Assembly: GCA_944324045.1 (NCBI GenBank)
Contig: CALUUT010000062.1
Span: forward strand, 1-35,685
Direction: 5' to 3'
Source of the DNA: an uncultured Desulfovibrionaceae bacterium
GTDB lineage: Bacteria; Desulfobacterota; Desulfovibrionia; Desulfovibrionales; Desulfovibrionaceae
Length of the DNA: 35,685 nucleotides
The translations under genes and the position numbers were made by a program. Of this stretch, positions 1 to 35,685 are shown piece after piece (position 1 is the first letter of the stretch; each line of letters opens with the position of its first letter). The notes beneath the pieces are model-generated. The model made no database searches and was not told the DNA's origin. It worked only from the letters and a program-made list of their open reading frames with translations.

Positions 1-939
1 CTGCGCGACGCCTGGCGCGTAAGCCTGTCTTTGTGCAAAGTCGTCATTCCCATCATCATTGCCGTCAAGGCGCTTACGGAACTGAATCTCATGGCCTACA
101 TCGCCAAACCCCTGGAACCGATTATGGGGCTGGTGGGCCTTCCGGCAGACCTTGGGCTGGTATGGGCCACGGCGCTTTGCGTCAATGTCTGGAGCGGCGT
201 GGCCCTGATGCTTTCAATGCTTCCTTCCATGCCCCCCTTAACCGTGGCCCAAATGTCCGTATTTGCGGCCATGCTCCTTCTTGCCCACTCTTTTCCCCTT
301 GAGGGACGCATCGCCGCTCGTTGCGGCGTCAACATGCTTGTACAATTCTGCATCCGTTTCCCGGCAGCGCTGCTTTACGGTTTCCTGCTGCACTGGATTT
401 ATACTCATTATGGACTATTAGATGCCCCAGCGACGCCACTGCTCACAATTGAACCAACCGCTTCGGGACTCCTCGGCTGGGGTTTGGACGAACTCATACG
501 CCTTGCGCAAATGTTTGTCACAATATTTCTTATTTTCTTATGCGTCACTGTGCTGAAAAAATGGAAAATCATCAACCTGCTTCAAATCTGCCTTTTGCCT
601 GTGCTCAAATTTTTGCGTATAGGAAAAGAAACAACGACCATTACCGTAATAGGCATGACCACAGGCATTATTTACGGCAGTGGACTCATTATCCGGGAAG
701 CGCAAAAAGGCGCCATGTCCGGCCGCGACCTTTTTGCGGCCATGTCCCTTATGGGCCTTGCGCATTCTCTGCTGGACGACACAATTATCATGCTGCTCAT
801 GGGTGCGGATTTCACGTCTATTTTCTGGCCCAGAATTGCTCTTGCGCTGGCGCTCACGCGCCTGCTTATGACCTTCTACGACATGCGCCTCATTCCCGGA
901 ATGCGCAAGCACAAAGGCATGACGCAAACTGAATCATAA
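1..939 (+). CDS. Nucleoside-recognition (Gate) domain membrane protein, 5' partial
   Basis: The frame is open from the first base of the window, so the true start lies upstream; the TTG at 31 is not needed as a start. The visible 312 codons encode a very hydrophobic protein with about six to eight membrane segments, including PIIIAVKALTEL near the start and a long helix around MFVTIFLIFLCVTVL. Polar, glycine-rich segments (ELNLMAYIAKPLEPIMGLVG and GMTTGIIYGSGLIIREAQKG) are typical of the Gate/nucleoside-recognition family, related to SpmA/SpmB and nucleoside transporter gates. The family is thought to move small solutes across the inner membrane, but the substrate is unknown. The gene ends 10 bases before lpxB and probably shares its transcript. 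Family assignment is from pattern recognition only. Confidence 0.68.
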   Translation: MRDAWRVSLSLCKVVIPIIIAVKALTELNLMAYIAKPLEPIMGLVGLPADLGLVWATALCVNVWSGVALMLSMLPSMPPLTVAQMSVFAAMLLLAHSFPLEGRIAARCGVNMLVQFCIRFPAALLYGFLLHWIYTHYGLLDAPATPLLTIEPTASGLLGWGLDELIRLAQMFVTIFLIFLCVTVLKKWKIINLLQICLLPVLKFLRIGKETTTITVIGMTTGIIYGSGLIIREAQKGAMSGRDLFAAMSLMGLAHSLLDDTIIMLLMGADFTSIFWPRIALALALTRLLMTFYDMRLIPGMRKHKGMTQTES

Positions 940-949
940 AGGAGCATCC

Positions 950-2080
950 ATGTCATCCCCGCTTGTCTGGATAAGCGCCGGCGAACTCTCCGGCGACATG
1001 CACGCCGCAGCTCTTGCGCGCGCCATTCGTGAATTTCGGCCGGATGCGCGGATGCGCGGCATTGCCGGGCCTTACTTGCGTGAACTTGGGGCAGAAACGT
1101 TGTTTCCAATGGAAAATCTGGCGGTCATGGGAATTACCGAGGTGCTCCGCTATCTGCCCGCCATATTTTCCATGCTTAAGGCCATTCGCAAAGACCTGCT
1201 CCAAAACCGCCCGGACATGGTCGTGCTGGTTGACGCCCCGTCTTTCAATTTTCGTGTGGCAAAAATCGCAAGCGAAGCCGGAATCCCGGTTTATTACTAC
1301 ATAAGCCCCAAAGTATGGGCTTCACGCCCGGGCCGCGTCCATTTCATGAAACGCCATATCCGGCGCATCATCTCCATTCTTCCGTTTGAGAAAACCTTTT
1401 TTAAAAAATATGGCATGGAGGCTGATTATGTAGGCAATCCCATTGTAGACATGCTGAACCTTCCGGCGCTGGAAGGCGTTCAGATTGAACCGGGACGGAT
1501 TGGCGTCATGCCGGGCAGCAGAAACAAGGAGATAACAACGCTTTTACCTGTTTTTTCGGATGCGGCGCGCCGCATCCGCGAACGCCGGCCCGACGCATCG
1601 TTTCACTGCATCAAAGCGCCCAACATTGCAGACAGCCGCATCATGGAACTCTGGCCGCATGATATTCCTCTAACCATCATCAACAGTGATCAGAGATATG
1701 CATGCATCAAAAGCTGTGAACTACTCTTAGCCGCATCCGGCACCGCGACATTGGAAAGCGCTCTTATAGGAACCCCCACGGTCGTGGCGTATAAAGTATC
1801 TCCCCTTACCGCTTTTATCATCAAGAAAATCATAACCGTCCGCTATGTCAGCCTTCCCAATCTGATCATGAACCGTCCGATTTTTCCGGAACTCTTGCAG
1901 GAAAACGCAACCAGCGAAAAAATCGCGGATGCCGCGCTCAATTGGTTGGAAAATCCCGCGTCCAGCGCCCTGATTCGCTCCGATCTTGCGGAATTGCGAC
2001 GCATCGTGGGAAAACCCGGAGCAGCCGGACGCGCGGCGCAAGTTATCCTCAAAGATGCGGGGTTCATGCCATGCGCATGA
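950..2080 (+). CDS. lpxB: Lipid-A-disaccharide synthase LpxB
   Basis: A 376-residue GT19 glycosyltransferase, the usual family length. It joins UDP-2,3-diacylglucosamine to lipid X to form the tetra-acylated disaccharide of lipid A at the cytoplasmic face of the inner membrane. Recognisable landmarks are the N-terminal ISAGELSGDMHAA, the VLVDAPSFNFRVAK strand, YYISPKVWASRPGR, the MPGSRNKEI nucleotide-binding turn, and the C-terminal AASGTATLESALIGTPTVVAY. The ATG is preceded by AAAGGAG at a good distance. The stop is 10 bases from the convergent stop of the YheO-type regulator, with no terminator hairpin visible between them. No other lpx gene is in the window. Confidence 0.95.
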   Translation: MSSPLVWISAGELSGDMHAAALARAIREFRPDARMRGIAGPYLRELGAETLFPMENLAVMGITEVLRYLPAIFSMLKAIRKDLLQNRPDMVVLVDAPSFNFRVAKIASEAGIPVYYYISPKVWASRPGRVHFMKRHIRRIISILPFEKTFFKKYGMEADYVGNPIVDMLNLPALEGVQIEPGRIGVMPGSRNKEITTLLPVFSDAARRIRERRPDASFHCIKAPNIADSRIMELWPHDIPLTIINSDQRYACIKSCELLLAASGTATLESALIGTPTVVAYKVSPLTAFIIKKIITVRYVSLPNLIMNRPIFPELLQENATSEKIADAALNWLENPASSALIRSDLAELRRIVGKPGAAGRAAQVILKDAGFMPCA

Positions 2081-2089
2081 CGTGCGCGT

Positions 2090-2818
2090 CTATTCCTTGA
2101 CCTGTCCCAGATACCGGTAAATGGTGGACTCCGAAACATTCATGCGCCGCGCAAGAGCGGCGATGCCGCCTTTCAGCAAAAACAACCCGCTCTTGTTAAG
2201 CTCCCTGATAAGACTCTTGCGCTCTTCAGGAGAAAGTCTGTCAAGAGGAGCGCCCACATTTTCCGCTGTCCTGTTGATAAGGAAGGTAAAAATATCGGCC
2301 TGCCCCACGCTTATTTCCTCAGACGGCGTTTCAGTATCGCTGGAAGCCGTCTCGCTGCTTGCCGCTTGAGGTTTTGAAACGTCCCCGACATATTCATTCT
2401 TAAGAAAGTTCGTGGCGCTTTTATGCGCATCGTTCCATCCAAAGGGGCCGCCCAGCCCCAACCACCGCCCAAGAGCGTTATGGCTTTCAGCCAACGGCGT
2501 CAGATCAAGATTGATGCATAAAGCGCCAACCGTTTCGCCTTCAGGATTGCGAATAAGAAAGGTGGAGGAGCGACACAACCTGTTGCCTTTCATGGTAAAG
2601 GTGCGTATTTTAAAATTTTTTGATGTATTTGCGGACGTTAAAAAACTCAAAGAATGATCTGTGGGAGCCCCGCCTACACAACGCCCGCTTACATGTCCGT
2701 TGGCGATTGCAATAATGGAATGCTCGGAATCGGAAAAATCATGCAACACAACTTCACAATTTTCACCAAATTGTGACGCAAGAAACTCAACAAGGGGAAT
2801 ATAGTCGCGTACCGTCAT
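2090..2818 (-). CDS. YheO-type (PAS-like + HTH) transcriptional regulator
   Basis: A 242-residue protein with two parts. Residues 1-120 match the YheO PAS-like sensor domain: YIPLVEFLASQFGENCEVVL, a conserved IIAIANGHVSGRCVGG segment, and NPEGETVGALCINLDLTPL. Residues about 160-242 form the winged or HTH_22 DNA-binding domain, ending AALARRMNVSESTIYRYLGQ. The acidic, Ser/Thr-rich stretch between them (about 150-170) looks like a flexible linker. Relatives such as DauR respond to small metabolites and often control amino-acid or redox genes. This gene diverges from mlaE across 273 bases, so control of itself or of the mla run is possible but not shown. ATG at 2818; no strong Shine-Dalgarno sequence. 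Confidence 0.8.
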   Translation of the reverse strand: MTVRDYIPLVEFLASQFGENCEVVLHDFSDSEHSIIAIANGHVSGRCVGGAPTDHSLSFLTSANTSKNFKIRTFTMKGNRLCRSSTFLIRNPEGETVGALCINLDLTPLAESHNALGRWLGLGGPFGWNDAHKSATNFLKNEYVGDVSKPQAASSETASSDTETPSEEISVGQADIFTFLINRTAENVGAPLDRLSPEERKSLIRELNKSGLFLLKGGIAALARRMNVSESTIYRYLGQVKE

Positions 2819-2919
2819 ACCTTCCTCATTCTATAATCCGAAAAAACAGTGGATGAGTCTAGCTTTTTTTTGTTCTCACCACAAGTTGAAAAGTACGGTT
2901 CTTCAGCAAGGCAAAAGGG

Positions 2920-2949
2920 TTGACGGCAAAAATATCCTTACGGTATAAG
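2920..2949 (+). promoter_or_regulatory. Candidate sigma-70 promoter upstream of mlaE
   Basis: TTGACG at 2920-2925 and TATAAG at 2944-2949 are separated by 18 bases inside the AT-rich 273-base gap between the divergent regulator and mlaE. It would give a leader of about 135 bases before mlaE. The boxes are close to consensus, but AT-rich gaps produce such matches by chance, so this is a weak call. Confidence 0.25.
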
Positions 2950-3091
2950 AAAAAATGTATCCAAATATTTTTGTGCGAGCTTTCCGGGCGGTTGAAACCA
3001 TACTGGACATGGCGAACCTTTCTTGACGAAAAAAGTTCCATTTCCTAAAATGTATCAAAATTTTACTCTGCACGCAGTATAAGGATTTTCT

Positions 3092-3892
3092 ATGCAACCT
3101 GCAAAAGAGCCGGCACGGTTTCCGGCCAATCTGGGAGTCCCAGCCATACGCTTCATCGATGAGGCTGGATCCATGCTGCTCTTTCTTCTCAGCGCCCTGC
3201 GCCGCATTGTTTCTCCACACCAATTTTCAAAAATCGTCGCCCAGATCTATGTAATCGGCGCCCAGTCTTTTTTTCTTATCGCCCTGATCGGCATTTTCAC
3301 GGGAATGGTTCTTGGTCTTCAGGGGTATTACACGCTCGTGCAATTCGGCTCTGAAGGCATGCTCGGCGCGGCTGTGGCCCTGTCTCTCATCCGCGAACTC
3401 GGCCCCGTGCTAAGCGCGCTCATGATCGCCGGTCGAGCCGGCTCGGCCATGACCGCCGAAATCGGGGTCATGCGCATCACAGATCAGATTGACGCGCTTG
3501 AAGTCATGGATATCAATCCCATAAGCTATCTTGTCAGCCCTCGCATTGTGGCCTCAATCATCGCCTTTCCCATGCTGACCGCTGTCTTTGATGTAATCGG
3601 CATTCTTGGCGGGTATTTGACGGGAGTGGTCATGCTTGGCATCAATTCAGGAGTTTATTTTTACCGAATTGAGAACGCCACCACCATGACGGATGTTTCA
3701 GGCGGCTTTGCAAAATCCGTCGCCTTCGCCATCCTGGTTACGCTGGCTTGCTGCTATAAAGGATACATGGCCCACACCCGCACGGACGGCGCTGGGCCGG
3801 TTGCCGTGGGCAACGCCACGACTTCGGCGGTCGTGCTTTCCTGCGTATTCGTGCTCATGGCGGATTACGTGCTCACTTCCGTACTGTTGTAA
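3092..3892 (+). CDS. mlaE: MlaE: phospholipid ABC transporter permease
   Basis: A 266-residue MlaE/permease-family membrane protein. It is the inner-membrane channel of the Mla intermembrane phospholipid transport system. Diagnostic segments are GIFTGMVLGLQGYYTL, ALSLIRELGPVLSALMIAGR, AGSAMTAEIGVMRITDQIDA, LEVMDINPISYLVSPRI, and a C-terminal pair of helices. About five membrane helices are visible. The N-terminal 25 residues before the first amphipathic helix are longer than in E. coli. The ATG follows AAGGATTTTCT. It is the first gene of a plus-strand run with mlaF starting 10 bases after its stop. Confidence 0.95.
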   Translation: MQPAKEPARFPANLGVPAIRFIDEAGSMLLFLLSALRRIVSPHQFSKIVAQIYVIGAQSFFLIALIGIFTGMVLGLQGYYTLVQFGSEGMLGAAVALSLIRELGPVLSALMIAGRAGSAMTAEIGVMRITDQIDALEVMDINPISYLVSPRIVASIIAFPMLTAVFDVIGILGGYLTGVVMLGINSGVYFYRIENATTMTDVSGGFAKSVAFAILVTLACCYKGYMAHTRTDGAGPVAVGNATTSAVVLSCVFVLMADYVLTSVLL

Positions 3893-3901
3893 GGCGGGAT
3901 C

Positions 3902-4750
3902 ATGTCCTTGGATGACAAACACATAACAGCCAAAAAGTCCAAAGCATGGGATATCGAGCTTTGCGATCTGCGTCTTGGGTATGGCGACACAGTGGTGCTT
4001 GAGCATGTGACGGACACATTTCCAGGCGGAAAAATCACCGCGATACTCGGCGGCTCAGGTTGTGGAAAATCCACTTTGCTCCGTCATATTCTCGGTTTGC
4101 GAACCCCAATGAGCGGCCAGATATACCTTGACGGGCGGGATATTTTCACCATGCCGAAAAAAGAATTTCGGCGGATGCGTCGGCGTATGGGGGTTCTTTT
4201 TCAGGACGGCGCGTTGCTTGGCGCCTTGACGCTTGGGGAAAACGTCGGACTGCCGCTTACAGAAAACACCCGGCTTTCAAAAAGCGTAATTCGCGATGTG
4301 GTGCGGTATAAACTGTCTCTGGTGGGGCTTGAGGAATTCGCGGATTACTATCCAAATGAACTCTCCGGCGGCATGCGCAAACGCGCCGGACTTGCACGGG
4401 CCCTGGTCATGGACCCGCCATTGCTTTTATGCGACGAACCGACGTCGGGCCTTGACCCTATCAACGCGGCGCAAATGGACCAGCTTCTTTTGAGCCTGAA
4501 GCAGGAATTTCCGGATATGACCATCGTCACGGTCAGCCATGATCTGGCCAGCGTGAAAACAATAGCCGACCACGTGCTCATGCTGCATAATAAAACCGTG
4601 ATCTTTGCGGGCTCAGGCGAAGAACTGTACGCCAGCGAGGATCCCTATGTACGGCGTTTTTTAAGCCGAAAGGCCGTACCTGGAAAAATAACCGGAATTG
4701 AGCTTTCTTCTGAAGTCAGGGCGGAACTTGACCGGTGGATTTCGCAATAG
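3902..4750 (+). CDS. mlaF: MlaF: phospholipid ABC transporter ATPase
   Basis: A 282-residue ABC ATPase that powers MlaE. Walker A is GGSGCGKST with the lysine at about residue 56, the Q-loop is LFQDGALLGALTLGENV, the signature is LSGGMRKRAGLARAL, Walker B is LLLCDEPTSGLDP, and the switch histidine is in TVSHDLASV. DGALLGALTLGENVGLPL is characteristic of the MlaF/Ttg2A subgroup rather than general importers. It follows mlaE with a 9-base gap. No STAS-domain MlaB gene follows as it does in E. coli; a 121-base gap separates it from mlaD. Confidence 0.95.
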   Translation: MSLDDKHITAKKSKAWDIELCDLRLGYGDTVVLEHVTDTFPGGKITAILGGSGCGKSTLLRHILGLRTPMSGQIYLDGRDIFTMPKKEFRRMRRRMGVLFQDGALLGALTLGENVGLPLTENTRLSKSVIRDVVRYKLSLVGLEEFADYYPNELSGGMRKRAGLARALVMDPPLLLCDEPTSGLDPINAAQMDQLLLSLKQEFPDMTIVTVSHDLASVKTIADHVLMLHNKTVIFAGSGEELYASEDPYVRRFLSRKAVPGKITGIELSSEVRAELDRWISQ

Positions 4751-4871
4751 GACAATGCCCTGCTGCGCGTAAAACAAAACGGAACTTGCCCATAAAGGAC
4801 ATATCGATACATGCCGTCTGGATAACGCGCGACAACTTCAAACGCGCAATGCCATTAAATAAGGATGCATG

Positions 4872-5324
4872 ATGAAACATTCCTACAGCAAACAGACCAT
4901 TGCCGGCATTTTTGTGCTAATCGGCATCGTGTGTATAGGATATCTGACCATCAAACTGGGAAAAATGGAGCTGATCGGCGATGAAGGATATACTGTTCAC
5001 GCAAATTTTGTTTCGGTTGCCGGTTTACGCGTCGGGGCCAACGTGGAAATTGCGGGGGTCAATGTGGGCCGGGTCACAAACATCCGCCTGGACGACAAAA
5101 CCCACGCCAGGGCTCTGGTTGAAATGCGCATAAAAAAAGACGTGCCGCTAACGGACGACGTCATCGCCTCGGTCAAGACCAGCGGTCTTATCGGCGATAA
5201 ATATATTATGTTGTCGCCCGGCGGTTCCCCGGATATGCTGGAAGACGGCGATGAAGTTACAGAGACACAGCCTTCCGTGGATATTGAATCGCTCATCAGC
5301 AAATACGCTTTTGGACAGGTGTAA
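4872..5324 (+). CDS. mlaD: MlaD: MCE-domain phospholipid-binding subunit
   Basis: A 150-residue protein with one N-terminal membrane anchor (TIAGIFVLIGIVCIGYLTI) followed by a single MCE domain (about residues 38-120: VHANFVSVAGLRVGANVEIA through IMLSPGG). MlaD forms a periplasmic hexameric ring with a central lipid channel on top of MlaE. Two in-frame ATG codons lie side by side at 4869 and 4872. AAGGA at 4861-4865 is only three bases from the first but six from the second, so the second was chosen. The stop is four bases from the mlaC start, which implies translational coupling. Confidence 0.92.
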   Translation: MKHSYSKQTIAGIFVLIGIVCIGYLTIKLGKMELIGDEGYTVHANFVSVAGLRVGANVEIAGVNVGRVTNIRLDDKTHARALVEMRIKKDVPLTDDVIASVKTSGLIGDKYIMLSPGGSPDMLEDGDEVTETQPSVDIESLISKYAFGQV

Positions 5325-5328
5325 AACT

Positions 5329-5979
5329 ATGAAAAAAATATTCCGTTTCAATGTTGTATTATTTGCGGCGTTTTTTTGCTTATTCGCCTGGAGCTCCATG
5401 TCGAAAGCCGGCGTTTCCGCCCCGCGGCAGGCTCTGGAAGAGCGCGTAACCGAAATTATGGATATTTTGAAGTCGCCGGAATTTCAAAACAAAGCTACGC
5501 ATGAAGCGGCAATCGATAAAATAGACGCTGTAATCCGGACCATTTTCGATTTCGAACAGTTCTCGGCGCGGACCGTCGGGCCTCACTGGCCTGGCTTTAC
5601 GCCGGAACAGAAAAAAAATTTCCAGGACGCTTTCGCCGCGCTTTTGCGGGCTACCTATCTTGACAAGCTTGACAGTTATTCAGGAGAAAAAGTCCTGTTT
5701 ACAGGAGAAACTGCAAGCAGCAAAGGCGACAAGGTGGAAATCAGCAGCAATGTAGTGCTTAAAGACAAAACCATCCCTGTTTCCTACAGAATGATCTTGC
5801 GCAATGGCCGGTGGGCCGTCTACGACCTGATAGTCGAAGGAATGAGCCTAGTGCAGAACTACCGTTCTCAATTCCAGGATATTCTCAATTCAGGAACTCC
5901 CGAAGAGCTCATACAGCGAGTATGGGAGCAGACAAAGAAAATTCGTGAAAAACCAAAGGATGCCGGCGCTTCCCGATAA
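5329..5979 (+). CDS. mlaC: MlaC: periplasmic phospholipid-shuttle protein
   Basis: A 216-residue exported protein of the MlaC/Ttg2D family. It begins with a signal peptide (MKKIFRFNVVLFAAFFCLFA, cleavage near SKAG). The mature part contains DAVIRTIFDFEQFSARTVG, HWPGFTPEQKKNFQDAFAAL, LRATYLDKLDSYSGEKV and RMILRNGRWAVYDLIVEGMS, all hallmark segments. MlaC carries phospholipid between MlaA at the outer membrane and MlaFED at the inner membrane. An upstream in-frame start at 5251 lies inside mlaD and would bury the signal peptide, so 5329 was chosen. The gene lies between mlaD and mlaA. Confidence 0.93.
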   Translation: MKKIFRFNVVLFAAFFCLFAWSSMSKAGVSAPRQALEERVTEIMDILKSPEFQNKATHEAAIDKIDAVIRTIFDFEQFSARTVGPHWPGFTPEQKKNFQDAFAALLRATYLDKLDSYSGEKVLFTGETASSKGDKVEISSNVVLKDKTIPVSYRMILRNGRWAVYDLIVEGMSLVQNYRSQFQDILNSGTPEELIQRVWEQTKKIREKPKDAGASR

Positions 5980-6081
5980 ACGCCGGCGAGCCGGACGCCC
6001 TGTTGGCCCGGTCAAGAAATCATGCGGCCCTGTATAGTATATTTTACTGAACCATAGCTTGGCGCAACGCCCCTCAAGACT

Positions 6082-6969
6082 ATGCCTATTCGACAATTTT
6101 TCTTACGCGGTATTGGTCTTTCCCTGATGCTGGCCCTATGCATGACGGCGGCGGCATATGCGGACAGCCGCGCTGTTCACGGCGGCAGAGCCGCAGATGT
6201 TGCGGAAAGCCAGACATACTTGCTGGCGCATGAAGACGAGGAACCCGTCATGTACCCCGTCCAGCAACGATTCACGCCGAATACCGGCGCTTCTTTGCCA
6301 AGCCTTGATGACGATGATGAATATCTTTCCGCTCCTACGGTCAAGGTAAGCGACCCATTTGAGCCCTGGAACCGTTTTTGGTATCATACCAATGATATCC
6401 TTTATATGCAGCTTCTTAAACCTCTGCATGAAACCTATGTTCTGATTACTCCCCAAGAAGTGCGTTGGGGCATCAATAATTTTTTTCATAACCTGCTGTT
6501 CCCGGTCCGGTTCATCAACTGCCTGCTCCAAGGAGATTTTTACGACGCGGGCGTCCAGATTTCCCGTTTTGTGATCAACACCACGCTTGGCATCGGCGGC
6601 ATTTTCGACGTCACCAAAGACGACAAGGTGTTAGTCCCGGTCAACAACGTGCCCAAGGATTTCGGCTCCACCCTCGCATACTGGGGCGTGGGCGAAGGCC
6701 CCTTCTTCATTATCCCCATATTTGGCCCGTCCACCATTAGGGATACCGTGGGGCTCGCCGGAGACACCGCCGCAACGCCGAGCACCTATGTCCCATTAAA
6801 AGATGGCGGCGGCGCATTAATCGGGCTTCGCGCCCTGCACGTGGGCGATACGTCTTTGGCCCAATATGAGGCGATCCGGAAATTATCCATTGAACCATAT
6901 ATAGCCCTGCGGACCGCATATCTGCAAAACCGCAGACACATGCTTGAACGCGCCGGTATTCCCCAGTAA
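6082..6969 (+). CDS. mlaA: MlaA (VacJ) family outer-membrane protein
   Basis: A 295-residue VacJ/MlaA-family protein. The conserved core starts at about residue 92 ([18 protein letters not shown]) and includes [63 protein letters not shown] and [11 protein letters not shown]. MlaA removes mislocalised phospholipid from the outer leaflet and passes it to MlaC. The signal peptide is clear, but the lipobox is poor: LALC has Leu, not Gly/Ala/Ser, before Cys, and an AYA-D signal peptidase I site follows. An acidic linker (DDDDE, near residue 75) precedes the domain. It ends 22 bases before the dCMP deaminase, so transcription probably continues. Confidence 0.92.
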
Positions 6970-6991
6970 TTGCTCTGATAAGGAAAAGACC

Positions 6992-7507
6992 ATGAGCTCC
7001 AGCCCTGTGCAGCCGCAACGCGTCCCCTGGGGCGTCTATTTTATGGATATCGCGCACCTGGTTGCCGAACGCTCGACATGCCTGAGGCGAAAAGTCGGAG
7101 CTGTGGCGGTCAAAGACAAACGCATCCTGGCGACAGGATATAACGGCGCGCCTTCCGGCACAGCGCATTGCCTGACGGCCGGATGCCTGCGCAGTCAGCT
7201 TGGCGTGCCCTCAGGCGAACGCCATGAAATATGCCGCGGCCTGCACGCGGAGCAAAACGTCATCATTCAGGCCGCAGTGCATGCGTTATCCCTGGCCGGC
7301 GCTGACGTGTATTGCACACACCAACCCTGCTTCATCTGCACAAAGATGCTCATAAACTGCAATGTCAAAAATATTTACTACGTCTCTCCCTACCCTGACC
7401 ATTTAAGCGAGCGCATGGCCTCTGAAGCGGGTTTATCTTTTATTCAAATGGAATACGCGCCGCACGAGAAGCGCAAAAATGGCGCATTGGAAGCGTTTGC
7501 CCTCTGA
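6992..7507 (+). CDS. Deoxycytidylate (dCMP) deaminase
   Basis: A 171-residue zinc-dependent deaminase that converts dCMP to dUMP, the precursor for thymidylate. The zinc site is complete: HAEQN with His at about residue 85 and catalytic Glu at 87, and PCFIC with Cys at 113 and 116. The family features GYNGAPSG and SERMASEAG are present, and a Cys/His-rich insertion around [13 protein letters not shown] matches the extra metal site of ComEB/T4-type dCMP deaminases. The ATG at 6992 follows AAGGAAAAGACC; an in-frame start at 6944 would overlap mlaA. It sits directly before ribD, another deaminase-fold gene. Confidence 0.92.
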
Positions 7508-7528
7508 CCTTACTCCGCAGGAGTCGCC

Positions 7529-8710
7529 ATGGAGTACCATCCTTTCTATCCCTATATGCTGGAAGCGGCCCGTATTGCGGAATACGGCCGCGGAGCGACT
7601 GCGCCCAATCCTACAGTCGGAGCGCTTCTTGTGCGCGACAGGCACATCGTCGCCTGTGGCTGGCATCGTCTATGCGGCACTCCGCACGCGGAAATACATG
7701 CCCTTGCCGATGCGCGGGCAAAAGGCGTGGAGCCCTCCCAGTGCACTCTTGTCGTAACCTTAGAGCCGTGCCATCACTACGGCAAAACGCCGCCCTGCTC
7801 AAAAGCCATTCTTGAAGCCGGAATACGCCATGTCGTCATAGGAGCCCTGGACCCCACGCCCAAGGCATCAGGCGGAGCGCGTTTTCTTGCGGAGCACGGA
7901 GTTCACGTCGAATATGGAATCGCGGAAGATATCTGCCGCAACCTGATAGCGGATTTTCTGCATTGGCAAAACACCACGCTGCCCTATGTCGTGCTGAAAC
8001 TGGCGTCCACCATTGACGGCCGAATTGCGACACGAACCGGCCATTCACGTTGGATAACCGGCGAAAAGGCGCGTCTGCGGGTCCACTCTCTACGCGCGAC
8101 CTCCCACGCCGTACTCATTGGCGGCAACACCTTCCGCGCCGACAATCCGCTTCTTACTTGTCGCGACGCGCGTTTGCCCGGCGAACGGATTGTTCCTTGG
8201 GCGTCGCCGTGCTCCATTCCAGATATTCAAGCTCCCGTGTCTGATGTCATGCTGCATGATCAACCATTATTGCCCCAGCCGCGCGCCGTTATTGTCACCT
8301 CCTCCCTGCCTGACCCCCTCGCACCGTTTCACCTGCTGCAAAAGCGCCCTCAAGACACAATATTTCTCACCTCGGCCAAAGCGGCGCGGGAAGAAACAGC
8401 CGACTTGCTGCGGGCTAAAGGCATCACTGTCATTGGGACTGAAACGCTACGCGAAGCCCTGGAAACACTGCGAACCGAACTGCGGTGTTACCGAATCTTA
8501 TGCGAAGGCGGCGGACATCTGGGGCTTGCATTGCTTGAACAGGGGCTCGTAAATGAATTCGAGCTGCATATGGCGCCTAAAATTATAGGCGATAATGCGG
8601 CTGTTCCGCTTTTCTCCGGCAGAACGGTGGACAAAATGGAAGACGCGCTTACTCTTGCCTTGCGCAAAATCGGAACGTTGGACGCAGACAGCATTCTGCT
8701 TTTTCAATAG
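7529..8710 (+). CDS. ribD: RibD: bifunctional riboflavin deaminase/reductase
   Basis: A 393-residue two-domain enzyme of riboflavin biosynthesis. The N-terminal deaminase domain (about 1-150) has the zinc ligands in HAEIHALADA and LEPCHHYGKTPPCSKAILEAG. The C-terminal reductase domain (about 155-393) has VLKLASTIDGRIATRTG, HSRWITGEKAR, VLIGGNTFRADNP and CEGGGHLGLALLEQGLVNEF. It deaminates the GTP cyclohydrolase II product and then reduces the ribosyl side chain. The reductase half carries an insertion of about 30 residues around PWASPCSIPDIQAPVSDVML. The start follows GCAGGAGTCGCC. ribE, ribBA and ribH are not in the window, and no FMN riboswitch was seen upstream. Confidence 0.95.
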   Translation: MEYHPFYPYMLEAARIAEYGRGATAPNPTVGALLVRDRHIVACGWHRLCGTPHAEIHALADARAKGVEPSQCTLVVTLEPCHHYGKTPPCSKAILEAGIRHVVIGALDPTPKASGGARFLAEHGVHVEYGIAEDICRNLIADFLHWQNTTLPYVVLKLASTIDGRIATRTGHSRWITGEKARLRVHSLRATSHAVLIGGNTFRADNPLLTCRDARLPGERIVPWASPCSIPDIQAPVSDVMLHDQPLLPQPRAVIVTSSLPDPLAPFHLLQKRPQDTIFLTSAKAAREETADLLRAKGITVIGTETLREALETLRTELRCYRILCEGGGHLGLALLEQGLVNEFELHMAPKIIGDNAAVPLFSGRTVDKMEDALTLALRKIGTLDADSILLFQ

Positions 8711-8870
8711 CGAACGGCATTCTCCACCATGGCTTAAAAATCACCCATTTTGCTGCAACGTTTTGTGAATAAGCCGCCTGTTTCCATGTCTGACACACTC
8801 AAATACGCTATTATGCCTATCTTCCTTTTCCATTTCTATTCTGTTTGCCTCTGGCGGCGACATAAATACA

Positions 8871-9485
8871 TCAATACCCCAATTTTTCATGAATCAAAAT
8901 CACCTCAAATTCTCCTGTCATAGGTTTCGCCCATAAGACGGAAAGCCCTCTGCAAATTCTTTCCTTGCTTTTACAGTCATAACATCTGTCCCCTTTTACG
9001 GCGCAGGGAGTTTTCGCCCCAACCCGCTTTGCATTCAGCGGCGATGCAATATTTCTTGCCCTATACAGCGCTCCTGCATAATCCTTTTCTAGTTTATTCT
9101 TGCCGATTACGAGATAAACTTTTTCATGTCCATAAAAGATAGACGCCACCCTATTACAGTTTCCATCAATGTTTATAATTTCTCCTGTTTCTGCCAAAGC
9201 ATTGACTGAAGAAATATATATGTTTGATGCGTTCGCCTTTAATCGTACTTCTCTACTGGTTTTTCCATCTGGTATTCGTTGATGCCAATAAACAGTATTA
9301 TGCTTGCTAAGCGCTTCATATAACCCAATTTGTTCAAGCGTCACGGATCCGCCAAACCCGACAGTTTCTCCATCTACGTGTGAATCTATGTATTTGACCG
9401 CCTCCTCCGATGAAGAAAAACACATAACTTGATATCCTTTATCACGTAAGTTCTTTACTACTGTTGCAAATATATTCTTATTCAC
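8871..9485 (-). CDS. LUD-domain (LutC/YkgG-like) protein
   Basis: A 204-residue single LUD-domain protein. Diagnostic segments are GETVGFGGSVTLEQIGLYEAL, a long SREVRLKANASNIYISSVNA region, GEIINIDGNCNRVASIFYG and VYLVIGKNKLEKDY. A cysteine-rich tail follows (C-x6-C-x2-C-x6-C, starting TPCAVKGDRC), typical of the stand-alone Clostridia-type members. LUD proteins take part in lactate utilisation with LutA/LutB, but neither partner is adjacent, so its job here is open. The start is GTG, with CGGAG six bases upstream on the minus strand. Codons and flanks are visibly AT-richer than the neighbouring genes, which suggests transfer. Confidence 0.82.
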   Translation of the reverse strand: MNKNIFATVVKNLRDKGYQVMCFSSSEEAVKYIDSHVDGETVGFGGSVTLEQIGLYEALSKHNTVYWHQRIPDGKTSREVRLKANASNIYISSVNALAETGEIINIDGNCNRVASIFYGHEKVYLVIGKNKLEKDYAGALYRARNIASPLNAKRVGAKTPCAVKGDRCYDCKSKERICRGLSVLWAKPMTGEFEVILIHEKLGY

Positions 9486-9840
9486 TGTTTTCTCCGTATA
9501 TAAAGTTATATTAAATTTTATTCAAAAAAATATATCATATAAATAAAGAAACACATAAATTAAAAATATAAAATTGTTATTTAAACAAATTTATTTATAT
9601 TTTAATATATAATATTGTTAGTAATAATTTGTTATAATTACAGTCTGTACCCCATAGAGTCATTAAGCAAAATGTAAATATAATTCACTGGCTTATGATA
9701 ATTTATATATGTCTCATTATGTTCTTGTTATGTACAAATAAGCGGCACACCTCATAATTGCAATATGAATGTCACACAATTTTCATGGACAGGGTTCCGG
9801 TTTCCTTATATTCTGAAAACACCAACAAAGGAGGAACCCG
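9486..9840. other. AT-rich intergenic region between LUD gene and ppk1
   Basis: A 355-base divergent gap that is strikingly AT-rich, especially 9510-9640. It must hold the leader and promoter of the minus-strand LUD gene and of ppk1. The right end has the strong ppk1 Shine-Dalgarno AAAGGAGGAACCCG. Many TATAAT-like strings occur, so no single promoter can be chosen with confidence. No coding frame or RNA gene was recognised. Confidence 0.5.
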
Positions 9841-11994
9841 GTGTCCGACCCCGACACAAAGCGTGCCCCCGCGGTGCAGGAAAATCTTGCCGCAACAGAA
9901 AACATGCCTGACCTTGATAATCCCGACCTCTATCTTAACAGGGAGATAAACTGGCTCGCATTCAATGCCCGCGTGCTGGAAGAAGCGCTGAACCCTGAAC
10001 AACCGCTGCTTGATCAGTTAAATTTTCTTACCATTTTTCACAACAACCTGGATGAATTCTTCATGGTCCGGGTTGCCAATATCTATCGTCAATACCGCCA
10101 GGGCGTCGCCTCAACGTCGCCGGACAAAATGTCTCCGGCCCGCGAACTCGCTGAAATACGCCGCCGCGTCTTAACCCTTACGGCAGTGGCTCAGGACCAT
10201 TGGCGCAAGAAACTCTCCCGTGAGCTTAAAGACAAAGGCGTCCATCTTGTCCGCTATCGAGATCTTACGGAAAAGCAAAAACAATTTCTTGACGGATATT
10301 TCAAGCGGGAAATATATCCTGTGCTGACGCCCCAGGCTATCGACCCCGGTCACCCCTTCCCCATGATTTCCAACACCAGTTTGAATTTCATCATTCAGTT
10401 GCGCGGCGAGGACGGCGTCATCCGTTATGCCCGTCTGAAATGCCCAAGCAGAAACTGTCGCCTTGTCTTCATCCCGCGCAACAAGGAAGGAAAAATTTAT
10501 GCTTCGCTTGGGTTCAACGCAAATGTGCGTAACGACGATATTCTGCTCATAGAGGATTTGATACGCGAATATCTGGGAATGCTTTTTCCAGGCAACACAG
10601 TGCTCAATGCAGGACTATTCCGTATTACCCGCAATACGGACGTCGAGATAGAAGAAGACGAAGCCTCAGATCTTTTGGAAGCGGTCAAAGACCTTGTCGA
10701 ACAGCGCCGTTTTGGAGATGTCATCCGCATGGAAATAGCGCATGGAACATCGCCCGAATTGACGTCTTTTTTATGCGATCACCTGGGGCTCCAGGCTTTT
10801 CAAATATACAGAGTCAAAGGCCCGCTAGCGTTCTCCGAATTGCAGCAGCTTTACGGCATTGAGCGCCATGCGCTCAAGGCGGAACCATTTTATCCCTATC
10901 TTGCGCCGATGTTTCAGGATGCGGACATGTTCGCTCTTATCCGCAAACGGGATGTTTTCCTCTATCACCCCTATGACAGCTTCATGCCGGTGGTTGAATT
11001 TATCCGTCAGGCAAGTCAGGATCCCGGCGTCGTCGCCATAAAGCAGACCTTATACCGGGTAGGAAACGACTCCTCCATCGTGGAGGCGCTGATCGACGCC
11101 AGAAGACGCGGCAAACAGGTCACAGCGGTCGTCGAACTGCGGGCCAGATTTGATGAGGAACGCAATATTACCTGGGCTGAAGAGCTGGAAAAATCCGGCG
11201 CGCATGTTGTGTACGGCATTCCTGGAATGAAAATTCATGCCAAGCTTTGCCTTGTGGTCCGGCGGGAAACGGAAGGCGTGGTTCGCTATGTGCATATAGG
11301 CACAGGCAACTATAACACATCCACGGCAAAAATTTACAGCGACATGAGTCTGTTTACCGCAAATGAAGATATCTGCGCGGATGTGACGGACCTCTTCAAT
11401 GCCATGACCGGATATGGACATCGCGAAGCATATCGCAGCTTGCTCGTATCCCCTTTATTCATGCGCAAAGGGCTTCTTGACTGCATCGAAAGGGAAATAC
11501 TGCTGCACAAAGAACATGGCGGCGGAGAAATCATATTCAAATGCAATCAACTTGTGGACAAGCATATTATCCGCGCGCTGTACAAGGCGTCCATGGCCGG
11601 CGTGCGGGTGCATCTGCTTGTGCGCGGCATCTGCTGCCTTCGTCCCGGCGTTTCCGGAATAAGTGAAAACATCACGGTAACAGCCATACTCGGACGTTTC
11701 CTTGAACATGCGCGAACCTACTGGTTCCGCAATAATGGGGAGGGCATTCTATATATTGGGAGCGCAGACATTATGCCGCGCAACCTAGACCGCAGAATTG
11801 TAGTCATACCTCCGTTTTTTGATCCGGAACTTCGCAACTATATCCGCAATACGATTCTTGAACTGCAAATTGAAGACACTGTGCAAAACTGGAAACTCAA
11901 AGAAGATGGGACATATCAGCGCATTGTTCCCGGCAAGAAGGAACGTGAGCTCTCCTCCCAAGAATGTATGATGCGCGGCATCCGGCTTTCATAG
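9841..11994 (+). CDS. ppk1: Polyphosphate kinase Ppk1
   Basis: A 717-residue Ppk1, which reversibly transfers the terminal phosphate of ATP to polyphosphate. Domains in order are: N-terminal (NREINWLAFNARVLEEAL, NLDEFFMVRVANIYRQY), a middle head domain, and two phospholipase-D-like catalytic domains. The autophosphorylated histidine is His466 in GMKIHAKLCLV. The second catalytic histidine is His623 in FLEHARTYWFRN; the 157-residue spacing equals that of E. coli His435/His592. IGTGNYNTSTAKIYSDMSL and YIGSADIMPRNLDRR are intact. The start is GTG after AAAGGAGG. It is monocistronic in this window; a Ppx/GppA homologue lies about 8 kb downstream. Confidence 0.96.
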   Translation: MSDPDTKRAPAVQENLAATENMPDLDNPDLYLNREINWLAFNARVLEEALNPEQPLLDQLNFLTIFHNNLDEFFMVRVANIYRQYRQGVASTSPDKMSPARELAEIRRRVLTLTAVAQDHWRKKLSRELKDKGVHLVRYRDLTEKQKQFLDGYFKREIYPVLTPQAIDPGHPFPMISNTSLNFIIQLRGEDGVIRYARLKCPSRNCRLVFIPRNKEGKIYASLGFNANVRNDDILLIEDLIREYLGMLFPGNTVLNAGLFRITRNTDVEIEEDEASDLLEAVKDLVEQRRFGDVIRMEIAHGTSPELTSFLCDHLGLQAFQIYRVKGPLAFSELQQLYGIERHALKAEPFYPYLAPMFQDADMFALIRKRDVFLYHPYDSFMPVVEFIRQASQDPGVVAIKQTLYRVGNDSSIVEALIDARRRGKQVTAVVELRARFDEERNITWAEELEKSGAHVVYGIPGMKIHAKLCLVVRRETEGVVRYVHIGTGNYNTSTAKIYSDMSLFTANEDICADVTDLFNAMTGYGHREAYRSLLVSPLFMRKGLLDCIEREILLHKEHGGGEIIFKCNQLVDKHIIRALYKASMAGVRVHLLVRGICCLRPGVSGISENITVTAILGRFLEHARTYWFRNNGEGILYIGSADIMPRNLDRRIVVIPPFFDPELRNYIRNTILELQIEDTVQNWKLKEDGTYQRIVPGKKERELSSQECMMRGIRLS

Positions 11995-12222
11995 GCGTCG
12001 CCGCCTTTCCATTCCGGCAGTTCTGGTGAAGTGAATAGTGGCTGCGCAATCGCAAATTCACTTGCAGCTAACACGTGTTTTTATGGCATATTCTAATGAA
12101 AACAAATGAATAAAACTTTTAATCCCAAAAGTCGCATGAAGAAATTCAGGATGACAGAATGCGCCGCAAAGGCTAATTAAAATATACAGAGTCCTGCTGT
12201 ATCTATCTTACTATATTATCAA

Positions 12223-12272
12223 TAAAAAAATTGAAAGTCTCGCCGTTGTCTATTGGCGGGGCTTTCAATTTT
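12223..12272 (-). terminator. Rho-independent terminator-like hairpin, best on minus strand
   Basis: ATTGAAAG (12230-12237) pairs with CTTTCAAT (12262-12269), with an inner CTCGCC/GGCGGG stem and a short loop. Read on the minus strand the stem is followed by seven T; on the plus strand only by four. No intact minus-strand gene ends here, although a decayed frame ends at 12345. Confidence 0.6.
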
Positions 12273-12344
12273 GTAAAATATTTGCAAGGCTGCCACTAAA
12301 AATATTTATATAAATGTATTCGCCGATGGCTTTTTCTTTGGCGG

Positions 12345-12464
12345 CTATAAAAAATTCCCCAATGCCATACCGTCATAGTGGCGATAGATCTTCTTGTCGA
12401 AGCTGACCGCATCTGTCCAAGAAATACATATTAAGCATTTCACATTATTTGAAATAAGTATTTG
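12345..12464 (-). pseudogene. Coding-like fragment, unrecognised
   Basis: An open minus-strand stretch of 39 codons before a TAG, with a plausible late part (SWTDAVSFDKKIYRHYDGMA). The upstream end runs into a stop with no convincing start. It sits just before the minus-facing terminator at 12223-12272, as the 3' end of a lost gene would. I do not recognise the family. Confidence 0.3.
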
Positions 12465-12874
12465 CTATTCATGAGATATGCTCCTATTTTTCATCCTGCT
12501 TCCCGCATGGTTTGAGCCCAAGGGCCGTAAGGTCGGATATAGCCCCACCCCGCCAGGATATCCAGGGGGGTTGAAGCTTCTAAGGGGATTTGAAACCTCT
12601 CAAAAGCGCAAGCCCGCAAGCGCCTTAAAGGGCTTTGCTGCCTTACTGTTCACATAGAATGCGACATGGGGGAATGGTCTTAAATTCATGAGTTTTCGGA
12701 GTCCTGCAACGCAAAAACGACAACTTTTAAAGCAGAAATTATAGTCTATGGAGATAGTTTTATCAATAATACCTATATAAAGAATTATAACATAGCTATT
12801 ATATTTAATATGGCATATATATCTATTATTTACTCTATAAAAAACGAAAAGCAGCATCCAATTATTTGGGGTAG

Positions 12875-13027
12875 AACAGAATATTAATCACATATTCCTA
12901 TCAACGACATATTCGTTTTGGCTACTCAGAAAAAATCGATTTTGGCGTTCCGATGCCTAACATTGTTCTCGCCGACATTACCCCTGAACTGTATCCATCG
13001 CTTGTCCGCCAAATCCACATCGCCTAA
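12875..13027 (+). pseudogene. Coding-like fragment, unrecognised
   Basis: A plus-strand frame open from a TAG at 12872 to a TAA at 13025, 50 codons long. Its second half reads like a normal protein tail (DFGVPMPNIVLADITPELYP). The only ATG in the frame (12953) gives just 24 residues and has no ribosome-binding site. It is best read as the 3' remnant of a lost gene; family unknown. Confidence 0.3.
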
Positions 13028-13243
13028 AAAATCGCCATAACGTCAAGTTCGGGAGCTGCCAGGGTGTGACGGCGCTGTTCCCTTTTCGCACAGACTTTTC
13101 CTTGTTTGGAAAAGCATGAGGGTTTTATGCCAGCATGGAAAAAAACTAGTCTGCGGCAAAGCTGCATGAACTTATAAAAATCGGCCCTGGAATCAAAAAC
13201 GATTTAAACTGTAACTATGCCGTGAATCAAAGGGAAAATAAAT

Positions 13244-14044
13244 ATGGACATGGTTGTTTTAAATAACGGCGCAACAATGCCCATGCTTGGCCTTGGCACC
13301 TATGCGCTTTACGGCCGAGAGTGCGAACGCTGCATATTGGAAGCGCTTGAACTTGGTTACCGTCTGTTTGACACCGCGCAGATGTACGGCAACGAAAAAG
13401 AAGTGGGCAAAGCCCTCAGGCACGGCGGCATGCCGCGCGGCAAGATATTCATCACTACAAAACTGTATCGGCCCAGCGCTTCCTATGCAAGGGCAAAACA
13501 GGGCATTGAAACGTCACTGAACGCCCTTCAGCTTGACTATATTGATCTGCTGCTGATTCACGAACCATACCAGGAAGCTGAAGAAATGTATTCAGCGCTG
13601 GAAGAGGCCTATCAAAATGGACGACTCAAAGCCATAGGGGTTTCCAATTTCAGCGCCGCCCGCTACAAAGCGCTCTCGTGCTCCTGCACGACGATTCCGG
13701 CAGTTAATCAGGTTGAGGCTCATGTTTTTTTTCAGCAAAGAGAACTGCTTAAAGCCATGAAGGCATACGGCGCCCATTTACAGGCATGGAGTCCATTTGC
13801 CGCAGGAAAAAAAGATTTCTTTAATAACCATGCATTACGCTCCATCGGCCTCGTTTATGGCAAAACTCCCGCTCAAATCGCACTGAAGTATCTGATCCAG
13901 ATGGGCATTTCCGTAATTCCCAAATCGTCTCACAAGGAAAGGATAAAGGAAAACATTGATATCTTTGACTTTTGTCTGCAAGAGGAGGACATGCGCACGT
14001 TACAAACTTTGGACAGGGGTAAAACCCTGTTTGGATGGTACTAA
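13244..14044 (+). CDS. Aldo/keto reductase (AKR, prostaglandin-F/DkgA-like)
   Basis: A 266-residue single-domain TIM-barrel NAD(P)H-dependent carbonyl reductase. The catalytic tetrad is complete: Asp43 and Tyr48 in LFDTAQMYGNE, Lys73 in FITTKLY and His106 in LLIHEPY. Further family signatures are GRLKAIGVSNFSAARY and the cofactor motif VIPKSSHKERIKEN. The substrate cannot be told from sequence. It starts at an ATG after AAAGGGAAAATAAAT and ends 52 bases before the Tat-signal DUF362 gene, so it may be the first gene of a redox operon with the next two. Confidence 0.9.
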   Translation: MDMVVLNNGATMPMLGLGTYALYGRECERCILEALELGYRLFDTAQMYGNEKEVGKALRHGGMPRGKIFITTKLYRPSASYARAKQGIETSLNALQLDYIDLLLIHEPYQEAEEMYSALEEAYQNGRLKAIGVSNFSAARYKALSCSCTTIPAVNQVEAHVFFQQRELLKAMKAYGAHLQAWSPFAAGKKDFFNNHALRSIGLVYGKTPAQIALKYLIQMGISVIPKSSHKERIKENIDIFDFCLQEEDMRTLQTLDRGKTLFGWY

Positions 14045-14096
14045 GCGTACGAAGAGCACCCTTTCCTCTATTGAACGGCAGCATATTGGAGATCAC

Positions 14097-15011
14097 ATGC
14101 GCAGACGCGATTTTCTCAAGCTTCAGGTTGCAGCGGCGCTTTCCATCGGGACGGCCGCGCTTGGGCTCCCAAGCTGGCTTTCAGCCGGGGTTTCTCCCGA
14201 CATTGCCGTGGTCAAAGGAAACCCGGCTGCAGCGACCAGGGCCGCTGTGGAGTTGCTTGGCGGCATGTCGACTTTTGTCAAGCCCGGCCAAAAAGTGATC
14301 ATCAAGCCCAATATGAGTTTTACGGCGGATATCGCCAGCGCAACCAATACCCACCCCGAAGTCGTGCGCGAACTTCTGATCATGTGCATGGAAGCAGGAG
14401 CGGGAACGGTCCGCGTCCTCGACCATGCATTCCAGACAGGAATGCAGCCGCTTGAACTGTCGGGCATCCTCGCAGCCTGCAATAGCGTGATGCGCGGTGT
14501 CTGCCACAATCTTACCCATGAACGCCACTACCATGAAACCAGGTTGGACGGCGCGCAGGAGATGAAAACCAATGCCGTCATGACCGACGTGCTGGAGGCC
14601 GACGTGCTCATTGCCGCGCCTGTGGCCAAAACCAATACGTCCACTGGCGTCAGTTTATCGCTCAAGGGACAGATGGGGTTGATTCTTGACCGCAGCGTCA
14701 TGCACTGGCGTTATGACCTTGATACGGCTATCGTCGATCTCTCTTTCAAACTGAAACCCGCGCTCGCGGTGATTGACGCATCCCGTGTCCTCAGCGCCAA
14801 CGGGCCTTACGGACCAGGCAAGGTGCTTACGCCGGGAGAAATCATAGCCTCAGCCGATCCGGTCGCTGCCGACGCCATGGCAGTCGCTTCTTATGAATGG
14901 TACGGCCGCCGAATCCAGCCGCGCCAGGTAGCCCATATCGCCCAGGCTCATGCACGCGGGCTGGGACGTATGGATATTGAAAAAATGAATGTCCGACGGC
15001 TCAGCCTTTAG
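14097..15011 (+). CDS. Tat-exported DUF362 protein
   Basis: A 304-residue protein that begins with a clear twin-arginine signal (MRRRDFLKLQ, then a hydrophobic stretch to about residue 30). The rest is a DUF362 domain: VKPGQKVIIKPNMSFTADIA, THPEVVRELLIMCMEAGAG, VLEADVLIAAPVAKTNTS, SLKGQMGLILDR, and an ending ADPVAADAMAVASYEW. The family has no firmly established reaction and often lies next to ferredoxin-like proteins. No CxxCxxC motif is present in this copy, so any cluster would come from a partner. The ATG at 14097 follows TTGGAGATCAC; an in-frame start at 13956 would overlap the AKR gene and bury the Tat signal. The polyferredoxin starts 21 bases downstream. Confidence 0.85.
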   Translation: MRRRDFLKLQVAAALSIGTAALGLPSWLSAGVSPDIAVVKGNPAAATRAAVELLGGMSTFVKPGQKVIIKPNMSFTADIASATNTHPEVVRELLIMCMEAGAGTVRVLDHAFQTGMQPLELSGILAACNSVMRGVCHNLTHERHYHETRLDGAQEMKTNAVMTDVLEADVLIAAPVAKTNTSTGVSLSLKGQMGLILDRSVMHWRYDLDTAIVDLSFKLKPALAVIDASRVLSANGPYGPGKVLTPGEIIASADPVAADAMAVASYEWYGRRIQPRQVAHIAQAHARGLGRMDIEKMNVRRLSL

Positions 15012-15032
15012 ACGGACGAAAAGAGACTTTTT

Positions 15033-16655
15033 ATGGGCAGCAACGTAAGAAAAATCGTGCAGGGTATCTGCCTGATTCTTTTCTGCCTGCTGTTGGGCGC
15101 GGCTGACAACGGCGCATCTTTCGGCCTGCCGCCGGATCTTTTTCTAAGGAGCGATCCCCTTGCAGGAACAACGGTTCCCCTAATCGCGCGCGCCGTCATT
15201 CCGGCTCTTCTGCCTGCCGTATTCGTTCTGCTGCTCGCCGTACTGGCCGGACGACTCTTCTGCGGCTGGTTCTGTCCGATGGGAACGACTCTGGATATTA
15301 TCGGGAGCATGGTTCGCCGCATCCTGCAAATAGAAAAAAACAAAAGACGCCGAACTTCGGATCCTGTACCGCGGAGCATTAGATATTTTGCGCTTGCGGT
15401 GATTCTAACCGCCGCTTTCTGTAGGGCGAATCTCGTCTTCTGGGCAAGTCCCATCCCTCTGACGACGCGACTTTATGCGCTTGTCCTGCATCCGCTGGGG
15501 CTGGACGGCATCAGTCAGGGACTTGAGGCGGTCTCTCCTCTTCTGGAATGGTTGGGCGCAGTCGATTGGTTGTACTGGACTCCGGATACGCGACAGTTTC
15601 ATACTGCGTGGTTTGTCGGCGCATTCTGGATTGTTCTCGCCGCGCTGGAGCGCATCAGGCCACGTTTCTGGTGTCGGTATCTCTGTCCCGCCGGCGCTTT
15701 GCTGGGATTGTTCTCCCGGTTCGCATTCTGGAGACGGTATGTTTCGGCAGACTGCACAGCCTGCGGACGCTGCTCCGCGCAATGCCCGGCGGGGATTTTA
15801 CACGACAATCCCGCATTGTCGCAACCTGCTGAATGCCTGGCTTGTCAGGCTTGCGTATCCGCATGTAAACCCAAAGCCGTTCATTTCGGCCTGAACAGCG
15901 GCACGCCGGCATTTTCTTCTCCGCCTCAGCGATTTTTTCCTTCGCGGAGAACTTTTTGCGCCTCTGTAATCGCCGGAGCGACGCTTGGCAGCCTATCGCG
16001 CCTTGATATCTTGCAATGTTCCGCCATTACGACAGAAGCTCTGGTCAGACCCCCTGGAAGTCGTCCCGAAACAGCGTTTCTAAATCGTTGCCTGCGCTGC
16101 GGCGAATGCATGAAAGCCTGTCCCACGGGAGGATTGCAGCCAACCTGGTTTCAGGCCGGTCTTTCCGGCATGTTCACCCCCTTCCTCAATCCCCGCTCCG
16201 GCGCATGCAAACAGGACTGCACGCTCTGCGGCGCAGTCTGTCCGACGCAGGCCATACACGCGTTGCCGCTAAAAGAAAAACAGTGGGCCAAGATCGGCAC
16301 GGCCGTTATTGACCGAAAATCCTGCCTTGCCTGGGCGGAAGACAGACGCTGCATGGTCTGCAAGGAAAATTGTCCTTATGGCGCGGTGGATGTCGTTGTA
16401 CAAAAGGGGCATATAGCGCCGGTGCCGGTCGTTCACGAAAGCCGCTGCTACGGATGCGGATTCTGCGAAAAGCACTGTCCAAAGAAAAAATCTGCAATTT
16501 TAGTAAAATCTGCCGGGGCATTACGGTTGAATGCGCCAATGTTTGAAAAGACGGCCAAAACGGCGGGGCTGGAACTTGATCCCAGACGGCATCAGGGCAT
16601 AATCATTGGGCCTGATGCGGAAAACCACAGCATGCCTCCAGGTTTTCTGGAATAA
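15033..16655 (+). CDS. NapH/NapG-like fused membrane polyferredoxin
   Basis: A 540-residue protein in two halves. The N-terminal half (about 1-270) is NapH/NosR-like: several membrane helices, two CxxxCP motifs (FCGWFCPMG and RYLCPAG), then two [4Fe-4S] motifs (CTACGRCSAQCP and CLACQACVSACK). The second half (about 300-540) is NapG/MauM-like with four more motifs (CLRCGECMKACP; CKQDCTLCGAVCP; a C-x8-C-x2-C-x3-CP; CYGCGFCEKHCP). SRRTFCASVIAGATLGSL at about 304-321 looks like the Tat signal of a NapG ancestor, now internal. It probably passes quinol-derived or other electrons across the membrane to the DUF362 partner; the exact donor and acceptor are unknown. Confidence 0.87.
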   Translation: MGSNVRKIVQGICLILFCLLLGAADNGASFGLPPDLFLRSDPLAGTTVPLIARAVIPALLPAVFVLLLAVLAGRLFCGWFCPMGTTLDIIGSMVRRILQIEKNKRRRTSDPVPRSIRYFALAVILTAAFCRANLVFWASPIPLTTRLYALVLHPLGLDGISQGLEAVSPLLEWLGAVDWLYWTPDTRQFHTAWFVGAFWIVLAALERIRPRFWCRYLCPAGALLGLFSRFAFWRRYVSADCTACGRCSAQCPAGILHDNPALSQPAECLACQACVSACKPKAVHFGLNSGTPAFSSPPQRFFPSRRTFCASVIAGATLGSLSRLDILQCSAITTEALVRPPGSRPETAFLNRCLRCGECMKACPTGGLQPTWFQAGLSGMFTPFLNPRSGACKQDCTLCGAVCPTQAIHALPLKEKQWAKIGTAVIDRKSCLAWAEDRRCMVCKENCPYGAVDVVVQKGHIAPVPVVHESRCYGCGFCEKHCPKKKSAILVKSAGALRLNAPMFEKTAKTAGLELDPRRHQGIIIGPDAENHSMPPGFLE

Positions 16656-16767
16656 CAGACCATGATTATGAAAAAATCGAGATTGATATTTGAGACATAT
16701 ATGCACGTTCCCGTTGAAAAACTTTTGCCGACGCTTCCCTTGCTGCCGAAAAAGTCTGGCCTCCCGG

Positions 16768-16935
16768 TCAAAGCCGGGCGCCATGCGTCAACGTTTTTCC
16801 AGTCCTTTGGAGTAAATAAGAAAAATCCGCCTCGGCATATCTTTCCAGCTTGTCGAAGGTTTTCAATCCTTGAATAAAGCAAGCATCCAGCATATCTTTC
16901 GTTGCAGCAGGGACTGCGAGCGCCCGTAACTTCCA
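16768..16935 (-). pseudogene. Coding-like remnant, unrecognised
   Basis: An open minus-strand frame of 55 codons between two in-frame stops. It contains a convincing amphipathic helical stretch (KTFDKLERYAEADFSYLLQR). The first ATG would give 41 residues and has no good ribosome-binding site. A longer overlapping frame on the same strand (16592-16936) has a less natural composition. This could be a truncated helical protein or a small real gene; family unknown. Confidence 0.3.
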
Positions 16936-17023
16936 TCAGAATCCAATATCCACAAATAAAAATTTATGGTATTCTTACCTTATATATAAAAATGTCCCGA
17001 AAAACTGATTAATAGACGATTAT

Positions 17024-17058
17024 CCTGCAAGCATCCAGAAAAACCGGATGCTTGCAGG
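17024..17058. repeat. 13-base perfect inverted repeat
   Basis: CCTGCAAGCATCC (17024-17036) is the exact reverse complement of GGATGCTTGCAGG (17046-17058), with a nine-base A-rich loop. Neither strand has a T-run after it, so it is not an ordinary terminator. The arm core also occurs at 16879-16890. Confidence 0.7.
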
Positions 17059-17214
17059 CATCCCTGCATTGACTCAACGTTATGCCCGCCAATGACAAAG
17101 CCCTGCAGTGCGCAAAAATGAGCGGAAAAATCCTGTTGAAATTTTTCAGATAAATCCGGATAATTGCGGAGCTTGGAATCACGACTTCATCTATCATGTC
17201 CAAGGATGCACGTC

Positions 17215-19209
17215 ATGAACCACAAAATTCTGTTTACGCCCTATCATATCGGCAAACTGGAACTGAAAAACCGCTTTGCCATGGCGCCCATGGGGCCATT
17301 GGGGCTTGCCGACGCCGAAGGCGGATTCAATCAGCGCGGCATAGACTACTACACTGAGCGCGCCAAAGGCGGAACCGGGCTGATCATTACCGGGGTCACT
17401 TTTGTTGAAAATAAAATAGAGGAACACGGGATGCCGAATTGCCCGTGCCCCACGCATAACCCCGTGCAATTCGTGCGCACAGCGCGCGAGATGACCGAAC
17501 GCATCCATGCGTATGGCGCAAAAACATTCTTGCAATTATCCGGCGGATTCGGACGAGTCACCATCCCCACCAATCTTGGCGAATTTCCGCCAGTCGCGCC
17601 CTCTCCGATTCCGCATCGCTGGCTGAACAAAACATGCCGCGCTCTGAGCGCGGAAGAAATTCGCTACATTGTCAAAATGTTTGGCGAAGCCGCACATCAC
17701 GCCCAACGCGCCGGTTTTGACGGCATTGAAGTTCACGCCGTGCATGAGGGATATCTTATTGACCAGTTTGCCATTGCGCTATTCAATCAGCGCACGGACC
17801 AGTATGGCGGCTGTCTTGAAAACCGTCTGCGCTTTGCGCGCGAAATTGTCGAGGAAATCAAAACCTGCTGCGGCCCGGATTTTCCTGTGGCGCTGCGCTA
17901 CAGCCCCAAAAGCATGATGAAGGACTGGCGCGTCGGGGCATTGCCGGGAGAAACGTTCAGGGAAGCCGGACGCGACCTGGATGAAGGCGTTGAAGCCGCC
18001 AGGCTCCTGGTCGAATACGGTTATGACGCTTTGGACATTGATGTGGGAACCTATGACGCCTGGTGGTGGAACCATCCCCCCATGTATCAGGAAAAAGGTC
18101 TGTACCGGAAGTATGCCAAACTGATGAAAGATTCGGTGAATGTCCCCATTCTGATGGCCGGACGCATGGATGACCCGGACATGGCCGCAACCTGTATTGA
18201 AAACGGAACCTGCGACATCATCAGTCTGGGCCGCCCTCTGCTGGCGGACCCGGATTATGTCAACAAGGTTCGGTCCGGACGATATAATCAGGTACGGCCC
18301 TGCCTCTCCTGTCAGGAGGGATGCATGGGACGCATCCAAGAATATTCCATGCTCAATTGCGCGGTGAATCCTCAAGCCGCACGGGAACGGGATATGGCGT
18401 ACCGTCCCGTGCTCCGACCTAAAAAAATTCTGGTCGTCGGGGGCGGCGTGGCCGGTTGCGAAGCAGCGCGGGTGCTTGCCATACGCGGCCATGAGCCGCA
18501 TCTGCATGAAGCCGAAAGCAGACTGGGCGGCAATCTGATTCCGGGCGGCGTGCCGAAATTCAAAGAAGACGACCGCGCCCTTGTCGCATGGTACACGGAG
18601 GAGCTTGACAGGTTGCGCGTTCCCGTGACCCTGAACAGCGCAATGACCAGAAAGGACGCGCTGGCCGGAAAATATGACGCGGTCATTATCGCCACAGGCT
18701 CGACGCCCAGAATATTCCCGCTTGGCGATGACGCGCATGTGCATACGGCGGCGGACGTGCTCTCCGGCAAAAAACGTGTCGGGAACGCCGTCGCCATCAT
18801 AGGCGGTGGTCTTGTCGGTTGCGAGACCGCGCTCTGGCTTGCCGGACAGGGCAAACAGGTGGTTATTATTGAAGCCCTGAACAAGCTTCTGGCTGTCAAT
18901 GGTCCATTATGCCACGCCAACAGCGAAATGCTGGAAGCCCTGATTCCGTTCCATGGCGTCAAAGTCATAACGAACGCCAAAGCCCAGAAATTTGAAAATG
19001 GCGTGCTGCATGCCGAAACGCCAACCGGAGACTGTCATATTGAGGCGCAGGATGTGATCCTCTGCGTGGGCTACAAGGAAGAAAACAGCCTGTACAAGGA
19101 ATTGGAATTTGATATTCCGGAATTATATCTTCTAGGCGACGCGCGTCGCGTGGCCAACATCATGTATGCCATTTGGGATGCTTTTGAAGTCGCGAACCAT
19201 ATAGACTAA
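17215..19209 (+). CDS. OYE / 2,4-dienoyl-CoA reductase-like flavoenzyme
   Basis: A 664-residue three-part enzyme related to FadH, BaiCD and BaiH. Residues 1-355 form the FMN-binding old-yellow-enzyme barrel (MNHKILFTPYHIGKLELKNR, EVHAVHEGYLIDQF, RTDQYGGCLENR, SLGRPLLADPDYV). A [4Fe-4S] site of C-x2-C-x3-C-x11-C starts at Cys363 (CLSCQEGCMGR). Two dinucleotide-binding folds follow (ILVVGGGVAGCEAARVLA and VAIIGGGLVGCETALWLAG). Electrons pass from NAD(P)H via FAD and Fe-S to FMN to reduce an activated C=C bond; the substrate is unknown (enoyl-CoA, steroid and bile-acid compounds are known for relatives). ATG 17215 lies seven bases after AAGGAT; the earlier TTG at 17164 has no such site. Confidence 0.9.
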   Translation: MNHKILFTPYHIGKLELKNRFAMAPMGPLGLADAEGGFNQRGIDYYTERAKGGTGLIITGVTFVENKIEEHGMPNCPCPTHNPVQFVRTAREMTERIHAYGAKTFLQLSGGFGRVTIPTNLGEFPPVAPSPIPHRWLNKTCRALSAEEIRYIVKMFGEAAHHAQRAGFDGIEVHAVHEGYLIDQFAIALFNQRTDQYGGCLENRLRFAREIVEEIKTCCGPDFPVALRYSPKSMMKDWRVGALPGETFREAGRDLDEGVEAARLLVEYGYDALDIDVGTYDAWWWNHPPMYQEKGLYRKYAKLMKDSVNVPILMAGRMDDPDMAATCIENGTCDIISLGRPLLADPDYVNKVRSGRYNQVRPCLSCQEGCMGRIQEYSMLNCAVNPQAARERDMAYRPVLRPKKILVVGGGVAGCEAARVLAIRGHEPHLHEAESRLGGNLIPGGVPKFKEDDRALVAWYTEELDRLRVPVTLNSAMTRKDALAGKYDAVIIATGSTPRIFPLGDDAHVHTAADVLSGKKRVGNAVAIIGGGLVGCETALWLAGQGKQVVIIEALNKLLAVNGPLCHANSEMLEALIPFHGVKVITNAKAQKFENGVLHAETPTGDCHIEAQDVILCVGYKEENSLYKELEFDIPELYLLGDARRVANIMYAIWDAFEVANHID

Positions 19210-19288
19210 AATCCAGGCGTTGAACAGGCAGACTTAACAAAACGCCAGCCGTATAGTACAAACACGCAATGAAATTCAGGAGACTGAC

Positions 19289-20248
19289 ATGGCCGCAGAC
19301 ACAAACAATAAAACGGAAACAACCCCCACTCAATGTCCCGCAAAGACAGAGGGGACTCTTTTGCCTGCGGACAAGATAGAAATATCCCAAAAGCATGCAG
19401 GCTCTGTAAAGACGGGCATAAAGCCCGCGTCACCCTCAAAAAGGACGCTTTCTACTAAAACTCCCCTGAAAAGGGGTTCCGAAAAAACGGCAAAATGCGC
19501 AACCGCCGTGAAGCCTCAAAAAACAGATACGCCCGCAGAGCTCTCGCCTGCGCGGAGCGTCATTCCGGTTGGCGTTCAAGCTCAAACGCTTCCCGCAAAA
19601 AAAACTTCGTCCGATTCACAGCATAAAAAACAGCCCACCCCAAACGCGCCGGCTTTTGATGCCTCTGCCAGTGCGTCGTGCGAAAACACGTCAATAGCAG
19701 ACCAAAACAAACACGCCGCACAGGTCGAATTTCTGGCTGCAACCCTGTTCAGGGAGCTTGCAGCCGTGCATAATCTTGATGCGACGTGGGAACGGCGATT
19801 GCGCCTGGCCGCACGTTTCCATGATCTTGGCTGGAAAGACGGACGCAAAGGGCACCACAAAGCAAGCATGCGCATTATTGAACACGAAGATCTTGGCATT
19901 GATCCGTCTGATCGCCCCTTTGTGGCCCTGCTTGCCCGCTATCACCGCAAGGCATGGCCGTCACTAAAGCATAGACGCTTTGCCACGTTATGCAGCGACG
20001 ATCGAACGGCTGTGCGCACGCTTGCAGCAATTTTGCGCGTTGCCGACGCGTTGGACTACTCGCACGGAAATACAGTCAAGGAGCTCGCCCTCAGATTCCG
20101 GGAAAGCAAAAAGGGGAAAAGGCGGGCTGCCATTACCCTCATGTGCGCAGGGGATGCATCCGCTGAAATAGCCCGCGCCTTGGAAAAAGGCGATTTATTT
20201 GAAGACGTCTTTCACATGGAGCTGCGTATCTCGTGTCAGGATTCATAA
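19289..20248 (+). CDS. HD-domain protein with long disordered N-terminus
   Basis: A 319-residue protein. Residues 1-145 are rich in Lys, Thr, Ser, Pro and Ala, with no hydrophobic core, and are probably disordered. Residues about 148-319 form an HD-type domain: LAARFHDLGWKDGRKGHHKA (His178-Asp179), FVALLARYHRKAWP, TLAAILRVADALDYSHGN, and a basic/acidic tail. This domain resembles the C-terminal HD domain of the next gene's product (see findings). The ATG follows AGGAGACTGAC. Its last 16 bases overlap the Ppx/GppA gene, so the two are translationally coupled. The activity is unknown: phosphohydrolase on nucleotides or polyphosphate is plausible, and a regulatory subunit is equally possible. 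Confidence 0.72.
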   Translation: MAADTNNKTETTPTQCPAKTEGTLLPADKIEISQKHAGSVKTGIKPASPSKRTLSTKTPLKRGSEKTAKCATAVKPQKTDTPAELSPARSVIPVGVQAQTLPAKKTSSDSQHKKQPTPNAPAFDASASASCENTSIADQNKHAAQVEFLAATLFRELAAVHNLDATWERRLRLAARFHDLGWKDGRKGHHKASMRIIEHEDLGIDPSDRPFVALLARYHRKAWPSLKHRRFATLCSDDRTAVRTLAAILRVADALDYSHGNTVKELALRFRESKKGKRRAAITLMCAGDASAEIARALEKGDLFEDVFHMELRISCQDS

Positions 20249-21831
20249 CAGACAGCCGGCATTACGCCGGACGGGTGCTTGGCATCATCGACCTTGGAAG
20301 CAATTCGGCCAGACTTATGCTGGTGCGCGTTCATCCGGATTCCTCAAGCACTGTGCTCAACCAGGTCAAACATATGGTGCGGCTTGGCGAGGGCGGATTC
20401 ACGGAAAACCGTCTTCAGGAAGCGGCCATGGCGCGCGCCATAGAAGTTCTTGAAGGGTTTGCAAAAATGTGCGCCGTATACGGCGCGCAGGAAGTGCTGG
20501 CCATAACCACGGCAGCCGTGCGCGACGCGTCCAATGGAACGGAGTTCATACACCGCGCGTATGCCTGCACTGGCATCCACCTGACGGTTATTTCCGGCAT
20601 GGAAGAGGCCCGGCTCATTTATCTTGGCGTGTCCGGCGGGCTCCCGCACAGTTCTCAGCCGCGACTGTTTGTGGATATCGGCGGCGGCAGCACGGAATTG
20701 ATCGTGGGGGATTCGCATGCGCATTACAGCCTTGATTCCCTTAAAATCGGCTGTGTACGCCTGACCAACCAGTTTTTTGGAGACGACGCCGGTCCTGTTT
20801 CCCCTAAGCGATATGCAACATTGCGGGAATACATCCGGAATGAGGCTGTGCATGCGTTCCAGCGTCTGCGCCCCTTTGCCCTGACCGAAGCCGTCGGCAG
20901 CTCCGGAACCATCCAGAGTCTTTTTGGAATTGCATCCATGGCGGAAAATGGGGAGAATCGTCTCGCCTCCGCTGCAAACGGCGCGGACAGGGTCTTGTCC
21001 TTTACCGGATTGCAAGCCGCCGCGCAAAAGCTTTGCGCCATGACGCTGAATGAGCGCCGGGCCATTCCAGGCATCAATCCAGGTCGGGCCCAAGTTATTG
21101 TGGCCGGCGCCGCAATCCTTGAAACCATCATGGAAGAACAACGCCTTGAGTGCATCGCCGTAAGTTCCCGCAACCTGCAGCATGGCATTCTTGCGGACTA
21201 TCTCATGCGCGCTTTTCCGGAACGCCTGAATGGAGAACTTTCAGTCCGGGAACAAAGCGTGCTTGGTCTTGCGCAAAACTGTCGTTTTGAAAAACAGCAT
21301 GCGCTGCACGTCACGGCCCTGGCGCTTGAACTTTTTGACAGCGCCCGCGCTTTGAACCTGCACAGGGCCGACAGCGAAGCCCGCGAACTTTTGCGTTATG
21401 CGGCCCTGCTGCACGATATCGGCATTTTCATCGCCTTTACGGATCATCACGCTCATAGCCGGTATCTTATCCACAATACGGAGCTTCTGGGCTTTACGGC
21501 GAGAGATATTGATATCATCGCCAACATAGCGTATGCCCACCGTAAACGGCCATCCAAAAAAGACGCCATACTGGCAGGATTGGATGAAGACGCCGCGGAA
21601 CTGGTCCGCTTGCTGTGTATCTTTCTTATTCTCGCCGAACGACTCGACAGGAGTCACTGCGGGCTTGTGCGCGCAGCCCGCTTTGCCTCACGCGGCGAAG
21701 AACTCATGCTTATCATTGATGCTTGCGGTCCCTGCCCTATTGAACTTCTTGCTGTGGACAGAGCCCGGAAGCAGATTGAAAAAAGTTTCGGCAAAGACAT
21801 AACAATCCACATTCTTGGGCAAAACGTTTAA
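20233..21831 (+). CDS. Ppx/GppA phosphatase with C-terminal HD domain
   Basis: A 532-residue protein of the exopolyphosphatase/guanosine pentaphosphatase family. The ASKHA-fold ATPase-like part (about 1-310) has phosphate-binding loops GIIDLGSNSARLML and VDIGGGSTELIVG, GSSGTIQSLFG and SSRNLQHGILADYL. The C-terminal part (about 340-532) is an HD domain: YAALLHDIGIFIAFTDHHAH, NIAYAHRKRPSKKD, LLCIFLILAERLDRSHCG. It probably hydrolyses polyphosphate or pppGpp; sequence cannot separate these. It begins at a GTG inside the end of the preceding HD gene. ppk1 lies about 8 kb upstream in the same orientation, so synthesis and breakdown genes are not in one operon. The convergent exonuclease gene ends 69 bases away. 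Confidence 0.88.
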   Translation: MSGFITDSRHYAGRVLGIIDLGSNSARLMLVRVHPDSSSTVLNQVKHMVRLGEGGFTENRLQEAAMARAIEVLEGFAKMCAVYGAQEVLAITTAAVRDASNGTEFIHRAYACTGIHLTVISGMEEARLIYLGVSGGLPHSSQPRLFVDIGGGSTELIVGDSHAHYSLDSLKIGCVRLTNQFFGDDAGPVSPKRYATLREYIRNEAVHAFQRLRPFALTEAVGSSGTIQSLFGIASMAENGENRLASAANGADRVLSFTGLQAAAQKLCAMTLNERRAIPGINPGRAQVIVAGAAILETIMEEQRLECIAVSSRNLQHGILADYLMRAFPERLNGELSVREQSVLGLAQNCRFEKQHALHVTALALELFDSARALNLHRADSEARELLRYAALLHDIGIFIAFTDHHAHSRYLIHNTELLGFTARDIDIIANIAYAHRKRPSKKDAILAGLDEDAAELVRLLCIFLILAERLDRSHCGLVRAARFASRGEELMLIIDACGPCPIELLAVDRARKQIEKSFGKDITIHILGQNV

Positions 21832-21899
21832 AAAATTCTCTTGCGCATAAAAGCAGGCCCGGGCGGCCCATGCGCTCCAGGAGGCATAACGCCAATTCT

Positions 21900-22490
21900 T
21901 TAAAATGCGATTCCGTCCTTCTGAAGCTGAAGCAGAATCTGCGCGGCGGCCATGGCATCCGCGCCGGCATGATGATGTTTAAGTTCAATGCCTAAATGCG
22001 CGCATACGGCATCCAGTCTATACGACGGCAATTGCAACGCCCGACGGGCGGCGCGCAATGTGCATATAAACGGAATATCCGGAATCGGAATGCCGGCCGC
22101 TGCGCAGCATCCATGGAGAATACGCCGGTCAAAAGGCGCATTATGCGCCGCCAGAAAATTGACGCCCGCAAGGCGTGCATGGATTTCCGGCCACAACTCG
22201 ACAAATGCCGGACTATTTTTGACATGGGACCATGTGAGTCCGTGGATATGGGAAAAATACATGCGTCTTCGCGGCGGACGGATAAGACTGTAAAACATAT
22301 CCGCCACACGACCGCCGCACACCTTGACCAGGCCCACCGCGCATGCGCTGTCGGCTTCATAATCCGCAGTTTCAAAATCAATCGCCGCATACGCCGCACC
22401 TACTGGCACAATCATGCTCTGACTTTTTTGCTCTTTTGCTGAAAAAAGACTGAGCGCGGCACACCGTCCGCACTTAAAAGAAAAGCCCAT
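21900..22490 (-). CDS. DEDDh 3'-5' exonuclease (DnaQ-like)
   Basis: A 196-residue DnaQ-family exonuclease with all catalytic positions present: Asp38 and Glu40 in AAIDFETAD, Asp121 in AAHNAPFDRR, and His173 and Asp178 in HHHAGADA. The classic core is preceded by 25 residues (MGFSFKCGRCAALSLF...) that include a CxxC pair. The start at 22490 has GGAG seven bases upstream, inside the end of the YheT gene, so translation is likely coupled to it. Starting at the second Met (22415) would remove the extension, but its ribosome-binding site is weaker. The family includes proofreading subunits, exonuclease X and repair nucleases; the exact role is open. Confidence 0.85.
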   Translation of the reverse strand: MGFSFKCGRCAALSLFSAKEQKSQSMIVPVGAAYAAIDFETADYEADSACAVGLVKVCGGRVADMFYSLIRPPRRRMYFSHIHGLTWSHVKNSPAFVELWPEIHARLAGVNFLAAHNAPFDRRILHGCCAAAGIPIPDIPFICTLRAARRALQLPSYRLDAVCAHLGIELKHHHAGADAMAAAQILLQLQKDGIAF

Positions 22491-22493
22491 CGC

Positions 22494-23624
22494 TCACTCC
22501 GCATCCGGCTGTCTCATACTCAGTATTTCCGGACTCAACGGCTCCTCAAGCAACCGCTCCGCCAAAAACCCGCTCAAACGTTTTTCAGCCCATGTGACTT
22601 CGCAGCGCAGCGTCTCCGTAAAGCCCACATGCCCGCCGGAACAAGGCGCTTCCAGATAAAGCATCCCGCTTTGCTCCGCCTCTTTAAACGGATAGCAGGA
22701 TTCGGATAAAAACGGATCATTACGCGCATTGACCAGCAGCGTGGGCACATCTATCCGGAGCAGATGCGGTCGGGAACTGCTTTTTCGCCAGTAGTCCTGC
22801 GCGGATTCAAAACCAAAGACCTGCGCTGTATAGCGATTGTCGAACTGGGTAAAGGTATGCATATGCTCCAGTCCGTCAATCGGATACAAATCAGGATACT
22901 GTTTGTTTTTTATTTTAATCTTTTCCTTCAGGGTGCGCATGAAATATTCCATATAAGGCAGGCACTCCAGACTTTCCAGTTTTTGCGCAGCTCCAAGCAT
23001 ATCGCAGGGGACCGAAAACGCCGCGGCGGCTCTGACCTCTTGAGGAACCTGGTCCGAATCCCGTCCCAGAAAGTTGAGAATCTGATTCCCGCCCATACTA
23101 AAGCCAACCAGAGCGATGCGCCGATATCCCCATTCCACGGCTTTTGCAATCACGAACGCCAAATCTCTGGTTTCCCCGGAATGATATAATTCAGGCCTGC
23201 GATTACATTCGCCGCTGCAACAACGAAAGTTCCAGGCCAACGCATCGATTCCAAGCCCCACGGCCACACGTACGGCGGCGCGAATATAATTTCTGCGGGA
23301 ATTGCCCTCAAGTCCATGACTTACAATTATCAAACACGGATTCGCATCCCCCGGCCTGAATCCCTTGTCCGGAGAGGGCGGCGCCGGACGCGGCGGAATC
23401 GCTATATGCCGCGAGTCATAGATATCGGATACGCCTGTCAAGTTCGCCGCTTTGGATGCCTGCGTAAGATCCACATCCAAAAAGTCGCCATCCGGCGTGT
23501 TTATTCTCAACCTTTCCTGTATAATTGGAATTTTTCTTCTGAATAAAACAGGAATAATGGTTTGAATATGTCCGTTTCGCAAGAAAAACGGCGGACGGAA
23601 TGTGGATGACTCAAGAACCGGCAT
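22494..23624 (-). CDS. YheT-family alpha/beta hydrolase
   Basis: A 376-residue serine hydrolase of the YheT/UPF0017 family. It opens with FRPPFFLRNGHIQTI, a family hallmark. The catalytic triad is Ser176 in VGFSMGGN, Asp303 in NARNDPF and His332 in GGHVGF. NGL-like and WNFRCCSGECNRRPELYHSG segments also match. Relatives are thought to be esterases or thioesterases; the substrate is unknown. A longer frame runs to 23864, but the ATG at 23624 is preceded by GGAG seven bases upstream and the protein then begins at the conserved domain, so this start was chosen. The exonuclease starts four bases after its stop. Confidence 0.88.
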   Translation of the reverse strand: MPVLESSTFRPPFFLRNGHIQTIIPVLFRRKIPIIQERLRINTPDGDFLDVDLTQASKAANLTGVSDIYDSRHIAIPPRPAPPSPDKGFRPGDANPCLIIVSHGLEGNSRRNYIRAAVRVAVGLGIDALAWNFRCCSGECNRRPELYHSGETRDLAFVIAKAVEWGYRRIALVGFSMGGNQILNFLGRDSDQVPQEVRAAAAFSVPCDMLGAAQKLESLECLPYMEYFMRTLKEKIKIKNKQYPDLYPIDGLEHMHTFTQFDNRYTAQVFGFESAQDYWRKSSSRPHLLRIDVPTLLVNARNDPFLSESCYPFKEAEQSGMLYLEAPCSGGHVGFTETLRCEVTWAEKRLSGFLAERLLEEPLSPEILSMRQPDAE

Positions 23625-23851
23625 GGCGCTACTCCAAACCGACTGAAATTTTTCCCAAAAATTGCGTGGCGGCGTCATGCGCAATTCCGACGGCACGGCC
23701 GGATTAAACATAATGTCAGTCATAAAAGGCAAAACGCACGCGCAGACCTGATGGAGTGACAATATTTCGGGGTTTGCATACAATAACGGCGCGCATTCTG
23801 AAAAATGCCGTTCGCATAACGCCCGAATCAGTATAGAAAAGAGGAAAACGC

Positions 23852-25060
23852 ATGTCCAGAACAACAGCCCGGCAAGGAACCATATGCATTCTTGGAGCCG
23901 GCCCTTCCGGACTCATGGCGGCAACGCGCGCGGCACGCTCCGGAGTGCGCGTCCTGCTTGTGGACCACGCCCGCTATCCTGGGAAAAAACTGCGCATCAG
24001 CGGCGGCGGCAAAGCCAATATCACCAATCTTGATATTTCCTGGAAAAATTACGCGGGAGCGAACCCCAAGTTTGTTCATCACGCTCTGAAGACGTTTTCC
24101 CCAAAACATATGCTGGACTGGCTTGAACGCCGAAACATTCCGGTGGAACAGCGGGAATACAACCAGATTTTCTGCAAACGTTCGGCTGAAGACGTACTGA
24201 CCGCGCTTTTGCAGGAAGCCCGCAACGCAGGAGCACAATTGCTTTTCTCCCGCCGCATCGAAGGCGCGTCTCGTACGCCTGACGGCAAAGGATTTGAAAT
24301 ACAGACCGACGCCGGCTCAATCGCCTGCGATTTTCTGGTGCTTGCGCTGGGTTCCCCGGCATGGCCTAAGGCCGGCGCCACGGACCTTGGCGCAAGGCTC
24401 GCCTGCCGCCTTGGCCATAAGATCATCCCTTTTGCCCCGGCATTGACGCCCTTGATCATGCCTGATGATTGGGCGCTTAACGGACTTAGCGGCATCAGCC
24501 TTTTGGCCGGCGTATCCTGCGGCGGACATGTTTTCCGGCAGCCTGTGCTGTTTACGCACAAAGGCATGAGCGGGCCGGGAATGCTCCAGGCGTCGTTATA
24601 CTGGAAACCGGGCATGCCCATCACCATGGATTTCCTTCCCCAGACAAAAATCAAGACCGAGGCTGAAAAATGGGGAAAATTGCGGCTTGTCTCCCTGCTC
24701 TGCCGCACTCTTCCGGACAGGTTGGCCCACAAACTTCTTGAAAATCCTACTATCCCCAACCTGTCGCAACTTGGCGAACGCAAAGTTGCGGAACTCTCCA
24801 GAGAGCACTGGGAATCCATACACGCCGCAATTCATGCGTTTACCGTCACCCCACGCGCAACCGGCGGCATGGCGTGCGCCGAAGCGGCCTCAGGCGGGGT
24901 GGACACAGCCGACATTTCCCCACGGACCATGGAAAGCCGCCTTGTTCCCGGATTATTCATTATTGGCGAACTATTGGATATAACCGGCAACTTGGGCGGA
25001 TTCAATCTGCACTGGGCGTTTGCATCAGGAGCGGTTGCCGGAAATGCGCTGGCCTCATAA
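23852..25060 (+). CDS. HI0933/BaiN-family FAD flavoprotein
   Basis: A 402-residue flavoprotein of the NAD(P)/FAD-dependent oxidoreductase group that includes HI0933, YhiN and BaiN. The N-terminal FAD-binding fold is CILGAGPSGLMAATRAARSG, followed by the family motif KLRISGGGKANITNL. The middle part (LALGSPAWPKAGATDLG) and the C-terminal GELLDITGNLGGFNLHWAFA with its final glycine-rich loop are typical. BaiN relatives reduce bile-acid intermediates, but most members are unassigned. The ATG follows AGAGGAAAACGC. It is divergent from yheT across 227 bases. Confidence 0.88.
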   Translation: MSRTTARQGTICILGAGPSGLMAATRAARSGVRVLLVDHARYPGKKLRISGGGKANITNLDISWKNYAGANPKFVHHALKTFSPKHMLDWLERRNIPVEQREYNQIFCKRSAEDVLTALLQEARNAGAQLLFSRRIEGASRTPDGKGFEIQTDAGSIACDFLVLALGSPAWPKAGATDLGARLACRLGHKIIPFAPALTPLIMPDDWALNGLSGISLLAGVSCGGHVFRQPVLFTHKGMSGPGMLQASLYWKPGMPITMDFLPQTKIKTEAEKWGKLRLVSLLCRTLPDRLAHKLLENPTIPNLSQLGERKVAELSREHWESIHAAIHAFTVTPRATGGMACAEAASGGVDTADISPRTMESRLVPGLFIIGELLDITGNLGGFNLHWAFASGAVAGNALAS

Positions 25061-25171
25061 AAAAATCGTTAATACATGTCGCGCCCGCGTTGTTCTCCCG
25101 TCCGGAAAATCGATTCTGCACAATATGTATGCAAAAATCCTCGGACAAACCTGTTTTTCCTCAGTCGGGCT

Positions 25172-25200
25172 TTGACTTTCATACGTTTGAAACGTATTAC
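25172..25200 (+). promoter_or_regulatory. Candidate dut promoter with palindromic operator
   Basis: TTGACT (25172-25177) and TATTAC (25195-25200) are spaced by 17 bases. Between and overlapping them lies ATACGTTTGAAACGTAT (25181-25197), a perfect palindrome with 8-base arms and one central base. A dimeric repressor bound there would block the promoter. The -10 box is only a 4/6 match, so the promoter itself is tentative; the palindrome is directly visible. Confidence 0.4.
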
Positions 25201-25244
25201 TTTTCACCTGTGACCTATCGGCATTTCCATTTTGAGGAGGCTTT

Positions 25245-25754
25245 ATGGTTTCTTTTGCATACAGCGCCCCGGAAATACGGGTTAACGTCCTGTTCCTACG
25301 CGATGCCGCAACCATGTATGCCGCGGACAATCAAAACGATGAGCCGGAAACGCTGCTTGCCCCATCCACCCGAAATTCCGCCGGAATCGATCTGCGCGCG
25401 GATCTGGAAAAAGAACTCGCAGTCGAGCCGGGCGCGCGCGTCGCCATCCCGACCGGGATTGCAATCGAACCGCTGATTTCAGGAATCGCGGGATTCATAT
25501 ACTCCCGCAGCGGTCTTGGCGCAAAACAGGGATTGACTGTAGCTCAGGGCGTGGGCGTGATTGACCCGGACTACCGGGGAGAACTTATCACGTGGTTTCT
25601 CAACACATCCGACAAAACCATACTGATACGCCGGGGCGACAGAATAGCGCAGCTTATCTTCCAGCCTTTCCGACGACCGCGCTTTATCAGAGTCAATCAG
25701 CTTGGAGAGACGTCCCGCGGAAGCGGCGGCTTCGGGCACACCGGCGTACGCTGA
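25245..25754 (+). CDS. dut: dUTP diphosphatase (dUTPase)
   Basis: A 169-residue trimeric dUTPase that turns dUTP into dUMP, keeping uracil out of DNA and feeding thymidylate synthesis. Motifs are visible in order: NSAGIDLRADL, YSRSGLGAKQGLTV, GVIDPDYRGEL, RRGDRIAQLIFQP, and the arm motif RGSGGFGHTG that closes over a neighbour's active site. The first 35 residues are longer than in E. coli. The ATG follows GAGGAGGCTTT. It may form one transcript with argD, which starts 84 bases downstream. Confidence 0.94.
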   Translation: MVSFAYSAPEIRVNVLFLRDAATMYAADNQNDEPETLLAPSTRNSAGIDLRADLEKELAVEPGARVAIPTGIAIEPLISGIAGFIYSRSGLGAKQGLTVAQGVGVIDPDYRGELITWFLNTSDKTILIRRGDRIAQLIFQPFRRPRFIRVNQLGETSRGSGGFGHTGVR

Positions 25755-25838
25755 AATGCTTCCGGTCATATTTTCAATTCTTGCGCCAACCGCCATACAA
25801 TTTCAACTGAACGCCGCCATGCGGCAGGAGAATACAGC

Positions 25839-27044
25839 ATGAACGCTTTTGAACAGATAAAGGCAAGGGAAGAAAAGGTTATCTGCCACACATACGGCCG
25901 GTATCCCCTGGCGATACGGTCCGCAAAAGGATGCAAACTTGAAGATGTGAACGGTCGCGAATATGTTGATCTGCTCGCCGGCATCGCTGTGGTCAATGTA
26001 GGCCACAGCCGCCCGGAGCTGACAGAAGTTCTGGCGGCGCAAGCCGCAAAGCTTGGACATGTCAGCAATCTTTTCTATACAACCGAGCAGCTTGACGCGG
26101 CTGAAAAACTCCTGGCCAGCGCAAACAACCGCTTTGATCGGGTCTTTTTCTGCAACTCCGGCGCCGAAGCCAATGAAGCGGCTATCAAGCTTGCCCGGCG
26201 CTATTCCCAGAAAATCAAACAAAATGGCGCTTCGGATATCATCACCTTTGAAGGAGCGTTTCACGGCAGAACGCTCGCGACCGTAACCGCTACCGGGCAA
26301 CCCAAATATATGGACGGATTCGCCCCCATGCCTCAGGGATTCGTGCATGTGCCCTGGAATGACCCGGCGGCCCTGGAAGCCGCCATAACGCCGAAAACGG
26401 CAGCCGTCATGATGGAGCTTATACAGGGAGAAGGCGGCGTACGGCCGGCGACAAAAGAATTCGCTCATGCCGTTTCCGCAATATGCAAAAAACATGGCGT
26501 CCTGCTCATTATAGATGAGGTCCAGACCGGACTGTGCCGCACCGGACGCTTCTGGGCGCACCAGCATTATGACGTGCAGCCGGATATCATGACCTCGGCC
26601 AAGGCCCTGGCCAATGGCTTGCCCATGGGCGCCATGCTCTGCACGGAAGAAACAGCGAAAGCGTTCGTTCCGGGAACGCACGCCGCAACCTTTGGCGGCG
26701 GTCCGCTGGCGTCCGCAGTCGCGTCCAAGGTGCTCGACATCATGAAAGATGAAGGACTCGCACAGCGCGCCGAAGAACTTGGAGCATATGCAAAAGACAA
26801 ACTTCAGGATATGGCGGCTCTCTACCCTGACCTCATAAGCGATGTCCGGGGGCTTGGCCTGATGCTGGGCGTGGAATTCAAATTCCCTGCAAAAGAAATT
26901 CTGATGCAGCTTTTCGAGCGGGGATTCGTCTGCAACGTCACTCATGACGTTGTGCTCCGCCTTGTGCCGCCGCTTGTTATTTCAAAAGAAGAGATAGACG
27001 CTTTTCTTGCCGCGCTTTCCGAGGTTCTCAAAAAACAGGCGTAA
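25839..27044 (+). CDS. argD: Acetylornithine aminotransferase ArgD
   Basis: A 401-residue class III PLP aminotransferase that makes N-acetylornithine in arginine synthesis; many members also act as succinyl-diaminopimelate aminotransferase in lysine synthesis. The PLP lysine is Lys255 in TSAKALANGLPMGAML. Other family features are VDLLAGIAVVNVGHS, FFCNSGAEANEAAIKLAR, FHGRTLATVTATGQ, IIDEVQTGLCRTGRFW and HAATFGGGPLASAVA. The start is preceded by GCGGCAGGAGAATACAGC. It ends before the palindromic octamer pair upstream of prmA. Confidence 0.93.
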   Translation: MNAFEQIKAREEKVICHTYGRYPLAIRSAKGCKLEDVNGREYVDLLAGIAVVNVGHSRPELTEVLAAQAAKLGHVSNLFYTTEQLDAAEKLLASANNRFDRVFFCNSGAEANEAAIKLARRYSQKIKQNGASDIITFEGAFHGRTLATVTATGQPKYMDGFAPMPQGFVHVPWNDPAALEAAITPKTAAVMMELIQGEGGVRPATKEFAHAVSAICKKHGVLLIIDEVQTGLCRTGRFWAHQHYDVQPDIMTSAKALANGLPMGAMLCTEETAKAFVPGTHAATFGGGPLASAVASKVLDIMKDEGLAQRAEELGAYAKDKLQDMAALYPDLISDVRGLGLMLGVEFKFPAKEILMQLFERGFVCNVTHDVVLRLVPPLVISKEEIDAFLAALSEVLKKQA

Positions 27045-27078
27045 AAAAACGGCAAACGTTCCTTATTATCAAAGCAAT

Positions 27079-27112
27079 GCGGCCGCTCTGAGCAAACAAC
27101 CGGCGCGGCCGC
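27079..27112. repeat. Two copies of GCGGCCGC forming a possible hairpin
   Basis: The self-complementary octamer GCGGCCGC occurs at 27079-27086 and 27105-27112, 18 bases apart, between argD and prmA. The two could pair as an eight-base GC-only stem; the right arm is followed by TGTTTCGACTTGTTTT, an imperfect T-rich tail. It could be a terminator or an attenuator. Confidence 0.6.
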
Positions 27113-27181
27113 TGTTTCGACTTGTTTTCCCTGCGTTTCATGTCGTTGACGCTTTTAACTCCCTCATGCAGGCTGGTGCAT

Positions 27182-28036
27182 ATGTCTGATTTGTTTCGCA
27201 TGGACATTACGGTACAGGAAGAAAATGTAGACCTTGTTACCGGAATTATGGCGCTTTTTGCCGCCGCGTTTGGCTGGGAAGAAGAAAGTCTGCCGACTGG
27301 TGAAACCCGTTTTACGGTACATGCGGAAAATCCCCGCTTCTGCCAGGAGTTACGGGCGGAACTTGCGGCCCGTGCGCCGGACGCTCTTGTGGAACAACGC
27401 ACGGTTCCAAACAAGGACTGGGTATTAATCTGGCGGGATTTTTTCACGCCTGTTCCCATCCAGGATCAATTTGTGGTCATCGCCCCCTGGATGCGTGAAC
27501 AGTTTCCGGAAAAATCGCCTGTTCCCCTGATTATTGAACCCAAGTTCGCCTTTGGAACTGGCCATCACCCTACAACGGCGCTCTGTCTGAACATCCTGAC
27601 CGACCTGGCCCGCTCTCGACGCATCCGTAAAGGAATGCGTTTTCTGGACCTTGGAACGGGGTCGGGCATTCTTTCCGTGGCCTGCGCCAAGCTGGGCCTG
27701 ACCGGAGTCGCAGCGGACATTGATATGCTTTCAGTGGAAAACGCGACTGAAAACAGGACCGTCAACCAGGTGGAAGATATGTTCGAAGTGCGGCACGGAA
27801 GCACGCAGGCAGCCGCAACCGAAAAATACGACCTTATCGTCGCCAACATTCTGGCGGAACCCTTACGCAACCTGGCCAAGGACATTGCGGGCATGCTCCG
27901 CCCCGGCGGCGTGCTCATTCTTTCCGGCCTTCTGGATATGCAGGCCGATTCCGTGACGAATGCCTATATGGAACAGGGGCTTGACGAACCCGAACGAAAA
28001 ATCGACGGAGAATGGGCTGCTCTGATTTGGGAATGA
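27182..28036 (+). CDS. prmA: PrmA: ribosomal protein L11 methyltransferase
   Basis: A 284-residue methyltransferase that trimethylates residues of ribosomal protein L11 using SAM. Family marks are NKDWVLIWRDFFTPV, IIEPKFAFGTGHHPTTALCL, the SAM motif FLDLGTGSGILSVACAKLG, the acidic VAADID and the NI(L) loop LIVANILAEPLRNLA. The frame is open to a TTG at 27122, but ATG at 27182 begins the normal N-terminus. Its ribosome-binding site is weak (CAGG). The gene stop overlaps the vicinity of the glycosylase start, implying coupled translation. Confidence 0.88.
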   Translation: MSDLFRMDITVQEENVDLVTGIMALFAAAFGWEEESLPTGETRFTVHAENPRFCQELRAELAARAPDALVEQRTVPNKDWVLIWRDFFTPVPIQDQFVVIAPWMREQFPEKSPVPLIIEPKFAFGTGHHPTTALCLNILTDLARSRRIRKGMRFLDLGTGSGILSVACAKLGLTGVAADIDMLSVENATENRTVNQVEDMFEVRHGSTQAAATEKYDLIVANILAEPLRNLAKDIAGMLRPGGVLILSGLLDMQADSVTNAYMEQGLDEPERKIDGEWAALIWE

Positions 28037-28038
28037 CC

Positions 28039-28698
28039 ATGACGCATGAAAAGATTCTGATATCCATATATGAAGCCATGTCGGCCCGCCTTGGTCCCTC
28101 TAACTGGTGGCCTGCGGAAAGCCCTTTTGAAGTTATGCTCGGAGCTGTGCTCACTCAAAACACAGCCTGGTCCAATGTTGAAAAAGCCCTGAACAACTTG
28201 CGGGCTGCCGGGTTTATGGATGCCCGGACCCTGGACGAGCTGGATGAAGAATCTCTCGCAGCCTATATCCGGCCTTCAGGCTTTTACCGACTGAAAGCCA
28301 TGCGGCTGAAAGGTCTGCTTGCATGGCTGCGCGACTCATGCGATTATGATATCGCGCAACTCAAGGCGCACGACGACCTCGCTCTGCGAGAATCCTTGCT
28401 GGCCGTGCGCGGCATCGGACCCGAAACCGCGGATTCCATTCTCCTGTACGCGCTGGGACGCCCCTTTTTTGTTGTGGACGCCTACACCAGACGCATGTTT
28501 TCACGGCACGGCATGGTTTCCGCCGATGTGCAATACGATGAACTCCAAAATTTCTTTCAGGACGCCCTGCCGTCTGACGTTGCGCTGTTCAATGAATACC
28601 ATGCCCTTATTGTACGCGTATGCAAAGAATGGTGCAAAAAAAATACTCCGCGATGCGAGCTGTGCCCGCTTTGCGATTTCATGGAATATGCGCTGTAA
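28039..28698 (+). CDS. MagIII-like HhH DNA glycosylase with Fe-S cysteines
   Basis: A 219-residue helix-hairpin-helix glycosylase of the endonuclease III superfamily. WWPAESPFEVMLGAVLTQNT, IRPSGFYRLKAMRLKGL and RGIGPETADSILLYA match the MagIII (3-methyladenine glycosylase) subgroup. The Nth catalytic lysine position is Glu129; the catalytic aspartate is Asp147 in FFVVDAYTRRMF, with the same 18-residue spacing as Nth Lys120/Asp138. So the enzyme should be a monofunctional glycosylase without lyase activity. Unlike H. pylori MagIII as I remember it, it keeps a C-terminal cluster C-x6-C-x2-C-x2-C (CKKNTPRCELCPLC). ATG 28039 has GGGA six bases upstream; ATG 28033 overlaps the prmA stop and is an alternative. 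Confidence 0.82.
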   Translation: MTHEKILISIYEAMSARLGPSNWWPAESPFEVMLGAVLTQNTAWSNVEKALNNLRAAGFMDARTLDELDEESLAAYIRPSGFYRLKAMRLKGLLAWLRDSCDYDIAQLKAHDDLALRESLLAVRGIGPETADSILLYALGRPFFVVDAYTRRMFSRHGMVSADVQYDELQNFFQDALPSDVALFNEYHALIVRVCKEWCKKNTPRCELCPLCDFMEYAL

Positions 28699-29803
28699 AA
28701 TAGTTTTTGCTCTTCTCATCTGTCTGTTCTGCGCGCACTTCGACGCTCTGGCCGCGCCTTCCAAAAAAGAGGCGGATATCCGCAAGGCTATTGAATCTGA
28801 ACAGGGAAAAGCCGGACAACGGCGCGAAAGTCTGAAAAAACTCACAGACCGGGAACGGGTTCTGAACTCGAATCTGGCAAACTTGGAAAAACGCATTGAT
28901 ACTCTGACAAAAGATGTGGCGCGAAAAGAAAAAGAGCTGGCTCTGCTTGAATCCGCACAAGGCGAGAACCGCACCCGCTTTGATGAACTGACGCGGAAAA
29001 AAGCAGACATTGAGCGCGATATATCCGCGCTCATGCTGTTTTTATGGCCTTTGCACATGCAACAGGAAAGCGTAGGCGCACGGGAGGGGATATCCTGGCA
29101 TGAAGCGGAACAGCAATATCAATGGAGCATGTCCGTGATGCGCGCCATTGGAGATCGACAAAAAAAATTGCAGGAGCAGGAACGCGAACTCAAAAAAAAT
29201 CTGTCTGAAAAAGAGAAAATTGCTCTGGAACTCAAAACTCAGGTCGAATCGGTCAATACGGCCAAGGACGCCCTGCTTGCGGACACTTTGAAGTTCAACC
29301 GCGAACTTGAGCACATCCGACAGGAAAAACTGGATGTTGAAGCGTCGCTCTCACGGATTACAAAAACAGTGCAAAGCCTGAACATCCAGCTTAAGGAAAT
29401 ACAAAGCGGCGGAGATCTGAAAAAACTAAAGGGCTCTTTGCCATGGCCGGCCAAGGGCCGTCTGGTCCGCAACTATGCGCCTTCAGCCAATCCGCCGGTA
29501 CGGGGCTTCGGTATAGCCCTGCAAGACAGGGCAAACGTCCGCTCCATTGCGGCAGGCAAAGTCGTGTATAACGACATGTTGCGCGGACTCGGTCAGGTCG
29601 TCATTCTCATGCACGGCAAAGAATACTATACGGTGTATGCGCATCTTGCCGATATTCGCGTCAATATGGGACAGGAAGTATCGCAGGGACATCTGCTCGG
29701 ACACGCCGGGTTTTACCCGCCGGCAAAAGGGCCGGGGCTTTATTTCGAATTGCGTTTTCACCAAAAAGCCATTAATCCTGACGGATGGTTAAGCAAACGA
29801 TAA
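28688..29803 (+). CDS. EnvC-like murein hydrolase activator (degenerate LytM)
   Basis: A 371-residue exported protein. A signal peptide (MRCKIVFALLICLFCAHFDA) is followed by long coiled coils (about residues 30-250) and a C-terminal LytM/M23 fold (about 270-371). The zinc-binding histidines appear lost: the first motif reads GFGIALQDRA, and the last reads GLYFELRFH where active enzymes have HxH. Loss of zinc ligands is known for EnvC, which activates amidases at the division site instead of cutting peptidoglycan itself. The gene starts inside the last codons of the glycosylase gene (11-base overlap) and lies directly before ctpA. An in-frame upstream extension from 28319 has no coding basis. 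Confidence 0.88.
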   Translation: MRCKIVFALLICLFCAHFDALAAPSKKEADIRKAIESEQGKAGQRRESLKKLTDRERVLNSNLANLEKRIDTLTKDVARKEKELALLESAQGENRTRFDELTRKKADIERDISALMLFLWPLHMQQESVGAREGISWHEAEQQYQWSMSVMRAIGDRQKKLQEQERELKKNLSEKEKIALELKTQVESVNTAKDALLADTLKFNRELEHIRQEKLDVEASLSRITKTVQSLNIQLKEIQSGGDLKKLKGSLPWPAKGRLVRNYAPSANPPVRGFGIALQDRANVRSIAAGKVVYNDMLRGLGQVVILMHGKEYYTVYAHLADIRVNMGQEVSQGHLLGHAGFYPPAKGPGLYFELRFHQKAINPDGWLSKR

Positions 29804-29834
29804 ACACTATTCCACAATGGTGGAGGAGAATATA

Positions 29835-31115
29835 ATGCGTAAATCCTTTTTGGTCGCTCTTGCTCTGGCCGTCACACTTTGCGCCTGCGAAGTTGGCGCG
29901 ACGGACGCTTCGCCTGAAAACAAATATGACTCCCTGAAACGTTTCAGCCAGGTTCTGGACCTTGTTGAAAAATACTATGTCAAAGAAGTGCCGCGCAAAG
30001 AGGTTATCGACGGCGCGATAAAGGGCATGCTTCAATCGCTCGATCCCCACTCCACCTTTATGTCTCCTGATGATTTCAAACGGCTCCAGGAAACCACCGC
30101 CGGCGAATTTTTCGGAATCGGCATCGAAATGGCCATGGAAAACGACCAGCTTGTGGTCATCGCCCCCATTGAAGACACCCCTGCGTTCAAGGCCGGACTC
30201 AAAAGCGGCGACATTATTCTTTCCGTGGATGGAAAGCCCACCATGGAAATGAGCTCCCAGGAAGCGGCATCCATGATCAGAGGCGCCAAAGGAACGCCCG
30301 TGGAATTAAACATTCTGCCCAAAGGCGGCACATCTCCCCGAACGGTGAAACTTATCCGTGACGCCATACCCCTGGTCAGCGTCAAGGAACGCTCGCTTGG
30401 AGACGGATGCTACTGGCTGCGCCTCACCCGTTTTTCAGACCGCTCCACCGAAGAACTGAACGATGCGCTTAAATCCATAAAGGAAAAAGGCGAAGTCAAA
30501 GGACTCATCCTTGACCTGCGCAACAACCCCGGCGGTCCGCTTGAACAGGCCATTAATGTCTCAGACCTGTTTTTGCAGGATGGCGTCATCGTTTCCATAC
30601 GGGGACGGCAAGCCGGTTTGAATGAGGAATACAAGGCGACCAGAGAAAGCACAGACACCATGGTTCCCATGGTCATACTCGTCAATGCGGGCTCCGCATC
30701 CGCAGCTGAAATCGTGGCCGGCGCGCTTCGAGACAACAAACGCGCCGTTCTGGTCGGCGAACGGACTTTCGGCAAAGGCAGCGTACAAAATGTCATCCCC
30801 ATGAATGACGGCTCGGGGCTCAAACTGACCGTTGCCTTCTATTATACTCCTGATGGGCGCTCCATTCAGGCCGAAGGCATCCAGCCCGATTTTGAGATAC
30901 CGTTTGAAACGCCGCAGGAAAATACGAAAAACCAGAACTGGTTCCAGCTTCGCGAACAAAACCTGTCCAGACATCTTGAAAACGCCAATGCCAAAGAAAA
31001 CCATGAAGAAAAAGAGGAAAATGCGGAAACAGCCCAATACCTGTCCATGGACAATCAACTGCGTATAGCCGTCCAATTGCTCAAAGGACTTCCCCGCTTG
31101 CATGAAATACAGTAA
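29835..31115 (+). CDS. S41 carboxy-terminal processing protease CtpA/Prc-like
   Basis: A 426-residue exported protease. An N-terminal signal contains a possible lipobox (LCAC, Cys18). A PDZ domain (about 90-180; ETTAGEFFGIGIEMAMEN to IRGAKGTPVEL) precedes the S41 catalytic core. The Ser/Lys dyad is visible: Ser289 in NAGSASAAEIVAG and Lys314 in ERTFGKGSVQ, 25 residues apart as in the family. It trims C-termini of periplasmic proteins, often peptidoglycan hydrolases or their adaptors. A charged tail (NHEEKEENAE) ends the protein. The ATG follows GGAGGAGAATATA. A strong terminator follows. Confidence 0.93.
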   Translation: MRKSFLVALALAVTLCACEVGATDASPENKYDSLKRFSQVLDLVEKYYVKEVPRKEVIDGAIKGMLQSLDPHSTFMSPDDFKRLQETTAGEFFGIGIEMAMENDQLVVIAPIEDTPAFKAGLKSGDIILSVDGKPTMEMSSQEAASMIRGAKGTPVELNILPKGGTSPRTVKLIRDAIPLVSVKERSLGDGCYWLRLTRFSDRSTEELNDALKSIKEKGEVKGLILDLRNNPGGPLEQAINVSDLFLQDGVIVSIRGRQAGLNEEYKATRESTDTMVPMVILVNAGSASAAEIVAGALRDNKRAVLVGERTFGKGSVQNVIPMNDGSGLKLTVAFYYTPDGRSIQAEGIQPDFEIPFETPQENTKNQNWFQLREQNLSRHLENANAKENHEEKEENAETAQYLSMDNQLRIAVQLLKGLPRLHEIQ

Positions 31116-31136
31116 TTCTGCATAGTTGTTTAATTT

Positions 31137-31183
31137 TTGGGGGTAATCCGGAATGTTTTTTCGGATTGCCCCAATTTTTCTTT
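31137..31183 (+). terminator. Rho-independent terminator after ctpA
   Basis: TTGGGGGTAATCCG (31137-31150) pairs with CGGATTGCCCCAA (31162-31174), with an 11-base loop, followed by TTTTTCTTTT. It ends the dut-to-ctpA run. Confidence 0.88.
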
Positions 31184-31332
31184 TCCCATGGCGTCGTTTC
31201 CCAAACAGGAATTGATTGATGGCAACGCTCCGCGCCTTCTAAACATATGCCATGCTCGGCTGCAAAGACAACCCCGGACTTCTGCTTTAGGCAATATGCT
31301 CTATTGCGCCTTTTTCTTTAGAGAGAGTGTTC

Positions 31333-32805
31333 ATGCCGCGTAAAAGCCAGATTGAAACCAAAAAGCGCCCCACTAAAAACACCGGCGCAACCCGCACCAA
31401 CTCCAAAAAACGCCGGCCGGGAAAACGAAAAGGGAAATGCGCGGCCTTAATGCATAAATGGGGGATTTCCGCGCGTTTTGTGGCGGCGTTTATTGTCATT
31501 ATCATCCTCGCCATTTTTGGCGCAACTCTGATTCATGACCAATTCGTCTCCATGGCGTCCAGAGAAACGCAAAAGGAAGAGCGTGGGCCAAAGCGTACGT
31601 CCATAGATATGGACACCCGGCAAACCTTCAAACAAAAAACGGACGCGCGGATGCGCCCACGACATGAGGCTGGGGGGTGGGAAACCCGTAAACCTGTGCT
31701 CCCGCCGCCACGCGGCGAACAACCCGGCGAACGCCGACTGCCGGGTGTTTTCGCTTCTGAAGAACAAATTTTTGAAGAGCAAAACAGCAACCGCCTTGAA
31801 AAAGCGGTCAGGCATGTGGACGAATTGCTCCTGGAGGCGCTTGACGCACAGAATATTCCCTATTCAATTCATATGAATGATGCTGAATGGCGTGAGCAAG
31901 CCGGAGAAATGTATCACTTCCAGCGATTTTTGGTTTTATTTCGAGGAGATGACGAGAAAAAGAATCAAGCGGTGGAAGGCTTGCACTCCTTTTTAAGTGC
32001 CAAATTCAGGAATAGCATTCCTGCGACATCGTTGACTACACTTACGGAAAATCGCTGGCTTATCACTATAGGCGCGGTTACGACCCATGAACTGCTTTTT
32101 GCGGCCGACCAGACAAAAAGCGAGAGAATATCCGGGCCCAACGCGCGCCTTGCCATTTTGATAGACGACATAGGCGAGAACAAAGCCATGCTCCGGGAAT
32201 TTTTGGCGCTTGATATCCCCATGGCTTTTGCGGTATTGCCGCACAGCACCCACGCACGGGAATGCGCGCACATGATAACGTCGGCCGGTCATGAACTTCT
32301 TTTGCATCATCCCATGGAACCTGAACGCTTCCCTGTGGTCAAACCCGGACCTGGAGCGATTTACGCTAAAGACAGCGCGGCGCGCATCAAAGCGGTTTTA
32401 GCGGATAATATGGCCAGAGTTCCGGGAATTAAAGGAATAAACAATCACATGGGGTCGAAATTCACCAGCAACGCCCGGTCAGTAGCCCTGTTTTTACAGG
32501 CCATGTCCGGCAAAGGACTATTTGTTCTGGACAGCTTGACCAGCCCCAAGTCAAAACTGTACAACGCCGCCAGACAGATGGGAATCAAGGCCTACCGCAG
32601 AGATGTTTTTCTGGATGACGCATCCGACAAGGCAAGCATCCTATATGAACTGGAAAAGGCCGCGCGTATTGCCCAATCGCAGGGGCATGCCCTGGCTATC
32701 GGGCATCCCAGACCGGAAACGCTTGCGGTCCTTAAGGAATGGCTTCGCAACAAGGCAAGCGGCATCACGTTTTCCCGTCTGGAAGACCTTGAACCCGGAC
32801 GCTAG
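31333..32805 (+). CDS. Divergent polysaccharide deacetylase family protein
   Basis: A 490-residue membrane-anchored protein. Residues 1-40 are strongly basic (KSQIETKKRPTKNTG...), followed by one membrane helix (about 50-70: FVAAFIVIIILAIFGA) and a disordered linker to about 150. The catalytic-fold domain (about 270-490) has LAILIDDIGENKAMLREF, VLPHSTHARECAHMI, LLHHPMEPERFP, GINNHMGSKFTSN and YRRDVFLDD, typical of the divergent polysaccharide deacetylases (Div_pd). The family commonly neighbours EnvC and CtpA and is presumed to modify a cell-wall glycan; no reaction has been proven to my knowledge. The ATG follows AGAGAGTGTTC. The basic N-terminus is longer than usual. Confidence 0.86.
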   Translation: MPRKSQIETKKRPTKNTGATRTNSKKRRPGKRKGKCAALMHKWGISARFVAAFIVIIILAIFGATLIHDQFVSMASRETQKEERGPKRTSIDMDTRQTFKQKTDARMRPRHEAGGWETRKPVLPPPRGEQPGERRLPGVFASEEQIFEEQNSNRLEKAVRHVDELLLEALDAQNIPYSIHMNDAEWREQAGEMYHFQRFLVLFRGDDEKKNQAVEGLHSFLSAKFRNSIPATSLTTLTENRWLITIGAVTTHELLFAADQTKSERISGPNARLAILIDDIGENKAMLREFLALDIPMAFAVLPHSTHARECAHMITSAGHELLLHHPMEPERFPVVKPGPGAIYAKDSAARIKAVLADNMARVPGIKGINNHMGSKFTSNARSVALFLQAMSGKGLFVLDSLTSPKSKLYNAARQMGIKAYRRDVFLDDASDKASILYELEKAARIAQSQGHALAIGHPRPETLAVLKEWLRNKASGITFSRLEDLEPGR

Positions 32806-32927
32806 CCAAGGTTGAAAGTCTTTTCCGCAAAGGCGCAGGACCGGTTTTTATTCAGCGCAGGCTGTTTTTTTCAATATGGCGTGTAGGCGCATTTTCTATA
32901 TGGCTGCATGCCATGCTGTAAACATAA

Positions 32928-32948
32928 CCCCGCGTTTTTTGTGCGGGG
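32928..32948. other. GC hairpin in ndk leader
   Basis: CCCCGC (32928-32933) pairs with GCGGGG (32943-32948) with a T-rich loop, 25 bases before the ndk start. No T-run follows on the plus strand; on the minus strand the stem precedes ttATG-type sequence, not a T-run. It could end the deacetylase transcript or fold in the ndk leader. Confidence 0.35.
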
Positions 32949-32972
32949 CTAAAAACACACAGGAGTCAAAAG

Positions 32973-33389
32973 ATGGAACGCACCCTTTCAATCATTAAGC
33001 CCGACGCCGTACGCCGCAACCTTATCGGCCCCATTATCGCCATGATGGAAAAAGCCGGCTTTACGGTCGCTGGAATGAAACTTATTCACATGACTGCAAA
33101 GCAGGCTGAAGGCTTCTATGCCGAACACCAGGGCAAGCCGTTCTTCGGCGAACTGGTGGAATTCATGAGCTCTGGACCATGTGTGGTTTTAGTGCTTGAA
33201 GCGGAGAACGTTATTGCCCGTTACCGTGAACTTATGGGGGCGACGAACCCGGCCAAGGCCGCTGAAGGCACCATCCGTAAAACCTTTGCCGTATCCTTTA
33301 CGGAAAACTCAGTGCATGGCTCTGATTCTCCCCAGAGCGCCGCGCGTGAAATATCCTATTTCTTCAATGCGCTGGAGCAGGTTCGATGA
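32973..33389 (+). CDS. ndk: Nucleoside diphosphate kinase
   Basis: A 138-residue NDK, the usual size. It balances (d)NTP pools by ping-pong phosphate transfer through a phosphohistidine. The active-site histidine is His115 in [33 protein letters not shown]-type [19 protein letters not shown] and [18 protein letters not shown] are intact. The ATG follows CAGGAGTCAAAAG. The gene overlaps proC by four bases (ATGA), so the two are translationally coupled. Confidence 0.96.
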
Positions 33390-34276
33390 CGCAGGCCACG
33401 AAGAAGCGCGTTCAGGATATCCCATCTGAACCGGCGCATTCTTCTTCACATATGCCCCTTTCCATTGGAATTCTCGGATGCGGCAATATGGGGAGCGCCA
33501 TTATAAAGGCGCTCTCCGGACACGCCGCCAAAGGCGACTTCCGCCTTTTTGCCTGGAACCGAACCAAGGAAACGCTTGAGCGACTTGCAGCGGCTGGTCT
33601 GCCCGTTGCCGCATGCTCCACGCCCCAGGAACTGGCAAAACATGCGGACATGATTTTTTTGTGCGTCAAACCGCCGCAAATCGCGGACATGACCGCCCTT
33701 GTCGCGCAGTCTTTTGCCGATGCAGGTAAGCGCAACGGCATACTCGTATCCATTGCGGCTGCAACCAGCCTTGAAGCCATGCGCAAAGCGGCCGGGAAAA
33801 AATGCTTTGTAACCAGGATCATGCCCACAACCACGTTAGCTGTCGGTCAAGGGCTTTTTGCCCTGGTCAACGACGGCACGATGCCGCAGGAAGTATGCAA
33901 CCAGATACGCTCCATACTTCTGCTTATGGGCAATGTATATGAAATGTCTGAAGAAAAGCTGATGCTTTTCTCGGCTGCCGTAGGGTGCGCTCCGGGATTC
34001 ATCTTCCATCTTCTCCAGGGAATGGTGGACGGCGCCGTGGCGCTGGGCTTCCCCAGAGCGCAGGCCCATGAAATGGTGGTGGGAACGACTCTAGGCTGCG
34101 CACTGCTTGCCAGGGAAAGCGCTTTGTCGCTCAATGAACTTAGAGACCAGGTGACCTCGCCAGGCGGAATGACCATACAGGGCGTGGCCGTTCTTGAACG
34201 TACCGGCTGCCGCGGCCACATCATGGACGCTCTGGAAGCGGCATATCGTAAAGGCGTGCAATTGGATAAAAAATAA
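33386..34276 (+). CDS. proC: Pyrroline-5-carboxylate reductase ProC
   Basis: A 296-residue enzyme for the last step of proline synthesis. The NAD(P)-binding fold is [18 protein letters not shown], followed by [23 protein letters not shown] and the dimer/active-site signature [20 protein letters not shown]. The start at 33386 overlaps the ndk stop and gives about 22 extra residues; an ATG at 33452 (MPLSIGILG) would give the standard length. Both are possible; the overlap favours the first. A strong terminator follows. Confidence 0.93.
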
Positions 34277-34304
34277 CCGGACTGGGTCCGCCCTTATTTT
34301 TCAC

Positions 34305-34342
34305 GGTGGCTTGACATTAAAAAGCAAGCCACCTTCTTTTTT
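34305..34342 (+). terminator. Rho-independent terminator after proC
   Basis: GGTGGCTTG (34305-34313) pairs perfectly with CAAGCCACC (34325-34333), followed by TTCTTTTTT. Confidence 0.88.
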
Positions 34343-34432
34343 GTATGACGCCTCCTGCATTCGTGCAGCGCCAGCGCCGCCTGTCCCTTTTTCCGCAACA
34401 CTATGCGCAATTGGAATAAAACATCCAGACAC

Positions 34433-34461
34433 TGGACAAAACCTTCATTACGGTTTATAAT
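34433..34461 (+). promoter_or_regulatory. Promoter of ssrA
   Basis: TGGACA (34433-34438, one mismatch to TTGACA) and a perfect TATAAT (34456-34461) are spaced by 17 bases. Initiation near 34469 would leave a short leader for RNase P to remove before the mature tmRNA 5' end at 34478. Confidence 0.7.
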
Positions 34462-34477
34462 ATACGATATTCAACTT

Positions 34478-34832
34478 GGGGGTGCCCTGGTTTCGACGGG
34501 GACGCAGAAACCGAAGTTGCAGGCCGAGGCGCCGCTGGCCTCGTAAAAAGCGGCAAAAAAAGTAATTGCCAAAGATTACGACTACGCTCTGGCTGCTTAA
34601 TTGACGGCCACGCCCTGCTGATTGAGGCTCCATAAATCTGCATGGCGACACTTCATGGAGCTGGCGTCCGCAGCCCGTTTACCCGCTGCCGACGTGAGAC
34701 TCAGGGAAAACTGGTTTGCGAAAGCCCGGCCGGGGGCCAGCTCGCAAATAAGACCATAATCCCGGCATAAGCCTGTAGATGCTTTGCGCGGAGCATTCTC
34801 GGACGCGGGTTCGATTCCCGCCACCTCCACCA
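34478..34832 (+). ncRNA. ssrA: tmRNA (ssrA), trans-translation RNA
   Basis: A complete one-piece tmRNA. The acceptor stem GGGGGTG (34478-34484) pairs with CACCTCC (34822-34828), with one G-T pair, and ACCA is encoded at 34829-34832. The 5' part has the canonical TGCCCTGGTTTCGACGGGGA, and the T-arm GGGTTCGATTCCC lies at 34807-34819. The tag frame runs from resume codon GCA at 34553 to TAA at 34598-34600 and reads AKKVIAKDYDYALAA. The ALAA ending directs tagged proteins to ClpXP-type proteases. No smpB gene is in the window. The RNA is about 355 bases, normal for the family. Confidence 0.97.
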
Positions 34833-34839
34833 AAGTAAG

Positions 34840-34936
34840 CTCCATAAAAGTCCGCTGAAGTCCACAGCACTTTGGCGGGCTTCGTTTTTTTGGCAATTGT
34901 CTGTCTGTTAATGGCCGCTAATGTCCGTTGACAGCC
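34840..34936. repeat. Decamer direct repeats flanking the ssrA terminator
   Basis: Three head-to-tail ten-base units lie at 34902-34931: TGTCTGTTAA, TGGCCGCTAA, TGTCCGTTGA, with a partial fourth (CAGCC). Related units AGTCCGCTGA and AGTCCACAGC lie at 34849-34868, before the terminator T-run. Short phased repeats of this kind next to a tRNA or tmRNA 3' end resemble arm-type binding sites of tyrosine integrases. Confidence 0.5.
34857..34891 (+). terminator. Terminator of ssrA
   Basis: GAAGTCC (34857-34863) pairs with GGGCTTC (34877-34883) with one G-T pair, followed by G and seven T. Confidence 0.78.
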
Positions 34937-35016
34937 ATATTTTTATTGGGGTTACTTTTAAAATGCCTAAAAATTTTATCTGATGAAACAGTATATTATA
35001 TTAAATATTCGATAGA

Positions 35017-35063
35017 CGCCACCTCATAAAGTCCCGTAAAGTTCAAAAAACCTTGCGGGACTT
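35017..35063. repeat. Possible decayed duplicate of the ssrA 3' end and terminator
   Basis: CGCCACCTC at 35017-35025 repeats the nine bases at the ssrA 3' end (34819-34827). It is followed, as in ssrA, by ATAAA, GTCC-type bases and a hairpin: AAGTCCCG (35029-35036) pairs with CGGGACTT (35056-35063), then AGATTTTA. It could be an attachment-site remnant left by an integrated element. Confidence 0.4.
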
Positions 35064-35092
35064 AGATTTTATGTGGCCTCCACTTTACATAA

Positions 35093-35221
35093 TTCCATAA
35101 AATCACTCATTATGCCAACAAAGGACTGGCCAAGCAGTTTTACCGGCATATCACGCCTGCAAAAAAGCTGATGCAACTTTTGGGGGTGAGTCATACCCCT
35201 ACAGTGACTTCCACCAAATAA
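35093..35221 (+). pseudogene. Coding-like fragment, unrecognised
   Basis: A 42-codon open frame between two in-frame TAA stops, with no start codon at its head. It reads plausibly (AKQFYRHITPAKKLMQLLGV) and its end overlaps the stop of the minus-strand frame below. It is probably the tail of a lost gene. Family unknown. Confidence 0.28.
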
Positions 35222-35634
35222 TGGCGCCTGGACTGGTCTTCATAAGGTTAACGGCAACAAATTTTCTAGCTCCTATGCGGCAGTGAACTTGCCGCGAATC
35301 TTTATAATCTCCTTCAAAAAAATAATAATGCTCTTCCTGATTCTCTTCAGCGGTTTTCGCATGATGAAAAAGAATTCTGGAGCCTGCGGAGGATATCGGT
35401 TCTCCATTGAAAATCATCTTTTCATCCTGTATCATTTTTACAGCAAAGGAATAAAGATAACCTTGGAATTTTTCCACTGTGTTCATTGCCCTGTCTATTA
35501 TTCCATAAAATTCTTTTTGCTGAGTTTCTTCCTGTACCCCTTCTTCAATTTTGAGTTTCAGTTTGGTTTCCGCTTCTATTTTGGCAAGCTCTAAAGCCTT
35601 TGCCTTATCAGAATGCTGTCGAATGACTGTAGTG
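35199..35634 (-). pseudogene. 5'-truncated coding frame, unrecognised protein
   Basis: The minus-strand frame ending at 35199 is open well beyond its first ATG (35486). About 50 more codons upstream read like protein: a charged helical, coiled-coil-like stretch (KAKALELAKIEAETKLKLKI) leading into FYGIIDRAMNTVEKFQGYLY. The frame has no start codon before it meets the palindromic DNA at 35635-35673 and a TGA within it. The simplest reading is a gene whose 5' end was removed or displaced by an insertion. The C-terminal half has a compact mixed fold with HYYFFEGDYKDS and ARKFVAVNLMKT. I do not recognise the family. The alternative is a 95-residue gene starting at 35486. Confidence 0.45.
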
Positions 35635-35685
35635 TTGACCTCCTCCCCGCCTGAAGTCGGGGGAAGATGTCAAAATCTAATACGC
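35635..35685. mobile_element. Probable IS200/IS605-type element end, runs off window
   Basis: A 39-base imperfect palindrome spans 35635-35673: outer TTGAC/GTCAA, inner TCCCC/GGGGA, loop around GCCTGAAGTCG. Sequences of this form (TTGAC, C-rich arm, CTGAAG-like loop, G-rich arm) are typical of the subterminal hairpins at ends of IS200/IS605 elements. The transposase would lie beyond 35685, so this is not confirmed. Confidence 0.5.

Follow-up and report, generated by a model that had tools for sequence, protein, structure and literature searches.

A DUF362 protein with a Tat signal and a fused polyferredoxin form a conserved pair in Desulfovibrionaceae and are candidate components of an NPN-type oxidoreductase

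The MLMS-1 polyferredoxin Q1NSB0 needs both Sec and Tat and has been described as a fusion of NapH and NapG (Tooke et al., 2017, PMC5449189). NapH and NapG parts also make up the NapGH quinol dehydrogenase, in which electrons likely flow from quinol to the periplasm. In the lactate racemase LarA, the rare nickel-pincer nucleotide (NPN) cofactor is contacted by residues R75, K184, and H200, whereas D72, H108, H174, and K298 act in catalysis (PMC7583248). One Pfam clan, CL0471, includes both the LarA family and DUF362 (PMC11770544). Approximately 15% of surveyed genomes carry larBCE without larA, from which a 2024 paper inferred that there are NPN-binding proteins yet to be found (PMC11796402). 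Our literature search returned no paper naming DUF362 as an NPN user. Here we describe a locus that joins a DUF362 protein to a polyferredoxin; its parts are of known kinds and the combination would be new.

The stretch of DNA analyzed (35,685 nucleotides, hereafter the window) comes from an uncultured member of the Desulfovibrionaceae, a gut sulfate-reducer. Positions 13244–16655 hold three plus-strand genes separated by gaps of 52 and 21 bases. The first (13244–14044) encodes a 266-residue DkgA-like aldo-keto reductase (AKR; PF00248, 4e-49). The second (14097–15011) encodes a 304-residue DUF362 protein that matches PF04015 at 2e-34 (119.9 bits against a gathering score of 24). Its N terminus, MRRRDFLK, opens a Tat signal peptide with an RRRDFLK motif (14097–14182, the end being approximate); the motif is conserved, with R3, R4, and F6 each kept in at least 90% of 36 homologs. 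The third gene (15033–16655) encodes a membrane-anchored, fused NapH-NapG polyferredoxin of 540 residues (PFD) with Fer4_5 and several Fer4 matches in Pfam. The open reading frames, Pfam matches, and motifs therefore confirm the initial annotation in its account of the genes as an AKR, a Tat-DUF362 protein, and a polyferredoxin with six cluster motifs. A promoter and terminator scan, which performed modestly above shuffled background, found no clear terminator between the three genes, and their co-transcription is likely.

To place this locus among its relatives, we examined 199 genomes of the family and neighborhoods across the phylum, identifying neighboring genes by tblastn or phmmer matches or by reading the genes one by one. 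A DUF362 ortholog, taken as a match above 300 bits, was present in 44 of the family genomes, a PFD ortholog in 45, and both in 42. A PFD ortholog was found in 42/44 genomes bearing DUF362 versus 3/155 of the others (Fisher 5e-37, with kinship ignored), and the genomes with one ortholog alone are incomplete assemblies. At most loci, in the family and across the phylum, PFD lies directly downstream of DUF362, and a more distant tier of both proteins (approximately 30–38% identity) is paired as well. Because the pair is conserved across the phylum, we do not regard the locus as a chance arrangement, and the conservation anticipated in the initial annotation held up. In several genera (G007, G083, G118, and G130) both genes are kept but lie far apart; in G007, DUF362 is at C1:2505859 and PFD at C1:54882. 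That separated genes are still both present argues for a joint function beyond mere shared position. No constant third gene was found beside the pair across the neighborhoods compared. From these sequence comparisons, the core unit is DUF362 and PFD, without the AKR.

PFD gave weak NCBIfam matches to NapG (residues 304–491) and NapH (residues 196–285). Because both are below cut-off, PFD is read as a fusion of related parts and not as NapH or NapG proper. The NapH part has two CxxCxxCxxxC [4Fe-4S] motifs (C241–251 and C268–278; 15753–15866, plus strand), predicted to lie on the cytoplasmic side, and two CxxxCP pairs (C77/81 and C214/218). These are followed by an internal twin-arginine, R305 R306, before TM5 (15942–16007, plus strand), a segment predicted to be inserted by Tat. 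TM5 (residues 304–324) scores as poorly hydrophobic (4.2 versus 0.3 for TM1) on a simplified scale that is not the published predictor, which is consistent with a TM5 less hydrophobic than the segments inserted by Sec, as in the dual Sec-Tat family. The NapG part carries four further [4Fe-4S] motifs, predicted to be periplasmic (C353–363, C392–403, C431–447, and C472–482; 16089–16478, plus strand). All six cluster motifs, both CxxxCP pairs, and the twin-arginine are invariant in 23 PFDs. PFD thus shares with the dual Sec-Tat polyferredoxins the NapH-NapG fusion, the NapH-side clusters, the twin-arginine before TM5, and the four C-terminal clusters, and insertion of the window protein by Sec plus Tat is predicted by analogy. 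No DUF362 partner has been mentioned for that family in PMC5449189, the text of which lacks the term 'DUF'. Unlike NapGH, PFD is a single polypeptide, has a DUF362 partner, and has no adjacent nitrate reductase gene. The predicted layout of the two proteins fits the earlier proposal of transmembrane electron movement to a DUF362 partner in the periplasm. A structure model of PFD (pLDDT 34 from 3 sequences) was too poor to use.

PFD ends in PPGFLE (16635–16655 with the stop codon, plus strand), which follows a variable linker. A (P/A)PGF motif plus a few residues ends 50/57 distinct full-length PFD orthologs, compared with 0.9% of shuffled tails; the motif is sometimes doubled, and most of the exceptions are near variants. 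The distant PFD tier is without this tail. The tail is a new feature of these proteins, and the passages of PMC5449189 consulted make no mention of one. We rejected the idea that PPGF is a general sorting tag: the corresponding DNA pattern occurs once in the window genome, and matches outside PFDs in 30 relatives are scattered.

A structure model of the window DUF362 protein (pLDDT 63, pTM 0.72, with residues 193–214 below pLDDT 50) gave as its best 12 VIA-align matches LarA or LarA-like proteins and 4nar, at Z 9.6–11.2, with the next match at 7.0. With modest confidence, the model suggests that this protein has the fold of the LarA N-domain. A sequence search for solved DUF362 relatives gave nothing credible, and the match to the DUF362 family typified by Npun_F2552 (NF052623) is 52.6 bits, far below its 500-bit cut-off. 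Alignment with hhalign placed DUF362 positions 180, 190, and 203 on LarA H174, K184, and H200 (E 4e-4, at a probability of only 34%), and a second profile alignment gave the same register for positions 180 and 190. K190 (codon 14664–14666), aligned with the NPN-tethering K184, is Lys in 59/59 homologs, and H203 (14703–14705), aligned with the Ni ligand H200, is His in 58/59. The position of the catalytic H174 is His in 56/59 homologs; the window protein has N180 there instead (14634–14636; all three codons on the plus strand). In a set of 17 divergent DUF362 proteins that spans several subfamilies, the most distant at 16–30% identity, neither K190 nor H203 varies and H180 is nearly invariant.

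The likeness to LarA has limits. Conserved counterparts of R75, D72, and H108 were not evident in the DUF362 alignment, and the 304-residue protein covers the N-domain only, lacking the C-terminal substrate domain. It follows that DUF362 is not a LarA racemase; it also differs from LarA in being exported and in being paired with an Fe-S protein. It may nonetheless be an NPN protein. In L178, a cytosolic DUF362 paralog, the chain is interrupted just past the H203 position by a two-cluster ferredoxin. This paralog thus has its Fe-S clusters in cis, and on the NPN reading PFD would provide them in trans to the window protein.

A further resemblance to LarA is in gene order. In two genomes of genus g41 (G040 and G068), DUF362, PFD, larE, larB, and larC1 lie on one strand, closely spaced or overlapping, so that the whole NPN pathway follows the pair. 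The G040 proteins exceed the NCBIfam equivalog cut-offs (LarE, 258 bits against 150; LarB, 238 against 175; LarC1, 157 against 90). LarA was not found in these operon stretches. The window genome also has LarB, LarC, and LarE above the cut-offs, and no LarA was detectable in it, there being no Lar_N match; its larC1 directly follows another Tat-DUF362 gene. In three other genomes (G461, G266, and G326) a cytosolic DUF362 gene adjoins larEBC, tail-to-tail in two of them. Among genomes preselected for having the DUF362-PFD pair, 5 of the 20 genera inspected have a DUF362 gene and a lar gene less than 5 kb apart; a rough binomial estimate, indicative only, is 1e-4 when these cases are treated as independent and 0.01 when they are counted as three events. 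We dropped co-occurrence with LarC as evidence for NPN use because LarC is present in 179/199 family genomes, with or without the pair. Since this makes co-occurrence uninformative, it is gene position and residues that count.

We propose, at a probability of roughly 0.47, that DUF362 and PFD form an envelope oxidoreductase of the NPN type, exported and electrically connected to the quinone pool. DUF362 would fold in the cytoplasm with its LarA N-domain-like fold, be loaded near K190 and H203 with NPN made by LarB, LarE, and LarC, and be exported by Tat in its folded state with the cofactor aboard. PFD would be inserted first by Sec and then by Tat. It would carry electrons between menaquinol and the clusters on its periplasmic side, in the manner of NapGH, and from there to the NPN site. 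The (P/A)PGF tail could be a docking peptide for DUF362, which is a guess. In LarA the redox step is hidden within racemization; DUF362 would instead catalyze net redox chemistry, its substrate being a small molecule of the carbonyl or 2-hydroxy-acid type. NPN binding, the reaction, and the direction of the electrons are what we infer here, and NPN binding and the substrate are the weakest links.

The most serious alternative, which we consider doubtful, is that the pair transfers electrons from membrane to periplasm and that DUF362 has a LarA-like fold with another cofactor, either an Fe-S cluster or metal at C97 and C128 or a nucleotide, with the g41 lar operon being a coincidence of nickel genes. 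These cysteines are conserved in 57/59 and 55/59 homologs, respectively, which makes a different cofactor possible and counts against NPN. The loss of R75, D72, and H108 points the same way, as does the lar linkage, which for this exact subfamily is confined to one genus; lar genes occur almost family-wide and persist in genomes without the pair. However, it is K190 and H203, and not the cysteines, that are invariant in DUF362 at large and match the NPN residues of LarA, and in two genomes PFD is followed by three lar genes that overlap or lie close together.

A second alternative is that the pair serves maturation or repair, with electrons from PFD allowing DUF362 to load, reduce, or repair the cofactor of another exported enzyme. 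A Tat-signal nitroreductase-like protein would be an example; its gene adjoins the pair at four loci (L075, L082, L083, and L095). The lack of a constant accompanying substrate gene would also be expected from such a role. However, the nitroreductase-like gene is absent from most neighborhoods, including the window, and DUF362 keeps His and Lys residues of a catalytic type, as an enzyme would. We regard this alternative as improbable.

The AKR is an intact enzyme by inspection, having the catalytic tetrad D43/Y48/K73/H106, and scores 229 bits against the NCBIfam DkgA model, below the 425 cut-off. It adjoins this DUF362 gene only in the window and in L007, and is in the same apparent operon in L066, which agrees with the earlier suggestion that it is lineage-specific. 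The L066 operon appears to run AKR, FMN reductase, MFS, SDR, DUF362, and PFD, with a divergent LysR gene, and the order in L006 is MFS, RND pump, SDR, DUF362, and PFD (MFS, RND, and LysR being named by appearance). In both of these, an SDR gene and not an AKR gene is directly upstream of DUF362. The window, L007, L066, and L006 are the four island-borne members and form one clade (support 98/92). Asn at DUF362 position 180 is exclusive to these four members. There is a known LarA subfamily in which this catalytic position is likewise Asn (PMC12611868). Judged from the sequences and their tree, the AKR is a late, accessory addition in one gut Desulfovibrio clade, and the reductase/efflux operon and the active-site change arrived together, as a single origin. 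The H180N change suggests a shifted substrate or mechanism. In this clade, the pair would have been recruited into an operon with an AKR or SDR and efflux genes as H180 became Asn, and the AKR would have a cytoplasmic role of its own, with related carbonyl compounds as substrates.

AKRs are cytoplasmic enzymes that use NAD(P)H, and we know of no link between them and Fe-S carriers. A single envelope redox pathway in which the AKR supplies or removes substrate or reductant is thus quite unlikely despite the shared strand, the short gaps, the AKR genes of L007 and L066, and a second AKR gene in the window genome 27 bases from another Tat-DUF362 gene (C94), since the AKR is missing beside the pair everywhere else and is replaced at the upstream position by an SDR in two members of the clade. 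This second AKR and its Tat-DUF362 neighbor belong to an oxidoreductase island, and larB is part of the same island. Because the AKR is absent beside the pair in all other neighborhoods, we rejected it as a core part. Of the initial reading of the locus as an envelope redox unit, the conserved pair, the transmembrane layout, and the lineage-specific AKR are supported, and a structural role of the AKR in the unit is not. To that reading we add the match to LarA in fold and residues, the operon linkage with larEBC, the Tat signal inside PFD, the known family whose layout PFD shares, and the PPGF tail.

For the polyferredoxins that use both Sec and Tat, these data provide a conserved partner, DUF362. 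DUF362 is also a specific candidate, with named residues, for the NPN users that lack a name in the approximately 15% of genomes noted above. If the proposed oxidoreductase is correct, DUF362-PFD would connect an enzyme of the nickel-pincer kind to the membrane electron-transfer chain. We tentatively suggest, at somewhat less than even odds, that DUF362 is the missing NPN enzyme family of genomes that make NPN and lack LarA, and that DUF362-PFD would be its first respiratory version, in which a dual Sec-Tat polyferredoxin connects the exported NPN enzyme with the quinone pool.

The gene that lies 0.5 kb downstream of the AKR-DUF362-PFD unit (17206-19209, + strand) encodes a FadH/OYE-type flavoenzyme and is outside the unit. 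Its product is related to the models for bilirubin reductase in its long form and for BaiCD, but scores well under the cut-off of each. The unit and the flavoenzyme gene are flanked by what appear to be polyphosphate kinase (9841-11994) and Ppx/GppA-like (20233-21831) genes, the latter next to a gene of HD-like appearance (19289-20248). The polyphosphate kinase gene is divergent from a gene for what looks like a LUD/LutC-like protein (8871-9485, - strand).

Other Tat-DUF362 genes of the window's genome adjoin lar or AKR genes. At L176 8719-10579, on contig C104, larC1 is directly 3' of a Tat-DUF362 paralogue in which the motif GHTMGGFGGSLKN is nearer still to the LarA signature. On contig C94, an oxidoreductase island (L180, 2245-13428) contains flavodoxins, FMN reductases, larB, an SDR, a hydrolase and an Fe-S AKR, and within it a second AKR is 27 bases from another Tat-DUF362. 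A cytosolic DUF362 of 446-469 aa adjoins larE-larB-larC at three loci (L212, L213 and L214), representing three genera of one family.

In the tail of the polyferredoxin, repeated PFDPAP units replace PPGF in L151 and L152 (genus g28), and the PFDs L140-L142 of the distant tier end in DFPF. A Tat-signal gene, nitroreductase-like by sequence appearance, adjoins or is close to DUF362-PFD in four genomes (L075, L082, L083 and L095).
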